IMG/VR virus record: IMGVR_UViG_3300045996_001542
Coordinates: 1-53,077 of that record
DNA length: 53,077 nucleotides
Strand: one strand, 5' to 3'
From: a virus
Numbering within the stretch: the first letter of the stretch is position 1; each line of letters opens with the position of its first letter. The position numbers were made by a program, and so were the translations under genes. This document shows positions 1-53,077 of the stretch, piece after piece. Below the pieces are notes generated by a model. That model ran no database searches. It saw nothing but the letters and a program-made list of their open reading frames with translations, and had not been told where the DNA came from.

Positions 1-226
1 CCGTAACCACGTGGTCGACGGCCCACGCGACACGCTCACTCGGCGCAACGCTGGCAGGGACGTTCGGCAGTGCCGCGCGGGCGAACCGCGCCAAGCGCGG
101 GCGAATGTGCTCCGCGCGCATGCGGTCGATCCGCGCGGCGAGACGGACAGCAGTGTTGATCCGGTCGCAACCCGGGGTCACACATTCGCCGCTCGGTCGG
201 GCGAACGTGCACTCGTGTCTTTCCAT
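1..226 (-). CDS. Partial hypothetical protein, C-terminus beyond the window
   Basis: A leftward reading frame starts at ATG 226-224, with an AAGGGA ribosome site about 10 bases upstream, and runs open to the window edge, giving at least 75 residues. The product begins MERHECTF and has three early cysteines (ECTF, ECVTPGC) that could bind a metal, followed by an arginine-rich helical stretch. I do not recognise the family. It lies downstream of the 333-1055 gene on the same strand and is probably in the same boxA-led transcript. The frame is real by start signal and codon use; the function is unknown. Confidence 0.6.
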   Translation of the reverse strand, partial: MERHECTFARPSGECVTPGCDRINTAVRLAARIDRMRAEHIRPRLARFARAALPNVPASVAPSERVAWAVDHVVT

Positions 227-332
227 AGGTTCGTTCCCTTGTGTGCAGGTTCTACGGGACGCGGTTACGCCCCGTGCGCTGCACAGTGGGTCCCTAGGTC
301 TGGGGTAGCGGAGGCCTAGTTAGCGTCCGGCA

Positions 333-1055
333 CTACTTCTTTGCGGACGCCTTTGCGATGTCGGACAGGGCCGACACGGTGTCACGGAACAGCGAACGTT
401 CCGCTACGTCCATCTCGCCTACGCGGCTACCGAGTTCCTTGCCGATTGCGGCCAGGTACGAAAGCAGCGTGTTCGTGTCCGCTTCGGCGATGGGGAACCG
501 CTCCGCCGTGTCCGTGGGCACGTTGCCCGCTTCCGCGTCCGTCTCGGACAGCGTGCTGTCCTTGTCGGTCCCGTCGTTGGGCTTGCCCGTGCGCTTCTTG
601 TCCTCGCGCGGCGGGACGGGCGTGGACAGCCAAGCAACGTGCTTGTCTGTCACGTCCGAGATAGCAGCGATCTTTTCGACCGCTGCCTTGATTGCCTCTC
701 GCCCACCCTTGCCAGCGTTGTAGATCTTGGCTACGTGAGCCCAGACCCGCGCGTTGTCACGGATGTCAGCATCGGTCCGGAACTGCAGACCCGATGCGGT
801 GAGAGCGGCGAGACGTGCACGCGGCTGTCGCATCGCGACACCCAACGCGTGGCCGATTGCGTTGTCCGACAGGACAGCGCCCCCAGCGTCCAGCCAGCGC
901 CCGGAGAGCGCTACGGCTGTCACGTCTCGCAGTGCGCGCCCGTAGGCGCTCTTTGTGTCCGACAGGGCCACCATTGCGGCGCCCGTGTCGTGCTTGATTG
1001 CCGCTCCTGCCTCGCTGTTGAAAGCGGACAGAACGGTCTTAACCGTTGTTGCCAT
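333..1055 (-). CDS. Hypothetical phage protein, 240 aa
   Basis: The start ATG at 1055 follows a GTGGAG ribosome site. The product is mostly alpha-helical: an Ala-rich N-terminal half with a WAHVAKIYNAGKGG stretch near residues 104-117, a polar low-complexity linker (about 145-190, rich in D, K, T and E), and a C-terminal helix ending in Lys-Lys. No signal peptide or membrane segment is seen. Codon use is less GC-skewed than in the structural genes, suggesting a different origin. It is the first gene after the leftward promoter and boxA leader at 1172-1320, so it is likely the first gene of an antiterminated early transcript. I cannot assign a function. Confidence 0.75.
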   Translation of the reverse strand: MATTVKTVLSAFNSEAGAAIKHDTGAAMVALSDTKSAYGRALRDVTAVALSGRWLDAGGAVLSDNAIGHALGVAMRQPRARLAALTASGLQFRTDADIRDNARVWAHVAKIYNAGKGGREAIKAAVEKIAAISDVTDKHVAWLSTPVPPREDKKRTGKPNDGTDKDSTLSETDAEAGNVPTDTAERFPIAEADTNTLLSYLAAIGKELGSRVGEMDVAERSLFRDTVSALSDIAKASAKK

Positions 1056-1082
1056 TGGTTACTCCACTTCTGGGATAGAGCA

Positions 1083-1101
1083 CTCCCGCATAGCGCGGGA
1101 G
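1083..1101 (-). other. Leader hairpin upstream of the 1055 gene
   Basis: Perfect 7-bp stem CTCCCGC / GCGGGAG with a 5-base loop, in the 5' untranslated leader of the leftward transcript, 28 bases before the start codon. No U-tract follows, so it is more likely an RNA leader element or weak attenuator than a full terminator. Confidence 0.45.
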
Positions 1102-1171
1102 CGCACGTGTCATGCATGCGTGAGTGACGCACAAAGCGCCACGACAGGCACACCACTACCCCAGACCAGGG

Positions 1172-1200
1172 AATCCACTGTGCAGTTCTCAAACAACCGT
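1172..1200 (-). promoter_or_regulatory. boxA-like antitermination element (rRNA-leader type)
   Basis: Read leftward, this segment contains TTGTTTGAGAACTGCACAG, close to the boxA/nut-like sequence that precedes 16S and 23S rRNA genes in Streptomyces and relatives, where NusB/NusE bind nascent RNA and make polymerase resistant to termination. It lies between a candidate promoter (1292-1320) and the gene starting at 1055, with a GC-rich hairpin (1266-1282) in front, the same order as in rRNA leaders. The resemblance is from memory of the motif, not from a search. Confidence 0.6.
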
Positions 1201-1265
1201 GGTCTCACCCGGAGCACTTGACGCGGTCGATCACTCGGCCGCGCCGACCCCCGGGAGGGCCGTCC

Positions 1266-1282
1266 GGCCCCACGTGGGGGCC
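1266..1282 (-). other. GC-rich hairpin before boxA
   Basis: GGCCCC / GGGGCC with a 5-base spacer containing ACGT. It lies just after the predicted transcription start and before boxA, in the place a boxB-type hairpin would occupy. Confidence 0.4.
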
Positions 1283-1291
1283 AGGTCTGCG

Positions 1292-1320
1292 ACATTACCC
1301 GTATTCGGACATTGCGTCCA
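1292..1320 (-). promoter_or_regulatory. Candidate leftward promoter
   Basis: On the minus strand TGGACG (1320-1315) is followed after exactly 17 bases by TAATGT (1297-1292), a good match to the actinobacterial sigma-70 pattern TTGACN-17-TANNNT. Copy 1 of the 17-bp dyad lies 8 bp upstream of the -35 box, a suitable position for control. Predicted only. Confidence 0.5.
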
Positions 1321-1328
1321 GTGGGATC

Positions 1329-1343
1329 GCGTAACCGTTACGC
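1329..1343. promoter_or_regulatory. Dyad operator site 1
   Basis: GCGTAAC-C-GTTACGC, 7-bp arms around a single central base; the outer T/A pair found in the other copies is missing. It sits just upstream of the leftward promoter at 1292-1320. Confidence 0.6.
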
Positions 1344-1379
1344 ACCCAAGCCCCTGACCTGCGACGATACCCAAAACGG

Positions 1380-1450
1380 TTCACCCCCTCTTCACCCCCT
1401 CTATGGCAGCCAGATACCCCACACCCCGCCCGAAACGCCCCGAAACGCCC
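1380..1450. repeat. Short tandem repeats at the left side of the control region
   Basis: TTCACCCCCTC occurs twice head to tail (1380-1390, 1391-1401). CCGAAACGCC then occurs twice in exact 10-bp phase (1430-1439, 1440-1449), followed by a third degenerate copy CGATACGG. The CCGAAACG core is also the heart of the larger array at 1498-1680, so this may be its outer edge. No gene is seen here. Confidence 0.6.
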
Positions 1451-1497
1451 GATACGGACCGCTAGCCACCCCCCCACGTTTTTCTAGCTCCGCCGGG

Positions 1498-1680
1498 TTT
1501 CGAGTACCCGTTACGGGGTGCTGGGTGTCCACCGGGGTTTTGAGTTCCCGAAACCGTTTTGAGGCACCCGAAATGGGGTGTTGAGGGGGCCTGGAGGGTT
1601 TTGCGGTACCCGAAATCCCGTTTTGAGTACCCGAAACGGGGTATTGCGGTACTCGTTACCCGTTTCGGGTACTCGATACG
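1498..1680. repeat. Iteron-like or operator array
   Basis: At least five direct copies of a unit close to TTTTGAGTACCCGAAACG plus GGGTATTG start at 1498, 1538, 1557, 1599 and 1621, with an inverted copy (CGTTTCGGGTACTCG) ending near 1675. Start-to-start distances are 40, 19, 42 and 22 bp, about two or four helical turns, so bound proteins would lie on one DNA face. Each unit holds an imperfect dyad TACCC..GGGTA. The region has no gene and lies between the leftward gene 333-1055 and the rightward gene at 1835. It fits either replication iterons or a cooperative operator cluster. Confidence 0.7.
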
Positions 1681-1759
1681 CGGGGCCGGCCGCGGGTCCC
1701 TACACTGGGCCCGTACCTCCTTGTCTCGCTTGGTTCGCCGGATGCCGAGGAACAGCAAG

Positions 1760-1791
1760 GGCCCCCTGCCTGCTGGAACAGGCAGGGGGCC
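1760..1791 (+). terminator. Strong hairpin, probable terminator
   Basis: A perfect 13-bp stem GGCCCCCTGCCTG / CAGGCAGGGGGCC closes a 6-base loop. No clear U-run follows, as is common for terminators of high-GC actinobacteria. It separates the repeat array from the gene at 1835. Confidence 0.6.
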
Positions 1792-1834
1792 ATCTCGGTG
1801 GCCGAGTAACGCGTACTGGGTACTCTTTACGGTC

Positions 1835-2182
1835 ATGGGGCGACCACCGCTGGGACCGGCCAAGAAGTCCAGGACGATCGCGATCCACGTGACCGAGGCC
1901 GAGTACCAGCTCATCGCGAAGCACGGCTCACCCGGGCCCTGGTGTCGCCAGGCAGTGCTCGCCACCCTCACAGCTCGCGCACCGGCCCCACCCCGCCCCA
2001 AGGTCAAGCCCGCCGAGCCGAAGCCCGAGGAACCCCCACCCGTCCAGCCCAAACAGGCTGCACCACTCGAGGCGCCGCACCGGCACCGCCGGCAACGCAC
2101 CGGCGAGAAGTGGGTAGGCGGGGAAGACGTCGGCACCTGGGAATGCGCCACCTGCGGCGCCACCCTCGGCATCCTCCAGTGA
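1835..2182 (+). CDS. Probable ribbon-helix-helix DNA-binding protein with C-terminal zinc knuckle
   Basis: 115 residues from ATG 1835. The N-terminus (KKSRTIAIHVTEAEYQLIAK, about 9-28) has the beta strand plus helix of CopG/Arc/MobC-type ribbon-helix-helix proteins. A Pro/Lys-rich linker follows (about 47-80) and a single CATC knuckle lies near the C-terminus. There is no Shine-Dalgarno; TGGGTACTC at 1817-1825, the inverse of the GAGTACCC core of the adjacent array, lies 9 bases before the ATG. The protein is therefore a natural candidate to bind the array and regulate itself, and the mRNA may be leaderless. The family call rests on pattern only. Confidence 0.6.
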   Translation: MGRPPLGPAKKSRTIAIHVTEAEYQLIAKHGSPGPWCRQAVLATLTARAPAPPRPKVKPAEPKPEEPPPVQPKQAAPLEAPHRHRRQRTGEKWVGGEDVGTWECATCGATLGILQ

Positions 2183-2191
2183 ACGCACGAA

Positions 2192-2225
2192 GGCCCACAC
2201 CGGACAAGGACGAAGGGTGTGGGCC
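2192..2225 (+). terminator. Hairpin after the 1835 gene
   Basis: A 10-bp perfect stem GGCCCACACC / GGTGTGGGCC with a 14-base loop begins 9 bases after the stop codon. Probable terminator or attenuator. Confidence 0.5.
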
Positions 2226-2245
2226 GACGCGTCACGGAGGTCACC

Positions 2246-2311
2246 GTGGAGCTTCCCCTACCGGAAGCAGTCCGGACACTACCCCCAACAACGACGGCCC
2301 GCACCGGGTGA
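2246..2311 (+). CDS. Possible 21-codon leader peptide
   Basis: A GTG at 2246 follows GGAGG with ideal spacing and opens a 21-codon frame (VELPLPEAVRTLPPTTTARTG) that stops at 2311, inside the loop of the hairpin 2292-2327. The peptide is rich in Pro and Thr. The layout (good ribosome site, short frame, stop inside a hairpin) looks like translation-dependent attenuation ahead of the gene at 2527. It could also be chance. Confidence 0.35.
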   Translation: MELPLPEAVRTLPPTTTARTG

Positions 2312-2327
2312 AGAGTGCAGGCCGTCG
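2292..2327 (+). terminator. Attenuator-like hairpin
   Basis: CGACGGCC plus GCAC pair with GTGC plus GGCCGTCG, with one mismatch and a 10-base loop. The loop contains the stop codon of the 2246 mini-frame. Confidence 0.45.
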
Positions 2328-2416
2328 CGGCGCGGAATCCGCACGCGCACTCCGCCCCAGGGGATGGGCGCCAGGGGGGAGGCCACGACCATACCCCGCA
2401 CCACTGACACACGCGC

Positions 2417-2447
2417 GGTATACCCCCATACGCGTATCGAGGTATAC
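2417..2447 (+). promoter_or_regulatory. Operator-like repeats before the 2527 gene
   Basis: Two GGTATAC copies (2417-2423, 2441-2447), each containing the palindrome GTATAC, flank a central palindrome ATACGCGTAT (2429-2438). It lies 80-110 bp before the start codon at 2527, in an otherwise gene-free stretch. Probable binding site for a dimeric regulator. Confidence 0.45.
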
Positions 2448-2526
2448 AAAACCCCAGGGGTCGCCTTACAGTTGAGCTGGAGTTGCACGTCCAGCCTGTA
2501 TGCAGTAGATGACCGAGGAGGTAGTC

Positions 2527-2796
2527 ATGGCTCAGCCGTCCCAGATGGAACGCCCCAACCGTGTCGTCTCCGGTCGCCTGTCGGCCGCGCAGTTCCTCTC
2601 CCTGAACCAGGAGCTCCAGGACCGTGGGCTGAACCGCTCCGTCCTGGTCGCCGACCTCGTGATGGCCTGGCTGCGGGCCGTCACCGGCCGCGGCCACCGC
2701 TGCCACTGCCCCGACTGCCCCGGGAACATGGCCACCCTGCGCCGGCGCACGGACGTGCAGCCCTCCCTCTGGCTGGACGACGCGTACAGCGCCTGA
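2527..2796 (+). CDS. Small putative DNA-binding protein, 89 aa
   Basis: The start ATG 2527 is chosen because GAGGAGG lies 6-12 bases upstream; the in-frame ATG at 2509 overlaps that site. The N-terminal half (VVSGRLSAAQFLSLNQELQD, then a helix LNRSVLVADLVMAWL) has the strand-helix-helix layout of ribbon-helix-helix proteins. The second half contains HRCHCPDCPGN, a Cys/His cluster that could bind zinc. Its upstream region has palindromic GTATAC repeats, so autoregulation is plausible. Function inferred from pattern only. Confidence 0.6.
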   Translation: MAQPSQMERPNRVVSGRLSAAQFLSLNQELQDRGLNRSVLVADLVMAWLRAVTGRGHRCHCPDCPGNMATLRRRTDVQPSLWLDDAYSA

Positions 2797-2837
2797 AACC
2801 CGCATCCGGTGACACCGAATGGTAGGATCCGGGGTCT

Positions 2838-3185
2838 ATGAGCAGGAAAGGCCTCGGAAAAGCGGGTCGGACCATCACCCGCACCGTAAAGGTCACCGGT
2901 TACGAGCAGGACTACCTCATCCGGCGCTACGGCAGCGTGTCGGCGGGCCTGCGCGCCGGCCTGGACTGCCTACTGCCCGCCTCGGTGAACAACCCGGGGC
3001 GGGCAGTACGCAAAAAAGCCGTCGTGAACAGCCAAAACACCCTGTTTGCCACTCCGGACGGTTGCGGACCGCTGATCAGCGACCATCCTGGGTGGAAGAT
3101 CGTCGCGCGCGGCACGAAAACCCGCACCGTCATCAAAGAATGCCGAAATTGCGGAATTCAGGTCACCGAAACGGGGAATTCGTGA
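2838..3185 (+). CDS. Small putative DNA-binding protein with zinc knuckle, 115 aa
   Basis: Starts at ATG 2838. There is no ribosome site; TAGGAT, a fair -10 box, lies 10 bases upstream, so the mRNA may be nearly leaderless. Residues about 12-45 (TRTVKVTGYEQDYLIRRYGS then AGLRAGLDCLL) look like a ribbon-helix-helix or related strand-helix-helix domain. The C-terminus has a CRNCGIQV knuckle, with another Cys near residue 75. It is the third small protein of this type in a row (after 1835 and 2527), suggesting a cluster of related regulators. Confidence 0.6.
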   Translation: MSRKGLGKAGRTITRTVKVTGYEQDYLIRRYGSVSAGLRAGLDCLLPASVNNPGRAVRKKAVVNSQNTLFATPDGCGPLISDHPGWKIVARGTKTRTVIKECRNCGIQVTETGNS

Positions 3186-3240
3186 ATTCGACCCCCCGCC
3201 CGGGGCCGAATTCCGTTCACAACAAGGAAAAGGAGGGGTC

Positions 3241-3519
3241 GTGACGCTCGACGAGATGGGAATCGCGCCAGATCACCGTGAGGGCACCACGGTGCGCGCC
3301 TCGGCGACGGTCCGGCTCGGTGCGGACACCTCGGCCGCGACCACGGCCACCCTGATCAACCTGATCCGGCAGGCCGACACCATGCAGCTGACGGTCGACG
3401 CCGCCACGGTGTCCACCACCACCAAGCGCCTGCCCCTGGCGTCCGCCGCGGGCGGTGGCCCCACCCACGCCCTGCTGGTCATCTCGAGCGCGACCGCGTA
3501 CCCCAAGGCGCCCTGGTGA
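3241..3519 (+). CDS. Hypothetical protein, 92 aa
   Basis: GTG 3241 follows a strong AAGGAGGGG ribosome site and begins a run of seven genes joined by 1-4 bp overlaps (3241-5499). The product is Thr/Ala-rich with alternating beta-prone segments and no cysteines, membrane segments or known motif. The segment LINLIRQADTMQ recalls LISLIRQADLDG in the small protein at 6163, so the two may share a short module. Function unknown. Confidence 0.65.
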   Translation: MTLDEMGIAPDHREGTTVRASATVRLGADTSAATTATLINLIRQADTMQLTVDAATVSTTTKRLPLASAAGGGPTHALLVISSATAYPKAPW

Positions 3520-3665
3520 GCACGACGGCAGCGCTGTACGACTACGACCCGCCGCACAAGTACAGGTGCGGCGGGTGCGGCACGATCCTGACCGGGTACG
3601 AACTCGAAGAGATCGAGATCGAGATCGAGAACCACCAGATCAGCCACGAAGCCGAGCACTGGTGA
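3516..3665 (+). CDS. Small zinc-knuckle protein, 49 aa
   Basis: GTG 3516 overlaps the previous stop as GTGA. The product has one CGGCG knuckle (Cys 18 and 21) and an acidic repeat EIEIEIE near residues 32-38, then His residues (NHQISHEAEH) that could complete a zinc site. Too short for a family call; it is believed because of tight coupling on both sides. Confidence 0.6.
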   Translation: MSTTAALYDYDPPHKYRCGGCGTILTGYELEEIEIEIENHQISHEAEHW

Positions 3666-3775
3666 GCGCCCAGGACGAGGAGGTCACGTGCCCACGCTGC
3701 GGCCGTGACCACATCCCCGACGAGGACCACGACACGTGCGTGGAGTGCCTTGACGGCCACGGAGACGACGAGTGA
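3662..3775 (+). CDS. Minimal zinc-ribbon protein, 37 aa
   Basis: GTG 3662 overlaps the previous stop as GTGA, and its own stop overlaps the next start. Two CxxC knuckles (CPRC at 10-13, CVEC at 26-29) separated by an acidic His-containing loop form a complete zinc ribbon. It could contact nucleic acid or another protein. Coupling and the intact four-Cys pattern argue it is real. Confidence 0.6.
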   Translation: MSAQDEEVTCPRCGRDHIPDEDHDTCVECLDGHGDDE

Positions 3776-4506
3776 ACACCATCCCGGAGCTGTGGAACAC
3801 GACCGAGGTCGCCCGGTTCCTCGGCATCAAGCCCACCTCGGTCAGCGCATACCGCATCCGCGGCCAGATGCCACCCCCGGTGCAAACAGTGGGGAAACAG
3901 ACCCACCTGTGGGACGCTGACACGATCCGGGCGTGGCACGCACAGCGCCCCGGGACACCCGAGAGTGAGACATCGTTGACGAAGCGCCACCCCGCCGACT
4001 GGTCGAAGACCCTCGGCATCACCGTCGTCGACCCCGACGGCTGGCGCGCAGACGGTGCGCCGTGGGACCGCGCGATCACGCAGGAGGAGTTCCGCCGCCG
4101 CGCCGCGATGAGCACCGTGTCAGAGCTCGTCGAGCCCGACCTGGACGTGATGAGCGAACAGGAGCGCGCCGCGTACTACGAGGAGAACGTGCACCGGCTG
4201 GACGAGCTGTTCGACACGGACAACCCCGTCCAGTTCGAGCGCTCCGAGGTCAAGATGACGAACTACGCCGTGGCGCCGGGGGAGTACATCACCGAGTGGC
4301 TGGAAGAGCAGCACACGGACCCCACCCTGCTCGCGTGGCGGCTCGGGGTGCCCGACGCGTACGTCGCGCACCTCCTCGCCGGCAAGATCGCGCTGTCGCA
4401 GCCGTTGCAGGCCGCGCTGGCGGACATCACCGGGATCCCCGTGGACTCCTGGGCGCGCCTGGACACCCAGTACTGGAAGGACAAGGCACGGCTGGAGGGG
4501 CAGTGA
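3772..4506 (+). CDS. Two-domain HTH protein: excisionase/MerR-like HTH plus HigA-like antitoxin domain
   Basis: 244 residues from GTG 3772. Residues 5-55 (TTEVARFLGIKPTSVSAY, then RGQMPPPVQ and HLWDADTIRAW) match the winged HTH of excisionases and MerR-type proteins. The C-terminal third (about 165-244) reads PGEYITEWLEEQ..LLAWRLGVPDAYVAHLLAGKIALSQP, the XRE fold of HigA-type antitoxins, ending in the typical DTQYWKDKARLE helix. No HigB-like toxin lies next to it; the following gene is another XRE protein. It may be a regulator in the lysis-lysogeny or early switch, or an orphan antitoxin that neutralises a host toxin. Confidence 0.65.
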   Translation: MNTIPELWNTTEVARFLGIKPTSVSAYRIRGQMPPPVQTVGKQTHLWDADTIRAWHAQRPGTPESETSLTKRHPADWSKTLGITVVDPDGWRADGAPWDRAITQEEFRRRAAMSTVSELVEPDLDVMSEQERAAYYEENVHRLDELFDTDNPVQFERSEVKMTNYAVAPGEYITEWLEEQHTDPTLLAWRLGVPDAYVAHLLAGKIALSQPLQAALADITGIPVDSWARLDTQYWKDKARLEGQ

Positions 4507-5018
4507 CCGACCTGGACGCGATCCGGGAACGGCTCGCCGAGCCCCCCGCAGCGCAGGACGAACTCCTGGAGACCGGCCGCCTGCACCGCGCTGCGACCGA
4601 GGACCCCTTCCCGCCCGACCTGGGGATCGCGATACAGATGGCCACTGACCTGCGCATCGCACGCGCCGACATCGCCACCCTCCTGGATGCGCTGGACGAC
4701 CGGGACGCGGAGATCGGCCTGCTCAGGCGAGACGTCGCGGACGCCGTCCAGACACTCATCCGCGGTCTCCAGGCGGCGAACAACCCGACCCGCCGCACCG
4801 TCCGGGACGAGCACGAGGTCCGGCAAGCCATCCGGGACGCCGTCAAGGCCGACGGGAAGTTTTACATTCAACTAGCCAAGCACCTGGGCATCACGCAGAA
4901 GCACCTCAGCCAGATCATGGCCGGCAGGAACGGCCTGTCCCTGCCGCTGCTGTTCGCGACCCTCAGCTACCTGGGCCTGACCCTGGAACTGCGCCCCACC
5001 CCCGAGGAGAACCGATGA
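4503..5018 (+). CDS. XRE-family HTH protein
   Basis: 171 residues from GTG 4503, overlapping the previous stop. The N-terminal 100 residues are helical with a DALDDRDAEIGLLRRDVADAV coil. The C-terminal 60 carry a clear lambda-repressor-type HTH: KFYIQLAKHLGITQKHLSQIMAGRNGLSLPLL, where IQLAKHLGI is helix 2 and TQKHLSQIMAG the recognition helix. It is one of the candidates for the protein that reads the nine 17-bp dyads. The neighbouring HTH/HigA-like gene is co-translated, so the two may act together. Confidence 0.65.
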   Translation: MTDLDAIRERLAEPPAAQDELLETGRLHRAATEDPFPPDLGIAIQMATDLRIARADIATLLDALDDRDAEIGLLRRDVADAVQTLIRGLQAANNPTRRTVRDEHEVRQAIRDAVKADGKFYIQLAKHLGITQKHLSQIMAGRNGLSLPLLFATLSYLGLTLELRPTPEENR

Positions 5019-5338
5019 CAGCGCGCCCGGAGCGTGGGCAGGCCTGGGCGGGCATGAGCTGGGACGGGCACGCGGGCGGGTGGGTCGTCAAGGACGCACC
5101 CGACGGCCGCCGCGTGTGGATCATCCCGATGATGTTCACGTCCGCGATCATCATCGGCCCGCCCGACGCCTGGGAGTACGACGACCGGTGGTGCTACGCC
5201 ACCCCTGCGCTGGCCCTCACCCACGCCGAACTCTGGTCGGCGCAGCCCGGTACCGAGCCGGCCGGCTGGCACCGCCACCCCAGCTCGGGTCGACGCCGCC
5301 CCGCCGGCGACCCGTCCGGCGAGTACCTGATGCCCTGA
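5015..5338 (+). CDS. Hypothetical protein, 107 aa
   Basis: ATG 5015 overlaps the previous stop as ATGA. The product is Trp/Gly-rich (WAGMSWDG, GGWVVKDAPDG, WEYDDRW) with a short hydrophobic strand IIPMMFTSAIIIG near residue 36, too short for a confident membrane segment. It has the look of a small beta-rich phage protein. No function recognised. Confidence 0.6.
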   Translation: MTARPERGQAWAGMSWDGHAGGWVVKDAPDGRRVWIIPMMFTSAIIIGPPDAWEYDDRWCYATPALALTHAELWSAQPGTEPAGWHRHPSSGRRRPAGDPSGEYLMP

Positions 5339-5499
5339 TGGCGCTCGACGAAGAGACGCTTGCGGCGATCGGTGCCGCCGCCCAGCGCTTCGCAGACGAG
5401 GCGCCGCCGCTTACCGAGGAACAGCGGCGCGTCATCCGGGCCGCGTTCTCCAGTGCGCATGATGCCCTGAGCGACAGTCGCCCCAAGCACACAAACTAG
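5338..5499 (+). CDS. Small conserved-type protein, 53 aa
   Basis: ATG 5338 overlaps the previous stop (TGATG). The product is a simple helical protein with PPLTEEQRRVIRAAFSSA, a segment of a kind often seen in short actinobacterial and actinophage proteins of unknown role. It ends the seven-gene chain and is followed 15 bases later by a terminator. Confidence 0.6.
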   Translation: MALDEETLAAIGAAAQRFADEAPPLTEEQRRVIRAAFSSAHDALSDSRPKHTN

Positions 5500-5514
5500 A
5501 CAACCACAGACAAA

Positions 5515-5542
5515 AGACCCCTGCCGGTAGCGGCAGGGGTCT
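5515..5542 (+). terminator. Rho-independent-type terminator
   Basis: A perfect 12-bp stem AGACCCCTGCCG / CGGCAGGGGTCT with loop GTAG, followed by CTTGCTGT. It closes the 3241-5499 operon before the packaging genes. Confidence 0.7.
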
Positions 5543-5605
5543 CTTGCTGTGCATCCTGTACCCACAGGGACGCGGGGCCGCACGCGAAAACCACCAGGAG
5601 GACCC

Positions 5606-6166
5606 GTGCCCGTGACCCCCCAGAACGTCGAGCTCGACAACGACGTCAGAACTGGCGGCGTCACCTACCCCCACGGGCTCGAGATGGCGTACATCGACGT
5701 CGAACACCTCAAGCCCCACCCCCTGAACGCCAACTCGACCGACACCGCCCCCATCGTCGAGTCGATCGCAATGAACGGCTTCATCCAGCCCCTCCTGGTG
5801 CAGAGCAGCACCGGGTATATCATCGACGGCTGGCATCGGTATACCGCTGCTATCGAGCTGGGCGCTCAGTTCGTCCCCGTCATCCTGTACGACTGCGACG
5901 ACGCCACCGCGCGCCGCCTGCTGGTCGCGATCAACCGCACAGCCCGGCTGGGCACCGACGACCCCGGGCTGCTGCGCGACCTGATGGACACCATCCAGGC
6001 CGAGGACGCCCGCCTGCTGGGCACGGGGTGGACCCCGATGCAGTACGAGTCGTTCCTGGAGCTGATCGAGACTCCGTACCAGGGCGACGACTACACCCCC
6101 GTGCGGCAGCACCACACCGCGATCACCTGCCCCTCCTGCGGTGCGGAGTTCGGCGGCCGGCGATGA
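5606..6166 (+). CDS. ParB-like N-terminal (ParB/sulfiredoxin superfamily) domain protein
   Basis: 186 residues from GTG 5606, chosen because AGGAGG lies 7 bases upstream. Residues 31-90 hold the ParBc core: LKPHPLNAN, an IVESIAMNGFIQPLLV helix-strand, and the nucleotide-binding DGWHRYTAA signature (H77, R78; GxHR in classical ParB). A helical region follows and the protein ends in a CPSC knuckle. It lacks the HTH used by chromosomal ParB to bind parS. Such proteins often sit beside terminases in actinophages; proposed roles are nuclease or CTP-dependent DNA clamp. No parA is seen in the window. Confidence 0.8.
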   Translation: MPVTPQNVELDNDVRTGGVTYPHGLEMAYIDVEHLKPHPLNANSTDTAPIVESIAMNGFIQPLLVQSSTGYIIDGWHRYTAAIELGAQFVPVILYDCDDATARRLLVAINRTARLGTDDPGLLRDLMDTIQAEDARLLGTGWTPMQYESFLELIETPYQGDDYTPVRQHHTAITCPSCGAEFGGRR

Positions 6167-6354
6167 GCGAGACCCCGGACCTGATCAGCCTGATCCGTCA
6201 GGCCGACCTGGACGGCGCGATCCCGTCCCCGGTCCGTGGTGAGCGCATGAACGACTACCGGCTGCGCGTCGCGCACGCCGGCGCCGTCATCGGGATCGCA
6301 TTCTGCCAGCAGACCCCAGCCCCCACCCCTGGGCAGGCGTCGGGGGAGTCATGA
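6163..6354 (+). CDS. Hypothetical protein, 63 aa
   Basis: ATG 6163 overlaps the ParB-domain stop, and its stop overlaps the TerS start (ATGA both sides). It begins with a LISLIRQADLDG helix like that in the 3241 product and ends in a Pro/Gln-rich tail. Probably a small packaging-operon accessory protein; no function assigned. Confidence 0.6.
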   Translation: MSETPDLISLIRQADLDGAIPSPVRGERMNDYRLRVAHAGAVIGIAFCQQTPAPTPGQASGES

Positions 6355-6899
6355 GCCGGCGCAACCCGATCGTCATGGACGACCTCCAGGCGGAGGCCGT
6401 GGCGCTGGGTGACCCCAAGCGCGCGCAGCTGGTCAAGAAGGTCTCCGAGATGGACGCCCCGTCGCGTGCGTCGGCGGCCGTCACCCTGCTCATCTCCGGC
6501 GCGGACTACCGCGACATCGCGAAGGTGCTGGACTACAAGAACGTCAACGAGGTCAAGCGCACCATCTGGGCCGCGATCGGGTCCATCGAGATGGACGAGA
6601 ACCGGCGCGGTCGGGAACGCGAACTGATGGCGCGCCGCCTGACGGCGATGATCAGCTCGGGGTGGAAGCGGGCCACCAACCCGAACGACCCCGACCACCT
6701 CGCCTACCAGCGGCTCATGCTCGCGATCATGGACCGGCAGGCCAAGCTGTACGGGCTGGACGCCCCGACACAGTCCATCGTGTACACCCCGTCCCAGGCG
6801 GAGATCAACGAGCACGTCGAGCGGGTGCGCAACCTGGTCGTGGTCGAGGCCGGCGACGTCGAGGCCGACGTCCTGGAGGCACACGATGCAGCCTCCTGA
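6351..6899 (+). CDS. terS: Putative terminase small subunit
   Basis: 182 residues, directly upstream of the large-terminase region. It has a DNA-binding-type helix pair (SRASAAVTLLISGADYRDIAKVL, about 41-62), a central helical oligomerisation region with ERELMARRLTAMI, and a QAKLYGLDAP motif near residue 130 typical of actinophage small terminases. Small subunits recognise the packaging site and load the large subunit. Position, size (about 150-200 aa) and the LYGLDAP motif support the call; sequence similarity was not tested. Confidence 0.65.
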   Translation: MSRRNPIVMDDLQAEAVALGDPKRAQLVKKVSEMDAPSRASAAVTLLISGADYRDIAKVLDYKNVNEVKRTIWAAIGSIEMDENRRGRERELMARRLTAMISSGWKRATNPNDPDHLAYQRLMLAIMDRQAKLYGLDAPTQSIVYTPSQAEINEHVERVRNLVVVEAGDVEADVLEAHDAAS

Positions 6900-7269
6900 G
6901 GACTGGCGCACCAAGATCACCACCGGCGTCAAGGTCGCCGAGGGCAAGCGCCGACGCCCCGTGCTGGCGTTCAACGTGGACCTGCAGCTGCGGGTCCTGC
7001 TCGGCGCGGCGGCGCAGACCCGGGGCCTGTCCGCGTCGGCGTACGCACGCCGCGCGATCTGCGCGTTCATCGCCCGTGACCTGGGCCTGGCGTTCGCGAT
7101 GGTGACCCGGTTCTGCCCCTCGGTCGAGGACCCGGAAAACCTCGCCGCGAAGTCGGCCAAGGGGACCGCGGCCATCACTAAGTCCGGCGGGAAGATCTAC
7201 CGCGGGACGGTCGCCACCACCCACGACGACGGGCTCGGCTACGGGTGCTGGGAGGTGTGCGATGACTGA
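6886..7269 (+). CDS. Hypothetical protein between terminase subunits, 127 aa
   Basis: ATG 6886 overlaps terS by 14 bases, and the end overlaps terL by 8. The first half (RRPVLAFNVDLQLRVLLGAAAQTRGLSASAYARRAI) has the strand plus two-helix layout of ribbon-helix-helix proteins, so it may bind DNA during packaging. The second half contains a CWEVCDD end with two cysteines. I cannot give a firm function. Confidence 0.6.
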   Translation: MQPPEDWRTKITTGVKVAEGKRRRPVLAFNVDLQLRVLLGAAAQTRGLSASAYARRAICAFIARDLGLAFAMVTRFCPSVEDPENLAAKSAKGTAAITKSGGKIYRGTVATTHDDGLGYGCWEVCDD

Positions 7270-8761
7270 GCCCCTGATCACCGCCGGCACCTACAGCCCG
7301 ACCAGCACCACGAACACGTTCGACCCCGAGCTGCCCAAGCGCTGGACCCCGGTGGCCCAGGCCCGGTTCCTGGACCAGATGCGTACCAGCGAGCACCCCC
7401 AGGCCTGGTACTGCACCCGGGGACGCACCTGCGACGGCAAGCCCCACGGGAAGTACACGTACAAGCACGCCCGCGCCGACCAGTGGCCGCCCCCGATGGA
7501 CGAGGAGTGGGAGCACTGGGTCATGGCGTCCGGCCGAGGCGCGGGCAAGACCCGCTCCGGCGCGGAGTTCGTCCGCACGATGACGCGCTACACCGGGCGC
7601 ATCGCCTTGATCGCGTCCACCTCCGCCGACCTGCGCGACGTCATGATCGAGGGGGAGTCCGGCATCCTGCGCGTGTGCGAGAACGCGGGGTTTCGGCCGC
7701 ACTGGGAGCCGTCCAAGCGCAAGATCACGTTCCCCAACGGCGCGATCGCCACCGGGTACACCGCCGAGGAGCCGGACCGTCTTCGTGGCCCGCAGCACGG
7801 CGCCGGCTGGCTGGACGAGCCCGCCCACTGGAAGAACGTCGAGTACGTGTGGGACATGTACTCCTACGGGTTGCGCCTGGGAACCGCGCCCCGTACCGCG
7901 ATCACCACCACACCCACCCCGATCCCGTGGCTCAAGGAGATCGTCGCCGAGCCCGGCTCGCGCGTGATCTCCGTGCCGACGTTCATCAACGAGGACAACC
8001 TCGCGCCCCGCTTCATCCAGCGCATGCGGGAACGGTACGAGGGCACCCGGCAGGGCCGCCAGGAGCTGTACGGCGAGATCCTGACCGACGTCGAGGGCGC
8101 GCTGTGGACCGACGACCTGCTGGACGCCACCCGCGTGGACCGCGCCCCGGAACTGACCCGGATCGTGATCGGCGTCGACCCCGCCGGCACGTCCAACAAG
8201 CGCTCCGACCTGACCGGGATCGTCGCCGTCGGGCTGGGCGTCGATGGCGACGTGTACATCCTGGGGGACTACTCCGGGCGGTACACCCCGCACGAGTGGG
8301 CCGGGAAGGTCTCCGAGACCTACCACCGGTGGGGCGCCGACGCGATCGTCGCGGAGAAGAACTACGGCGGCGAGATGGTCCGCACCGTGCTGGCCACCGA
8401 GCTGAGCGACTTCGCGCGCGTCATCGACGTCACCTCCCGGCAGGGCAAGTTCATCCGCGCCGAGCCGGTGTTCTCCCTGTTCGAGCAGCAGCGCGCCCAC
8501 CTGGTCGGCCGGATGCTGGGCGACCTCGAGGACGAGCTGACCAGCTGGGTACCCGGCAAGGGCAAGTCCCCAGACAGGCTGGACGCCATGGTGCACGCCG
8601 CGCACGAGCTGCGCGGCGAGTCCGGCCCGGTCGAGATCTCCACCCCCACCGGCGCCCTGCCCCGTGCCCGCTCCCCGCTGGCCGGTATCGACGTCGCGCT
8701 GCTGGACATGCTGGCCACCACGATCCGTCAGACCAAGGAGGACGTTGTTGCTGTCCCATGA
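7262..8761 (+). CDS. terL: Terminase large subunit (ATPase and nuclease)
   Basis: 499 residues, normal for the family. Walker A is GRGAGKT (91-97), Walker B is GWLDEPAHW with catalytic D185/E186, and the C-terminal RNase H-like nuclease carries VDPAG (D306) and RLDAMVHA (D441). It drives DNA into the prohead with ATP and cuts it at the packaging site. The start ATG 7262 overlaps the preceding gene, implying coupled translation. This is the most certain identification in the window. Confidence 0.95.
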   Translation: MTEPLITAGTYSPTSTTNTFDPELPKRWTPVAQARFLDQMRTSEHPQAWYCTRGRTCDGKPHGKYTYKHARADQWPPPMDEEWEHWVMASGRGAGKTRSGAEFVRTMTRYTGRIALIASTSADLRDVMIEGESGILRVCENAGFRPHWEPSKRKITFPNGAIATGYTAEEPDRLRGPQHGAGWLDEPAHWKNVEYVWDMYSYGLRLGTAPRTAITTTPTPIPWLKEIVAEPGSRVISVPTFINEDNLAPRFIQRMRERYEGTRQGRQELYGEILTDVEGALWTDDLLDATRVDRAPELTRIVIGVDPAGTSNKRSDLTGIVAVGLGVDGDVYILGDYSGRYTPHEWAGKVSETYHRWGADAIVAEKNYGGEMVRTVLATELSDFARVIDVTSRQGKFIRAEPVFSLFEQQRAHLVGRMLGDLEDELTSWVPGKGKSPDRLDAMVHAAHELRGESGPVEISTPTGALPRARSPLAGIDVALLDMLATTIRQTKEDVVAVP

Positions 8762-9065
8762 ATGGTGGGTCTACGCCACCGCGATGGCTGCGTCCGTGCT
8801 CGGCGTGGCCCGGATCGTGCGGCTGGTCGTGTTCGACGACTTCCCGCCGTCGGTCGTGGTGCGCGCCTGGTGGACCGGCGTCACCCGCAACGGCCCCTGG
8901 GCGCAGATCGTGAAATGCGGGTTCTGCCTGTCCCCGTACCTGATGGTCATCTCCTGGGCGTGGGGCTGGGCATCCAACCTGCACTGGACCTGGTGGGTCG
9001 CCCACCTGTTCGCCGCCGCCGCCTATCTTGCGTCGATCGTCGTCGCATACGACCAACCCGAATAG
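8748..9065 (+). CDS. DUF1360-like membrane protein
   Basis: A TTG start at 8748 is chosen because AAGGAGG lies 6 bases upstream; the ATG at 8758 is in the wrong frame. The 105-residue product has hydrophobic segments near 8-24, 58-76 and 80-97, an RIVRLVVFDDF segment and a CGFC pair before the second helix, matching small integral membrane proteins of the DUF1360 type that often accompany actinophage terminase genes. The role is unknown. It overlaps the terL end by 14 bases. Confidence 0.65.
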   Translation: MLSHEWWVYATAMAASVLGVARIVRLVVFDDFPPSVVVRAWWTGVTRNGPWAQIVKCGFCLSPYLMVISWAWGWASNLHWTWWVAHLFAAAAYLASIVVAYDQPE

Positions 9066-9132
9066 CCAGTTCTAACTCTTTGCATGTAGACGGGCCAGGC
9101 CGCGGGCCCCTTCCAGTACCCGGGAGGGCAAG

Positions 9133-10944
9133 ATGCCGCGCGCGCCACGCCGTAGCACCACCACAGGCCGGGGCAACGCCCTCGACGCGGCCGTTGAGGG
9201 CGTTGCCCCCCGCACGATGATCGCCGCCGCGCAGCGCATGCGGGCCACCACCGACATCCGCCGCATCTCCCAGTCCGCCGACGGGTGGGCCAAGGAGGCG
9301 TGGCGGTTCTACGACACGATCGGCGAGTTCCGCTACGCCGTGGACTGGGTCGCACAGATGATCGCCAAGGCGACCATCCTGATCAGCCGCGACGGGCAGC
9401 CCGTCGCCGAGACCGACCCCGCGATCGGGCAGGTGCAGTGGATCGGGGACCTGTTCGGGTCCGAGCAGGTCCGCACCGAGATGCTGCGCAACATCGGCGT
9501 GCACCTGACCGTGGCCGGCGAGTGCTACCTGGTGGGCACCACGGTGCGCGGCGGCGACCACTGGCAGGTCGCGGCAGCGTGCGAGCTGACGCAGCGCGGC
9601 AAGAAGTTCTACCTGGCGGGGCAGCCCATCGAGTCCACCACCGAGCCGTTCCTGCTGCGGATCTGGCGCCCCCACCCGCGCAAGCCGCACGAGGCGAACG
9701 CGCCGTCCCGGGCCGTGCTGCCGATCCTGGCCGAGATGGACGCCCTGACCAAGCGGATCTTCGCGGAGATCGACTCCCGCCTGGCCGGCGCCGGCATCCT
9801 GTTCGTGCCGTCCGAGTTCACGCTGCCCACCCCCACCCAGACGAACGAGTCCGGGGACCAGGAGCGGCCCGGGTCCACCGCCGACCAGTTCCAGGCCGCG
9901 ATCACCTCCGCGATCATCGAGTCGATCGGGGACCAGTCCTCCGCCTCGGCGCGCTCCCCGATCGTGGTCACCGTCCCGGGCGACCGGATCGACCAGATCA
10001 CGCACCTCACGTTCGCCACCCCGATGGACGAGCGGGTCAAGGAGCTGCGCGACGAGGCGATCCGCCGCCTCGCGCTGGGCATGGACCTGCCGCCGGAAAT
10101 CATGACCGGGATGGCGGACACCAACCACTGGACCGCGTGGAACGTGGACGAGTCCGCGATCAAGGTCCACGCCGAGCCGCTGCTGGACCTGATCACCGAC
10201 TCCCTGACCACGGGCCTGCTGTGGCCGCTGCTGGACGCCGCCGGCATCGAGGACGTCGAGCAGTACGCGGTCGGGTCCGACACCGCGGAGATGCGGCTGC
10301 GCCCCGACCGGTCCCGGGAGGCGTTCGAGCTGTACGACCGGGGCGTGATCAACCCGGTCGCGCTGCGCCGCGAGGTCGGGTTCGACGAGATGGACGCCCC
10401 CGCCGACGACGAGGTGCGCGCGTTCTTCCTGCGCAAGGTTGCCGCCGGGCAGACCACCCCGGAGCTGGTGGCCGCCGCGCTGCAGGAGCTGGGCGTCAAC
10501 CTGAGCCCCGCACCGGCCACGCCCGGCAACGCGGTCGAGGCGCGCCCCACACCGTCCCTGCGGGAGCACCCCAACGAGGGCCCGCCGAACGGCGGCGAGG
10601 TGCCCGAGGGGCTGATCTCCGCGGCCGACGTCATCGTGCACCGCGCCCTGGAACGTGCCGGGAACCGGCTGCGTACCCGCACCGGCTCGAAGCTGACGTG
10701 CCCGGCCGGGGAGCTGTACCTGCACCAGCCGGTCAGCGCGTCGATGGCCGACGACGTCCTGACGGACGCGTTCGGGTCGCTGCACCGGTACGTCGCGTGC
10801 CGGCAGGCCGACCAGGACGTCCTGGAGGCCGCGTTGGACGCGTACTGCCGGGCGCTGCTGACCACCGGGCGTGCACACTCCCCGGCGCTGATGGCCCCCT
10901 ACCTGGGGCGGGCGCTGTCCATGGCCAACGAGAGGGCGGCGTGA
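9133..10944 (+). CDS. Portal protein
   Basis: 603 residues, close to actinophage portals. The ATG follows GGGAGGG. The N-terminal wing contains DWVAQMIAKATILISRDGQ; the clip/stem region includes ALGMDLPPEIMTGMADTNH and WNVDESAIKVHAEPLLDLITD, both hallmarks of siphovirus portals of this group. Twelve copies form the ring through which DNA enters and to which the tail attaches. A perfect 14-bp inverted repeat lies within codons 13-26 (listed separately). The stop overlaps the next start as TGATG. Confidence 0.9.
   Translation: MPRAPRRSTTTGRGNALDAAVEGVAPRTMIAAAQRMRATTDIRRISQSADGWAKEAWRFYDTIGEFRYAVDWVAQMIAKATILISRDGQPVAETDPAIGQVQWIGDLFGSEQVRTEMLRNIGVHLTVAGECYLVGTTVRGGDHWQVAAACELTQRGKKFYLAGQPIESTTEPFLLRIWRPHPRKPHEANAPSRAVLPILAEMDALTKRIFAEIDSRLAGAGILFVPSEFTLPTPTQTNESGDQERPGSTADQFQAAITSAIIESIGDQSSASARSPIVVTVPGDRIDQITHLTFATPMDERVKELRDEAIRRLALGMDLPPEIMTGMADTNHWTAWNVDESAIKVHAEPLLDLITDSLTTGLLWPLLDAAGIEDVEQYAVGSDTAEMRLRPDRSREAFELYDRGVINPVALRREVGFDEMDAPADDEVRAFFLRKVAAGQTTPELVAAALQELGVNLSPAPATPGNAVEARPTPSLREHPNEGPPNGGEVPEGLISAADVIVHRALERAGNRLRTRTGSKLTCPAGELYLHQPVSASMADDVLTDAFGSLHRYVACRQADQDVLEAALDAYCRALLTTGRAHSPALMAPYLGRALSMANERAA
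9170..9209 (+). other. Perfect 14-bp hairpin inside the portal gene
   Basis: GGGGCAACGCCCTC / GAGGGCGTTGCCCC with a 12-base loop, within codons 13-26 of the portal gene. As RNA it would be very stable just after the start codon, and may tune portal translation or act as an internal attenuator. Confidence 0.6.
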
Positions 10945-13619
10945 TGAGCACCCCGACGACGATGGACCTGTCCGCGCAGGTAGAGGCGTTCGCCGCGCAG
11001 CGCGCGACCCGCCTGACCGAGAAGGACGAGGAGCTGCGGGCCGTGGTCACCGCCGCCCTGGCCGACCGCCTGGCCGGCGTCCAGGAGTGGGCCAGGGAGC
11101 TGGCCATCGCGGCGGCCGTGCTGTGGCTGGAGACGTACGAGGCGGAAGGCGGCCAGCCGGAGCCCGGGAACGTCGACATGTTCGTGGAACGGCTGACCGC
11201 CAGGCTCGAACTTACGGCCAACGTCCCCATCTCGCAGCGCCAGGCGCAGATCGAACGGGTCACGACCTGGGTGTCGGTGTTCACCCTGAACGACGCCACC
11301 GTCGCGGCCGTGACCAGCCGCGGCGACGAGGACCTGCGGCTGCGGTGGGTCACGATGCGTGACGAGGACGTGCGCGCCATCCACCGGCCGCTGGAGGGGC
11401 AGACCATCACCCCGGGCGGTACTTTCGACGTGAACGGGCACGCCCTGCACTTCCCGGGTGAACCCGTCGGGCCGCCAGAAGTTTGGATCAGTTGCCGCTG
11501 CATGGCAATGCCAGTCTCTGGAGGCGAGATGTCGACCCTGACCGCTGCGACCACCCCGGGCGCGGTAGCCGAGCCCGTCGTCGACCCCGAACCGGTCGAG
11601 GCCGAGGACGTGCCGCCCGAGTGGGACGACGAGATGGACATCGAGGTCCCCTGGCACGGCATCCTCGCCGTGGAGGGCATCCCCACCGGGGACCTGCGCC
11701 GCTTCGCTTCCCAGGCCCTCACGTTCGACGAGTTCCCGCTGTCCCTGACCTGGCAGCGCGCCTCGGCCGAGCGGCACGACGGCGCCGTCGTCGTCGGCCG
11801 GATCACGAACGCGTGGACCGACCCGGACGGCCTGGTGCGCGGGGAGGGCATGTTCCGCGTCTCCCCGGAGGCCGACGAGGTGATCGACATGATCGCCAAC
11901 GGCGACATCCGTGGCGTCTCGGTCGAGCTGGACTCCCTGGCGATGGAGTACTCCGACGCCGACGGCAACCCGATCGACCTCGAGGCCGCGCGCGACGACG
12001 GGGAGGTCTACCAGCACCTCACCGCCGGCCGGGTCCGGTCGGCCACCGTGCTGCCGGTGGCCGCGTTCGCCGAGTCGTACGTCGCGCTGGGCCCCTGGCC
12101 CGAGGAGGAGAGCGTCACCGCGTCCTGCGCGCCGTGCGAAGCGGCCGAGATGGACGACTACGCGGCCGACCTGGCGGCGTTCGCGATCTCCGAGGCGTCG
12201 TGGGACGGGTCGGCGTCCCGGTACGACGACGAGCAGTGGACCCGCGCCACGGTCGTGGACCGCGGCGAGTCGTTCGCCACCGCCAAGGAGCGCTACGCCG
12301 TCCCGATCCGGGAGCCCAACGGGGACCTCAGCCGCGCCGGGGTGCACGCCGCCGCCGGGCGCATCGACCAGACCGACGCCCCGCCGGACGCGATCGCGGC
12401 CGGGAAGCGCAAGATCATCGCGGCCTACAAGGAGCTGGGCGAGGACCCGCCCGAGGGCCTGACCGCGTCCGCGTTCGGGGTCACGTCCAACCCCACCACC
12501 CATGACGGACCCGGGTGGGTGTCCCACCCCGCCGACACTCAGCGGCTGCGCACGTACTGGAGTGAGGGCGAGGGCGCCGCGAAGATCCGCTGGGGCCAGC
12601 CGGGTGATTTTAATCGCTGTCGCCGGCAGCTCGCGAAGTACGTGCCTAACCCGTCCTACCTGGCCGGCACGTGCGCGAACCTGCACTACGTCGCGCTGGG
12701 CGTGTGGCCCGGCCGGCACTCCCAGACTGCCTCGGCTTCCCCTGGAGTTTCCGAGGCAGGTGTGCTGGCGGCGCCTGGCGAGGCGCCCGAACCAGAGGTG
12801 GCCGCGACGTCGCCAGCACCCAACCTTGCCGACCCGGCGGACCTGCCTCGCGCGGAGTGGTTCCGCGACCCGGGCCTGCCGATGCCGTCGCCGATCACGA
12901 TCGTGCAGGACAAGGACACCGGCCGGTACCGGCTGGTCGGGCACGCCGCGCAGTGGGGGGTGTGCCACATCGGGCTCGGGCTGAGCGTCGGGGACGGCGG
13001 CTGCACCACGGCGCCGCACTCGGTGACGAACTACGCCTACTACCGCACCGGGGCGGTGGAGACCGACCAGGGCCTGGTGCCGACCGGCGCGATCACGATG
13101 GCGACGGGTCACGCCGGGTCGACCCTGGGCCCGGCGCCGGCCGCCGCGCACTACGACAACACCGGGACCGTGATCGCCGACGTCTCGGCCGGCGAGGACG
13201 AGCACGGCATCTGGGTGGCCGGGCTGCTGCGCCCGAACGTGACGGCCGAACAGCGCGCCGAGCTGCTGGCCGCGACCCTGTCGGGTGACTGGCGGTGGAT
13301 CGGCGGGAACCTGGAGATGGTCGCCACCCTCGCCGTCAACACCCCCGGGTTCCCGATCCCGCGCCTGGCCGTGGCCGCGTCCGGTGGCCGCCAGACGGCG
13401 CTGTTCGCCGCCGGGATCGTGCCGCCGCGGACCACCGTCGGCGAGGCGGACGGCGCGGCCGTCCTGGTCTCGGCCACCGAGGTGGCCCGCGAGCTGCACC
13501 GCCTGGCGAAGGCCGACGCCGCCCGGGAGCAGGCGCTGGCCGCCCTGGACGCCACGCGCAGAAGTGTCAACTCTGAAAGGGCCGCCCAGGCGCTTTCTGT
13601 CATCGCCAGCGGAAAGTGA
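10944..13619 (+). CDS. MuF-type head protein fused to prohead protease-like domain
   Basis: 891 residues, much longer than either part alone. Residues about 1-195 are a MuF minor head protein, ending with the family signature IHRPLEGQ...HFPGEPVGPPEVWISCRC. From about 225 comes a prohead protease (U35-like) domain: GILAVEGIPTGDLRRF, a His in SAERHDG (H278) and a Ser in RGVSVELD (S326) as candidate catalytic residues. The middle (about 510-600) carries PGWVSHPADTQRL and GDFNRCRRQLAKYV, a module common in actinophage capsid proteins; the C-terminus is Ala-rich and helical, as in scaffolds. An internal ATG at 11529 has its own GGAGG site, so a 696-aa protease-only form may also be made. Confidence 0.75.
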   Translation: MSTPTTMDLSAQVEAFAAQRATRLTEKDEELRAVVTAALADRLAGVQEWARELAIAAAVLWLETYEAEGGQPEPGNVDMFVERLTARLELTANVPISQRQAQIERVTTWVSVFTLNDATVAAVTSRGDEDLRLRWVTMRDEDVRAIHRPLEGQTITPGGTFDVNGHALHFPGEPVGPPEVWISCRCMAMPVSGGEMSTLTAATTPGAVAEPVVDPEPVEAEDVPPEWDDEMDIEVPWHGILAVEGIPTGDLRRFASQALTFDEFPLSLTWQRASAERHDGAVVVGRITNAWTDPDGLVRGEGMFRVSPEADEVIDMIANGDIRGVSVELDSLAMEYSDADGNPIDLEAARDDGEVYQHLTAGRVRSATVLPVAAFAESYVALGPWPEEESVTASCAPCEAAEMDDYAADLAAFAISEASWDGSASRYDDEQWTRATVVDRGESFATAKERYAVPIREPNGDLSRAGVHAAAGRIDQTDAPPDAIAAGKRKIIAAYKELGEDPPEGLTASAFGVTSNPTTHDGPGWVSHPADTQRLRTYWSEGEGAAKIRWGQPGDFNRCRRQLAKYVPNPSYLAGTCANLHYVALGVWPGRHSQTASASPGVSEAGVLAAPGEAPEPEVAATSPAPNLADPADLPRAEWFRDPGLPMPSPITIVQDKDTGRYRLVGHAAQWGVCHIGLGLSVGDGGCTTAPHSVTNYAYYRTGAVETDQGLVPTGAITMATGHAGSTLGPAPAAAHYDNTGTVIADVSAGEDEHGIWVAGLLRPNVTAEQRAELLAATLSGDWRWIGGNLEMVATLAVNTPGFPIPRLAVAASGGRQTALFAAGIVPPRTTVGEADGAAVLVSATEVARELHRLAKADAAREQALAALDATRRSVNSERAAQALSVIASGK

Positions 13620-13626
13620 GACACCC

Positions 13627-13782
13627 ATGCCCTGCGCATGCAACAAGAAGAAGAACACCGTCGAGTACGTCGTGACCTACCCGGACGGGTCCACCGTCAC
13701 CCAGAACAGCGAGCTGGAGGCCAAGACCCTGGCGACCAAGGTCGGCGGGCGGTACTCGGCCCGGACCAAGCAGCCTGCGTAA
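13627..13782 (+). CDS. Small capsid-region protein, 51 aa
   Basis: ATG 13627. The product starts PCACNKKKN and continues with EYVVTYPDGST, the pattern of short Cys-starting proteins found next to capsid genes in many actinophages, of unknown role (possibly virion decoration or assembly). Its TAA stop lies inside dyad operator site 2. The next gene runs in the opposite direction. Confidence 0.7.
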   Translation: MPCACNKKKNTVEYVVTYPDGSTVTQNSELEAKTLATKVGGRYSARTKQPA

Positions 13783-13792
13783 CCGTTACGCA
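13776..13792. promoter_or_regulatory. Dyad operator site 2
   Basis: TGCGTAACCGTTACGCA, perfect 8-bp arms around one base, placed between two convergent genes. It provides the TAA stop of the 13627 gene. Confidence 0.65.
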
Positions 13793-14550
13793 GCGTCGTT
13801 CGCGGCGGCGCGGTTCAGGGCGTTGTACACCGTCTGCCTGGACACGGTCAGCTTCTCCGCGATCTTCGCCTTGGACATGCCCTCGCTGTTCAGCTGGACG
13901 ATCATCATGTCTCGCGCCTCCATGTCCAGCGTGGACAGGTTGGACACCGTGGGGATCGGGCCGCTGTCCACGTTGACGATCTCGCTGGACACGGGGGTGG
14001 GCACGCTGCTGGACACGGGGGTGTCCACGGTGGACGGCGCGGCCTTGACCACCCTGGACGGCTTGGACACCTGGCGTGTGCGGGTCTTGACGCTCGGGGT
14101 GGACGGCGTGTCCAGGCTGGGGCGGATGATGATGCGGTCCGCGATCTCGTGTGTGCCCAGCAGGGAACCGACCGGGATCAGTCCAGCCAGCACGGCGCCC
14201 ACCACACCCTCGTAGCCCTGCGGGCCGTTCAGCCAGGCGTGGGCGGTGTTCGCGCCGGACGACACCGCTGTCCAGAGGCCGACCCACATCCACGGGCGGA
14301 CGGACGACTCGCCCTCGGCGCGGGCCGCGATCGCGGCGTAGGTGTACACGATGATCGCGCCGTCGATGAACACCGGCAGCAGCGGGCCCAGGTAGATGGG
14401 CAGCGCCATCCACTCGGCCAGGGTGGACACCGCGGCGTAGCTCAGGACGAAGCTGACGCACACGATCAGCGCGATCGAGTAGATCGCGAACAGAACCGGC
14501 CCACGTGCCGCGGGGTCGACGCGTAGGACATTGCGCTGCATCTTGGACAT
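13786..14550 (-). CDS. DUF2637-like four-helix membrane protein with C-terminal HTH
   Basis: 254 residues from ATG 14550, running against the structural operon. Hydrophobic helices lie near 18-40, 49-72, 86-104 and 113-131, with WMALPIYLGPLLPVFIDGAIIVYTY in the style of DUF2637/SpdB-type proteins of actinobacterial plasmids and phages. A Pro/Ser/Thr-rich linker (about 140-205) leads to a resolvase-type HTH at about 214-250 (MIVQLNSEGMSKAKIAEKLTVSRQTVYNAL). This would be a membrane-tethered DNA-binding protein. There is no ribosome site, but a TTGGAC-17-GATATC promoter sits just upstream, so the mRNA may be near-leaderless. Its 3' end abuts dyad site 2. Possible immunity or exclusion factor; function unproven. 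Confidence 0.75.
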   Translation of the reverse strand: MSKMQRNVLRVDPAARGPVLFAIYSIALIVCVSFVLSYAAVSTLAEWMALPIYLGPLLPVFIDGAIIVYTYAAIAARAEGESSVRPWMWVGLWTAVSSGANTAHAWLNGPQGYEGVVGAVLAGLIPVGSLLGTHEIADRIIIRPSLDTPSTPSVKTRTRQVSKPSRVVKAAPSTVDTPVSSSVPTPVSSEIVNVDSGPIPTVSNLSTLDMEARDMMIVQLNSEGMSKAKIAEKLTVSRQTVYNALNRAAANDAA

Positions 14551-14559
14551 GCCCGCGAC

Positions 14560-14588
14560 GATATCGGTGACACCAAATTTGCGTCCAA
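14560..14588 (-). promoter_or_regulatory. Candidate promoter of the membrane-HTH gene
   Basis: On the minus strand TTGGAC (14588-14583), 17 bases, then GATATC (14565-14560). The start codon follows 9 bases after the -10 box, so the transcript would have almost no leader. The -10 is a weak match. Confidence 0.4.
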
Positions 14589-14697
14589 CTTGCCGCGGCG
14601 TGTTGCACGGGAGAGTCTTGCTCCCAGAAGCGGTACCCCGGTCTCGGCATAGCCGGTCCAGGTTTTCAACCTGTTCCTGCTGGCCATGGAGACCGCC

Positions 14698-16347
14698 GTG
14701 GATTTCGAGATCCCCGATGACATCACCGCTCTTTCCGACGAAGACCTGGCGACCGCTCTTTCTGGCGCCCTGAGCGCGGCGCGCGCATTCGAGAACGAGG
14801 GCGACGACCTTACCGACGAGCAGGTCGAGCGCCTGGTCGCTCTGGCCGGCTTCGCCACCGCCGCCCGCCAGGCCCAGGCCGAGCGCGTCCAGGCTGCCGC
14901 CGACCGTGCCGACCGCGCCGCCGCGGCCCGTGCCGAGCTGGCCGAGCCGGAGCCCGAGCCGGAGCCCGAGCCCGCCGAAGAGCCCGAGCCGGAGCCGGAG
15001 CCCGCACCCGAGCCCGTCGCCGCCGGGGTCGCCGCATCCGCGCCGCGCGTCAGCGTCGTGACCCAGGCCACCGCCGCCACCGTCGGGCGCACCACCACCC
15101 CGGCCGTGCCGGCACGGGTCCTGCCCGCGCTGACCGCGTCGGCCGACGTGCCCGGCTACTCCACCGGCGGGAAGATCGACGACCTCACCGACATCGGTGA
15201 CGCCATGGTCTCCCGCATGCGGGGCCTGCCCACCGCGCGCCTGGGCGGCGACCAGGGCATCCGCACCCGCCACTCGGTGGCGAAGGTCGACCTGGGCCCC
15301 TCGCGTTCCGACGGCCTGATCCAGAACAACTACCGCGACGACAACGAGCTGCTGGTCGCCGCGTCCAAGGCGTCGCGCCTGCCGGGCGGTTCACTGACCG
15401 CGGCCGGCGGCTGGTGTGCGCCCTCGGAGACCCTGTACGACCTGTGCTCCATCGCGTCGACCGACGGGCTGCTGGACCTGCCCACGATCCAGGTCAACCG
15501 TGGCGGCATCCGGTTCACCAAGGCCCCCACGTTCGCGGACATCTACGCCGAGGCCGCCGGGTGGAACTACACCGAGGCCCAGGTCATCGCGGGCGTCACC
15601 AAGCCCTGCGCGGAGATCACCTGCCCGCCGTTCCAGGAGGTCCGGCTCAACGCCCTGGGCCTGTGCATCCGGGCACCTCTGCTGACCCAGGCCGCCTACC
15701 CGGAGCTGGTGCGGCACTGGATCGAGCAGCTGCTCATCGCCCACCAGCACATCGTGGACACCTGGCGGATCGGCGAGATCGTCGATGGCTCCACGGCGCT
15801 GGACGCCACCGGCGACTTCCAGACCACCGTGGACGGCATCGCGAAGCTGGAGCAGATCGCGAACTGGGTGCGCCAGTCCAGCCGCATGCCGTTCAACCAG
15901 GCCCTGGAGATGCTGGTCCCGTTCTGGTTCCGCACCACGGTCCGCGCGGACCTGGCCCGCCGTACCGGCGTCGACATGATCAACGTCTCCGACGCCACGA
16001 TCGAGGCCTACTTCTCGGCGCGCGGCATCGCCATCCAGTGGCTGTACAACTTCCAGCCGCTGGTCAACACCGCCGGCGTGGTGGACACGCCCGACGAGAT
16101 GAACGTCGTGGTCTACCCCTCGGGCGCCTGGGTGTCCGGCACCACCGACGTCATCAGCCTGGACGCGGTGTACGACTCCACGAGCCTGGCCGCCAACGAG
16201 TACACGGCGCTGTTCGCGGAGACCGGCGAGCTGATCGTGAACCCCTGCTTCGACTCGTACCTGATCACCCTGCCCACGTGCGCCAGTGGCCGCACCGGTG
16301 CCGCTGATCTGGCTACGTGCACCCTCAGCGCCGTCGAGGCGCCGTGA
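14698..16347 (+). CDS. Major capsid protein, HK97-like, with N-terminal scaffold-like region
   Basis: 549 residues from GTG 14698, preferred because GGAG lies 6 bases upstream and VDFEIPDDITALSDEDLA is how actinophage capsids of this type begin; ATG 14686 is the alternative. Residues about 1-125 are charged and helical with a Pro-Glu repeat (PEPEPEPEP), a built-in scaffold or delta domain likely removed by the protease upstream. The HK97-type body follows, including NYRDDNELLVAASKASRLPGG and a C-terminal half with VRADLARRTGVDMINVSD. It is Cys-rich for a capsid (WCAPSETLYDLCS, CAEITCPPF). Confidence 0.85.
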   Translation: MDFEIPDDITALSDEDLATALSGALSAARAFENEGDDLTDEQVERLVALAGFATAARQAQAERVQAAADRADRAAAARAELAEPEPEPEPEPAEEPEPEPEPAPEPVAAGVAASAPRVSVVTQATAATVGRTTTPAVPARVLPALTASADVPGYSTGGKIDDLTDIGDAMVSRMRGLPTARLGGDQGIRTRHSVAKVDLGPSRSDGLIQNNYRDDNELLVAASKASRLPGGSLTAAGGWCAPSETLYDLCSIASTDGLLDLPTIQVNRGGIRFTKAPTFADIYAEAAGWNYTEAQVIAGVTKPCAEITCPPFQEVRLNALGLCIRAPLLTQAAYPELVRHWIEQLLIAHQHIVDTWRIGEIVDGSTALDATGDFQTTVDGIAKLEQIANWVRQSSRMPFNQALEMLVPFWFRTTVRADLARRTGVDMINVSDATIEAYFSARGIAIQWLYNFQPLVNTAGVVDTPDEMNVVVYPSGAWVSGTTDVISLDAVYDSTSLAANEYTALFAETGELIVNPCFDSYLITLPTCASGRTGAADLATCTLSAVEAP

Positions 16348-16352
16348 TTCCT

Positions 16353-16393
16353 CCCGTCCCCGCGCTTCAGGCGGCCCTGGGCGTGGGGACGGG
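16353..16393 (+). terminator. Hairpin after the capsid gene
   Basis: CCCGTCCCC / GGGGACGGG (9 bp) extended by CGC/GCG after a mismatch, starting 5 bases past the capsid stop. Probable terminator or mRNA stabiliser that sets capsid mRNA apart from downstream genes. Confidence 0.55.
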
Positions 16394-16426
16394 TTGGCCA
16401 TCTCCCACGAGAGGAGGTGAGGGCCG

Positions 16427-17188
16427 ATGGTGACTCTGGCACCTATCCGTGTCGAGCCGCCGACCGTTCGCCCCTACCTGGGGGGCCTGCTGTCGGTCGC
16501 CGACGTCGTCGACAACACCGACCCGCACGCCGGGATGGGTGTGGAGTACTACACCTACCTGTGCTCCCTGGGCGGTATCGCCCCGGGCATGTGCGAGGTG
16601 CCCGACGGCGTCACGTTCGACGCCACGAAGCGGTTCGAGTCCGGTGACCTGGTCACCGCTGCGCCGTTCGCGGTGTACGCGGGCATCCAGTGCGACCTGT
16701 TCGGCGCCCCGTACACCGGCCAGGTCACGGCGAAGCTGGCCGGGACCGAGGAGTACGCCGTGTCCCGGGCGTTCTTCCAGCAGCTGTTCCAGGGCGACAA
16801 CGACCCGGCGCCTGTGCAGGTCGCGACCGACCTGACCGACATCCCCGACGCGATCGGGGAGCTGGAGCAGTTCGCGGCCGTGGCGTACGCCGGGATGCCG
16901 GTCCTGCACATGAACCGGCGCACCGCCGCGAACGCGATCTCCTGCCACTCGGCCTTCCAGTCCCTGGACGGGACGTTGCTGACCGGTCAGGGGACCCCGA
17001 TCGCGAACGCGCCCGGCTACCCGGACGGCGTCATCTTCGTCACCGGCGCCGTGCACGGGTGGCGCACCCCCGTGCAGGTCTACGACGTGCCGGACACCAG
17101 CCAGAACAGCCACTACTCGCTGGCGGAGCGGATCTGGTCGATCGGCTCGGAGTGCTTCCTGGCCTACGCAGGGACCTTGCCGTCGTGA
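16427..17188 (+). CDS. Putative virion (head) protein, 253 aa
   Basis: ATG 16427 follows GAGGAGG. The product lacks membrane segments and begins with a beta-rich stretch (VTLAPIRVEPPTVRPYLGGLLSVADVV). It has several Cys residues (YLCSLGGIAPGMC, IQCDLFG, SCHSAF) and a YAVSRAFFQQLFQ helix. By position right after the capsid, with its own strong ribosome site and an intervening hairpin, it is probably made in quantity as a minor capsid or decoration protein. I do not recognise the family. Confidence 0.65.
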   Translation: MVTLAPIRVEPPTVRPYLGGLLSVADVVDNTDPHAGMGVEYYTYLCSLGGIAPGMCEVPDGVTFDATKRFESGDLVTAAPFAVYAGIQCDLFGAPYTGQVTAKLAGTEEYAVSRAFFQQLFQGDNDPAPVQVATDLTDIPDAIGELEQFAAVAYAGMPVLHMNRRTAANAISCHSAFQSLDGTLLTGQGTPIANAPGYPDGVIFVTGAVHGWRTPVQVYDVPDTSQNSHYSLAERIWSIGSECFLAYAGTLPS

Positions 17189-17460
17189 TCACCGTCGCCG
17201 AGGTCTACGTCGCCGGGCTCACCCAGGAAAACGCCCGGACCCTGATCGACCGCGCCCACGAGCTGGGGCTGCCGGCGTCGGTCGTGCGCACCGTGGACGG
17301 CGGCTTCATCGTCCCGACCGTAGTAGCGGAGGAATCCGACGCTACTCCTCCTACTCCTACCCCCGCCAAGGCCAAGCGCACCCCGGCGCGCAAGGCCAAG
17401 CCCCAGCCCCAGTCCGCCGAAGACACGACGGCGGACGCCGTCGCGAGCGAGGAGGGCTGA
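17185..17460 (+). CDS. Hypothetical protein with Lys/Pro-rich tail, 91 aa
   Basis: GTG 17185 overlaps the previous stop (GTGA). Residues 1-50 form a small alpha/beta unit (ITVAEVYVAGLTQENARTLIDRAHELGLPASVV). The rest is a disordered basic tail (AKAKRTPARKAKPQPQ) that might contact packaged DNA. The gene ends just before the leftward HNH gene. Role unknown; virion-associated by context. Confidence 0.6.
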   Translation: MITVAEVYVAGLTQENARTLIDRAHELGLPASVVRTVDGGFIVPTVVAEESDATPPTPTPAKAKRTPARKAKPQPQSAEDTTADAVASEEG

Positions 17461-17468
17461 TGGCTCAG

Positions 17469-18149
17469 TCAGGCGGCCTTCCGCTTCGCCCGGTGGCGCT
17501 CCTCGCGCTCGCGCTGGCAGACCCGGCACTGGCGTGTGCCGTTCTTGCGCACGTACGCGTCGGCCAGGTCGTGGCCCCTCTTGCAGGTGTCCCGGCGCGC
17601 CGCGAGGCGGGGAGTGGGGAGCGGCGCGAGGCCCTGCTCGATGAGGCGACGCCGCTCGCTGGCCTCCTTCACGTACTCATCTCGGCAGGCGCCGCAGTAC
17701 GGCGTCCGGTCCTTGCCAACGACGCGTCGCGCCTCAGCCATCAGGTGCAGCCCACGCTTGCACCGCTCCTGGGGGCCCGAGCCGGTCATGGACGATCCAC
17801 GGCTGTTTTGCCCGTAAGTCATCGCCGCCAGGTGGTCGGGGTTCACGCAGGCGCGGTGGGGGCAGGTGCGCCCGCCGGCGCACTCGCCTCTGGCGGAGGC
17901 CTCGTCGTGGCAGACGTGGCCGACGACCAGGCCCTCGGGGATAGGGCCGACGTGGTGCTCGTAGGAGACGACGTGGGCCAGGCGTCGATCACGCTTCCCG
18001 CCGACGAGGCCGTAGCCGGCGCCCGTCTTCCCGGCGGTGAAGGTCCAGCAGCCCCCAGCTGGGCTCCGCTCAACGCTGCGCATGACGCGCTCGATCAGGG
18101 GTACGGCCGCCAGTTCGGCGGACCTTCGAGTCGATGGCACGACCGGCAC
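17469..18149 (-). CDS. HNH homing-type endonuclease, antisense to the structural operon
   Basis: 226 residues from GTG 18149 (GGAAG 10 bases upstream). An HNH_3-type core spans about 30-105: GGCWTFTAGKTGAGYG, AHVVSYEHHVGPIPEGLVVGHVCHD, then CPHRACVNPDHLAAMT. The C-terminal half has two repeated CKRG-H..CxxC zinc units (CKRGLHLM...CGACRD and CKRGHDLAD...CRVCQRER), often seen in DNA-binding tails of such enzymes. Its orientation against its neighbours and its place between capsid and tail genes mark it as a free-standing mobile gene that probably spreads by cutting homologous phages lacking it. Confidence 0.8.
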   Translation of the reverse strand: MPVVPSTRRSAELAAVPLIERVMRSVERSPAGGCWTFTAGKTGAGYGLVGGKRDRRLAHVVSYEHHVGPIPEGLVVGHVCHDEASARGECAGGRTCPHRACVNPDHLAAMTYGQNSRGSSMTGSGPQERCKRGLHLMAEARRVVGKDRTPYCGACRDEYVKEASERRRLIEQGLAPLPTPRLAARRDTCKRGHDLADAYVRKNGTRQCRVCQREREERHRAKRKAA

Positions 18150-18182
18150 GATAACACGTCTTCCGGAAAGGACTGAGCCATT

Positions 18183-19127
18183 ATGGCCCTCTCGCGTTGT
18201 TTCACCCCCGTACGCGGTAACGCGATGCGGGTTGTTGCCCTGGACGGGTGTGGCGCACCCATCTACGGGGAGGACTCGGTCGGCGTGTCCGACGGGTTCG
18301 TGACCATCAGCTTCACCGCGAACACCGAAGAGGGCGAGGAGATCAGCGTCACCAACGCCGCTGGTCGTACCTGTGTGCGTGAGGTGCCGTGCCCGCAGTT
18401 CCTCGGGTACACGGTCGAGATCGAGTTCTGCAAGGTCGACCCGGCGGTGCTGGCGATCCTGACCGGTCAGGACGTCGAGATGGACGCGCAGGGCCTGGCG
18501 GCCGGGTTCCGGATGAACAGCGCCAACTCCGGGTGTGACCGGGCGTTCGCGCTCGAGATCTGGACCGGTACCCCCGGTGAGCGCTGCAACCCCGACGCGC
18601 CGCAGGACGCCTCCGCCGGCGGGTACCTGCTGCTGCCGTTCATGCAGGGCGGCATCTTCGGCGACTTCACGATCGAGAACGCCGCGATCAGCTTCACCGT
18701 GACCGGCGCGGCCACCAAGACCGGTGGCCTGTGGGGTGTGGGGCCGTTCGACGTCATCCTCGACGCCGCCGGCAACCCGGCCCCGCTCGCCGTGCCGATC
18801 GCGCCGGACGACCACCTGCTGGTGCGGTTCACCGAGGTCGCGCCCCCCGACGTGTTCTGCGGCACCATGCCGCTCCTGAACCCGGCCGATGAGGTGCTGA
18901 CGGGCGTGACCGACACCGCGGACGACCTGACGGTGACGTTCGCCGCGGAGCCGGCCGGTACCGACCCGTGGTGGGTCGACTTCGGCGACGGCACCTGGGA
19001 CTACTCGGCAGGCGGTGCGGACATCGTCCACACCTACGCCGCCGCGGGGACCTACGACTGGGTCGCCTACCGGGGCACCTCGCAGATCACCGGCCAGGTC
19101 GTCGTGACTGCGGCACTCGTCCCCTAG
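18183..19127 (+). CDS. Major tail protein with C-terminal PKD-like domain
   Basis: 314 residues. Residues about 1-225 fit actinophage tail-tube proteins (VEIEFCKVDPAVLAILTGQ, FALEIWTG, ISFTVTGAATK). The last 75 residues form a PKD/Ig-like beta domain (WWVDFGDGTWDY, DIVHTYAAAGTYDWVAYRG), probably displayed on the tail surface and helping to hold host carbohydrate. The gene lies before the connectors rather than after them. A strong terminator follows, fitting a highly expressed product. Confidence 0.8.
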   Translation: MALSRCFTPVRGNAMRVVALDGCGAPIYGEDSVGVSDGFVTISFTANTEEGEEISVTNAAGRTCVREVPCPQFLGYTVEIEFCKVDPAVLAILTGQDVEMDAQGLAAGFRMNSANSGCDRAFALEIWTGTPGERCNPDAPQDASAGGYLLLPFMQGGIFGDFTIENAAISFTVTGAATKTGGLWGVGPFDVILDAAGNPAPLAVPIAPDDHLLVRFTEVAPPDVFCGTMPLLNPADEVLTGVTDTADDLTVTFAAEPAGTDPWWVDFGDGTWDYSAGGADIVHTYAAAGTYDWVAYRGTSQITGQVVVTAALVP

Positions 19128-19136
19128 GCAACGAGG

Positions 19137-19169
19137 TGGCCCCTACCTCCTGCGGCGAGGTAGGGGCCA
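19137..19169 (+). terminator. Terminator after the major tail gene
   Basis: Perfect 13-bp stem TGGCCCCTACCTC / GAGGTAGGGGCCA, 7-base loop, starting 9 bases after the stop codon. Confidence 0.7.
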
Positions 19170-19253
19170 GTAGTCCTCGCATCTGCCTACCGAGCGACAC
19201 ATGAAGACCACTTCTCGATTCTACGGGCAACTCGCGAAGGAGGGGGAGCGGTC

Positions 19254-20099
19254 ATGAGTGAGCCACCGGTCATGCCTGCCCCGGCTTCCTACTGCGTCCC
19301 GGTCGACTGGTCCTGCGCCGCCCAGGGGTTCCTGGACAGCTTGGACGCGGGGGTCCAGGCGAAGGCGGAGGCCCTGGCCGGCGCCACCCTGTGGGCGCTG
19401 ACCGCGCACCAGGTGGGCGGGTGCCCGATCGACCTGCGCCCCTGTGCACAGGGGTGCGGGCAGGCTTCCAGCTACCTGGAGGCCCCCGTGCTCTCCGGCA
19501 CGGCCTCGGCTCTGGGGGGCCGGGTCGGGCCGTGGTGGGCACACATCGAGCAGGGGCAGTGGGTCAACACCACCTGTGGGTGCACGACCGACTGCTCCTG
19601 CTCGGTCGTGCCCGAGGTGCGTCTGCCCGCCCCGGGCTTCGTGCACGAGGTGCGGCTGGACGGCGAGGTGCTGGACGGCGCGGCATGGCGCGTCGATGAC
19701 GGGACCCGCCTGGTGCGTATCGACGGCGAGGCCTGGCCCAAGTGCCAGGACATGGCCGCCGCGCCCGACGCGGCCGGGTCGTTCGTCGTGTCCTGGTCGG
19801 CGGGGTCACCCCCGGACGGGCTGGTCGCCTGGGCGGCCGGGCTGCTCGCGGTCGAGTACGCCAAGGCGTGCATGGGCCAGTCCTGCGGCCTGCCGGACGG
19901 CGTCACCTCCGTGTCCCGGCAGGGCGTGTCCTGGGAGATCTCGACCAGCATCTTCGACGAGGGCCTGACGGGCATCCGTGAGGTCGACGCCGTGGTGCGG
20001 ATCTACAACCCGTACGGGCTGCGCACCCCGCCGTCGGTGTGGACCCCGTCCTCCCGCCCCCGGGCCACCACCCAGTACGGGGTGGTGACGCCGCCGTGA
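19254..20099 (+). CDS. Head-tail connector (adaptor-like) protein
   Basis: 281 residues from ATG 19254. The first gene after the tail-tube terminator and first of three coupled connector genes. It has N-terminal helices (QAKAEALAGATLWALTAHQ), a Cys-rich loop (CGCTTDCSC), beta segments and a C-terminal VRIYNPYGLRTPP..WTP motif characteristic of actinophage head-tail adaptors. It would bind under the portal ring. Confidence 0.65.
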   Translation: MSEPPVMPAPASYCVPVDWSCAAQGFLDSLDAGVQAKAEALAGATLWALTAHQVGGCPIDLRPCAQGCGQASSYLEAPVLSGTASALGGRVGPWWAHIEQGQWVNTTCGCTTDCSCSVVPEVRLPAPGFVHEVRLDGEVLDGAAWRVDDGTRLVRIDGEAWPKCQDMAAAPDAAGSFVVSWSAGSPPDGLVAWAAGLLAVEYAKACMGQSCGLPDGVTSVSRQGVSWEISTSIFDEGLTGIREVDAVVRIYNPYGLRTPPSVWTPSSRPRATTQYGVVTPP

Positions 20100-20626
20100 G
20101 CGCACCACCGGTCGACGACCTCCTGGTCGAGGACACGGTCGCCTGGCCCGTGCTGGTGGGCCTGGTCGACTGCCTGTGCGCCGAGGTGGTCACCGCCGGC
20201 CTGCCCCCGACCTGCATCTGCTCCCCGATGCCGGGGGAGGCCGTCGCCACCGACTACGTCACCCCGGAGCAGGGCATGGCGTGGGTGCGGGTGGCCTCGG
20301 TGTACCCGTCGGGGACCTTCCCCGGCCAGGACCAGGGCGCCAGCGGGTGCCTGATGCCGATGGCGGTGCAGCTCGAGGTCGGAGTCTTGTACTGCGCCCC
20401 GGTCACCGAGGGCCGCTCCAGCACCCCGCCCGGCCTGGGCGCGATGTTCGACTCCACGCGCCTGCAGATGGCGGCGATGGCCGCGATGCTGCGCGCGATC
20501 GAGTGCTGCCTGGGCAACGCCAGCGCCAAGGGCGTGTCCCTGGGTGCCTACACACCGGCGGGTCCCGAGGGCGCGGTCGTGGGCGGCACGTGGCAGGTCA
20601 CCGTCGCCGAGGGGGTGGTGCGCTGA
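20096..20626 (+). CDS. Putative head-tail connector or tail terminator
   Basis: 176 residues from GTG 20096, overlapping the previous stop. Compact alpha/beta protein with many cysteines (CLCAE, CICSPMPG, CCLG) and a central AWVRVASVYPSG strand. Position between the adaptor and the HK97 gp10-like gene points to the head-closure or tail-terminator slot; the exact role cannot be settled by eye. Confidence 0.55.
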   Translation: MSAPPVDDLLVEDTVAWPVLVGLVDCLCAEVVTAGLPPTCICSPMPGEAVATDYVTPEQGMAWVRVASVYPSGTFPGQDQGASGCLMPMAVQLEVGVLYCAPVTEGRSSTPPGLGAMFDSTRLQMAAMAAMLRAIECCLGNASAKGVSLGAYTPAGPEGAVVGGTWQVTVAEGVVR

Positions 20627-21069
20627 TGGCCTCACGCCGCCGTGTCCGGGTGCACCCCGACGCGATCAGGTCCCTGTGGTTCCCCGGCGGCGGCGTGTAC
20701 CGGTACACCGGGCGGTTCCGCCGCTCGCTGGAGTACCAGGTGCGCATCGCGGCACCCAAGCGGACCGGGACGCTGCGCCGCTCCGTCGGTTCCGACCGGC
20801 GCGGCACCAACCAGTTCGGCAACCGCGTCACCGTCTGGGCTGCGGCCCGGCACGCGAGGTGGGTGGCGCTGGGCACCAACGGCAAGACGATGCCGCCCGG
20901 CCGGGCCATGAAGCTCTACGCCCCGCCGCGTCCGGTGGCCGCCGCGCGCGGTCGCCGCGACTGGACCGCAACCATCGGCCGGCTGACCAAGAGCGTGGAC
21001 GGCCAGAGGCCGAACAACTTCCTCCAGGACGGGCTGAACCGCGCCATGACGATCCACCGGCTGCGTTAG
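20626..21069 (+). CDS. HK97 gp10-like tail completion/connector protein
   Basis: 147 residues from ATG 20626 (TGATG overlap). It has a basic N-terminus, a helix (YRYTGRFRRSLEYQVRIAAPKRTGTLRRSV) with the APKRTGTLRRS motif typical of gp10-like neck/tail-completion proteins, and an ARWVALGTNGK strand-turn. It would lock the tail tube to the head connector. Strongly basic throughout. Confidence 0.7.
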   Translation: MASRRRVRVHPDAIRSLWFPGGGVYRYTGRFRRSLEYQVRIAAPKRTGTLRRSVGSDRRGTNQFGNRVTVWAAARHARWVALGTNGKTMPPGRAMKLYAPPRPVAAARGRRDWTATIGRLTKSVDGQRPNNFLQDGLNRAMTIHRLR

Positions 21070-21111
21070 GCGGCCGGATGCACACCACCAACCAGAAAGA
21101 AGGGGCCGCGC

Positions 21112-21561
21112 ATGGTCAAGGAGTTCGCGCTCGCGCTGGAGCGAGAGATGAACGACGACGAGGAGGAGGAGCTACTGCCGTTCAAGATCCAGGGCGACGA
21201 CACCCAGCTGTACGCGATGACGCCGACCGAGGCGGACATCGCGCTGGTCGCCGGGGCGATGTCGCAGTACGCGGAGGACGGGGAGAAGGCCGTCGCGATC
21301 CTCGACCTGTTCTGGTCGCTGATGGACCCCCCCACGGCGCGGCACCTGCGCCGCCGGCTGCGCGACCGGTCCGACCGGTTCCAGCTCGCGGACGTCATGA
21401 ACGTGCTGGAGTGGATCGTCGAGGAGCGCACGGGACGCCCTACGAAGCCGTCGTCCGGCTCCACGGCATCGCAGCCGAGCACTGGGGCACGATCGACGGC
21501 GAACTCGCGGCGCAAGGCATCAACGCGCTCGCGCTCCCCCCAGATCGCTTCTGCAACCTGA
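21112..21561 (+). CDS. Tail assembly chaperone, short form (gpG-like)
   Basis: 149 residues from ATG 21112. Acidic helical N-terminus (DDEEEELLPFKIQGDD), ALVAGAMSQYAEDGEKAVAILDLFWSLM, then RLRDRSDRFQLADVMNVLEWIVEERTG; this order directly before the tape measure identifies the chaperone. After about residue 110 the frame turns into a low-complexity Ser/Thr/Arg tail, while the -1 frame becomes protein-like, the usual sign that a fraction of ribosomes shift frame. Confidence 0.75.
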   Translation: MVKEFALALEREMNDDEEEELLPFKIQGDDTQLYAMTPTEADIALVAGAMSQYAEDGEKAVAILDLFWSLMDPPTARHLRRRLRDRSDRFQLADVMNVLEWIVEERTGRPTKPSSGSTASQPSTGARSTANSRRKASTRSRSPQIASAT

Positions 21562-21737
21562 TCTACGCCTGGTGCCTGCCCCGCCTGGAGCACAAGGAGG
21601 GTGCCCGGGAGAAGTTCAACACCCAGCTGGAGGCCCCGCTGGGTGGGCAGGCCGACACGCGGATGCGTCGCGCCCCCAAGGACCACACGGACTCGCTGCG
21701 GCAGATGGCGGCCTGGTCCCAGACGGTAGGGGGGTGA
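21112..21737 (+). CDS. Tail assembly chaperone, frameshifted long form (gpGT-like)
   Basis: A -1 shift near 21432-21441 joins the short form to the frame ending at 21737, which continues YEAVVRLHGIAAEHWGTIDG and LIYAWCLPRLEHKEGAREKF, good folded sequence with no start of its own. Candidate slip points are GGGA (21432-21435, Gly codon GGA to GGG) and CCCT (21438-21441, Pro codon CCT to CCC). Long and short forms together fold the tape measure during tail assembly in lambda-like phages. The shift site itself is inferred. Confidence 0.65.
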
Positions 21738-21740
21738 CAC

Positions 21741-24700
21741 GTGGCCGGACCCACGATCGCGTCGGCTGAGGTCGATGTCGACTTTGACGGCAGCGGCATG
21801 CCCGCCCAGGCCCGCCGTATCGCGAACCAGGCCGGGAAGGTCCTGGAGCCCCGGATGAAGAAGGTCGGGGACCGGGTCGGCCGGGAGTTCATCACTGGGA
21901 TGGACGGGCAGCTGCGGCAGGTCCCGGCCAACGCGATGCGCATGATCCGGGAGATCAACACCACGGACATCGGCAAGGAGAAGGGCACCGACCTGGCCGA
22001 GGGCCTGGGGGACGGGATCGAGGAGCGGTCGGGCGAGGTCTCCAAGAAACTGGAGCGGGTGCTGGGCCGTGGCGACTTCCACCGGAAGGGGAACCGCGCT
22101 GGCAGCAACTTCGCCCGGGGCCTGGCGGACGGCATCCAGAACGGGCGGGCCCGGATCGAGGCCGTCCTGGAGCGGCTGCTGTCCGGGTTCGGCGGGGGCG
22201 CGGGCGGCCGGGGTAGCGCAGCGGGGGCCGCGTTCGGCGACGGGTTCCACAGGGGCATGTTCAGCCGGATGGACCACACGGTCAGGCTGGTGCTGGGGCT
22301 GATCGCCACCATGGGCCCGCAGATGGCCGCCCTCGGGTCGGCCCTGTCGGGAACCCTGGTCAGCGCCCTGGGCTCCGCGATCGTGGGCCTGGGCGGCGCG
22401 CTGCTGATCCTGGGCGGGCCGCTGACGGCCGGGGTCCTGGCGTCCAGGATGTTGGGTTCGGAGTGGGAGAAGCTGCTCAAGCGGTCCGGCGAGCTCAAGG
22501 AGGCCGTCAAGGGCCTGTCCGGGGCGTGGAAAGAGCAGAGAAGGGAGATGGCCGACGCCGCGGCGGAGGGCATCACCCCGCTGATCGCGGCCCTGGACCG
22601 GTTGATCGACAAGTCCGACGTCGGTACGGCCCTGGGTAAGTCGGTCGCGGGAATCGCGGACGCGTTCACCGAGGTCGTCAAGTCCTCCGGGTTCTCCGCG
22701 TTCCTGACCGCGATGGAGACCACGTTCCCGGCCGCGCTGACGCTGTTCGGGACCGCGCTGGCGGGCATCACGCAGGGCCTGCTGACCATGTGGGCCACCG
22801 CCGGCCCGGCGGCCGTGGCCCTGGGCGAGTCGTTCGCGGGCTGGGCGGCCAACTTCGCCGACGCCATGCAGGTCATGGCGGACTCGGGCCAGCTCGCCGC
22901 GTTCTTCGACACCGCCCTGGCCTCCCTGGACGCCCTGTTCGGGCTGATCAACCCGCTGACGGTCGCGCTGGGCAACGTGTTCCTGCTCGGGGCAGGCCCC
23001 GGCAACGAGTTCCTGGGGATCCTGGGGCAGCTGGCCGAGGAGTTCCTGGCCTTCACCCGGTCCGTCGAGGGTGCTGCGACGATCACCGCCTGGTTCGAGC
23101 AGGCCAACACCGTCGCCGTGCCGCTGCTGGGCCTGATCGGCTCCCTGGGCAAGACCCTGGCGGACATGGTCACCCCGACCGTGGTGGCCCAGCTGGTGGG
23201 GTTCATCGACTCCCTGTCGGCGGCGCTGCCGATCATCGGCGAGATCCTGTCGATCATCGGTGAGGACTTCGGCGTGCTGGTCGTGTTCTCGCAGGCGCTG
23301 ACGACCATCGGGGCCGTGATCACGCCGATCCTGCCCGCCCTGAGCGAGTTCGCCACGATCCTCGGGCAGGGGCTCCTGGCCACCCTCGACGCGCTCACGC
23401 CCGTCCTGACCGTGGTCGCCGACGTATTCGGCCGGCTGCTCAACCCCCTGGGCCGGATCGTGAGCGGCCTGACCGACTTCTCCAGCGCATCCGCCTTCGC
23501 CGAGAACGCGGCCCGCCTGCTGCCCGGCGCCCTGCGCGACATCGGCATCAACCTCGCCGACCTGGTCGACACGATCGCGGACGCGCTGCCCCACGTCGTC
23601 ACCGGCCTGACCGGGGTGCTCAGCGGCCTCGGGGAGGGCCTGTCGGAAGCCTTCCTCAAGCTGGGCCCGGCGGTGGGGAACCTGCTGGGCGTGCTGGTCG
23701 GACAGCTCGCGCGGCTGCTGCCCGCCGTGGTCGCGGCGGCAACGCAAGCGTTCACTGGTCTCGCCACGGGGCTCCAGGCGGCCATCCCGCAGTTCGTGGC
23801 CGCGCTGCCGCTGGTGGTGACGGCCCTGGGCACCCTGGTCCCGCTGCTGCTGCGCGCGGCCCTGACGCTGGTCAGCGCGCTGGTGCAGGGCCTGGCCGAC
23901 AACGCCCAGATGATCGCCGAGGGCCTGCTGACGCTGCTGACCGACGCGGTGGGCACGATCGCCGACGTGCTGCCGCTGGTCCTGGCCGCGGCGATGGACC
24001 TGGTGACCGGGCTGGCCGACGGGCTGCTGGCGAACCTGCCGGCCCTGCTGGAGGCCGCCGCCGGGCTGGTCGAGGCGATCCTGCTCGCGATCGGGGAGGC
24101 GGGGCCCTCCCTTGTCCTGGCTGCAGGGCAGATCCTGGGCGCCCTTGTGGTCGGGCTGATCGCCGCCCTGCCGAGCCTGACCGAAGCGCTCCTCGGGCTG
24201 CTGCCGGCCGTCACCGCGGCGATGGACGCGATCATGCCCCAGCTCATCGAGGCCGGCGTCGCCATCCTGACCGCGGTCAACCAGGGGATGCTGGAGCACG
24301 GCCCGGAGATCCAGGAGGCGATCATCAGGCTGCTGCCGCACATCCAGCAGGCCTTCGGCGACATTCTGCCCCTGATCATCAAGCTGGGTGTCGGGATTGT
24401 CACGGGCATGGCCAAGGGCATCATCGACAACCCGAAGATCGTCACCGACGCGATCAAGACCATCGGGACGGCGCTGATCGCGGCGTTCAAGGGGCTGATG
24501 GGCATCCACTCGCCGTCCACCGTGATGGACAACCTGGGCGTGGACGTGATGAACGGCCTGCGCGACGGCGTGGTGCGGGCCGGCGAGAACGTCCTGAACT
24601 GGTTCCAGGAGCTGCCCGGCCGGATCCTGGCCAAGCTCTCCGGGCTGGCCGGGGACCTCCAGGCCTGGGCCGGCGAAGCGATTGGTTCCGCCGTGACGGC

Positions 24701-25205
24701 GTTCTCCTCCGGTATCGGAAACCTGGTGACGACGGCTGCGGGCATCCCCGGTCGGATCCTCGGCGCGATCGGGAACCTGGGCTCGACCCTGACCAGCGCA
24801 GGTTCGAGCCTGATCAGCGGCCTGACCGCCGGAGTCACGGCAGGGATCGACAACCTGCTGGCGAGCGTGGGCAACGTCGCCCAGAGCGTCATCGACAAGG
24901 TGACCGGCAAGAAGGGCTTCGACAGCAACAGCCCGTCCAGGGTGTTCCGCGACATCGGTAGCGACGTCGTGGCCGGTCTCGTGCAGGGCATGGAGAACAA
25001 CGCCCGCTCGGCCGACTTCGCCGCCGCCGCCCTGGCCCGCGGGTCGATCGGCGCGTTCGACAACGCCTCCCCGGTCAGCACCGCCAACTACAGCACGCGC
25101 AACAACAACGTCGCGGCCGGCGCGATCCAGATCGTCACCCAGACCACCGACCCGCAAGTCGCGGCAAACATGGTGCTGGACCGGCTCGTCACGCGGATGG
25201 CGTGA
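21741..25205 (+). CDS. Tape measure protein
   Basis: 1154 residues, the longest gene. GTG 21741 follows GGGGGGTGA. An N-terminal alpha region (ARRIANQAGKVLEPRMKKVG) leads to a long central part of hydrophobic helices (about 175-900, many ALG and LL repeats), then two IHSPS/NSPSR motifs (GLMGIHSPSTVMDNLGVDVMNGL; SNSPSRVFRDIGSDVVAGL) typical of actinophage tape measures. It sets tail length and probably helps DNA cross the host membrane. The minus-strand open frame across it is a codon-bias shadow. Confidence 0.9.
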   Translation: MAGPTIASAEVDVDFDGSGMPAQARRIANQAGKVLEPRMKKVGDRVGREFITGMDGQLRQVPANAMRMIREINTTDIGKEKGTDLAEGLGDGIEERSGEVSKKLERVLGRGDFHRKGNRAGSNFARGLADGIQNGRARIEAVLERLLSGFGGGAGGRGSAAGAAFGDGFHRGMFSRMDHTVRLVLGLIATMGPQMAALGSALSGTLVSALGSAIVGLGGALLILGGPLTAGVLASRMLGSEWEKLLKRSGELKEAVKGLSGAWKEQRREMADAAAEGITPLIAALDRLIDKSDVGTALGKSVAGIADAFTEVVKSSGFSAFLTAMETTFPAALTLFGTALAGITQGLLTMWATAGPAAVALGESFAGWAANFADAMQVMADSGQLAAFFDTALASLDALFGLINPLTVALGNVFLLGAGPGNEFLGILGQLAEEFLAFTRSVEGAATITAWFEQANTVAVPLLGLIGSLGKTLADMVTPTVVAQLVGFIDSLSAALPIIGEILSIIGEDFGVLVVFSQALTTIGAVITPILPALSEFATILGQGLLATLDALTPVLTVVADVFGRLLNPLGRIVSGLTDFSSASAFAENAARLLPGALRDIGINLADLVDTIADALPHVVTGLTGVLSGLGEGLSEAFLKLGPAVGNLLGVLVGQLARLLPAVVAAATQAFTGLATGLQAAIPQFVAALPLVVTALGTLVPLLLRAALTLVSALVQGLADNAQMIAEGLLTLLTDAVGTIADVLPLVLAAAMDLVTGLADGLLANLPALLEAAAGLVEAILLAIGEAGPSLVLAAGQILGALVVGLIAALPSLTEALLGLLPAVTAAMDAIMPQLIEAGVAILTAVNQGMLEHGPEIQEAIIRLLPHIQQAFGDILPLIIKLGVGIVTGMAKGIIDNPKIVTDAIKTIGTALIAAFKGLMGIHSPSTVMDNLGVDVMNGLRDGVVRAGENVLNWFQELPGRILAKLSGLAGDLQAWAGEAIGSAVTAFSSGIGNLVTTAAGIPGRILGAIGNLGSTLTSAGSSLISGLTAGVTAGIDNLLASVGNVAQSVIDKVTGKKGFDSNSPSRVFRDIGSDVVAGLVQGMENNARSADFAAAALARGSIGAFDNASPVSTANYSTRNNNVAAGAIQIVTQTTDPQVAANMVLDRLVTRMA

Positions 25206-25222
25206 GAGGGGGAGTGTCCTAG

Positions 25223-27172
25223 ATGGTCTTCCAGGGGTACATGTCGCTCGGCGGGACCGAGATCATCAACCAGGCCCGCACCACCGCCTACACCAAGCAC
25301 GCGCTGCCGAAGCTGGACCTGCGCGAGTGCGACGGGTGCGACGACTTCAACGAGGTCCTTGGGCACCGGCCGTACCAGTCGCCGCTGGTCGACCAGCCCG
25401 ACTGGTACGACGAGGAGAACCCGGACTCCTGGGACTTCTACGGCCTGTACCCGCTGGACGTGCAGGGGTTCGACGACGGCGTCACGACGGTCTCGATCAC
25501 CGAGCTGATGGAGGACGGCGCGTCGGTGTCCGTGCCGCGCCGCGCCAGCCGGCAGATGCGGGTCACGGGCCTGCTGGTCGGGCGCACGGACGCGGCCATC
25601 TCCTACGGGATGGTGTGGTTGCGTAACGCGCTGCTCGGCAGCCCGTGCGCCTCCCAGCTGACGTGCACGGGTGACCACCTGTGCTACTTCACGGCGTGCC
25701 CGCCGATCTGTTCCGACTCGCCCGACTGGCACACCGGGGACATCCGCGACTGTCAGAACAACCTGGTCCTGGACCCGATCTCCCAGTGCACCGCGCCGTA
25801 CGAGCGCTTCCTGTACGACGTCACCCTGGTCGACGGCCCCAGGGTCGTGGAGCAGTTCCCGTCGGACTGCGCGAACTACGTGCGGGTGGAGTTCACGCTG
25901 GTCGCCGCGACGCCGTCGCCGGTCGGGATCGCCCGGCGCGCGGTGTCCCCGGGCGACTTGATCGGACCGCCACGGCTGGTCCCGGAGATCTCGTGCACCG
26001 CGGACGGTGGTGTCACCACGCGGCGCAACTTCATGGTCTCGCCCAAGATCGCCCGGAACCAGGGGGAAGGTGAGTGGGTGTGGGGCGTCCAGCTCGACGA
26101 CGACCGGTACGACGTCGACTGGGAGCCCGGCCTGCCGATGCCCGACGCGGTGTCGCTGCGCGAGATCGTGCAGGCCGGGGACGGCACCCCGCGCATGTCG
26201 CAGCTGGACGAGGTCGGCGTCTCCCGTGAGCGGCTGTCCCAGCCCGTCCCGCTGATCCAGGCGTCGCCCGGGTTGCTGACCACCGCCAGCGTGTACGCGA
26301 AGCCGTCCCGGGACGCGATGGGGTCCATCTGGTTCGACTACGTGTCCGCGAAGGGCAAGCTCTTGGGGCAGAGCCCGGTGGGGACGCTGAACATCCCCGC
26401 GGGCCAGTGGGGGCGCGTCGCGGTGACGTTCAGAGCGCCCGGCGGCACCGCGCTCCTGGTCGGGCATGCCGCGATGGACGCGACCGGTGGGAACGCGCAG
26501 GTCGGTGACATGACCTGGTGGGCGGCCGGGCTGCTGGAGTGGGGGTCGCAGACCCTGGAGTACTTCGACGGGGACACCGCCGACACCCTGGTCACCCGGT
26601 ACCGGTGGAGCCGTCGGCGCAACTACTCGACGTCGGTCGCGCAGCGCGTCGTGGACAACATGCCGATCATCGTCGACCCCGACTGCACCAAGATCCCGGC
26701 CCCTCCGCGGGCGCCGTTGATCGACGACGAATGCCTCCGGGAGCCGGTGCAGTGGTCCCGGTACCAGTACGTGCTGGACGAGGACCTGGTGCCCGTGTGG
26801 TCGGACGCGCTGCCGGTCGTCACGATCCGCGCCAAGGGCGAGCCGGTGAAGCAGGCCCGGGTGCGGTTCTACCCCAACCCGTTGGGCCTGGACCTGGGGG
26901 AGCTGGAGCCGTGCGACTTCTGCGGCGAGTTCATCGTCTCGTTCATCCCCCGGTGGTCGACGCTGACCGTCGACAGCATCCGGCAGCGGGCGTACGTGAC
27001 CAGCCCCGGCGGGATCGTGCGCCCCGCGTCGCACCTGCTGTACGCGTCCGACGGCGGCCCGATGGTGTGGTCGAGCCTGTCGTGCGGGCTGCAGTACAAG
27101 ATGACGGTCGACATGGTCCCCACCGACGACGGCAGCCTGTCGACCACCTTGTGTCTGGCGGCGCGCGAATGA
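25223..27172 (+). CDS. Minor tail protein (distal tail-like)
   Basis: 649 residues from ATG 25223, directly after the tape measure. Early Cys pairs (ECDGCDD), a PDSWDFYGLYPLDVQGF stretch, SVPRRASRQMRVTGLLVGR beta segments of distal-tail proteins, a central carbohydrate-binding-like jelly roll (about 345-455, ending TWWAAGLLEWGSQTLEYFDGD), and a C-terminal beta domain with CDFCGEFIVSFIPR. It probably forms the ring joining tube to baseplate and may bind glycan. Confidence 0.75.
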   Translation: MVFQGYMSLGGTEIINQARTTAYTKHALPKLDLRECDGCDDFNEVLGHRPYQSPLVDQPDWYDEENPDSWDFYGLYPLDVQGFDDGVTTVSITELMEDGASVSVPRRASRQMRVTGLLVGRTDAAISYGMVWLRNALLGSPCASQLTCTGDHLCYFTACPPICSDSPDWHTGDIRDCQNNLVLDPISQCTAPYERFLYDVTLVDGPRVVEQFPSDCANYVRVEFTLVAATPSPVGIARRAVSPGDLIGPPRLVPEISCTADGGVTTRRNFMVSPKIARNQGEGEWVWGVQLDDDRYDVDWEPGLPMPDAVSLREIVQAGDGTPRMSQLDEVGVSRERLSQPVPLIQASPGLLTTASVYAKPSRDAMGSIWFDYVSAKGKLLGQSPVGTLNIPAGQWGRVAVTFRAPGGTALLVGHAAMDATGGNAQVGDMTWWAAGLLEWGSQTLEYFDGDTADTLVTRYRWSRRRNYSTSVAQRVVDNMPIIVDPDCTKIPAPPRAPLIDDECLREPVQWSRYQYVLDEDLVPVWSDALPVVTIRAKGEPVKQARVRFYPNPLGLDLGELEPCDFCGEFIVSFIPRWSTLTVDSIRQRAYVTSPGGIVRPASHLLYASDGGPMVWSSLSCGLQYKMTVDMVPTDDGSLSTTLCLAARE

Positions 27173-27184
27173 GCGGGGCGCGCG

Positions 27185-28309
27185 ATGGCCGTTAACGCCG
27201 GGGTCGGCTGCACGAACCACACCGTCATGGTCTACGACCGGGGCGGTTTCACCAGGCTGTTCCAGCTGGAGGACGTGATCAGCGTGCAGTGGCAGCGCGT
27301 GCGGGACGACATCTCCCTGGCGGACATCACGATCTCCTCCCCGGGGCCGGCGTGCCTGCGCATGCTGGAGCAGATCGAGCCGGGCCGGCACGAGCTGGTG
27401 GTCTACCGGGGCACGCAGCGGGTGTGGGAGGGGCCGATCACGCTGCTGGTCGAGGAGCAGGGCCTGACCCCGACCGTGAAGATCCAGGCGCGGGACGTCA
27501 TGCACTACGCGTACCGGCTGATCATGCGCCGCCGGTACAACAACGCCTACCCGCACATCTCCACGACCGTGGACCGGGCCGCGAAGATCCTGCGGACCGA
27601 GCTGGCGCGGCGGGAGAGGGAGGACCCGCCGATCAACGTGCTGCCGCACTTGCAGGTCATCAGGTCGCGCGGCATGGCGAAGACCTCACGCATCACCAAG
27701 GCGTACCAGTCGACCGTGTTCGAGGACATCGATTCCCTGGCGTCGTACTCCGGCCTGGACTACACGGTCATCGGGCGCAGGATCGTGTTGTTCGACCGGC
27801 ACATCGCGATCGGCCGCACCCCCACGGTCACGCAGGCCGATTTCCTCGGAGACGTGCGCATCACCGTGTTCGGGATGGAGTTGGCGACGTTCGCGGCCGT
27901 GACCGGCGGCAACGGCATGTATGCCGTGGCGGGTGGCGCGGACGACTACTACGGGAACTGGGAGGTCCTGGACAGCGCGTACGACGAGGAGCAGGACTCG
28001 GCCAAGCCGACGCAGGCCGAGCTTTCGGAGCAGGCCCGTCGCAACCTGGTCGGGCACATGCCGTCGCCGGTCCAGATCCGGGTCCCGGATAACGCGCGGA
28101 TCAACCCGAACGGGGTGCTGACGATGGACAACCTGGTGCCGGGGATCCAGGTACCGGTCCGGGCGAAGCTCGCCATCCGGCAGGTCCAGCAGTACCAGAA
28201 GCTGAACAAGGTGCAGGTCAACGACGACGCGGCGGGGGAGCGGATCCAGATCATCCTGGTCCCCTCGACCGGCAACCCTGTGGTGGACGAAGCGGGAGTC
28301 ACGCTCTGA
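27185..28309 (+). CDS. Minor tail protein (tail hub-like)
   Basis: 374 residues from ATG 27185; the ATGA-overlapping ATG at 27169 opens only 8 codons, so 27185 is chosen. Beta-barrel pattern of hub proteins: FQLEDVISVQWQRVRDDIS, ELVVYRGTQRVWEGPITLL, VKIQARDVMHYAYRLIMRR. This fold (like T4 gp27 or ReqiPepy6 Gp37) follows the distal-tail gene in most actinophages. It would form the trimeric base of the tail tip. Confidence 0.7.
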   Translation: MAVNAGVGCTNHTVMVYDRGGFTRLFQLEDVISVQWQRVRDDISLADITISSPGPACLRMLEQIEPGRHELVVYRGTQRVWEGPITLLVEEQGLTPTVKIQARDVMHYAYRLIMRRRYNNAYPHISTTVDRAAKILRTELARREREDPPINVLPHLQVIRSRGMAKTSRITKAYQSTVFEDIDSLASYSGLDYTVIGRRIVLFDRHIAIGRTPTVTQADFLGDVRITVFGMELATFAAVTGGNGMYAVAGGADDYYGNWEVLDSAYDEEQDSAKPTQAELSEQARRNLVGHMPSPVQIRVPDNARINPNGVLTMDNLVPGIQVPVRAKLAIRQVQQYQKLNKVQVNDDAAGERIQIILVPSTGNPVVDEAGVTL

Positions 28310-28560
28310 TGGACGAACGACCTGATACCGGCGGGGAGTGGATGGGCCTGGTGGGCAGGCGCCTGGCCCGGCTGGAGCGACGCCAGCGCACGCCGATCCC
28401 CGCCGATGTGGTGTACCTGGTGCCGGCTACGAGCGTGTCGGAGACCTGGCTCGAGGTCCCGGAACTGGTCGGCCTGGGGCCGGCGGGGTGGGCGTACGTG
28501 CGGCAGGCGGTGCCGGAGGAGGCGGAGCCGGAGGAGGCGGAGCTGGAGGAGGAGACCTAG
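28309..28560 (+). CDS. Small acidic tail-region protein, 83 aa
   Basis: ATG 28309 overlaps the hub stop. An N-terminal helix (EWMGLVGRRLARLERRQR) suited to trimer formation is followed by short beta segments and a Glu-repeat tail (PEEAEPEEAELEEET). Such small proteins commonly link the tail hub to fibres. No further function can be read. Confidence 0.55.
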   Translation: MDERPDTGGEWMGLVGRRLARLERRQRTPIPADVVYLVPATSVSETWLEVPELVGLGPAGWAYVRQAVPEEAEPEEAELEEET

Positions 28561-28631
28561 GCTTGGGCACGTACTTACGCGGTGGCCGCGCCGCAGGGAC
28601 GATCGAAAATCGACACCCTTAAGGCGGAGAT

Positions 28632-29003
28632 GTGACGGAGGCCGTACAGACCGCGGACGCGGACGGACAGATCCGTCAGTTCAACGGCCTCGACTGGGCG
28701 CCGGTCCCGACCGGCTGGACCCCGACCGAGCCGGTCGTGCGCGGAACCCTGATGCTGTCCGCGCGGGCCTACTGGGCGATGCCCGAGATCCCCGACGGCG
28801 CCTCGGTCTGCCTGGACCTGACGGTGGCGGGCGTGAGACCCCACAGCGGGTGGGTGTTCGAGGTGACGTCCAGCTTGTCCACGCGGCTGGCCGTGCAGGC
28901 GCACGCCACGGCCGACGACGTCGTGACCCTCACCGCGACCAACATGACCGGCGCCACCGTCCGCCTCGCGGCGTGCACCTGGCGCGTCTACGGATGGAGG
29001 TAA
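28632..29003 (+). CDS. Putative small tail protein, 123 aa
   Basis: GTG 28632 after GGCGGAG. Mostly beta strands (VVRGTLMLSARAYW, ASVCLDLTVAGVRP, DVVTLTATNMTGATVRLAACTWRVYGW), looking like a single small beta-sandwich. Lies between the hub and fibre genes and ends 3 bases before the next start. Probably a baseplate or fibre accessory. Confidence 0.55.
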   Translation: MTEAVQTADADGQIRQFNGLDWAPVPTGWTPTEPVVRGTLMLSARAYWAMPEIPDGASVCLDLTVAGVRPHSGWVFEVTSSLSTRLAVQAHATADDVVTLTATNMTGATVRLAACTWRVYGWR

Positions 29004-29006
29004 CCG

Positions 29007-30050
29007 ATGCCCAGATGCGGATGTAGCGATACAGGCTGCTCCTGCCTCGTGCAGGGCGGTACGGGGATCGAGGTCGACGGCGCCGGGACGGAAATCAACC
29101 CGTACGTCATCAACGTCGCCAGCGGCACCGCCGGCGGTGGGGGTGGCCTGACGGTCACCGACACGGCGACGATCAACCTGACCCTGCTCGGTGAAGGGAC
29201 CACGGAAGAGCCGTACCTGCTGTCCGGGCACGCGACCGTGTCCCTGGACGAGCTGCTGAACGTCGCGGACATCGAACCGACCGAGGGCCAGGTGCTGGCG
29301 TGGAACGGGACGGTGTGGCAGCCCATCCCGGCCACCACCGCCCCGGCCGGCGCGGTCGCGGTCGGCTCCGGGCTGCTGGGCGACGGGTCGGCGGGCGACC
29401 CGCTGCGCATCGACCCTACCTCGACCGCCGGGTTCGTCGTCCCCACCGGCCTCGTGACGCCGTGGGCCGGTCCAGGTGCGCCGTCGGGCTGGCTGCTGTG
29501 CAACGACACACCGGTCTCCCGCGCGACGTACGCCAACCTGTTCGACGTCATCGGCACGACGTACGGCGACGGGGACGGGTCCACCACGTTCAACGTGCCG
29601 AACATGGCCAACCGCTTCCCGGTGGGCACCGGTGGCGGGTACGTACGGGGCTGGACGATCGGCAGCTCGACCCACTCCCACTCGATCCCGGCGCACACGC
29701 ACACCCTCCCCGGGCACACCCACTCCATCCCCAGCCATGAGCACGGCCTCGGCAGCGACGGCCACGCGCTGATCACGTTCGATGAAGGCGACATCTTCAT
29801 GCGGCGGACCAGCAACACGCGCAACTGGGACGCCACCCGACGCACCAACCACGCCGGGCCCCTCGACATGGGCCCCTCCACTGCGCAGATCTCGACCGGC
29901 GCCGAGCTGGCCGGATCGACGCAATTCTCCGGCCCGTGGACGTCCGGGTCGGGTGGGGCCGGCTCGACCGGCGCGGGCGGCGAGAACACGACCGGTTCGG
30001 GCTCGTCCCTGCCGCCAGCGCTCGCGCTCAACTTCATCATCAAGACCTAA
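29007..30050 (+). CDS. Tail fibre with Cys-rich N-terminal module and phage tail-collar domain
   Basis: 347 residues. Residues 1-40 are the Cys-rich anchor CGCSDTGCSC ... GIEVDGAGTEINPYVI shared with the 30063 and 32069 products. One DTATINLTLLGEGTTEEPYLLSG repeat follows. From about 145 comes a tail-collar domain (TPWAGPGAPSGWLLCNDTPVSRATYANLFDVIG and FNVPNMANRFPVG), then a His-rich triple-strand (SHSIPAHTHTLPGHTHS), likely metal-binding, and a Gly/Ser-rich end. A receptor-binding fibre. Confidence 0.75.
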   Translation: MPRCGCSDTGCSCLVQGGTGIEVDGAGTEINPYVINVASGTAGGGGGLTVTDTATINLTLLGEGTTEEPYLLSGHATVSLDELLNVADIEPTEGQVLAWNGTVWQPIPATTAPAGAVAVGSGLLGDGSAGDPLRIDPTSTAGFVVPTGLVTPWAGPGAPSGWLLCNDTPVSRATYANLFDVIGTTYGDGDGSTTFNVPNMANRFPVGTGGGYVRGWTIGSSTHSHSIPAHTHTLPGHTHSIPSHEHGLGSDGHALITFDEGDIFMRRTSNTRNWDATRRTNHAGPLDMGPSTAQISTGAELAGSTQFSGPWTSGSGGAGSTGAGGENTTGSGSSLPPALALNFIIKT

Positions 30051-30062
30051 AGGGGGCACAAC

Positions 30063-30593
30063 ATGGCGAGGTGTAACTGCGCCGCCGCAGGCGGGTGCTC
30101 GTGCAGCGTGCAGGAGGGTGACGGCATCCGGGTCACCGGCTCCGGCGAGGCCAGCAACCCGTACGTCATCGAGGCCCTGCGCCAGTCCATCGCCGGGCAG
30201 GTCACGGTGGCGGACACGGCGTCCCTGAACCTGACCATGACCGGGCAGGGGTTGGTGAACGAGCCGTACATCATCTCCGGGGAGGTCATCCCCGGCGCGC
30301 AGCAGCCCATCACCGGGCAGCTCACCGTGTCGGACACCGCGTCCCTGAACCTGACCCTGGCCGGGCAGGGCACTACGGCCAGTCCGTACGTCGTCTCCGG
30401 GCAGGTCCTCAGCGCGCCGGCCGGCGCCCTGGGTGACCTGACCGACGTGGACACCACCGGCGCCGCCGACGGCGACTCCCTGGTGTTCGACGGCGCCGAG
30501 TGGGTCGCGGCCACTGCGCGCAACCCGATCACCGTGTCCGCCACGCCGCCGCCCGACCCGCAGGTCGGGGACATCTGGTTCGACATCTCATGA
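30063..30593 (+). CDS. Short tail fibre protein with Cys-rich anchor and two repeats
   Basis: 176 residues, GGGGG site upstream. Begins CNCAAAGGCSCSVQEGDGI, then EASNPYVI, then two copies of the 35-residue unit VxDTASLNLTxxGQG..PYxxSG (about 45-70 and 82-107), then a GDLTDVDTTGAADGDSLVFDG motif common in phage fibres. No tip domain; it may be an adaptor carrying the next gene's product, with which it is translationally coupled. Confidence 0.65.
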   Translation: MARCNCAAAGGCSCSVQEGDGIRVTGSGEASNPYVIEALRQSIAGQVTVADTASLNLTMTGQGLVNEPYIISGEVIPGAQQPITGQLTVSDTASLNLTLAGQGTTASPYVVSGQVLSAPAGALGDLTDVDTTGAADGDSLVFDGAEWVAATARNPITVSATPPPDPQVGDIWFDIS

Positions 30594-32047
30594 TCGCGTT
30601 CCGGTCCCGGCAGGTCTCCCAGCTGGCCACGGCCGCCACCACGATCGCCGTGGCGGTCCCGGCGGGGGTGGTGGCCGGTGATGTGCTGCTGACCTGGACG
30701 TACTTCAACGTGGGCGGCACCCTGGCGGTGACCCGCCCCGCCGGGTGGAACCTGGTACGCGTCGACAACGTGTTCCAAGGGTCCGTCGGCCTGTACTGGC
30801 GCCTGGCGGACGGGACCGAGCCGGCCACCTACACCTGGACGCTCAGCACGGCCGCGCGTGGCATCGTCGCCATGAACGCGTACACCGGGGTGAGCCCGAC
30901 CAGCCCCGTGGGTCACCTGCACGTGGTCAAGCCCACCTCCGGTACCACCCTGCCGCTGCCCGCCAAGACAGCCGCGGTGGACAACTCGTGGTTTGCCACC
31001 ATGGCCGGCGCGTTCGGGGCGACCGACGCGGGCGTGACGTTCGTGATCGACGAGGCGACCGACGCCGAGCGGTCCGACAACATGACTGTGGGCGGCACCA
31101 GCGGGTCACGGCCCGCGCAGGCGGTGTACGACACCAACGCCACGGTGGCCCGCGGGTCGACCCACGACCGCGTGGTCACGATGAGCACGTCCAGCGTCGC
31201 CAACCAGTCCCAGGTGGCGTGGTGGACGGACCTCATCTCCGACGAGACCACCGGCACCGGGCCGATCGCCTACCGCGGCGCGGCCAGCGGGGCGGGCACC
31301 TGGCCCAGCACCACCCCCACGGCCACGATCAGCCTGGACGCGTCCTACGTGGTCAACGGGGACCTGCTGGTCGCGGCGGTGACCCGCAACGGCGGGAGCG
31401 TCACGCCGCCGGCAGGGTTTACCCGGATCCAGTTCACGCCCACCGGCGGCCTCGAGTACTCGGTCTGGTACAAGATCGCCCACAACGAGCCGAGCACGCT
31501 GGGGTTCGTGTCCGCCGGGACCAGCGGCAGCCGCTTCGTGGGCGTGGGCATGGTCGCGTACTCAGGTGCCAACACCTCCTCGCCGATCGGGGCGTGGGCG
31601 TTCAACCAGGACGTCAACCCGACACCGACGATCACGACCCGCACGGCGGGGTCGTGGATCCTGTCGGCCGTCTTCAGGAGCGCATCGGTGACGTCGTTCT
31701 CGACCACCGACGCGCTGGACATCGAGCGGGTCGAGCTGACCGGCGGCGGGACGGTGGCCACCCCGATCGGGATGTACGACTCCGCGCGTGAGTACGCCGC
31801 CGGGTCGGCGGTCAGCCGGACGCTGAACGGGGCGGGTGGAGGCACCGGGTATCTGCGGTTCATCGCGGAGATCCGGCCCGGTATCGCCGTGCCCTCGGGG
31901 CCCACCGTGACCTTCAACCACCGCGAGACGGACCTGGCGTGGACCGAGCGCACCGGCGTGCCCAAGGCCTGGACGGTCGGCGGGGAGTGGGTCGAGGCGC
32001 CGGGGGCGCACTGGGACGGCACGGCGTGGCTGGACCTGCCGTCGTGA
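30590..32047 (+). CDS. Minor tail protein with duplicated beta domain
   Basis: 485 residues from ATG 30590 (ATGA overlap). Two similar beta-sandwich units: about 15-215 (VPAGVVAGDVLLTWTYFNVGG, RPAGWNLVR) and about 230-430 (VVNGDLLVAAVTRNGGSVTPPAGFTRI), each ending in a strand pattern with AYTGVSPTSPVG or AYSGANTSSPIG. The C-terminal 40 residues are a Trp-rich patch. Duplicated domains of this kind are typical of surface-exposed tail proteins that bind host polymers. Confidence 0.65.
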   Translation: MIAFRSRQVSQLATAATTIAVAVPAGVVAGDVLLTWTYFNVGGTLAVTRPAGWNLVRVDNVFQGSVGLYWRLADGTEPATYTWTLSTAARGIVAMNAYTGVSPTSPVGHLHVVKPTSGTTLPLPAKTAAVDNSWFATMAGAFGATDAGVTFVIDEATDAERSDNMTVGGTSGSRPAQAVYDTNATVARGSTHDRVVTMSTSSVANQSQVAWWTDLISDETTGTGPIAYRGAASGAGTWPSTTPTATISLDASYVVNGDLLVAAVTRNGGSVTPPAGFTRIQFTPTGGLEYSVWYKIAHNEPSTLGFVSAGTSGSRFVGVGMVAYSGANTSSPIGAWAFNQDVNPTPTITTRTAGSWILSAVFRSASVTSFSTTDALDIERVELTGGGTVATPIGMYDSAREYAAGSAVSRTLNGAGGGTGYLRFIAEIRPGIAVPSGPTVTFNHRETDLAWTERTGVPKAWTVGGEWVEAPGAHWDGTAWLDLPS

Positions 32048-32068
32048 CACAAGGACTGAGGAGCTGAC

Positions 32069-33808
32069 ATGGCCAGGTGTGACTGCGCTGGTGGCCGGTG
32101 CTCGTGTGGCGTGACCGCCGGCGACGGCATCGAGGTCACCGGGTCCGGTGAGGCCTCCAACCCGTACGTCATCAGCGCGGTGGGGCAGCCGATGACGGGG
32201 CAGCTGATCGTGCAGGACACGGAGTCGCTGAACCTGACCCTGACCGGCGAGGGGGTGGTGAACGAGCCGTACGTCATCTCGGGCGAGGTCCTGACCGGGC
32301 CGGGGGTGTCCGACGACGTCGTGGCCGCGCTGCTGTCCGACGCCGAGACGGACACCAGCAACGTGCTCGTCGACAAGTGGGTCGATGGTGTGCGCCCGGA
32401 GCTGTACGGCGCGGTGGGTGACGGCGTGGCGAACGACACCGCCGCCATCGTGGCGGCCATCGCGACGGGCGCCATGACCATCCGCCTGACGCACGGCAAG
32501 ACCTACCTGATCGACCCCGACGCCGTCATTCTTCCGTCCGGGGCACACCTGGTGGGCGCGTTCAACCGGGGGTACGGCAGCGGTACCACCGGCACCACGA
32601 AGGTGGTGGTCACCAACACCGGCGGGACGACCGGCATCAAGACGAACGCGAACAGCATCATCGAGGGGGTCCAGGTCGAGGCCGCTACCCTGCCGGACTA
32701 CTACCGGGCCGACTGGGTCGAGGGCACCGGCCGCGCGCTGGTCGGCATCGACGCGGACTCCGAGTCCGCGGTGATCGGCTGCGGCGCCTTCGGCTTCGAG
32801 ACCGGGATCCTGGCCGGCAAGTCCGTCCAGATCGACCGCGCCAACGTCGGCAAGTGCAAGTACGGGATCCAGACCGACAGCGCCGACGGGTGGATCGCCA
32901 ACTCGACGATCGCGTTCTGCTCCGACGCGGGGATCAAGGTCGCGGGGAACTTCTGGCGGATCGTGAACAACCGGGTGGAGTGGAACGCCCGGTACGGCCT
33001 GGACGCGGCCGGCGAGACGACGATCGTGGGCAACCTGTTCGACCGCAACGGCTGGGCGGGCGTGAACCTGCCGTCCGGCGCGTGGGGCGCCGTGATCACC
33101 GGCAACTATTTCTGCCGCAACGGCGCCGGGGGTGACGGCACGGTGGGCCGCTGGGGCTGGGCTGTGGTGGGCAACCCGGCCTATGTCGAGACGACCAGCG
33201 CGCAGTCGGTGCACATCCAGCTGGCGTACCAGCGGGGCGTGACGATCACCGGCAACCGGTACCGTGCCGGCCAGGACGACTCCAGCGCCGGCACCTCTAG
33301 CCCCTCGCACATCTACTCGGTCAACGGGTCCAGCGGGGCCACGCCACCCAACTCGCTGACCCGGGTCGGCAACGTCGGGGAGTACGTCTCCGGCGGCGTG
33401 TCGGGGTACGCCACCGCACCCGGCCCGTACGGGGACGCGTCGATCGCGACGGGCACCGACACCGCCCTGGTGGGGTGGATCAACAACGGGGGTCAGCGCT
33501 TCCCGACGATCGTGTCCGCTACCGGGTTCAACTCCAGCCGGGACCAGGCCGCGTCCGCCTCCTCGCTGACCATCACGCCGGAGAAGCTGCACGGTGTGGT
33601 GTTCCTGCGGGGGACCCGTTCGGGCAGCGGTGTGCAGTCGGTGATCTATTTCGGTGAGGACGCCTCGCCGGGCACGAACAAGTACGCCGTGTTCGAGAAC
33701 AAGCAGGGCGCCATGGTCTCGACCGTGACGCGGGGGGCGGCCGGCGAGATCGTGATCACGTTCGGCACGACCTACTTCACCAACTACAACATCATCTACT
33801 CGGGGTAG
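32069..33808 (+). CDS. Tail spike with right-handed beta-helix (pectate-lyase-like)
   Basis: 579 residues. Cys-rich anchor (CDCAGGRCSCGV) and one DTESLNLTLTGEG repeat, then the beta-helix entry motif LYGAVGDGVANDTAAIVAAI (about 112-131), common to phage depolymerase spikes. The helix (about 165-430) shows repeated short turns with N/G (WIANSTIAFCSDAGIKV, WRIVNNRVEWNARYGL, TTIVGNLFDRNGW, AVITGNYFCRNG). A C-terminal beta domain follows. It probably binds or cleaves a host surface polysaccharide; catalytic residues were not identified. Confidence 0.75.
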   Translation: MARCDCAGGRCSCGVTAGDGIEVTGSGEASNPYVISAVGQPMTGQLIVQDTESLNLTLTGEGVVNEPYVISGEVLTGPGVSDDVVAALLSDAETDTSNVLVDKWVDGVRPELYGAVGDGVANDTAAIVAAIATGAMTIRLTHGKTYLIDPDAVILPSGAHLVGAFNRGYGSGTTGTTKVVVTNTGGTTGIKTNANSIIEGVQVEAATLPDYYRADWVEGTGRALVGIDADSESAVIGCGAFGFETGILAGKSVQIDRANVGKCKYGIQTDSADGWIANSTIAFCSDAGIKVAGNFWRIVNNRVEWNARYGLDAAGETTIVGNLFDRNGWAGVNLPSGAWGAVITGNYFCRNGAGGDGTVGRWGWAVVGNPAYVETTSAQSVHIQLAYQRGVTITGNRYRAGQDDSSAGTSSPSHIYSVNGSSGATPPNSLTRVGNVGEYVSGGVSGYATAPGPYGDASIATGTDTALVGWINNGGQRFPTIVSATGFNSSRDQAASASSLTITPEKLHGVVFLRGTRSGSGVQSVIYFGEDASPGTNKYAVFENKQGAMVSTVTRGAAGEIVITFGTTYFTNYNIIYSG

Positions 33809-33817
33809 GAGACTGAA

Positions 33818-34879
33818 ATGGCAGGCTGCAGGTGCAGCGGGCAGCAGGTGGTGTCCGACGGAGCTGTCGCGGGGCTGATCTCCGGCCCCGACACCGAGAC
33901 CAACGAAGCGGTTCATGGTGTCGCGGATGATGCCATCGCGGCGATGACCGGCGAGGAGAACGTGTGGACGGCCGCGCAGATCTTCGACCCCGCGGAGTCG
34001 TTCCGCATCGGCAACATACTGTCCGTGCGTCTGGTCGACGGGTTCGCCGGGCAGCGCCTGCACGTGACTGGTGTGCCCGGTAACGTGCCCGCGGTCATGC
34101 CCTACGTGGAGGTGGCGCCCGCCACCGATACCGGGGCAGGCACCGACGCCGGTGGGGCCATCGCGGGGCTGCAGGTGTACCGCACACCGGGTGGTGGTGG
34201 TGTTCCCGATCGGGAGTTCCTGGCGATCGAGGCGTCCGGCGACAACGGCACCGTCCCCGGGTTCAAGATCAGCCCGTGGGCGTCCGGCACCGGGTCGTTG
34301 CGCCCGGTCGTGTTCTGGGACGGAACGCACGAGGTGTTCCGGATCAACAACCAGGGCACCACCGGCGAGATGCGCATCGGCACCTCCTCACGCCTGACCT
34401 ATGAGGACACCGGGACCACCGCCCGCGTGTGGTCCATCATGCAGAAGAACGGGACGCTGGGCTGCCAGTACCGTTCCTACTCCAGCACGACCGCCGTCCG
34501 CCCGTACGTGTTCTTCTCCAAGAACACCGGCACGATCGCGGCGCCGGGCGCCCCGAACAACGCCGCCACCCTGGGCGATGTCGTGTTCGGGTCGATCGAG
34601 TCGGGAACGGAACGGACCGGCGCCGTCATCCGCGCGGAGGCCACCGAGGCGTGGACCTACGGGTCCGCGCAGGGCGCCAAGATCGGGCTGCGGACCGTGC
34701 CGACCGGGACCGCCAGCTCCAGCGTCCCCCAGATCGAGGCTACCGAGCCGACGGCCGCCAGCGAGACCGGCATGCTGCTGCGCGTCGACAAGGCCGGTGT
34801 GCGGTCCCTGGTCCGCGTCTCGATCGGTGCCCCCGATTCCGGCGGCGCCGGGTTCCGGGCCCTGGTGATCCCGAACTAG
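33818..34879 (+). CDS. Tail protein with short Cys-rich N-terminus, 353 aa
   Basis: ATG 33818. The first residues (AGCRCSGQQ) are a cut-down version of the Cys-rich anchor in the preceding fibres. The body is beta-rich (ENVWTAAQIFDPAESFRIGN, FLAIEASGDNGTVPGFKIS, RIGTSSRLTYEDTGTTARVW), similar in style to fibre tips that end the structural block. Last rightward gene before the dyad at 34882 and the convergent early block. Receptor binding is plausible. Confidence 0.6.
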   Translation: MAGCRCSGQQVVSDGAVAGLISGPDTETNEAVHGVADDAIAAMTGEENVWTAAQIFDPAESFRIGNILSVRLVDGFAGQRLHVTGVPGNVPAVMPYVEVAPATDTGAGTDAGGAIAGLQVYRTPGGGGVPDREFLAIEASGDNGTVPGFKISPWASGTGSLRPVVFWDGTHEVFRINNQGTTGEMRIGTSSRLTYEDTGTTARVWSIMQKNGTLGCQYRSYSSTTAVRPYVFFSKNTGTIAAPGAPNNAATLGDVVFGSIESGTERTGAVIRAEATEAWTYGSAQGAKIGLRTVPTGTASSSVPQIEATEPTAASETGMLLRVDKAGVRSLVRVSIGAPDSGGAGFRALVIPN

Positions 34880-34881
34880 GC

Positions 34882-34906
34882 GGGGTGCGTAACGGTTACG
34901 CACCCC
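34882..34906. promoter_or_regulatory. Dyad operator site 3 (longest arms)
   Basis: Twelve-base perfect arms (GGGGTGCGTAAC) around one central base; the longest of the nine copies. It sits at the meeting point of the rightward tail genes and the leftward early block, just after the stop at 34879, and supplies the TAA stop of the leftward gene 34896-35135. It could act as a protein-bound roadblock between two convergent transcripts. Confidence 0.75.
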
Positions 34907-35135
34907 ATGGGGGTTCGCCCAGCTCTTCGAGCATCTTGTCGCGTTGCCGGACACACTCCTGGTCGCCGCAGTAGCCGGTGGCGATGATGACCCGGCCGGT
35001 GAAGGGCCAGCCGATGACGATGGTGTTGCGCGCGAACTCGTCATGGCCCCGGCGGATCGGGGCCGGGTCCCAGTACCACTCGGGCCGGTAGAACCACACC
35101 CGCCCCCGCTTCAAGGGCTCATCGGGTCCCGTCAC
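34896..35135 (-). CDS. Hypothetical protein, 79 aa
   Basis: ATG 35135 overlaps the upstream gene's stop. Arg/Trp-rich (RGRVWFYRPEWYWDP) with a CGDQEC pair near residue 56 and a short hydrophobic strand IIATGY. The TAA stop lies within dyad site 3. Last gene of the long leftward block; function unknown. Confidence 0.6.
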   Translation of the reverse strand: MTGPDEPLKRGRVWFYRPEWYWDPAPIRRGHDEFARNTIVIGWPFTGRVIIATGYCGDQECVRQRDKMLEELGEPPWGA

Positions 35136-35533
35136 GCGCGGCGCTCGTCGGCGTTGTGGCCGACGCCCGCGATCGCGTTCTGCGCGGCCCGCAGCTCGGC
35201 GCCGAGACTACGCGCGGCGGCCCTGGCCCTGGTCAGCGCACCCTTGGCCTCGTCGATCGCTGCCTGCGGGTCGCCGTCCTGCTTCGCGTCGTACAGGTCG
35301 CCGACGGCGGCCAGCCGGCTCAGGTCCCCGATCATGTTCGCGCTGGCGGTCTCGATGGCGTCGGCCGCGACGTAGAACTCCGCGACCACCGCGTACACGG
35401 TGGGCACCAGGCTGATCTGGGTGTGGCACACGATCCGGGCGCCCTCGCTGGTGAAGGACGCGGCCCAGACGATGCCCTCCTCGTCGGCGTACTCCTCGAC
35501 GATCTCGCGGGGGCTGGGCTGCTGTTCCATCAT
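35132..35533 (-). CDS. Hypothetical helical protein, 133 aa
   Basis: Start ATG 35533 (a second ATG follows at 35530). An N-terminal acidic region (EQQPSPREIVEEYADEEGI) leads to beta segments (IVWAASFTSEGARIVCH, VYAVVAEFYVAAD) and a long Ala-rich coiled segment (AIDEAKGALTRARAAARSLGAELRAAQ). Possibly a small oligomeric accessory of the recombination block; no family recognised. Confidence 0.6.
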   Translation of the reverse strand: MMEQQPSPREIVEEYADEEGIVWAASFTSEGARIVCHTQISLVPTVYAVVAEFYVAADAIETASANMIGDLSRLAAVGDLYDAKQDGDPQAAIDEAKGALTRARAAARSLGAELRAAQNAIAGVGHNADERRA

Positions 35534-35585
35534 GGGGTCACCCGCTGGTTGATAAGTTCGATTGGGTCGGGCCCGGGTGTATCAC

Positions 35586-35759
35586 TCACCGGTCCTCCTC
35601 GGGGCTCTCGTAGGGCAGGCCCATGGCCGCGCACCACTCCTGGTCGCTCGGGGTCTCCTCGACCTCGGGCGGTGCGGCCAGGGCGGCGCGGCGCTGCCAG
35701 TCGCCCAGCGCCCCCGTGGCGGCGCTCGTGCCCAGACCCGGGCCGCGGGGGCGGCTCAC
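35586..35759 (-). CDS. Small hypothetical protein, 57 aa
   Basis: GTG 35759 overlaps the nuclease gene's stop (GTGA), implying coupled translation. Starts SRPRGPGLG and has a helical segment GALGDWQRRAALAAPP, then an acidic end with SDQEWCAAMGLPYESPEED. Too short to assign; could be a partner of the Cas4-like nuclease. Confidence 0.55.
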   Translation of the reverse strand: MSRPRGPGLGTSAATGALGDWQRRAALAAPPEVEETPSDQEWCAAMGLPYESPEEDR

Positions 35760-36727
35760 GTGGCCTTCTTGGGGGCGCGCACGGGGCGCACGTCGATGCG
35801 GGTGTAGGACTTGCGGGTGTAGCCGTTGATGAACGTCTCGGGGACCTCGGTCCAGGTCACGGAGTGCTTCCCGGTGGACCCGTAGACGCCGTCGAGCTTC
35901 TTCTGCGCGGCCTCTTTCAGCTTCTCGCCCTCGCGGACCATGTCGCGGCCCTCGCGGTACTGGGCCTCGGCGTCCAGGAGGGCCGGGTCGGTGATCAGGC
36001 CGCCCTGCTGGTGCTCGTCGCCGCCTCGGCAGGCGTTGAACATGGGGCAGTACCGCGCGCAGTACGGGTAGGGCTCGTCCCGGGGCGCGGAGGACAGGTC
36101 GTACTGGGCGGCGTACATCGCGTCCTCGAGCCGGGCCTCGACCTGTGCGGTGATCTCCGGGTCGTACGGGCTGGAGATGACGACGATGTTCTCGTCCTCG
36201 CCGGAGCGGTCGATGTAGATCAGGGACCACTCGTCCTCGGGCGTGGCCAGGCCCTGCTGGATGCGCGCGAGCTGGTAGGTGTTGATCTGCGCGACGTGCT
36301 TGAAGTCGGCGCCGTTGCGGCGGGTGTCCGCCAGGCCGTCCTTCGTCTTCGCGTCCCACACGCGGGGCCCGACGACCAGGTCGGCGTGCCCGGAGATCTC
36401 CACGCCCAGCCCAGGCAGGCGCGCCGTGAGCGGCACCTGCTGCTGCGCGGCCGGCCCGATGGTCTTGGCGAGGTGGGCGATGACGGCGCGCTCGGTCAGC
36501 TCACCCACGGCCTCCCCGACGAACGCGGCCAGCTTGATGCCCTCCTCCGGCAAGCGCTCGGTGCCGGCGATGGTGTGCGCGATGTACGCGCGGCACGCAC
36601 CGATCTCGGACGGTCCGAGCAGGCCCTGGTCGGACTGCTGGGAGCGGTCAGACTTCGTGGTCCAGTCCCGGATCGACTCGGTGACGACCTCCTTGACGTC
36701 CAGGCCCTCCAGGGCCTCCACCGTCAC
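35756..36727 (-). CDS. Cas4/RecB-like PD-(D/E)XK exonuclease with Fe-S cysteines
   Basis: 323 residues. The nuclease core shows GHAD (D116), VWDAKTK (D125, K127) and the RecB motif QINTY (Q147, Y151). Four cysteines, C45 and CARYCPMFNAC (C223, C227, C233), have the spacing of the iron-sulfur cluster in Cas4 and AddB nucleases. It would resect DNA ends to expose single strands for the annealing protein encoded just upstream (4-bp overlap), a Red-like recombination pair. A long charged C-terminal helix follows. Confidence 0.8.
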   Translation of the reverse strand: MTVEALEGLDVKEVVTESIRDWTTKSDRSQQSDQGLLGPSEIGACRAYIAHTIAGTERLPEEGIKLAAFVGEAVGELTERAVIAHLAKTIGPAAQQQVPLTARLPGLGVEISGHADLVVGPRVWDAKTKDGLADTRRNGADFKHVAQINTYQLARIQQGLATPEDEWSLIYIDRSGEDENIVVISSPYDPEITAQVEARLEDAMYAAQYDLSSAPRDEPYPYCARYCPMFNACRGGDEHQQGGLITDPALLDAEAQYREGRDMVREGEKLKEAAQKKLDGVYGSTGKHSVTWTEVPETFINGYTRKSYTRIDVRPVRAPKKAT

Positions 36728-37674
36728 TGGGAGTCCTCCATGACCTGGATCTCGTCGTCCATGACGTAGTCGGGGTGGCCCGGTCCCCAGCCCGGCTCGG
36801 TGAGCCCGACGTGCTGCTCGGCGGCGGCCAGGGCTTGGCGGGCGACGGCCTGCCGGTCTGCGCTGACCGACTCGGCGGGTGCGGCCTTGCGGGTGGAGCC
36901 CTTGCGCTTGGTCTGCGCGGCGGGGCGCTGCCCGGTCTCGATGCGCTGCGCTGCGCGCTCGGCCTTGGCGATCTCGGCGGCCTCCCGCTCGGCGTTGGCC
37001 AGGGCCTTGGCCACCGGGCCCTCGACGGTGGCCACGTGGGTCACGGTGGGCTCGACCACCACGGCGGGCGACTCGGTGACCGTCGCGGCGGGGTGGACCT
37101 TCATCACGGCCTGCAGCCGCTCCCGTGCGGTCACGCCCTCGGGCGAGTCGACGCGCGAGGTGTTGATCAGCGCGACCGTGTCGGCCTGGTCGGGGGACAG
37201 CACCGTCTTGACGACGTCGGTGATGCGCCCGTCGGCGTACAGGGACAGGCCGAACTGGGTGCCGAGGTAGATCGCGGCGCGCTTGAGCGCGTCGGACTCG
37301 GCGGACTTGAGTGCGGTGTCGGCGGCCTCACCCCAGTCAGGCTGCTTGTTGTTCGCGATCGCGGACTCGGTGTAGACGGCGCCGGTCTGGTGGATCGTCA
37401 GGCGCACCGTGGCCTGCGCGGAGATGGACCAGTTCATCTTGTCCGGGTTGCGGGCCTGCGGGATCTGCTCCTCGCGGATCACCTTCGCGTCCAGGCACTC
37501 GGCGGAGAACCCGGCGTAGCCGAACACCCTGATCAGGCTGGCCTTGACGTCCCACGCCTCCAGGTAGGACATGCCGTCGCGGCTGGCGACCCGGTCCTTG
37601 TTGATGTTGTTGTGCAGGGTCCGCAGCTGGGCCGTGCTCAGCGCGGTGGTCGTGGGGGACTGCTCCATGTCCAT
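36724..37674 (-). CDS. Rad52/22-like single-strand annealing protein
   Basis: 316 residues from ATG 37674 (GGAA upstream). The N-terminal 165 residues carry the Rad52-type core: MSYLEAWDVKASLIRVFGYAGF, SAQATVRLTIHQTGAVY, and DTALKSAESDALKRAAIYLG followed by TQFGLSLY, the classical signature. The C-terminal half is low-complexity and basic (QTKRKGSTRKAAP), probably for DNA or SSB contact. It pairs with the Cas4-like exonuclease in the next gene for strand-annealing recombination, likely needed for replication or repair of phage DNA. Confidence 0.8.
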   Translation of the reverse strand: MDMEQSPTTTALSTAQLRTLHNNINKDRVASRDGMSYLEAWDVKASLIRVFGYAGFSAECLDAKVIREEQIPQARNPDKMNWSISAQATVRLTIHQTGAVYTESAIANNKQPDWGEAADTALKSAESDALKRAAIYLGTQFGLSLYADGRITDVVKTVLSPDQADTVALINTSRVDSPEGVTARERLQAVMKVHPAATVTESPAVVVEPTVTHVATVEGPVAKALANAEREAAEIAKAERAAQRIETGQRPAAQTKRKGSTRKAAPAESVSADRQAVARQALAAAEQHVGLTEPGWGPGHPDYVMDDEIQVMEDSQ

Positions 37675-37701
37675 GGGTTCCGTTCTACTCGGGGTATCTG
37701 A

Positions 37702-37722
37702 CACCCGCCCGGGGGGCGGGTG
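37702..37722 (-). terminator. Hairpin after vapC
   Basis: CACCCGCCC / GGGCGGGTG, 9-bp perfect stem with a 3-base loop, 5 bases past the vapC stop. It separates the toxin-antitoxin pair from the Rad52-like gene. Confidence 0.6.
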
Positions 37723-37727
37723 GGGGT

Positions 37728-38138
37728 TCAGATCAGGTTGATGGTGGGTACGCCCACCTTGGCAGCGGCGCCCGCCAGGCGCTTGTCGAACGTCATGAGG
37801 TCGCCGTCGAACCACATCGCTGCCGCCAGGACACACGCGTCAGGCATCTTGACGCCCGTCCTCTGCCGTGCCTCGACCAGGAGATGTATCTCCTCGTCAG
37901 GCTCCAGGTTGCAGATGCGCAGGTCCGCGCCCCAGATCAGGCGGTCGTAGATCTCGTTCCGCTCGGTCGCGTCGTCGTACCCGACCAGGACCTCGGCCAA
38001 GGTCAGGCGGTGGATCTCCGCGATCTTTCCCCGCGCGTCGGGCAGGAGGTCGCCAAGGGCGTCAAGGACGGGGGCGTGGTGGACGTGGTGAGGATCGAGC
38101 AACGCGATCATGATGTTCGCGTCCAGGACCACGCTCAC
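37728..38138 (-). CDS. vapC: PIN-domain toxin (VapC-like)
   Basis: 136 residues from GTG 38138, overlapping the antitoxin stop as GTGA. Four conserved acidic residues of the PIN ribonuclease are present: D6 (VVLDANIMIALLD), E49 (LTLAEVLVG), D100 (KMPDACVLAAAM) and D118 (MTFDKRL). VapC toxins cleave tRNA or rRNA and stop growth when the antitoxin is lost. In a phage this could stabilise a plasmid-like prophage, block superinfecting phages or shift host translation. All key residues are intact, so it is probably active. Confidence 0.85.
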   Translation of the reverse strand: MSVVLDANIMIALLDPHHVHHAPVLDALGDLLPDARGKIAEIHRLTLAEVLVGYDDATERNEIYDRLIWGADLRICNLEPDEEIHLLVEARQRTGVKMPDACVLAAAMWFDGDLMTFDKRLAGAAAKVGVPTINLI

Positions 38139-38398
38139 TCGGGCCAGCCCTCGCGGACCTTCTCCAGGTGGTCGGGGCCGGCGCGCCAGGGGTGCTCCTC
38201 GCTGAGGGAGCGCAGTGTCGCGCGGCGCTGCTCGCGCCGGGTGTCGGGGTCGACGGCGACCCGCTCGGCGCCTTCGATGATGAGCAGGGTGAGCAGTTGG
38301 GTGGTGGGCTTCTCGCCCCAGCGGGTGCGGGCCAGCTCCAGGGCTTGGTGGACCTCGGGGGTCTCGGTTACCCAGCGGCGGGGCAGCGTGGTCGGCAT
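38135..38398 (-). CDS. vapB: VapB-like antitoxin
   Basis: 87 residues from ATG 38398, with GGGAGG upstream. N-terminal strand PTTLPRRWVTETPEVHQAL and a helix GEKPTTQLLTLLIIEGAERV fit a small ribbon-helix-helix DNA-binding domain; the C-terminal arm (RATLRSLSEEHPW) would wrap and inhibit the PIN toxin. Directly upstream of vapC with a 4-bp overlap, the standard antitoxin-first order. Antitoxin class inferred from position and fold pattern. Confidence 0.7.
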   Translation of the reverse strand: MPTTLPRRWVTETPEVHQALELARTRWGEKPTTQLLTLLIIEGAERVAVDPDTRREQRRATLRSLSEEHPWRAGPDHLEKVREGWPE

Positions 38399-38441
38399 GC
38401 CCCAATCCTCCCACAAGGGTGCACCTGGGTGCAACGGGCGA

Positions 38442-38479
38442 GGGCGCCCGCCAGGCTGTGGAAGACCTGGCGGGCGCCC
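38442..38479. terminator. Strong bidirectional hairpin between rusA and vapB
   Basis: Perfect 14-bp stem GGGCGCCCGCCAGG / CCTGGCGGGCGCCC with a 10-base loop. Ends the transcript coming from rusA and isolates the VapBC pair, which then needs its own promoter in 38399-38441. Confidence 0.65.
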
Positions 38480-38533
38480 CCTGAGGGGATCGACACGCCG
38501 ACGCAAGGGACGCGGAGTGGATCGGGTGAAACG

Positions 38534-38989
38534 CTAGCCGGGACTGGACAGATGGGCGACCCGGATCACGACCCCGGCCGGGTTGTCCTCGTTCGCGTAC
38601 CACTTGCGCGCCCGCAGGCTGACCACGGCCGAGTCGTCGTGCAGGATCCCGGTCTCGTTGCCGATGGTGGACAGCGCGTCCAGGACCGCGCGCACCAGCT
38701 TGTCCAGGTCGCCGGCACTGCGCGTGGTGGGCCACTTGCGGCCCAGGTCGGCGCCGCGCCTGGGCAGGTAGAACGCCACGTCGACCATGACGGGCTGCTC
38801 GGGCAGGTGGTGGAACCCGGTGCGGGCGGCGGTGTTGCGCGACAGCAGGCGGATCGAGTCGCGCCACGGCGCCAGCTTCTTGGGGTGCACGAGCCGGCCG
38901 CCGCCGACGTGGCTCATCGACCCCTGGGTGACCGGCCCGCCGGGCACGTAGAGCGTGATCTCCCTGGCCTCGGTCTTGATCAGGGTCAT
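38534..38989 (-). CDS. rusA: RusA-like Holliday junction resolvase
   Basis: 151 residues. The RusA pattern is clear: an N-terminal strand with PGGPVTQGS, GDLDKLVRAVLDAL (D94, D96) and GILHDDSAVVSLRARK (D118/D119, K129), the acidic residues that hold the metal ions. It cuts four-way junctions made during phage recombination or replication, so that concatemers can be packaged. It fits with the Rad52-like and Cas4-like genes nearby. Confidence 0.85.
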   Translation of the reverse strand: MTLIKTEAREITLYVPGGPVTQGSMSHVGGGRLVHPKKLAPWRDSIRLLSRNTAARTGFHHLPEQPVMVDVAFYLPRRGADLGRKWPTTRSAGDLDKLVRAVLDALSTIGNETGILHDDSAVVSLRARKWYANEDNPAGVVIRVAHLSSPG

Positions 38990-38994
38990 GGGGC

Positions 38995-39138
38995 TCAGCC
39001 CAGGATCAGGGTGAGCACGGTGCCCAGGAACAGGCCGATCGTGATCCAGATGAACATCTTCAAGGCCACCGTCGCGGCGGCATGACCGGCGTGGCTGACG
39101 CGGGCGGCGTGCCGGGTCATGCCCGGCGTGCGGGTCAT
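38995..39138 (-). CDS. Small membrane protein, 47 aa
   Basis: ATG 39138 follows GGGAGGTAAGGG and overlaps the upstream stop (ATGA). A short basic N-terminus with His residues (TRHAARVSHAGHA) precedes one hydrophobic helix (MFIWITIGLFLGTVLTLILG). A single-pass small membrane protein; it could modulate host envelope functions. Unassigned. Confidence 0.6.
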   Translation of the reverse strand: MTRTPGMTRHAARVSHAGHAAATVALKMFIWITIGLFLGTVLTLILG

Positions 39139-39404
39139 CCCTTACCTCCCTTGTCCGCCGTGACCAGGTCCTCGGCGGCCCCGGCGGTGGTGGCCGGCTC
39201 GGGCTCGACGACGACGTCGGGGCCGGTGGCCGCCCAGATCACGGCCGACCGGGTGACGTAGTGCTGCTCGGTGGGGTCGCTGTCCGGGATGTACAGCACG
39301 CGCTCGGAGCCGTTGCGGTAGGTGTTGACGAACTCCGCCGCGACCTCCTCGTCCAGCCCGGTCGTCTCGATCGAACCGCACGCGGTCATGATGCACAGCT
39401 TCAC
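39135..39404 (-). CDS. Hypothetical protein, 89 aa
   Basis: GTG 39404 with AAGGAGG upstream. Begins KLCIMTACGSIETTGLDEEVAAEF and contains an RVLYIPDSDPTEQHYV strand; the C-terminus is Ala/Glu/Thr-rich and disordered. Small single-domain protein, unknown function, coupled to both neighbours. Confidence 0.6.
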   Translation of the reverse strand: MKLCIMTACGSIETTGLDEEVAAEFVNTYRNGSERVLYIPDSDPTEQHYVTRSAVIWAATGPDVVVEPEPATTAGAAEDLVTADKGGKG

Positions 39405-39688
39405 GACGCCTCCTTCGAAGGCTCAGCCTCAGGCTGGTTGCCCGCGGAGACCTTCTCCGTGGGCGCCTGAGGCGTGGTTGCGGCCCTGCGGGTGGAACTG
39501 CCCGGCGACCCCTTGGTGGGGCGCTTACGGGAGGTGTTACGTGCCGGCGCCGGGTCCTTCTTCGGCGCGGGGTCCTCGAGCCCGGCGTCCAGGTCCCGGA
39601 ACTTTGCCTGCATCGCGGTCCAGCGCGGCGCCAGCTCGTCCCAGATCGGCGTATCGGCGGCGAGGTCGGGCGCGGGTGTGTTCGTCAT
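39401..39688 (-). CDS. Hypothetical protein with Pro/Ala/Lys-rich tail, 95 aa
   Basis: ATG 39688 overlaps the HNH stop. The first 40 residues are acidic and helical (PIWDELAPRWTAMQAKFRDLDAG); the rest is a low-complexity basic tail (PKKDPAPARNTSRKRPTKG). Looks like a short DNA- or protein-binding adaptor. No family recognised. Confidence 0.55.
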   Translation of the reverse strand: MTNTPAPDLAADTPIWDELAPRWTAMQAKFRDLDAGLEDPAPKKDPAPARNTSRKRPTKGSPGSSTRRAATTPQAPTEKVSAGNQPEAEPSKEAS

Positions 39689-40029
39689 GCGGGGTCCCCG
39701 GTGGTGATGGGCGCGGGCGTCACGTTTCCCTCGTCGTCCAGCAGCACCCAGGCCCCGGTGAACGTCATCAGGGGGGTGGTGGGGGCGGCGTCGGCCAGCC
39801 AGGGCGGCACGATGTACCCGGTCAGCTTCGAGACGAGCGGGTTGAGCGTCACGTCGCGGTGGCAGTCGTGGCACAGCAGGACGATGTTGGAGCGGCGGTG
39901 CCCGCCGTCGCGGCGGCGTACCCGGTGGTGCTGTTCCGTGCCGGCCATGCCGCACCGCACGCACCGGTAGTGGTCACGCTCGTTGATCTGGCGGCGCACT
40001 TTCGTGGGGATCTGGGTGTTCTTGCCCAT
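39685..40029 (-). CDS. HNH endonuclease, 114 aa
   Basis: ATG 40029 follows GGAGGCG. The compact HNH core is complete: CVRCG (C23, C26), TEQHHRVRRRDGGHRRSN (H34/H35, N48) and LCHDCHRDV (C53, C56, H57), with the zinc-binding cysteine pairs on either side. The C-terminal 50 residues are a small beta region. Small HNH enzymes of this kind help cos cleavage in some phages when beside the terminase; here it is far from terL, so a nicking, homing or host-attack role is as likely. Confidence 0.8.
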   Translation of the reverse strand: MGKNTQIPTKVRRQINERDHYRCVRCGMAGTEQHHRVRRRDGGHRRSNIVLLCHDCHRDVTLNPLVSKLTGYIVPPWLADAAPTTPLMTFTGAWVLLDDEGNVTPAPITTGDPA

Positions 40030-40171
40030 GATCGCCTCCGCGCGCCGGTTGTTGCTTCTCGATGAAACGGTGCCCGAAAACCTTCCGGTGCGCCTCCCGA
40101 GACGCGTCCGAGGGCCCGCACCACCCGCCGCACGCGCAGATCCTCAGCCCGGAGTCGGCGTTCTCGTTCAT
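39974..40171 (-). CDS. Small Cys/His-rich protein, 65 aa
   Basis: ATG 40171 overlaps the previous stop (ATGA) and the frame runs 56 bases into the HNH gene. Contains CACGGWC (C12, C14, C18) and later His residues (REAHRKVFGHRF), a possible zinc site. The terminal 20 residues are read from DNA shared with the HNH start and have lower confidence. Confidence 0.5.
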   Translation of the reverse strand: MNENADSGLRICACGGWCGPSDASREAHRKVFGHRFIEKQQPARGGDHGQEHPDPHESAPPDQRA

Positions 40172-40380
40172 GCCCGGCCCCGGCGGCGTCGCGGGCGGCT
40201 GGCACGCGAGGCGCCGATCCGGTCGGGGATGGCCGCGCCGACGGCGGGCGCGCACTGCTGGGTGTGGACCCAGGTCGGTTTCCCGTTGGGGTCGGTCCAT
40301 GCGGTGATCAGCTCGCGACGTCGTATGACGGCGTCGCAGACCGGGCACTGCGTAGGGAACCGTGCGCGGATGGTGGTCAT
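40168..40380 (-). CDS. Zinc-binding protein, 70 aa
   Basis: ATG 40380 overlaps the previous stop. Core RFPTQCPVCDAVIRRRELITAW and WVHTQQCAP gives a CxxC..H..C zinc site, ending in an Arg-rich tail (RASRPRRRRGRA) that suggests nucleic acid binding. Such a fold is common in small phage and actinobacterial proteins; the role is unknown. Confidence 0.6.
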   Translation of the reverse strand: MTTIRARFPTQCPVCDAVIRRRELITAWTDPNGKPTWVHTQQCAPAVGAAIPDRIGASRASRPRRRRGRA

Positions 40381-40652
40381 GCCTCGCTCCCCGAGCGGCC
40401 CTGCGCGACGTCGCACATCGCGATGATGTCCTCGGCGAAGGAGCGCATGACCTCCGGGTCGAACGTGGCGTCCAGGTGGTTCGTCCTTCCCGCCCAGAAC
40501 TCCAGGCGCACCGACCCGGGGGCCTGGCGTAGCCCGGCGGGGAAGTTCGGGGTGAACCCGGTCACCCGCATCCTGGTCCCGTTGGCTACACCGGCGACAC
40601 GGACGTCCATCTCGTCCCACACGGCGAACCAGCTGTCGTGGTCGGCCGTCAT
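40377..40652 (-). CDS. Hypothetical protein, 91 aa
   Basis: ATG 40652. Alternating short strands and turns (FAVWDEMDVRVAGVANGTRMRVTGF, SVRLEFWAGRTNHLDATF) and a terminal acidic helix (MRSFAEDIIAMCDVA). A small soluble alpha/beta protein tightly coupled to both neighbours. Not recognised. Confidence 0.6.
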   Translation of the reverse strand: MTADHDSWFAVWDEMDVRVAGVANGTRMRVTGFTPNFPAGLRQAPGSVRLEFWAGRTNHLDATFDPEVMRSFAEDIIAMCDVAQGRSGSEA

Positions 40653-41086
40653 ACCAGGCCCCGCAGGTGCGGCATGTTCTTCGCGGTCCGCTTCGCGTTC
40701 AGGGACGCGATGCCGCTCTTGGTGGCGTCGCGGTGCGCCTCGAACTCCTCACGGTGGGCCTCGACCAGCGCGGCCAGGGCGTGCAGGGTGGCGGTGGCGA
40801 TGTCCCGGCCGCCGTCGCTGATGTACCGGGTGCGGCCGAGCCAGTCCAGGGCGATGTCGGTCGCGTTCGTCTCCCAGCTGCCCTGGGTGTACTTCGCGCG
40901 CTCGGTGCAGTTCTGGCAGTAGTCGTACGCGGCGCGGCGCTGCCCCTGGCGCTTGACCAGCGCGGCGTACGCGTCCGCGGTGCCCATCTTGGCCACATCG
41001 ACGATGAGGCGCCCGCAGTGCGTGTACCGGATCTCCTCCCACGGCGGGACGGCCCGGGGCAGGTGGGCGACGGGCTGGTCAGGCAT
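40649..41086 (-). CDS. Hypothetical protein with CxxC knuckle, 145 aa
   Basis: ATG 41086. Mostly helical, with an early Cys (YTHCGRL, C24) and a CQNC pair (about 57-60) that together may hold zinc. The second half is a run of helices (IATATLHALAALVEAHREEFEAHRDATKSGIASL). Overlaps the following gene by 8 bp. Unknown function. Confidence 0.6.
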   Translation of the reverse strand: MPDQPVAHLPRAVPPWEEIRYTHCGRLIVDVAKMGTADAYAALVKRQGQRRAAYDYCQNCTERAKYTQGSWETNATDIALDWLGRTRYISDGGRDIATATLHALAALVEAHREEFEAHRDATKSGIASLNAKRTAKNMPHLRGLV

Positions 41087-41261
41087 GCGGGGCCTCCGGG
41101 TCGGGACGGCGGGACTGGACGGCGTTCGGGCGCCCGGCCCGGTAGGCGTCGCAGGGCCACGGCATGACGCAGACCCAGCACACTAGCTCGGTGTCGTTGG
41201 TGCCGTACACGCTCACCGTGATCGGCGCGCACGCGTTCGCCTCGTCCCACCGGTCCGTCAT
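41079..41261 (-). CDS. Small Cys-containing protein, 60 aa
   Basis: ATG 41261 overlaps the previous stop (ATGA). Contains a CWVCVMPWPCDAYRAGRP cluster that could bind zinc or iron. Soluble, short and coupled to both neighbours; role unknown. Confidence 0.55.
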   Translation of the reverse strand: MTDRWDEANACAPITVSVYGTNDTELVCWVCVMPWPCDAYRAGRPNAVQSRRPDPEAPHA

Positions 41262-41527
41262 GGGCGGTCTCCCGTGGGCTGGTCGGCGATGGGCCGTTCC
41301 CACAACGGCAAGCCGTCCTCGGGGCCGACCTCCTCGGAGAACTCGACCTTGGGCGCGCCCGGGTAGGCGTGCGTGCCGAACATGAACCACCCGGCGGGCG
41401 GTGGCCGGAAGTGGGCGGAGCAGTGGTACTTGCAGCCATCACAGGCGCAGCGGCACGTATTGGGGTCGGTCTCGTGCCCGGGGCATGTGTCCGGGTCGGG
41501 CGGCGGGGGTGCGTAACCGTTACGCAT
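41258..41527 (-). CDS. Cys-rich small protein starting inside dyad site 4, 89 aa
   Basis: ATG 41527 abuts the dyad, whose bases encode the second to sixth residues (MRNGYA). AGGGAAAG lies upstream. A Cys/His cluster CPGHETDPNTCRCACDGCKYHC gives six closely spaced cysteines, likely a metal-binding unit; the rest (FGTHAYPGAPKVEFSEEVG) is a small beta region. Binding of a repressor to the dyad would cover the start codon. Confidence 0.6.
   Translation of the reverse strand: MRNGYAPPPPDPDTCPGHETDPNTCRCACDGCKYHCSAHFRPPPAGWFMFGTHAYPGAPKVEFSEEVGPEDGLPLWERPIADQPTGDRP
41510..41526. promoter_or_regulatory. Dyad operator site 4
   Basis: TGCGTAACCGTTACGCA, perfect. It lies inside a tightly packed operon and covers codons 1-6 of the leftward gene starting at 41527. 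Confidence 0.65.
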
Positions 41528-41967
41528 CAGAACAACTTTCCCTGGTCGGGGTGGACGGGGTTCACGGGCTGCACGGCCGCGTCGTCCAGCCAGAGCCGGT
41601 CGCCGTCCAGCCGCCACACGATCGTGGGGATCGCTTTCTTGCGCGCCTCGGACAGGCACCCGGACGCTCCGGTGGACTGGTCGCGGATGAACACGACGCA
41701 CACGTCCGCGCCGAGGTAGGCCATGCGCCGGTTGCGGATCGCGCCGGCCAGGTGGCGCCCGTACCGGGCCCAGTCGGCGGGGTGGCGCTCCACGTCCCAC
41801 CCGCGTTTGCGCGCCAGGAGGTCGGCGTAGTGGTCCGCGCCCGTGCGGCACGCGCCGTGCACGACGACGACCTGCCGCGCGGGGGTCTCGCCCACGACCT
41901 GGTCCAGCACCGTGGCGATCGTGGTGGCGTCGACCCAGTCCCGAGACCCCGCGACCAGGAGCCTCAT
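41527..41967 (-). CDS. SLOG-superfamily (YspA/DprA-like) nucleotide-binding protein
   Basis: 146 residues from ATG 41967; longer upstream starts read poor sequence. Rossmann-type SLOG features: MRLLVAGSRDWVDATTI, VVVVHGACRTGADHYAD (glycine-rich ligand loop), IRNRRMAYLGADVCVVFI and a final strand IPTIVWRLDGDR. SLOG proteins bind or make nucleotide-derived ligands; in phages, relatives occur near DNA-modification and anti-defence genes. The ligand is not known here. Confidence 0.75.
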   Translation of the reverse strand: MRLLVAGSRDWVDATTIATVLDQVVGETPARQVVVVHGACRTGADHYADLLARKRGWDVERHPADWARYGRHLAGAIRNRRMAYLGADVCVVFIRDQSTGASGCLSEARKKAIPTIVWRLDGDRLWLDDAAVQPVNPVHPDQGKLF

Positions 41968-42911
41968 GAGGGTGAGAACTCCGCCATGCGGCGGATCGCC
42001 CCGAAGTCGATCCCGTCGAGGCTGGGCCCGACGTCCGCCGGGGCACCGACACGGCACTGCGGGCACATCGTCACACCGTTGCCCGGGTGCGGACGGTCAC
42101 CACCTGGCTGCCCGTGCGGGCACTCGGGCATGGTCCCCAGAAGCTCCAGGTCCTCCGCGAGCCGCTGGACACGAAGTTCCCCAGCGCGCTCGTAGGCACG
42201 GCCCGCGAGGGTGCAGCCGCGGCAGTTCTCGCCACCTCCGGACGCGGGGGGGTTGGGCTTGTCCTGATGCCGGGTGCACTGGTTCGGGTAGGCCGGCGCG
42301 GCGAAGCCGCCGCCGTTCGTCGGGTCGATCGCCGTTCGCTCCGTCGCCGTCTCGCGCGTTACGGAAGGTGACGAAGCAGAAGAAGTCTCCACGCGCTGAT
42401 CAGACCTGGCGGCTCCGCCGCCGGTCCTCTTCGTACGACCAGTCTTCGTACGACCAGTATTTGTAGTTCTCTTTCTTTGTAGTGGCTGGCCAACCGGATC
42501 CGGTTCAACCGGATCCGGCTTAACCGGATCCGGATTTCCAGGACGCGGTGGGACCGTGTCCGGATTTCCAGGACGCGGTACCTCGTCCTCGGGCAGGGGC
42601 GCCTCGATGTCGATGGCAGGATCGTCGGTGACGTAGTACTCCAGGCTCTCGAACCTGCCGCCCTTGCGGACCCCGGTCCGCGTCACGTACCCGGCCTCGA
42701 TCAGCTCGTTGAGGGCAGTCGCGATGGCGTCACGCCCCTCGGTACCTTGCTCCGCGAGCTGACGGATGCTGGTCTTCCATCCCGGCGGCAGGCTCAAGAG
42801 GTAGGCCATGAGGCCACGCGCCCGGAACGACAGCGTGCTCTTGCGCAGCGCGCCGTTGGCGATGAGGGCGAAGTTGTCCGCCACACGGGCGGACCTGGTG
42901 ATCGTGGTCAT
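41964..42911 (-). CDS. Replication initiation protein-like, winged-HTH domain
   Basis: 315 residues from ATG 42911 (GGAGAGG upstream). Residues 10-85 form a winged HTH of phage replication-initiator type: LIANGALRKSTLSFRARGLMAYLLSLPPGWKTSIRQLAEQG and ALNELIEAGYVTRTGVRKGGRF. A central Pro/Thr-rich segment (about 105-165) is encoded by tandem DNA repeats that resemble an origin. The C-terminal third holds Cys/His clusters (CTRH, CRGC, CPHG, CPQC). Like lambda O, it may bind iterons within its own gene and load a helicase. First gene of the leftward early block. Confidence 0.65.
   Translation of the reverse strand: MTTITRSARVADNFALIANGALRKSTLSFRARGLMAYLLSLPPGWKTSIRQLAEQGTEGRDAIATALNELIEAGYVTRTGVRKGGRFESLEYYVTDDPAIDIEAPLPEDEVPRPGNPDTVPPRPGNPDPVKPDPVEPDPVGQPLQRKRTTNTGRTKTGRTKRTGGGAARSDQRVETSSASSPSVTRETATERTAIDPTNGGGFAAPAYPNQCTRHQDKPNPPASGGGENCRGCTLAGRAYERAGELRVQRLAEDLELLGTMPECPHGQPGGDRPHPGNGVTMCPQCRVGAPADVGPSLDGIDFGAIRRMAEFSPS
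42429..42579. repeat. Origin-like repeat cluster inside the initiator gene
   Basis: Reading the plus strand: two tandem 15-bp copies CTTCGTACGACCAGT (42429-42458); an AT-rich stretch of about 27 bp (42459-42485); three tandem 15-bp copies AACCGGATCCGG plus 3 bases (42492-42536), each with the palindrome CCGGATCCGG; and two copies of TCCGGATTTCCAGGACGCGG (42529-42548, 42559-42578) spaced 30 bp. The layout repeats / AT-rich / repeats within an initiator gene is that of lambdoid origins. Confidence 0.6.
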
Positions 42912-42915
42912 GAAG

Positions 42916-42940
42916 CCTCTCCGGGTATGGCTCGGAGAGG
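42916..42940 (-). promoter_or_regulatory. Hairpin covering the ribosome site of the initiator gene
   Basis: CCTCTCCG / CGGAGAGG, 8-bp perfect stem with a 9-base loop. On the leftward mRNA the 3' arm is the GGAGAGG Shine-Dalgarno, 4 bases before ATG 42911. Folding would block translation until the hairpin is opened. Confidence 0.5.
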
Positions 42941-42968
42941 AGGGTGCGACCAACCACGACCTGCGGCC

Positions 42969-42997
42969 CCAGGTTGTCCGAATTGCTGCTAACCTGG
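42969..42997. promoter_or_regulatory. Inverted repeat in the divergent control region
   Basis: CCAGGTT / AACCTGG separated by 15 bases, in the gene-free stretch 42912-43260 between the leftward initiator gene and the rightward lysis genes. Possible operator; promoters in both directions are expected here but none is convincing. Confidence 0.4.
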
Positions 42998-43039
42998 CCC
43001 CAGACGAGAGGGGGTCGTGATTGGTGCACGCTCCTCTTG

Positions 43040-43072
43040 TAGAGGTCCCGGGTTCTCCGCCCGGGGCCTCTA
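43040..43072 (+). terminator. Rho-independent terminator, possible end of a small RNA
   Basis: 13-bp stem TAGAGGTCCCGGG / CCCGGGGCCTCTA (one G-U pair), 7-base loop TTCTCCG, then CTCTTTT. This is the only terminator in the window with a clear U-run. It points rightward, although no rightward gene precedes it back to 42912, so it may end a small non-coding RNA antisense to the initiator leader. Confidence 0.65.
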
Positions 43073-43168
43073 CTCTTTTGTCTGCAATGCGTCTATCTAC
43101 TGTCTGCTCGCAGGTTACCGGTTCCTCACGTCCGCCGTGACCCGGAGGGTGAAACTCGTTTCCCACCA

Positions 43169-43189
43169 GGTGCGTAACCGTTACGCACC
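43169..43189. promoter_or_regulatory. Dyad operator site 5
   Basis: GGTGCGTAAC-C-GTTACGCACC, 10-bp perfect arms, 72 bases upstream of the endolysin start. Well placed to control the lysis operon. Confidence 0.7.
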
Positions 43190-43227
43190 GGGGATCCTGG
43201 AGAAGTAACCCGGGGCCGCACCGGACA

Positions 43228-43245
43228 GACCACGCTCGCGTGGTC
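43228..43245 (+). other. Hairpin before the endolysin ribosome site
   Basis: GACCACG / CGTGGTC with a 4-base loop, immediately followed by AAAGGGG, the ribosome site of the gene at 43261. Possible translational control or mRNA stabiliser. Confidence 0.4.
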
Positions 43246-43260
43246 CAAAGGGGCGCCCCC

Positions 43261-44085
43261 GTGGCGAGCAGCAACGGCAAACTCACCAAAGATGAGCGCA
43301 CACCGCTCAAGTCCGCCCCCGGGCAGGAACTCGAAGAGGACGGCGCCGCGTCCTGGGACCGCCTGTGGGACGCGATGGTCTCCACGTACGCGTGGCCCAT
43401 GGTCCTGACCGACTCCTACCGGCCGCTGGAGGTCCAGCAGGAGATCTTCCTCGACCGGTACCGCCCGGCCGCGACCGGGTCCGGGCCGTTCAACGACGTC
43501 CGCAGCTACAACGGCCGCCGGTACGTCCGCGTGACCGGCGCCGCCGCCGCCGTCCCGGGCACCTCGAAGCACGGCTGGGGTCGCGCCGTCGACATCGCCG
43601 GCGTCGGCGACTTCCACAGCGCCCGGTACCGGGCGCTGGTCGAGCTGGCACCCCACTTCGGGTGGTCGAACGCCGCCGGGCGCACCATCGGGGAGTACTG
43701 GCACTGGGAGTTCACCGCGGCGAACGACAAGTCCGCCGACGAGCCGACGCCTCGCCCGCTCGAGGTCACGCGCGACGACATCAAGGCCATGCAGCGCGCC
43801 GTCCACGTGGAGGACGACGGCCGGTGGGGTCCGAACACCGACAAGGCCACGATCAGCGTCCGTGAGGCGTCCCGCTGGGGCAAGGGCCAGTTCCCGTGGG
43901 GCTACGGCACCGTGCAGCGCGCCATGGGCCGCCCCGTGTCCGGCAAGTGGGGCCCGGCGGACATCGAGGCGCACGACGCCACCGTGGCGGCCATCCAGCG
44001 CGTCCTGGGTGTTGCCGACGACGGCGTCTGGGGCGAGCGGACCGAGTCCAAGTTCCAGCGCTTCCGCGCCGCCGCCCGGAAGTAG
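43261..44085 (+). CDS. Endolysin: M15-type peptidase plus peptidoglycan-binding repeats
   Basis: 274 residues from GTG 43261 (AGGGG 7 bases upstream; GTG 43240 is an alternative). The N-terminal domain is a zinc D,D-/L,D-peptidase: SYRPLEVQQEIFLDRY, the SKHGWGRAVDI motif (H104, D111) and YWHWEF (H148), giving the His/Asp/His metal site. The C-terminal half carries two peptidoglycan-binding units (DDGRWGPNTDKATI and DDGVWGERTESKFQRF). It cleaves peptide cross-links of the host wall at lysis. No signal peptide, so it needs a holin. Confidence 0.85.
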   Translation: MASSNGKLTKDERTPLKSAPGQELEEDGAASWDRLWDAMVSTYAWPMVLTDSYRPLEVQQEIFLDRYRPAATGSGPFNDVRSYNGRRYVRVTGAAAAVPGTSKHGWGRAVDIAGVGDFHSARYRALVELAPHFGWSNAAGRTIGEYWHWEFTAANDKSADEPTPRPLEVTRDDIKAMQRAVHVEDDGRWGPNTDKATISVREASRWGKGQFPWGYGTVQRAMGRPVSGKWGPADIEAHDATVAAIQRVLGVADDGVWGERTESKFQRFRAAARK

Positions 44086-44092
44086 AGGGACC

Positions 44093-44323
44093 ATGACCGA
44101 GGACACCGGTTCCGAGATCCTGCGCTACTTCGAGTACGCCCACCTGCCGCCCGGGATCATGATGGACACGTCCCGGGCGTTCCACGCCCAGGCGCAGCGC
44201 ATCGTCACGACCCTGCCCAGCTCCGTGGAGCGGTCCGCGGCACTGCGCCACCTCCTGGAGAGCAAGGATGCGGCCGTGCGCGCCGCGATGGACCTGACCG
44301 CAGAGGACCACTACACGCCGTGA
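44093..44323 (+). CDS. Conserved-type lysis-region protein, 76 aa
   Basis: ATG 44093, 8 bases after the endolysin stop, GAGGGA upstream. The sequence EILRYFEYAHLPPGIMMDTSRAF and RSAALRHLLESKDAAVRAAMDL is of a type widespread in actinophage lysis cassettes, next to holins, with unknown mechanism. Soluble and helical. Confidence 0.75.
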   Translation: MTEDTGSEILRYFEYAHLPPGIMMDTSRAFHAQAQRIVTTLPSSVERSAALRHLLESKDAAVRAAMDLTAEDHYTP

Positions 44324-44336
44324 GCAAGGAGTTCAG

Positions 44337-44531
44337 GTGACGACCGTGCGGGTGAGCAGCGACGTGCTGCGGACCGTGGCCGCTTTCCTCGTGCTGGCCG
44401 TCGGCCTCTACCGGATCGTCATCGATGGCCTCACCCCGGACAGCCTGGCCCTCCTGACCCCGGCCCTGGCTCTGCTGGCCGTGGACACCCACAAGCCCAG
44501 CAAGCCGTCGAGCAAGACCGAGGAGACCTGA
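44337..44531 (+). CDS. Holin candidate, 64 aa
   Basis: GTG 44337 follows AAGGAGTTCAG. Two hydrophobic helices (about 9-26, TVAAFLVLAVGLYRIVI; about 33-49, SLALLTPALALLAV) and a basic/polar C-terminus (HKPSKPSSKTEET) match small class II holins. It would form the membrane lesion that releases the endolysin. The call rests on topology and position. Confidence 0.65.
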   Translation: MTTVRVSSDVLRTVAAFLVLAVGLYRIVIDGLTPDSLALLTPALALLAVDTHKPSKPSSKTEET

Positions 44532-44792
44532 ATGGCTCTCAGCACCCGCACCCGCCGATGGATCGTGGCCCTGGCCATCCCACTTGGGGTGGTCCTGCTC
44601 TGGATCGGGTACGTCCAGGACCAGAAGCGCGACAACTACTACGACTGCCGCCAGTCCGCCATGGACACCCTGCACACCAGCTTGTCGCTGCACCTGGACC
44701 AGGGCCCGGAGGACCCCAAGATCTGGGTACCGGAGTGGGTCGAGGACTTCCACGACTGGCACACCATGCTGGCCATGTGCGAGAAGCCGTAG
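44532..44792 (+). CDS. Membrane-anchored lysis-region protein, 86 aa
   Basis: ATG 44532 directly after the holin candidate (AGGAGACCTGA upstream). Basic start (STRTRRW), one hydrophobic helix (IVALAIPLGVVLLWIGYV, about 10-27), then an extracytoplasmic domain with two cysteines (YDCRQS, AMCEKP) that could form a disulfide. It may be a second holin/antiholin or spanin-like factor. Confidence 0.6.
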   Translation: MALSTRTRRWIVALAIPLGVVLLWIGYVQDQKRDNYYDCRQSAMDTLHTSLSLHLDQGPEDPKIWVPEWVEDFHDWHTMLAMCEKP

Positions 44793-44836
44793 CCGCCCAT
44801 AACGGGCGTCCGGCCGCTGGGTGAAGTACCGTCCCG

Positions 44837-45322
44837 GTGGTGGAGTACACCCCTGACATGCCGGAGCACGTCCCGCCCTCGGACGACGTACGAGCCGCCG
44901 ACTTCCGCGCGAAGACCGCCCGCCGCATCCGCCGCGCGAAGTGGAAGCACCTCGCCTTCTGGTACATCGTGGCCGCCGGCGGCATCTGGTCCGGGTACCA
45001 GGTCACGGCGCTTGAGCTGTACTGGATGTACCCGTGGCTCACCGGCGTCTGGATCGCCGTGATCCTGATCTCGCAGACCGTCCACGCCGACCAGGTCTAC
45101 CGCATGGGCTACACGGCTGGCGTGACGATGGGGATGGTCGCGTCCCGCGAGATCTCCGCGCACGTCAGGTGGCATGCCGAGCGCGGCGAGGAGGCCTGCG
45201 ACGGGATCGGGGTCCGGGCCGTCGTCCCCCACATGTGGGAGCACCCGATCGTGCTCGAAGAGATCGGCCGCCAGCTGCCGGGCGTGTTCGACGACGACGA
45301 CGACGAAGAGCCCCGGTCATGA
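44837..45322 (+). CDS. Membrane protein, 161 aa
   Basis: GTG 44837 (or GTG 44840); no clear ribosome site, with TACCGT about 8 bases upstream as a possible -10 box. A basic amphipathic N-terminus (RRIRRAKWKH) precedes two hydrophobic helices (about 41-58 and 66-82) in a hairpin, then a long cytoplasmic helical domain ending in an acidic run (DDDDDEEP). Could affect host membrane or superinfection; not recognised. Confidence 0.6.
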   Translation: MVEYTPDMPEHVPPSDDVRAADFRAKTARRIRRAKWKHLAFWYIVAAGGIWSGYQVTALELYWMYPWLTGVWIAVILISQTVHADQVYRMGYTAGVTMGMVASREISAHVRWHAERGEEACDGIGVRAVVPHMWEHPIVLEEIGRQLPGVFDDDDDEEPRS

Positions 45323-45558
45323 ACGACCCCCTCGGGGCGCACCGGCGCAGGCCCACCCTCGCCGTCCGCCTGGCCCGCATCGCGCTGGGCGCCGCGTTCG
45401 CGACCGTGCAGATGTGGGCGGGGCTGGTCCTGGGCGACTCGCCGTTGGGCTGGGCGCTGATCATCATGGCGGGCTGGAACGCCGGCCTGGTCCTCGTCGG
45501 CCTCATCAGCCTGCGCGAGGCCTCATCGCCCAAGTGGGGAGAGGGGACGCCCCGATGA
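45319..45558 (+). CDS. Small two-helix membrane protein, 79 aa
   Basis: ATG 45319 overlaps the previous stop (ATGA). Basic N-terminus (HRRRPTLAVRLARI), then two hydrophobic segments (about 20-36 and 42-63, WALIIMAGWNAGLVLVGLISL). Another holin-like topology; with the 44337 and 44532 products there are three small membrane proteins in the cassette, and only experiment can tell which is the holin. Confidence 0.6.
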   Translation: MNDPLGAHRRRPTLAVRLARIALGAAFATVQMWAGLVLGDSPLGWALIIMAGWNAGLVLVGLISLREASSPKWGEGTPR

Positions 45559-45794
45559 CGGACGTGAACGACGACCCGGTCGCACCGGAACACGTCCGGC
45601 TCGTCGACATCCACGGGGTGGAGGTGGAGGCTACCCGCGTCGTCTACCTCGGGCCTGACGTCGAGGATGACCTGCACGTCTTCGAGGCCTGGTTCCCCCT
45701 GGACACCGAGCTGCCGCCCGATGGCACGCCACCTCCGGTCATGATCGGGAGGATGCCCGGCCGGACGTCGCTCGTCCTGCGCTTCCACTCGTGA
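45555..45794 (+). CDS. Hypothetical small beta-rich protein, 79 aa
   Basis: ATG 45555 overlaps the previous stop. Soluble, with alternating strands (VRLVDIHGVEVEATRVVYLG, HVFEAWFPLDTELPP, PVMIGRMPGRTSLVLRF). No cysteines. Probably a single small beta domain; unknown role. Confidence 0.6.
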   Translation: MTDVNDDPVAPEHVRLVDIHGVEVEATRVVYLGPDVEDDLHVFEAWFPLDTELPPDGTPPPVMIGRMPGRTSLVLRFHS

Positions 45795-45812
45795 ACCTTC
45801 CGTCCGATCTGT

Positions 45813-45818
45813 GACAAT
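45813..45818 (+). promoter_or_regulatory. Candidate -10 box of a leaderless gene
   Basis: GACAAT ends 7 bases before ATG 45826, the spacing at which transcription would start at the start codon itself. There is no Shine-Dalgarno. A weak -35 (GTGAAC) lies 16 bases further upstream. Confidence 0.4.
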
Positions 45819-45825
45819 TGGGCCC

Positions 45826-46050
45826 ATGGCAACAATTTGCAGCCACGTCGACACGATGACGAAGTTCGGCGGGAGCATCATCTGTACCGCCTGCCGCCTG
45901 GTGGTCGGGTACGTCGGGCAGCCGCCCGAACCCCCCCGGACCCAGGACATACCCACCGACCCGGCCGAGCTGGAGGCGTGGAAGGAGCAGTTCACCACCG
46001 ACCTGCTGCGCCACCCCGGCGGGGTAGACGCCCCATGGAAGAGCGTATGA
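45826..46050 (+). CDS. Small putative zinc-binding protein, 74 aa
   Basis: ATG 45826, probably leaderless. Begins ATICSHVDTMTKFGGSIICTACRLVVGYVG: C5, H7 and CxxC (C21, C24) form a complete zinc-ribbon-like site of the kind found in short actinobacterial proteins. The C-terminus is a polar helix (AELEAWKEQFTTDLLRHPGG). Overlaps the XRE-like gene that follows. Confidence 0.6.
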   Translation: MATICSHVDTMTKFGGSIICTACRLVVGYVGQPPEPPRTQDIPTDPAELEAWKEQFTTDLLRHPGGVDAPWKSV

Positions 46051-46295
46051 AGTTCGACTCGCCCAGCGCCTTCTCCGTCGCCCTGTCCGGGCACCTGAGC
46101 GACTACATGAACGAGCACGGTCTCGACGTGGACCAGGTCGCCGCGCAGCTGCACGACCCGCCCCGCCCCGCGAGCTGGGTGCGCGACTGCATGACCGGGG
46201 TCCTGTCGCCGGACACCGACCTGCTGAACGTCGTGGCGCGGCTGAGCGGTACCGACGTGCGCAGCCTCGTGGTGACCCTGATGTCCCGAATGTAG
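46047..46295 (+). CDS. Small XRE/Cro-like HTH protein
   Basis: 82 residues from ATG 46047 (GGAAGAG upstream; in-frame ATG 46035 is possible). SGHLSDYMNEHGLDVDQVAAQLHDPP..WVRDCMTGVLSPDTDLLNVVARLSGTDV follows the XRE pattern: helix, helix-turn-helix with an unusual insert DPPRPA in the turn, and a Gly before the fourth helix. Its size fits a Cro-type repressor. Last rightward gene before the leftward right arm. Confidence 0.55.
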   Translation: MKFDSPSAFSVALSGHLSDYMNEHGLDVDQVAAQLHDPPRPASWVRDCMTGVLSPDTDLLNVVARLSGTDVRSLVVTLMSRM

Positions 46296-46312
46296 GCCTC
46301 CGCCGCCCGGTC

Positions 46313-46334
46313 CGTGCTCACTACGTGCTCACTG
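46313..46334. repeat. Tandem 11-bp repeat
   Basis: CGTGCTCACTA followed at once by CGTGCTCACTG, in the gene-free stretch 46296-46489. One helical turn per unit, so a possible protein-binding site. Confidence 0.4.
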
Positions 46335-46402
46335 CGCGCTTAACTGGGCGCCGCTGCGCAGGGCATCGGTGCAGGTCAGGACCTTAATCCGCTCGCTGCA
46401 CG

Positions 46403-46425
46403 CACCCGCTCATGTAAAGCGGGTG
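46403..46425 (+). terminator. Hairpin after the XRE-like gene
   Basis: CACCCGC / GCGGGTG, 7-bp stem with 9-base loop, then TCTAGTGTGT. Probable end of the rightward lysis transcript where it meets the leftward right arm. Confidence 0.5.
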
Positions 46426-46460
46426 TCTAGTGTGTGGGGCCGTCCAGGGCCTCATGTTCG

Positions 46461-46483
46461 GGGTGCGTAACCGTTACGCACCC
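46461..46483. promoter_or_regulatory. Dyad operator site 6
   Basis: GGGTGCGTAAC-C-GTTACGCACCC, 11-bp perfect arms, 7 bases past the stop of the leftward gene 46490-46729 and at the meeting point of two convergent transcripts, as for site 3. Confidence 0.7.
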
Positions 46484-46489
46484 GGCAAG

Positions 46490-46729
46490 TCATGCTCCCG
46501 GCCTCCGCTCGCTGCGCGCGAACTCGAAGTTCTCGCAGTCACAGCCCTTCACCTCGCACGGACGCCCCAGGAAGAACGCCGCCTTGTGCTCGTCGTGGTC
46601 ATGACCGCACACGCATACGTCCTGGCTATGGGTGTGAGTCGCCGGGCCCAGGTTGATGGTCTGGTCGCGGTCGAGCCGGGCGGTGGCCAGCCCTTCGCGG
46701 GTGAGCATCGCACGCACCAGCGGATTCAA
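46490..46729 (-). CDS. Small Cys/His-rich protein, 79 aa
   Basis: TTG 46729 overlaps the previous stop and follows GAGGGGG. Contains CVCGHDHDEHKAAF and CEVKGCDCENFEF, a CxC..H..C..CxC arrangement able to bind one or two zinc ions; similar short Cys/His proteins are common in actinophages and actinobacteria. Function unknown. Confidence 0.6.
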   Translation of the reverse strand: MNPLVRAMLTREGLATARLDRDQTINLGPATHTHSQDVCVCGHDHDEHKAAFFLGRPCEVKGCDCENFEFARSERRPGA

Positions 46730-47184
46730 CTCGCCCCCTCGGGGATCTCGGCGGTCAGGCTCAGGCCAAGGTCGGCGCGCAGCCGGTACTCGTCGAGCAG
46801 TGCGTCGATGGCGTCATAGCTCGCCCAGGTACTGCGCTCCGGACGCTCGCCGCGGCGCTCGCGCAGCCAGGCGGCCACGACGTCGTCGCGGTGCGGCAGG
46901 AGGTCGTCGCGGTGCGGCAGGAGGTCGTGGCCGACGGCGTCTGCCGGCACTTCGTCGAACCACTCGCGGTGCAGGGCGATCATCCGGTCCGGCACCCCAT
47001 CCACGTGCGGCAGCTGCACCATGACCTGGCCGTTGACGATGACCACCGTGGCGGGGAGGTACAGCCTGTCACCGTGCTGGATCCGCCCGCGGACCTCCTC
47101 GTCGGTGACCCACACCCCGTGCGCCCCCTCGGCGTGGGTGTCGTCCTGCTCACGTTCCGTCGCTTTCGTCCCTTGCGTGTCCAC
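46726..47184 (-). CDS. Hypothetical protein with duplicated segment, 152 aa
   Basis: GTG 47184 follows AACGGAG; the frame continues upstream without a good start. Polar N-terminus, a beta core (RLYLPATVVIVNGQVMVQLPHVDG), then DLLPHRDDLLPHRDDVVAAWLRERRGERPERSTWASYDAIDAL. The DLLPHRD unit is repeated exactly because of a 21-bp DNA duplication. Role unknown. Confidence 0.6.
   Translation of the reverse strand: MDTQGTKATEREQDDTHAEGAHGVWVTDEEVRGRIQHGDRLYLPATVVIVNGQVMVQLPHVDGVPDRMIALHREWFDEVPADAVGHDLLPHRDDLLPHRDDVVAAWLRERRGERPERSTWASYDAIDALLDEYRLRADLGLSLTAEIPEGAS
46882..46923. repeat. In-frame 21-bp tandem duplication
   Basis: Two identical adjacent 21-bp copies (46882-46902, 46903-46923) add seven residues to the 46726 product. 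Perfect identity suggests recent slippage and possible length variation between isolates. Confidence 0.7.
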
Positions 47185-47292
47185 CTGTGGTGCTCCGTTC
47201 TCGGTAGGATGTGTGCCGAACTCCCGTTCGTTCTGTTCCGTTCTGGCGGGAGTGCCCGGACCGGCGACCTGGGGTGGTCGCCGCCGGGCGTA

Positions 47293-47323
47293 CAAGGCCC
47301 CTCGCCACCGGTGAGGGGCCTTG
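47293..47323 (-). terminator. Terminator after the 47332 gene
   Basis: Perfect 11-bp stem CAAGGCCCCTC / GAGGGGCCTTG with a 9-base loop, 8 bases beyond the stop of the leftward gene 47332-47682. The next gene (46726-47184) would need its own promoter within 47185-47292. Confidence 0.65.
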
Positions 47324-47331
47324 CGCATGGG

Positions 47332-47682
47332 TTAGAAGATCCGGCCGGCGCTTTCCCGGTGCATCCCGTGTTGGCGCGTCTCGCCGCAGATGGCGCACCG
47401 GGAGTCGTGGCGCTCCTCCTGTCGACCCTCGGTCTCGAAGATGTGGGGCCGCTCGGACTCGCGGGGCGGGTTGCTGGTGGTGCGGGGCGTGCTCATGACT
47501 TCTCCCTCTGTGTCCTGGATGTAGACGCGGCCGTGCCCTTGGCACGTCGGGCACTTCGAGCCGGACGAGTTCTGCCCCGAGCCCGCGCACCGGGTGCAGG
47601 GTGCCGGGCTGAACCCGTCTGGCTGGCCGGTGTTGAAAAACTTCGATTGCGTGATGGTCTTGGGCTTGCGTTGCGTGACCAC
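47332..47682 (-). CDS. DnaJ-like zinc-finger protein, 116 aa
   Basis: GTG 47682 with AACGGAG upstream (ATG 47715 is an in-frame alternative). Residues about 29-50 hold CTRCAGSG and CPTCQGHG, the CxxCxGxG repeats of the DnaJ/HSP40 cysteine-rich domain. A second Cys pair, CAICGETRQHGMH, lies near the C-terminus. There is no J-domain. Likely binds RNA, DNA or protein through zinc; function unknown. Confidence 0.65.
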   Translation of the reverse strand: MVTQRKPKTITQSKFFNTGQPDGFSPAPCTRCAGSGQNSSGSKCPTCQGHGRVYIQDTEGEVMSTPRTTSNPPRESERPHIFETEGRQEERHDSRCAICGETRQHGMHRESAGRIF

Positions 47683-47701
47683 TGTGGTGCTCCGTTCTGA
47701 G

Positions 47702-48298
47702 TTAGTCATGGCCATGGATCACACCCTCTGAGGCGGCGCCCCCCGTGACGTGCATGTGCCGGGCGTTGCAGCACAGCGGATCGCAGGACGGTCGCATCAG
47801 GACCGCCCGGCGCCGATGGTCACGGTCGCCCGAGACGATCGGCAGCCCGGCCTCCTGCGCGATCACCCGCCGCGCCGACCGCTTGCTCTGCACACTGCGG
47901 CCACCGACAGAGACAGTGGGCAGCCCGTTGGTCAGCGACCCGGTCCAGGGGTGGCACGCGTCGGGGCCGGCGGAGGTGTCGACCATGCGCTGCACCCGCT
48001 CGAACACGCTCAGCTCGTGCTGCGATTTCGCCGGGCCAGGCTCCCCGTGCTGACGCACCCGGTCGTAGTGCAGCTGGCACAGGCCCTTGGCGGACGCCGA
48101 CTCCCCGCAACCCTCGACCGAGCAGGCCTTGCCCAGGTTGCGCATCCGGGTCGGGGCCGTCGACCCGTTGTGACGCCGCGCGCGCTTGTAGTGCTTCATG
48201 CACAGCCCGCGGGCCACGACCGGGTTACCGCATTCTGGTTCGCTGCACAGCGCTGGTGCCGCGCTGTAACTGGTGTCCTTACTCGTGTCGGTGGTCAT
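47702..48298 (-). CDS. Putative HNH-like endonuclease with two N-terminal zinc units
   Basis: 198 residues from ATG 48298. Two repeated Cys/His units (CSEPECGNPVVARGLCMKHYKRARRH and CSVEGCGESASAKGLCQLHYDRVRQHG) form the N-terminal half. The C-terminal half has CHPWTGSLTNGLPTVSVGG, KRSARRVIAQEAGLPI and HRRRAVLMRPSCDPLCCNARHMHV, a layout seen in HNH-type homing enzymes (entry strand, helix, CC..N..H end). Catalytic residues are less clear than in the other two HNH proteins, so the nuclease call is tentative. Confidence 0.55.
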   Translation of the reverse strand: MTTDTSKDTSYSAAPALCSEPECGNPVVARGLCMKHYKRARRHNGSTAPTRMRNLGKACSVEGCGESASAKGLCQLHYDRVRQHGEPGPAKSQHELSVFERVQRMVDTSAGPDACHPWTGSLTNGLPTVSVGGRSVQSKRSARRVIAQEAGLPIVSGDRDHRRRAVLMRPSCDPLCCNARHMHVTGGAASEGVIHGHD

Positions 48299-48332
48299 CG
48301 TGATCTTCCCTCTTTCGTGACAGCGGGCCGGC

Positions 48333-48353
48333 GGTGCGTAACGGTTACGCACC
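48333..48353. promoter_or_regulatory. Dyad operator site 7
   Basis: GGTGCGTAAC-G-GTTACGCACC, 10-bp perfect arms, between the stop at 48381 and the start at 48298 of two leftward genes. Confidence 0.7.
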
Positions 48354-48380
48354 CCGACCCGCTGCGGCGGTTCCCCTGTT

Positions 48381-48623
48381 TCAGTTGCCCAGCGGCCGAT
48401 GCGCGTCCAGGTCGTCGCGCGCGTCACTGACCCGCACCAGGACAATCTCGGTCGGGCAGGTGACGCACGTGATGACGTCCACGTACGCCGGGCCATGCAT
48501 GTACTTCAACGTGCTCTGATGTAACTCGATCGCTTCGTGCTCACAGGCCAGGACCGTGGCCCGGTCCCGTTCGGCCAGGTCATCTCGTTCAGCCAGTTCC
48601 GGCTGCTCGGGATCTGTGGTCAC
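48381..48623 (-). CDS. Hypothetical protein with CxxC, 80 aa
   Basis: GTG 48623 overlaps the zinc-finger gene's stop (GTGA). A helical N-terminal half rich in E, R and D (ELAERDDLAERDRA) includes CEHEAIELH, and the C-terminal half has VITCVTCPTEIVLV; together they could form one zinc site. Translationally coupled to the C2H2 protein, so possibly its partner. Confidence 0.6.
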   Translation of the reverse strand: MTTDPEQPELAERDDLAERDRATVLACEHEAIELHQSTLKYMHGPAYVDVITCVTCPTEIVLVRVSDARDDLDAHRPLGN

Positions 48624-49999
48624 GCGTCCATTGCCTCCCTCATCATGTCCTTCCATGCCTTGAGGTCGTTGCGTTCCTTCGTCACGGCCTCGAGGTCCGC
48701 GCGCAGGTCGTCGCACTCCTTGCGCAGACGCTCCAGGTCCCCGACCAGTTCGGGGTTGACCAGGGCCCGGACCTGGTTCAGCAGGTCCGTCGGCTGGGCG
48801 ATGTGCCCGGTCCCGTTCACGCTCACCGGCTCCAGCGTGGTCGGCGCGGCCTGCACCACCAGCGGCTCAGGCTTCGCGGGCTCCGGGGTGGCGGCGGCGT
48901 CGGCGTGAACCTGACCGGCGACCGGCGCGGCGGGACTCTGGCTCCGTTCGGCGAGCTTCACGTCGCCGGCGATCTTGTGGGCACGGTGGTGGCCACCGAT
49001 CGACGTCGCCGGGAACACCCTCGCGCAGTACTCGCACCGCCGCGTTCCGGGTCGACGCCGTATGTCGGATGTCGCCCGTCGGCGCACCGCCCGGTTCCCG
49101 TCCATCTGCTGCACGACGAGGGGCAGCCGGGGGTCGTCCGCGTGCAGCTTGCTGTGCACATGCCTGCCCCGAGCGGCTGGCGTGGGCAGGACCCGATCGC
49201 ACAGCGGGCACGGATACTCGCCCGAGTCATGCTTGGTGCTGTGCAGGTTCAGAGCGCCCTGCGTCTTGAACGACGCACCACAGCCTGGTTCTAGGCACGG
49301 GTACGGCAGCTCTTCGGTCTCGGTGGTCTGCGGCCCTGCTTCTGACATCGGGTGCTTCTCCTTAGGTTTGAAATGGTCCAGGGCCAAGGCCACAAGCATC
49401 TCGATCGCCTCGACCCGGGCCGGATCGGTGGCCGGACCGGACGCGGCGACGCGAACCTCCTTGGTCTGGCGTTTGGCGTCGACCAGGATCCAGTCGTCCT
49501 CGCCGCGCTCATCGAGATACCACGCCATGACGCCGGACCCTGCGGCGACGATGCCGTCCCACCAGTCGCGGGTCATCTTGTGCATTCGCAGACGCGCTTG
49601 GTAGGACTGCTTCGCGGCGATCTGCCATGGTGGCTCGGAGCCTGCCAGCGGCAGAGCATCTTCCGTAGCAGCCACGCCGAATGCGTTGCGTGAATGCTCT
49701 AGCTTCTCGCGTTCGCGTTCGCGTTTGCGAAGCCACTGGTTTAGTGGGCGGCGTGCATTCTGCCCACCCCTGTTGCGCTTGAACTTGCGCTGCACCGCCG
49801 CCGTTGCCGTGCCGTCGGGGGAGCGCAGGATGACGTGGTGGTTCGCCGACACGCGCCCGGTCCAGCCGTGCAGTTGGTACTCCATGACCAGGGCGATCGC
49901 GTCGTCCTCGAATCCTTTGAGGTCGGCCTCAGCGTCCAGCAGTTCGGGCAGATCTTCGAGCGTGGCCTCCACCATTGCCTGTGTGAGCCCAGATCCCAT
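48620..49999 (-). CDS. Triple C2H2 zinc-finger protein with N-terminal domain and C-terminal coiled coil
   Basis: 459 residues. Three classical C2H2 fingers: C235-C240-H253-H257, C264-C267-H280-H286, and C322-C325-H337-H341. The N-terminal 217 residues form a separate domain (GRVSANHHVILRSPDG, faintly like HicA toxins, then a basic stretch AVQRKFKRNRGG and a KREREREK helix). The C-terminus is a coiled coil (ERLRKECDDLRADLEAVTKERNDL). ATG 49348 (residue 218) has its own AAGGAG, so a shorter zinc-finger protein (242 aa) may be made too. Multi-finger C2H2 proteins are rare in bacteria and phages. Likely binds DNA; target unknown. Confidence 0.75.
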   Translation of the reverse strand: MGSGLTQAMVEATLEDLPELLDAEADLKGFEDDAIALVMEYQLHGWTGRVSANHHVILRSPDGTATAAVQRKFKRNRGGQNARRPLNQWLRKREREREKLEHSRNAFGVAATEDALPLAGSEPPWQIAAKQSYQARLRMHKMTRDWWDGIVAAGSGVMAWYLDERGEDDWILVDAKRQTKEVRVAASGPATDPARVEAIEMLVALALDHFKPKEKHPMSEAGPQTTETEELPYPCLEPGCGASFKTQGALNLHSTKHDSGEYPCPLCDRVLPTPAARGRHVHSKLHADDPRLPLVVQQMDGNRAVRRRATSDIRRRPGTRRCEYCARVFPATSIGGHHRAHKIAGDVKLAERSQSPAAPVAGQVHADAAATPEPAKPEPLVVQAAPTTLEPVSVNGTGHIAQPTDLLNQVRALVNPELVGDLERLRKECDDLRADLEAVTKERNDLKAWKDMMREAMDA

Positions 50000-50026
50000 G
50001 GCTACCTTCCGTTCCTGTTCGGGAAA

Positions 50027-50242
50027 CTAGCGGTAGTACGACGAGAACGGCAGATCTTCGCCGTACTTTTCGACGTAAGAGTCCACAGCGTTACGCAAAC
50101 TCGTGTCGTCTGCATCCGGACCAGAGCGCCGGTACGTGATCGTGGCCTCCACGACCTTGAACATGTCTGCCGCTGCCGTATACGTCTCGTCGTAGATTTC
50201 CGCCAGTTCAGCGAACTGGTATTCGGGAATGCTGTCGCTCAT
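50027..50242 (-). CDS. Small acidic protein, 71 aa
   Basis: ATG 50242 overlaps the previous stop (ATGA). Highly acidic with aromatic residues (EYQFAELAEIYDETYTAAADMF, DSYVEKYGEDLPFSSYYR) and no cysteines. Small acidic phage proteins often mimic DNA or bind host enzymes (for example anti-restriction or Gam-like factors), but nothing here proves that. Confidence 0.6.
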   Translation of the reverse strand: MSDSIPEYQFAELAEIYDETYTAAADMFKVVEATITYRRSGPDADDTSLRNAVDSYVEKYGEDLPFSSYYR

Positions 50243-50811
50243 CGGGTCTCCCGCACGGGCACGTCGGTGGCGACCTGCTCGTCGGTGGCCACCGTGACCG
50301 GCGGGAGCGAGGTGGTGGTCACCACGGTGGAGTACTGGCTGGCCGGGACGAAGTGGATCCGGTCGGCCAGCGCCTGGTCCGACTCCTCCGTCGACCAGCT
50401 CGCGACCGCCTTGCCCTCCGGCGCGTACACGTGCTTCTTGGTGGAGTGCCCCAGGCGCAGCGTGCACCGGTAGGTCTGCCCGCCGAGGAAGGTGCGCGAG
50501 ACCAGGCACAGCCCGGAGTTGAGCACGTCGCGCAGCGCCTTGACCTCGCCGTCAGTCGCCATCTCGTCCTCGTGGGGGTCGGTGTCACCGGTGTGGACCA
50601 CCGTACGCCCGCCCTCCGACACGAACACGTCCCACGCCCCGGACAGGGTCACGCTGTGGCCCGCCTCTGCGGCCCCCGCGTAGTGGTAGGCGAACGCGCC
50701 GACCGTGGCCGCGGACGAGAACCCGTCGGGGTCCATGAACGCAACCTCGCCCGCGTCGATCCGACCCTGCGCGTACGCCTCGGCGGCGATGAACTCTCTG
50801 GTGATTTCCAT
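50239..50811 (-). CDS. Hypothetical protein, 190 aa
   Basis: ATG 50811 follows AACGGAGCACAG. An N-terminal helix (REFIAAEAYAQGRIDAG), a middle beta part (GHSVTLSGAWDVFVSEGGRTVVHTG), then CLVSRTFLGGQTYRCTLRLGHSTKKHVYAP, which recalls a Cys/His ligand-binding loop, and a Thr/Val-rich tail (STVVTTTSLPPVTVATDEQ). Unknown; soluble. Confidence 0.6.
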   Translation of the reverse strand: MEITREFIAAEAYAQGRIDAGEVAFMDPDGFSSAATVGAFAYHYAGAAEAGHSVTLSGAWDVFVSEGGRTVVHTGDTDPHEDEMATDGEVKALRDVLNSGLCLVSRTFLGGQTYRCTLRLGHSTKKHVYAPEGKAVASWSTEESDQALADRIHFVPASQYSTVVTTTSLPPVTVATDEQVATDVPVRETR

Positions 50812-50899
50812 CTGTGCTCCGTTCTAGGTGGTGCCAATCGGTAACACCGAATGGCGGCGATGCAAGGGCCACGCCCGGTGGGGTCCTGTGGCGCAGCCC

Positions 50900-50926
50900 T
50901 ACCTACAGTTTACCGCATTCCGTCAA
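50900..50926 (-). promoter_or_regulatory. Candidate leftward promoter
   Basis: On the minus strand TTGACG (50926-50921), 15 bases, TAGGTA (50905-50900). It would drive 50239-50811 and the genes beyond. The spacing is 2 bases shorter than ideal. Confidence 0.35.
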
Positions 50927-50927
50927 G

Positions 50928-51278
50928 TCACGCGGGCTCGGCCAGGCCCGGCCCGGTCAGGACCTGCCCGTCGAGGTCCGCCAGGGCCTCGAACGTCCCG
51001 CACCTGTTGCAGACCCGGGTCTTGTTGTCGTACCGGGACATCGCGTAGCTCCCCAGCGGGTCGCCGCACCCCGGGCACATGTCCCTCGGGTTGAGCAGGA
51101 AGGCCTTGGGCGTGAACGTGACCGTGCGCTCGGCCACCGCGAGGAACGCCTCATCGAACTCGTCTCGATCCAGGTTGGTCACCATCTCTTCCGCGGCCGA
51201 ATCCGAGCGGATCGGCTCGTCGACCTCGACGACCTTGCGGTACTCGACCGTCTCGGTCCACTCCAGGATGTACTTCAT
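50928..51278 (-). CDS. Zinc-ribbon protein, 116 aa
   Basis: ATG 51278 overlaps the previous stop. The N-terminal 60 residues are strands and an acidic helix (ILEWTETVEYRKVVEVDEP, EEMVTNLDRDEF). A full zinc ribbon follows: CPGCGDPLGSYAMSRYDNKTRVCNRCG (about 68-93), with four cysteines in two CxxC knuckles. Unknown role; may bind nucleic acid. Confidence 0.65.
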   Translation of the reverse strand: MKYILEWTETVEYRKVVEVDEPIRSDSAAEEMVTNLDRDEFDEAFLAVAERTVTFTPKAFLLNPRDMCPGCGDPLGSYAMSRYDNKTRVCNRCGTFEALADLDGQVLTGPGLAEPA

Positions 51279-51874
51279 GATTGGTCCTCCTCCTCCTTGT
51301 AGGCAGCCACGACGCGCAGCACGTCGGGCGTGCGCATGTGGTCGTTGTCCAGCGTGTACAGCCCGCTCCAGATCTCCCAGACGATGCCGACCTCAGCGGT
51401 CAGGTGCTCGTCCTCGGGGTCGTCGAGGTCGGTCGTGTCGATGACCTGGTCACCGACCTTTGGTGTGGCGTCCGTGGTCGCCGGCCACGCGGTCAACTCG
51501 CGCCCCTGCGGGAAGCCGGGCGTCCTCGGCGCGCGCAGCACGTTGCCGTGCTCGTCAAAGCACGCGTCCACCCATTCGCCCCGGTGAAGCCACGCGTAGT
51601 CACCCGACCAGTACGGCACGTACCGGATGGCCCGCCTGCAGTGCTTGCACGCGGCGTCCGGCACGGGCTCGGGCATCGTCTTGGCCCGCTCCAGCAGCTC
51701 GGTCAGGACCCGGATCATCGTCGCCCGGTCCGCGCACTCCGCGATGACACCACCGGACCCGTCATCCAGCCACAGCGCGGGCCCGTCGTTGCGGCTGTCG
51801 CGGCCGTCCCAGGCGCCCGCCTCCATGGTCATGTCGGCGCCCTCCAGCGAGGCGAAGTAGACGGTGTTTCCCAT
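51275..51874 (-). CDS. Hypothetical protein, 199 aa
   Basis: ATG 51874 with AACGGAG upstream. Starts NTVYFASLEGADMTMEAGAWDG; a CKHCRRAIRYVPY unit near residue 77 gives a Cys pair, followed by a Trp-rich section (WSGDYAWLHRGEWVDACFDEHG) with another Cys, so a zinc knuckle is possible. The C-terminal half is beta-rich and acidic. Not recognised. Confidence 0.6.
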   Translation of the reverse strand: MGNTVYFASLEGADMTMEAGAWDGRDSRNDGPALWLDDGSGGVIAECADRATMIRVLTELLERAKTMPEPVPDAACKHCRRAIRYVPYWSGDYAWLHRGEWVDACFDEHGNVLRAPRTPGFPQGRELTAWPATTDATPKVGDQVIDTTDLDDPEDEHLTAEVGIVWEIWSGLYTLDNDHMRTPDVLRVVAAYKEEEDQS

Positions 51875-51892
51875 GCTCGTTTCTCCGTTCTG

Positions 51893-51915
51893 GGGTGCGT
51901 AACGGTTACGCACCC
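51893..51915. promoter_or_regulatory. Dyad operator site 8
   Basis: GGGTGCGTAAC-G-GTTACGCACCC, 11-bp perfect arms, just upstream of the leftward gene starting at 51874. With site 9 it forms a pair 43 bp apart, centre to centre. Confidence 0.75.
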
Positions 51916-51936
51916 ACCTTTCGTGTGTTGCGGTCA

Positions 51937-51957
51937 GGTGCGTAACCGTTACGCACC
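51937..51957. promoter_or_regulatory. Dyad operator site 9
   Basis: GGTGCGTAAC-C-GTTACGCACC, 10-bp arms. It supplies the TAA stop of the leftward gene 51949-52599. Centres of sites 8 and 9 are about four helical turns apart, suggesting cooperative binding. Confidence 0.75.
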
Positions 51958-52599
51958 GCCGGGTTCCCTCTTGAGGTACCCGCGCCCGTAGGTCAGGGTC
52001 AGGCGCCCCTCTTCCACCAGCCCGAACAGGATGGTCTTGACCTTGGCGCGCACCTCGTCGAGGTTTGGTGGGGCGGCCACCTGCCGGACGATGGTGTCGT
52101 ACGCGACGTAGTGGCCCATCGGCATGTGGTGGAGCACCAGCTTGGGGGTGATCTGGCTGACGGCCGCAGGGCTCACGACCGGTTCCGACTCGCCCGTCCC
52201 GCCGGCCCTCTTCTTGGCCTCCTTGCGCGCCATTGCGGCGACGATGGCGGGGTGGTCCGCGGTGACCGACCGGTTGATCGCGTCGGCGACGTCGGCTCGA
52301 GTTCCGACGGGCCACCAGTCCCTGGTGGTGTTGAACATGAAGGTCGTATTGAACCGGTCGGGCAGGCCCGGCTCGCTGTGACCCGAGGGGATGTGCGCGC
52401 ACGCCACCCAGTGGTCGTTCTCGGCGGCCACGACCCGGATCAGCCCGTGCCGATCGCCGTCGCTCTCGCGGTACTCGACGATCGCCTCACCGTCGGCCGC
52501 GTAGAACTCCTTGGTGTTCTCCTGGCCGTAGTGGTCGACGATCTTGTTGACCGCCTCGACGATGGCGTCGGGCGTGTACGTGATGAACTTCTGGCTCAT
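51949..52599 (-). CDS. Hypothetical protein with winged-HTH-like C-terminus, 216 aa
   Basis: ATG 52599. An N-terminal alpha/beta domain (YTPDAIVEAVNKIVDHYGQEN, EFYAADGEAIVEYRESDGDRHGLIRVVAAENDHWVACAHI) and a basic linker (ARKEAKKRAGGTG), then a C-terminal unit (SQITPKLVLHHMPMGHYVAYDTIVRQVAAPPNLDEVRAKVKTILFGLVEEGRLTL) with the strand/helix order of a winged helix. Its stop codon is inside dyad site 9. Possibly a regulator; not recognised. Confidence 0.6.
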   Translation of the reverse strand: MSQKFITYTPDAIVEAVNKIVDHYGQENTKEFYAADGEAIVEYRESDGDRHGLIRVVAAENDHWVACAHIPSGHSEPGLPDRFNTTFMFNTTRDWWPVGTRADVADAINRSVTADHPAIVAAMARKEAKKRAGGTGESEPVVSPAAVSQITPKLVLHHMPMGHYVAYDTIVRQVAAPPNLDEVRAKVKTILFGLVEEGRLTLTYGRGYLKREPGGA

Positions 52600-52609
52600 C
52601 GCGGCTCAC

Positions 52610-52783
52610 CTACTCTTCCGGGCTCTCGATGGCGTGCTTGACGCGCTGGAGAAGTTCGTGGGCGAGGCCCAACGCCTCAAGCGGGGTCATCCTCTTGACG
52701 AATTCCCGGACCTCCAGGACCACGACTCCGTGGTCCGTGTAGGTGTCCACGCCTTTCGGCAGGCCACTCTCCTGGTCGCTCAT
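52610..52783 (-). CDS. Small hypothetical protein, 57 aa
   Basis: ATG 52783 follows AACGGAGGAGCC and overlaps the previous stop. Central beta strand (YTDHGVVVLEVREFVKRM) and a C-terminal helix (LEALGLAHELLQRVKHAIES). No cysteines, no membrane segment. Unknown. Confidence 0.6.
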   Translation of the reverse strand: MSDQESGLPKGVDTYTDHGVVVLEVREFVKRMTPLEALGLAHELLQRVKHAIESPEE

Positions 52784-53052
52784 GGCTCCTCCGTTCCGTA
52801 CCAGTCGGTGATGTACTGCCCGCCGGGCGGGTCCTGGCGGGCGGCGAGCACGGCGTCGCGGAAGGCGGGCGTGTAGGTCGCCGTCGTGCGCACGGTCTCG
52901 GTGTGCTCGTCCCACTCCCCGCGGTCGTGCCCGGCGCCGGCGTCGACCGTCTCGTCGGTGTACTCGACCTCACGGCCGTCGATGAACACGGTGACGTCGG
53001 TGCCGCCGTCGGGGTCGCGCACGGTCAGGACCTCGATGCGTGTGTTGCCCAT
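52780..53052 (-). CDS. Hypothetical protein, 90 aa
   Basis: ATG 53052 follows AGAAGGAGGAAGAG. Beta-rich N-terminus (RIEVLTVRDPDGGTDVTVFIDGREVEY), an acidic middle (AGAGHDRGEWDEHTETV) and a helix (AFRDAVLAARQD). The short DPDGG loop resembles those of small actinophage proteins of unknown role. It is the rightmost complete gene of the window. Confidence 0.65.
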   Translation of the reverse strand: MGNTRIEVLTVRDPDGGTDVTVFIDGREVEYTDETVDAGAGHDRGEWDEHTETVRTTATYTPAFRDAVLAARQDPPGGQYITDWYGTEEP

Positions 53053-53077
53053 GGCTCTTCCTCCTTCTGGGGGGGGT
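53053..53077. other. Right window edge
   Basis: Holds the ribosome site of the 53052 gene, then a run of eight G. If the window ends are joined, the truncated gene at 1-226 continues through this run and stops 27 codons further on, inside the start of the 53052 gene. Confidence 0.4.

Follow-up and report, generated by a model that had tools for sequence, protein, structure and literature searches.

The leader of the leftward operon in the phage DNA analysed here carries an element, TTGTTTGAGAACTGCACAGTGGA, that is identical at 23 of 23 nucleotides to the boxA/boxC signal ahead of actinobacterial 23S rRNA. The element recurs at the head of early operons in many other phages, and from within boxC onward the leader is complementary to a trailer behind the first gene, in the register found in the host. 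We consider it probable (roughly 60%) that host Nus factors acting on boxA/boxC give read-through of the operon, and that the leader-trailer helix brackets gene 1 and is perhaps cut by RNase III.

Genomic context and leader architecture

The window, meaning the whole stretch of DNA analysed, is the entire IMG/VR record IMGVR_UViG_3300045996_001542 (53,077 bases, GC about 70%). Its structural genes (terminase, portal, tape measure) run rightward, a leftward early block lies at the right end of the record, and further leftward genes lie at 1-1055. A 12-kb extent of the leftward operon presupposes joined ends of the linear contig. In a hypothetical end-to-end join the reading frame stays open for a few codons only, which speaks neither for nor against joined ends. 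The record finishes (53060-53077) in a run of eight G and T, and may thus stop at an assembly break and not at a natural terminus. The annotated phage collection contained no close relative. The host is an actinobacterium whose genus the element does not fix, because the element is identical in Streptomyces, Nocardia, Rhodococcus/Prescottella, Kitasatospora, Cellulomonas and others.

The features of the leftward leader and its surroundings are as follows.

1327 to 1345, no strand assigned: palindrome TCGCGTAACCGTTACGCAC, just upstream of the promoter; probable operator
1292 to 1320, minus strand: putative leftward-operon promoter, TGGACG-17-TAATGT; by sequence, a weak consensus match
1216 to 1284, minus strand: 5′ part of the leader, with two strong hairpins in the predicted fold
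1174 to 1196, minus strand: boxA/boxC element TTGTTTGAGAACTGCACAGTGGA, identical to the actinobacterial 16S-23S spacer element
1188 to 1178, minus strand: boxC-like part GAACTGCACAG, within TTGTTTGAGAACTGCACAGTGGA
1153 to 1185, minus strand: leader arm CTGCACAGTGGATTCCCTGGTCTGGGGTAGTGG of an inverted repeat, running from within boxC onward
about 1080 to 1104, minus strand: hairpin GCGCTCCCGC-GCTAT-GCGGGAGTGC, upstream of the gene 1 ribosome binding site
333 to 1055, minus strand: gene 1, 240 aa (723 nt), ATG at 1055; no known family; enclosed by the helix
279 to 311, minus strand: trailer arm, 21 nt past the gene 1 stop codon, complementary to the leader arm
2 to 226, minus strand: next gene of the leftward operon, running off the contig

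Inspection of the sequence recovered every piece named in an earlier sequence-only reading of this DNA: the promoter, a GGCCCC/GGGGCC hairpin directly downstream of it on the minus strand, the element, a second hairpin and a gene start. The promoter was not called by a consensus scanner, a tool not designed for actinobacterial promoters; the boxA-bearing locus L137 has TTGACA-17-CAGTGT in a comparable place. The whole leader folds better than 200 of 200 shuffles (z -3.6). Within it, TTGTTTGAGAACTGCACAGTGGA is the sole match in the record at up to 3 mismatches and lies downstream of the putative promoter and upstream of the genes, with boxA about 120 nt ahead of the gene 1 start codon. Rfam searches returned no family at the gathering score, and the weak matches were all implausible. 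A terminator scan of the minus strand gave few and weak candidates, with no U-tract terminator standing out; the target of antitermination would most likely be Rho-dependent termination.

The palindrome upstream of the promoter is one of nine near-perfect copies of GTGCGTAACSGTTACGCAC dispersed through the record (1327-1345, 13775, 34885, 41509, 43170, 46463, 48334, 51895 and 51938), against 0.01 expected, and the set resembles the dispersed operators or stoperators of a temperate phage. Between the divergent operons, at 1490-1831, direct and inverted repeats cluster around GTTTCGAGTACCCGTTACGGGGT in what looks like a control or origin region.

Protein family scans gave no match for the gene 1 product or for most early proteins. 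The sequence-only reading had proposed that the host system takes the place of an N or Q protein; among the scanned proteins, most early ones of which match no family, no known antiterminator family (N- or Q-like) was found. Gene 1 had no relatives in viral contigs or among phages, and the early gene at 50239-50811 had none in viral contigs. A single-sequence structure model of the gene 1 product (pLDDT 41) was too poor for use. Elsewhere in the window, 36724-37836 encodes a Rad52/Rad22-type recombinase (Pfam PF04098 and a PHROG recombinase).

The element is identical to the host signal before 23S rRNA

A genome-wide pattern scan with the 23-mer returned at least 120 exact matches, and all 80 loci examined are 16S-23S spacers. 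The 23S gene was identified by motif search in 72 of them and by a visible 23S start in the other 8, and the element typically stands 58-61 nt before it. The match is thus to the signal before 23S. These 80 spacers bear out the sequence-only reading in its claim of an rRNA-type boxA in the leftward-operon leader, and narrow its statement that such a boxA precedes 16S/23S genes: the rRNA type stands, but the exact match is to the element before 23S and includes the NusA-binding boxC.

Both parts of the signal have known partners. In E. coli, boxA is both necessary and sufficient for recruiting the rRNA antitermination complex, and boxC is located in the rrn leader-trailer helix. Anchoring at boxA has been proposed to aid formation of this helix by keeping boxC close to the RNA exit until the trailer appears (PMC10250234). 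NusA of M. tuberculosis binds boxC-like RNA, and boxC is also part of an RNase III duplex (PMC6614801).

Recurrence in related phages and other actinophages

A terminase scan yielded 80 related loci, in whose 1.0 Mb of DNA a boxA-like element was sought at up to 3 mismatches. Four loci (L162, L163, L201 and L233) carry it, each in the leader before the first leftward gene, on the minus strand and 5.6-6.2 kb before the terminase, the distance in the window being 6.09 kb. The reversed control pattern, also allowed up to 3 mismatches in the 1.0 Mb of related phage DNA, gave no matches against these four syntenic ones. Place and strand are kept, while the DNA around boxA has completely diverged between the window and the four relatives; L162 and L163 are near-identical to each other, with a terminase 53% identical to that of the window. 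Homology among the first-gene products of the window, L163, L201, L233 and a further locus, L296, is undetectable. Many other terminase relatives with enough upstream sequence carry no boxA, so its presence among relatives is patchy. Near their boxA, L162 and L163 have two copies each of GTTATCCCGGGATAAC. L233 has 11 copies of a different palindrome, GTCCAAGCTTGGAC (252, 761, 1124, 1566, 1974, 2706, 2937, 3766, 6169, 9903 and 15948), one of them between boxA and gene 1.

The conservation in related phages that the sequence-only reading had set as its test holds at the same place in four relatives, and it extends to the early leaders of many actinophages. BLAST searches of annotated actinophages, using the window or a consensus rrn sequence as query, gave near matches that are nearly always annotated "none", on the early-operon strand and shortly before the first gene. 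Noncoding leaders with boxA were found in Streptomyces phages (FlowerPower, HaugeAnator and Gilson), in the large Sujidade/Pavo group, in Mycobacterium phages (Kumao, Bongo, Estes, Ugenie5, Superchunk and Yecey3), in Nocardia phage P3.1 and in Corynebacterium phage Stiles. The conserved core TTGAGAACTNNANAGTG spans boxA and boxC, and boxA stands about 90-500 nt before the first gene of these early operons. The Sujidade annotation places a hypothetical protein across the element, on the other strand. A match in Keanu, ending 5 nt before a CDS, was not counted. phiC31 has no boxA better than 4 mismatches, which is chance level, so boxA is not universal among actinophages.

In IMG/VR, the pattern TTTGAGAACTNNANAGTGG occurs in 26 loci and its reverse in 32, so raw counts alone show no enrichment and only GC and context separate the two: 17 of the 26 boxA loci have a GC of at least 0.55, against 2 of the 32 reversed ones. 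The 28 loci found with a third pattern, TTGAGAACTCAAYAGTGNG, are almost all GC-rich and set in leader-like surroundings. Nine matches (L004, L006, L010, L138, L141-L144 and L149) lie in DNA of low or intermediate GC or within long ORFs and look like chance. Other matches fall inside phage tRNA arrays (L158:8242-8260, with 22 tRNA genes, and L152:906-924) or, in L136, among tRNA genes, and boxA may also serve structured-RNA operons of phages. A literature search on boxA or antitermination in actinophages, with most subscription journals outside its reach, found nothing.

A predicted long-range helix encloses gene 1

The sequence-only reading missed a 33-nt inverted copy of the leader at 279-311, and with it a helix around gene 1. 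In a repeat search, the inverted repeat 279-311/1153-1185 (33 nt, 85% complementary) ranks first among the 235 inverted repeats of the window. Without gaps it scores 28.3 for pairing, a value that none of 150 shuffles reaches (highest, 18.7), and its duplex energy has a z of -6.7. When pairing from flank to flank was scored for 29 window genes, gene 1 led with that score and the runner-up reached 14.6. On the plus strand the trailer arm has CTGCACAGTGG but lacks TTTGAGAA, and so is not a second boxA.

The helix starts in the same register as that of the host. In host precursor 23S rRNA, the pairing partner of the leader from CACAGTGGACGCG onward is the 23S trailer, which lies about 3.1 kb further on. 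In 37 of 40 host loci this helix begins at element offset 10-13 or earlier; the window helix begins at offset 11. Two other phage loci share the arrangement, with 26-nt helices that begin at offset 8 in L163 (trailer 50 nt past the gene 1 stop) and at offset 11 in L296 (trailer 10 nt past the stop). L296 has no terminase similarity to the window in the locus DNA examined. The arms of both differ in sequence from those of the window, yet they pair. For L163, RNAduplex alone was not distinctive (z -0.2) and it is the ungapped pairing score that singles the locus out. Of the eleven pairs that allow comparison across the window, L163, L296 and host 23S, 5 differ at both positions, and pairing holds in 96% of cells. 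This result supports conservation of the pairing without proving it, since the trailers were selected for complementarity and the test is partly circular. Strong terminator-like GC hairpins lie on the minus strand of L163, between the gene 1 stop and the trailer arm, and in L296 at about 3775-3810, after the trailer arm; both sit where read-through would matter.

A test for helices in the boxC register across 58 boxA loci found a convincing one in only about three (the window, L163 and L296), so the helix is not needed wherever boxA is used, and most phages use boxA without it. No trailer was seen in L233, and the L201 sequence is too short for the test. L281 was dropped because its trailer falls within an ORF, although the complementary arm does pass the shuffle test. 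L153 has arms around gene 1 and was not counted, as related repeats abound there and another gene scores higher; its genome is rich in GGACATATCC-like repeats, with complementary arms flanking more than one gene.

This rarity bears on the alternative that we take most seriously, although we regard it as unlikely: boxA antiterminates, and the 33-nt repeat is a separate thing. It could be an element for RNase III or for stability, a DNA repeat bound by protein, or the two ends of a cassette, invertible or mobile, with gene 1 inside. Besides the majority of boxA phages, which have no such helix, L137 fits this view, as its 29-nt helix around gene 1 starts after boxC rather than inside it. Against it, the window, L163, L296 and host 23S share one register, with the arm beginning inside boxC. 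In L163, 4 of the 5 departures from identity still pair as G-U, and family scans of the gene 1 product found no recombinase domain.

Proposed mechanism and remaining alternatives

We infer an order of events that leads from Nus binding through antitermination to possible RNase III cutting. The leftward transcript would start near 1284, so that the rRNA-type signal is made at once; host NusB-S10 would bind boxA and NusA would bind boxC. RNA polymerase would then become termination-resistant, as on rRNA operons, and the early leftward operon would be read through. Meanwhile the Nus-bound leader may be held near the RNA exit and handed to the trailer as this emerges, whereupon the RNA from boxC onward (1185-1153) would pair with the trailer (311-279) behind gene 1. 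The resulting helix of about 33 bp would bracket gene 1 and probably serve as a substrate of RNase III, whose cut could separate, release or protect the gene 1 message. We advance a broader proposal more tentatively, at somewhat less than even odds: actinophages in general rely on the host rRNA antitermination signal for their early operons, and a subset (the window, L163 and L296) has copied the whole pre-23S arrangement around a protein gene, whose mRNA would be made and excised like rRNA.

A role for boxA mainly in the translation or stability of gene 1, rather than in read-through, seems improbable to us. It would resemble the Nus complex on E. coli suhB, whose boxA-dependent repression is known (PMC5725501), and it would suit a helix that brackets exactly gene 1. 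In the window, though, boxA lies some 120 nt before the start codon, and elsewhere it heads whole early operons whose first genes are unrelated and in some cases 250-500 nt away. We give still less credence to the idea that the leader RNA is a decoy for NusB, S10 and NusA, or pairs with the host 23S trailer, and so damps host rRNA synthesis early in infection. The phage arm does keep CTGCACAGTGG, complementary to host 23S trailers, but this complementarity is short compared with the 33 nt shared with the phage's own trailer, and L163 and L296 have drifted from the host sequence while keeping their own pairing. Least probable of all is a functionless relic of a host rRNA spacer acquired by recombination, or a chance match: 23 nt identical to host DNA with an abrupt end on both sides might suggest a relic, but the same place and strand in relatives with completely diverged flanks, the recurrence in many unrelated phages and the failure of the reversed pattern to recur in GC-rich phage DNA count against it, and chance is rejected by the 80/80 spacer identity, the reversed-pattern control and the GC split.

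Read-through by host Nus factors, if true, would offer a host-factor-only route that explains how long early operons are read in mycobacterial, streptomycete, nocardial and corynebacterial phages, and would make NusB, S10 and NusA a set of host factors central to infection. It would also provide a compact natural system for testing whether boxA holds the leader until the trailer appears, a step that has been proposed for ribosome assembly but is not yet settled there. Cutting of the helix, if it occurs, would make this an mRNA processed like an rRNA.

Comparison with known systems

Most of what is known about antitermination in phages comes from lambdoid phages with N, Q or put. In lambda nutL/nutR with N, as in the window, an early leftward phage operon opens with a boxA-type signal ahead of its first gene. 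The boxA of the window differs in being of the actinobacterial rRNA type, and no N-like protein was recognised among the window proteins scanned, most early ones of which match no family. We know of no leader-trailer helix for lambda nutL. In HK022, put is an RNA fold that acts on polymerase directly, without an rRNA-type boxA; the window phage would work alike if its own leader RNA brings about antitermination with no phage protein involved.

Outside rRNA, an rRNA-type boxA is also found in CRISPR-array leaders. The E. coli suhB leader likewise contains boxA outside rRNA, and there the Nus complex represses suhB (PMC5725501). Both cases share with the window the recruitment of an rRNA-type boxA to a non-rRNA transcript; they differ in being chromosomal genes for which the literature consulted describes no bracketing helix.

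With actinobacterial pre-23S rRNA, the window shares the same 23 of 23 nucleotides, a helix that starts inside boxC at the same offset, and a transcribed unit bracketed by that helix. The unit is a 723-nt protein gene in the window and about 3 kb of rRNA in the host; the window's leader arm differs from that of the host beyond boxC, and the trailer arm is the phage's own.

Follow-up and report, generated by a model that had tools for sequence, protein, structure and literature searches.

The 53,077-base virus record analysed here over its whole length (69.7% GC; hereafter the window) very probably carries a replication origin embedded in its own initiator gene, at positions 42455-42571, within the gene spanning 41964-42911. 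The repeats found there, the origins reported or inferred in the same gene elsewhere in the family and the coincidence with the AT-richest spot of the record point to this site as the most likely start of phage genome copying. As gene and site form one segment, the initiator and its origin would co-evolve and be inherited together. In-gene origins have been described in a few model phages, and a 2006 review on phage replication modules may cover such origins in general; the present one is a member of this known kind, with an unusually regular array of six iterons. What it adds is an in-gene origin read from sequence alone in a high-GC phage, and a rule of half-sites and spacing that appears to recur across phyla and to survive a change of reading frame.

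Iterons and AT-rich stretch within the initiator gene

Table 1. Coordinates in the window of the initiator gene, its domains and the elements of the proposed origin.
Feature	Coordinates	Strand	Comment
Initiator gene P0001	41964..42911	(-)	315 aa; replication-initiator role suggested by PHROG replication-initiation families
Ribosome-binding site GGAGAGG	just upstream of P0001 start		putative
N-terminal winged-helix domain, residues 1-102	42606..42911	(-)	HTH_36, family alignments; presumed iteron binder
Iteron 1 CTGGAAATCCG	42561..42571	(-)	
Iteron 2 CGGTCCCACCG	42546..42556	(-)	
Iteron 3 CTGGAAATCCG	42531..42541	(-)	
Iteron 4 CGGTTAAGCCG	42516..42526	(-)	
Iteron 5 CGGTTGAACCG	42501..42511	(-)	
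Iteron 6 CGGTTGGCCAG	42486..42496	(-)	
AT-rich stretch	42455..42483	(.)	presumed DNA unwinding element; record's lowest-GC spot
Second repeat block	42428..42458	(-)	two perfect 15-bp copies of ACTGGTCGTACGAAG, beyond the AT-rich stretch
C-terminal part, two Cys/His clusters	42054..42278	(-)	C212 H215 C230 C233; C264 H266 H275 C283 C286

P0001 is the first gene of a leftward operon that also encodes a SLOG-family protein, a RusA resolvase, a PIN protein and a Rad52/Sak-type annealing protein; RusA and the Sak-type protein are also the partners of rep in phages TP901-1 and 80alpha. Neither a DnaB_C nor an IstB/DnaC-type match was found in the 53-kb record, so that the host's proteins would be used. 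The leader of the gene (42912-43073) contains a long inverted repeat (fold z -2.5) and, at 43039-43073, a strong terminator-like hairpin.

In the DNA coding for the linker between the winged helix and the C-terminal part, six 11-bp dyads of the form CKG-N5-CMG, or C(G/T)G-N5-C(C/A)G written out, follow one another on the minus strand with a step of exactly 15 bp (42486-42571; nt 341-426 of the gene). The unit was defined from the relatives, and on this point we depart from an earlier note on this DNA. All the repeats named in that note are present (CTTCGTACGACCAGT at 42429 and 42444, three copies of AACCGGATCCGG at 42492, 42507 and 42522, and two of TCCGGATTTCCAGGACGCGG at 42529 and 42559), but its framing of the repeat unit was wrong: AACCGGATCCGG was rejected as the binding unit, since the unit found family-wide is the CKG-N5-CMG dyad and GATC is a spacer. 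The palindrome CCGGATCCGG is made up of CCG, GATC and CGG, that is, the half-site ending one dyad, the spacer and the half-site of the next.

The six copies vary at their centres and are constant in their half-sites. At a period of 15 bp, the array is the only chain of at least three dyads in the 53-kb record; at the other periods from 12 to 30, the longest chain in the whole record is two, except at period 30, itself a multiple of 15, where it is three. When codons were permuted synonymously within the linker, none of 500 permutations reached six dyads, and the mean longest chain was 1.76.

The array directly adjoins the AT-rich stretch, whose length had been put at about 27 bp and which is real: the 27-bp windows starting at 42455-42458 share the minimum of the record, with 8 of 27 G+C. 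The spot is the GC minimum at all the scales tested between 27 and 120 bp, with a tie at 120; at 150 bp other places in the record are equally low. The GC content at third codon positions (GC3) of the linker is low with respect to the locus's own codon usage (z = -4.32).

As for the second repeat block, 15-bp repeats like it, roughly ACGAAGGACTG, are seen by eye in REQ2 and L039, and repeats of roughly this sequence, at ~12-15 bp, lie in or after the AT-rich zone of REQ2 (L011), Whack (L012), L039, L071 and L074. Again by eye, the ACGAAGGACTG-type repeat of the Rhodococcus-type relatives resembles the TTCGTACGA block at 42428-42458.

Dyads and reading frames in the relatives

A tblastn search with P0001 yielded 160 phage records, from which 15 named phages were taken, and a search of IMG/VR with the winged-helix alignment yielded 221 confirmed relatives, the best 80 of which were used. 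With the window, this amounts to 96 genes, reduced to 64 by removing 8 shorter than 420 nt and 24 near-duplicates. No close relative of the whole P0001 protein was found (19 stretches matched the pattern, none of which was confirmed), nor was a near-identical phage found for the structural region, three records giving a short terminase match only.

In the 64 linkers, CGG-N5-CCG occurs 98 times, as compared with 38.7 ± 4.5 under synonymous permutation (z 13). Gaps of 3, 4, 6, 7 and 8 show no excess, a gap of 2 shows a smaller one (23 vs 12.4), and the self-match of the linkers at a 15-bp offset also exceeds synonymous permutation (z 16). Phased chains of CKG-N5-CMG, a consensus refined on the same 64 relatives in which it is counted, reach at least two dyads in 41 of the 64 loci and at least three in 18, whereas for eleven other combinations of gap and period chains of at least two are found in 0 or 1 of 64. 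Taken singly, 21 of the 64 loci have p <= 0.05, and when the winged helices are clustered at 50% identity, chains of at least two are found in 11 of the 19 clusters. Two phased dyads of this consensus are absent in 23 of the 64 relatives, an Arthrobacter group (Tank, Pointis, Ranunculus, AWGoat) being among them; the relatives that lack them may use other half-sites.

The AT bias is likewise found across the family. In 54 of the 64 cases, the linker's lowest-GC 30-mer ranks among the lowest 1% within its locus, and in 59 among the lowest 5%. Relative to the codon usage of each locus, third-position GC is reduced by as much as 0.28 in the zone 25-45 codons beyond the winged helix. The GC3 z of the linker is below -2 at 34 of 64 loci; the winged-helix part has such a value at 0 of 64 and the C-terminal part at 5 of 60. 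The codons most enriched in the AT-rich zone of the relatives are TTA, CTA, ATA, GTA, AGA, ACT and AGT. Specific codons are favoured there and not A/T endings in general, and some k-mers (e.g. CCCCTAAGA and TAAAGAAG) are commoner than under synonymous permutation; the zone may possibly hold a specific single-strand motif.

One might hold that all this concerns the protein only, a proline-rich flexible linker having grown by tandem duplication, and the rare codons reflecting drift or translational pausing between domains. The linker is indeed of low complexity in most relatives, PDPV and TGRTK units repeat, the identity of neighbouring copies is explained by tandem duplication, and rare codons do cluster at the domain boundary. 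However, a purely coding origin fits poorly with dyads and 15-bp phasing that lie above synonymous permutation across the 64 relatives, and with copies that, in the window, keep their half-sites while their centres change. The identity at the DNA level therefore does go beyond what the protein needs, as the earlier note had it, both in the gene itself and in its relatives; erasure of the repeats by synonymous changes in relatives, which that note had set against its own reading, is the opposite of what we see, since the dyads persist in the DNA.

The reading frames also bear on this question. The CGG-N5-CCG sites of the relatives fall in one codon frame 77 times, in another 21 times and in the third never; a few of the 21 second-frame sites lie outside arrays, for example CGGCGGCGCCG in GGGAA, but others are clear. 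L067 reads CGGTTCAACCG within SVQPT and L091 reads it within FGSTD; CGGATTATCCG falls within SDYPM in L028 and within NGLSV in L078. The same dyad is read in two frames into unrelated peptides, and it is thus the DNA that is kept, and not the peptide.

Viral contigs were further scanned for a pair of dyads at 15-bp spacing and, as a control, for a pair at 18 bp, a spacing that keeps the frame; each spacing gave at least 120 loci, of which 120 were listed. The scan motif was narrower than the refined CKG/CMG consensus, near-duplicates were kept, the family HMM was the one trained on the 64 relatives, and a pair was counted if it lay between -30 and +240 nt relative to the end of the family winged helix, on the same strand. 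This holds for 64 of the 120 listed loci with the 15-bp pair (51 sharing one frame, the remaining 13 the other), and for 0 of the 120 listed loci with the 18-bp control. Given these observations, we consider an explanation by coding alone very improbable.

The exact palindrome pair of the window has no match in the viral contigs. Window-like iteron pairs are found at 25 loci in bacterial genomes, 2 of which (L356 and L364, one of them a Legionella genome) lie downstream of the winged helix, and at a single viral locus (L341), which has no family winged helix; overall this makes 2 of 26, and the remaining 24 are taken as chance.

Exact DnaA boxes (TTATCCACA or TTGTCCACA) are absent from the whole 53-kb window and present in some relatives. 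They lie in the coding linkers of L043, L054, L077, L091, L024 and others (7 exact boxes vs 1.2 expected; 17 vs 3.5 when relaxed), the linker of L043 having two perfect TGTGGATAA, 12 bp apart. Some matches further downstream (L024, L043) lie in a stretch rich in Cys, and the protein may account for them.

We lean slightly towards the broader view that a C(K)G-N5-C(M)G code with a 15-bp step and a TA-rich melting zone is common to dsDNA phages of Actinobacteria, Firmicutes and Proteobacteria and independent of reading frame, that the origins of many phages and prophages can be read from it, and that in a subgroup DnaA boxes within the same coding segment tie initiation to the host DnaA. Should the dyad rule hold experimentally, origins could be mapped without experiments in phages and prophages of a large group, and the rule of half-sites and spacing would be a clean case of a DNA constraint overlaid on a coding sequence. 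Such a phylum-crossing, frame-independent iteron code may be new: we did not meet it in the literature searched, whose coverage is incomplete, so that its absence from print is not established.

The initiator protein and known systems

A winged helix-turn-helix at the start of the gene, as proposed from the translation, was recovered both as an HTH_36 match (E 1.4e-5) and as a predicted fold, the AlphaFold model of residues 1-102 being a winged helix with a mean pLDDT of 80. The P0001 sequence gave nothing significant against solved structures, and Foldseek with the winged helix gave zero matches in the PDB at E <= 0.001, its weak matches being to the Geobacillus DnaB primosome protein (5wtn), RctB (5ube) and MarR-type regulators. 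Among the PHROG families, P0001 has matches to several that carry a replication-initiation annotation and, more weakly over the whole protein, to 'O-like' ones; PHROG 4707 (annotated replication initiation protein) is matched by 26 of 26 aligned members. The Cys/His clusters of the C-terminal part are possible zinc modules for replisome contacts, and by eye their spacing is similar in the Gordonia phage Clawz.

One may picture initiation as follows. Newly synthesised initiator would attach to the dyads in the form of dimers, with the winged helix as the presumed iteron-binding domain; six such dimers on the DNA could wrap or bend it, the TA-rich stretch beside the dyads would melt, and the C-terminal part, which carries the Cys/His clusters, would bring in the host replicative helicase. 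Our model for this mechanism is lambda, for which iterons are described together with an AT-rich tract that is crucial for unwinding (PMC7466680).

The family HMM trained on the 64 relatives gives 86.9 bits for TP901-1 Rep and 97.0 bits for 80alpha ORF20. TP901-1 ORF13 is described as binding repeats within its own gene that serve as ori (PMC8965321), the 80alpha origin is placed inside ORF20 on the grounds of a mutant that is not complementable in trans (PMC5499656), and the annotation of the 80alpha record has a putative rep_origin within the ORF20 gene. The proposal of an origin inside the initiator gene is thus supported by homologues for which in-gene origins have been reported or inferred. 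Winged-helix homology, in-gene repeats and an adjacent AT-rich element being all present, P0001 would belong with the HTH_36-type initiators with in-gene origins, of the TP901-1 Rep and 80alpha ORF20 kind.

80alpha ORF20 shares with P0001 a homologous winged helix, an origin annotated in the gene and linkage to Sak and RusA, and has three phased YGG-N5-CCR dyads (gene nt 318, 333 and 348) followed by an AT-rich block; it differs in its low-GC genome, looser half-sites, another dyad frame and an adjoining DnaC-like loader gene. Its 15-bp self-match is weakly better than synonymous permutation, 33 of 300 permutations reaching the observed value. TP901-1 ORF13 (Rep) also has a homologous winged helix and in-gene direct repeats with an AT-rich stretch after them, within a Sak-SSB-Rep-RusA module, but its phased dyads are two and of TGG type, and its repeats do not go beyond synonymous permutation (141 of 300 reach the observed self-match). 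The half-sites of both phages fit only the looser form YKG-N5-CMR. The replication protein of the Geobacillus phage GBSV1 has six phased CKG-N5-CMG dyads with an AT-rich block after them; here the locus is of 48% GC, the winged helix is 39% identical and the origin is putative. By contrast, r1t ORF11 and Tuc2009 Rep were rejected as family members, since they have no match to the family HMM and no such dyads, and represent a different initiator type.

The likeness to lambda suggested at the outset stands for organisation and not for descent. Lambda O has the same order of winged helix, iterons, AT-rich region and C-terminus, with iterons at nt 349-433 of the gene as compared with 341-426 here, but its iterons are of 18 bp with starts 20-24 bp apart, and it uses the P loader. 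Its N-domain scores 0.4 bits against the family HMM (E 0.17, with 4 targets), so that homology is not detectable, and P0001, although its initiator and origin are organised like lambda O and ori, is not filed as a member of the lambda O family. SPP1 gene 38 is described as containing direct repeats and an AT-rich unwinding element, oriL, inside the initiator gene (PMC6316719).

Alternative roles and other sites of the record

The dyads could alternatively be an in-gene operator by which the winged-helix protein tunes or represses its own transcription, the origin lying elsewhere, e.g. in the non-coding repeat block at 1380-1680. The helix is MarR/GntR-like, a second repeat-rich block does exist in the record, and the sign of the skew does not single out 42.5 kb as a classical origin. 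The turn of the cumulative GC skew that the earlier note asked about is present, the curve peaking at 43,026 and reaching its lowest point at 17,769. Typical bacterial origins have the opposite sign, however, and we therefore do not use the turn as support. Nevertheless, the site lies ~340-460 bp inside the gene, right beside the AT-richest point of the genome, and an operator has no need of such a neighbour. Other members of the family are known to have in-gene origins, and the AT bias recurs in the corresponding position throughout the family. Autoregulation is moreover compatible with a role as origin, and we judge it highly unlikely that the dyads are an operator with the origin elsewhere. 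Even less likely is a role of the segment as RNA, with the palindromic repeats forming a structure in the initiator mRNA: the segment does fold better than shuffles (z -4.9), but its strong stems arise from the GATC-spacer palindrome, a feature that varies among the relatives, and the conserved dyads have AT-rich 5-bp centres and arms of 3 bp.

Apart from the proposed in-gene origin, other kinds of site were observed in the record. The block at 1380-1680 contains CCCGAAA and GTACCCGAAACGG units and holds 6 of the 7 plus-strand CCCGAAA of the record; it is a candidate second origin, partition or packaging site. The palindrome GTAACSGTTAC occurs nine times (1331, 13779, 34889, 41513, 43174, 46467, 48338, 51899 and 51942), most copies lying within the longer GGTGCGTAACSGTTACGCACC and the one at 43174 lying ~260 bp upstream of the initiator start; these copies look like a dispersed operator, stoperator or centromere-type site.
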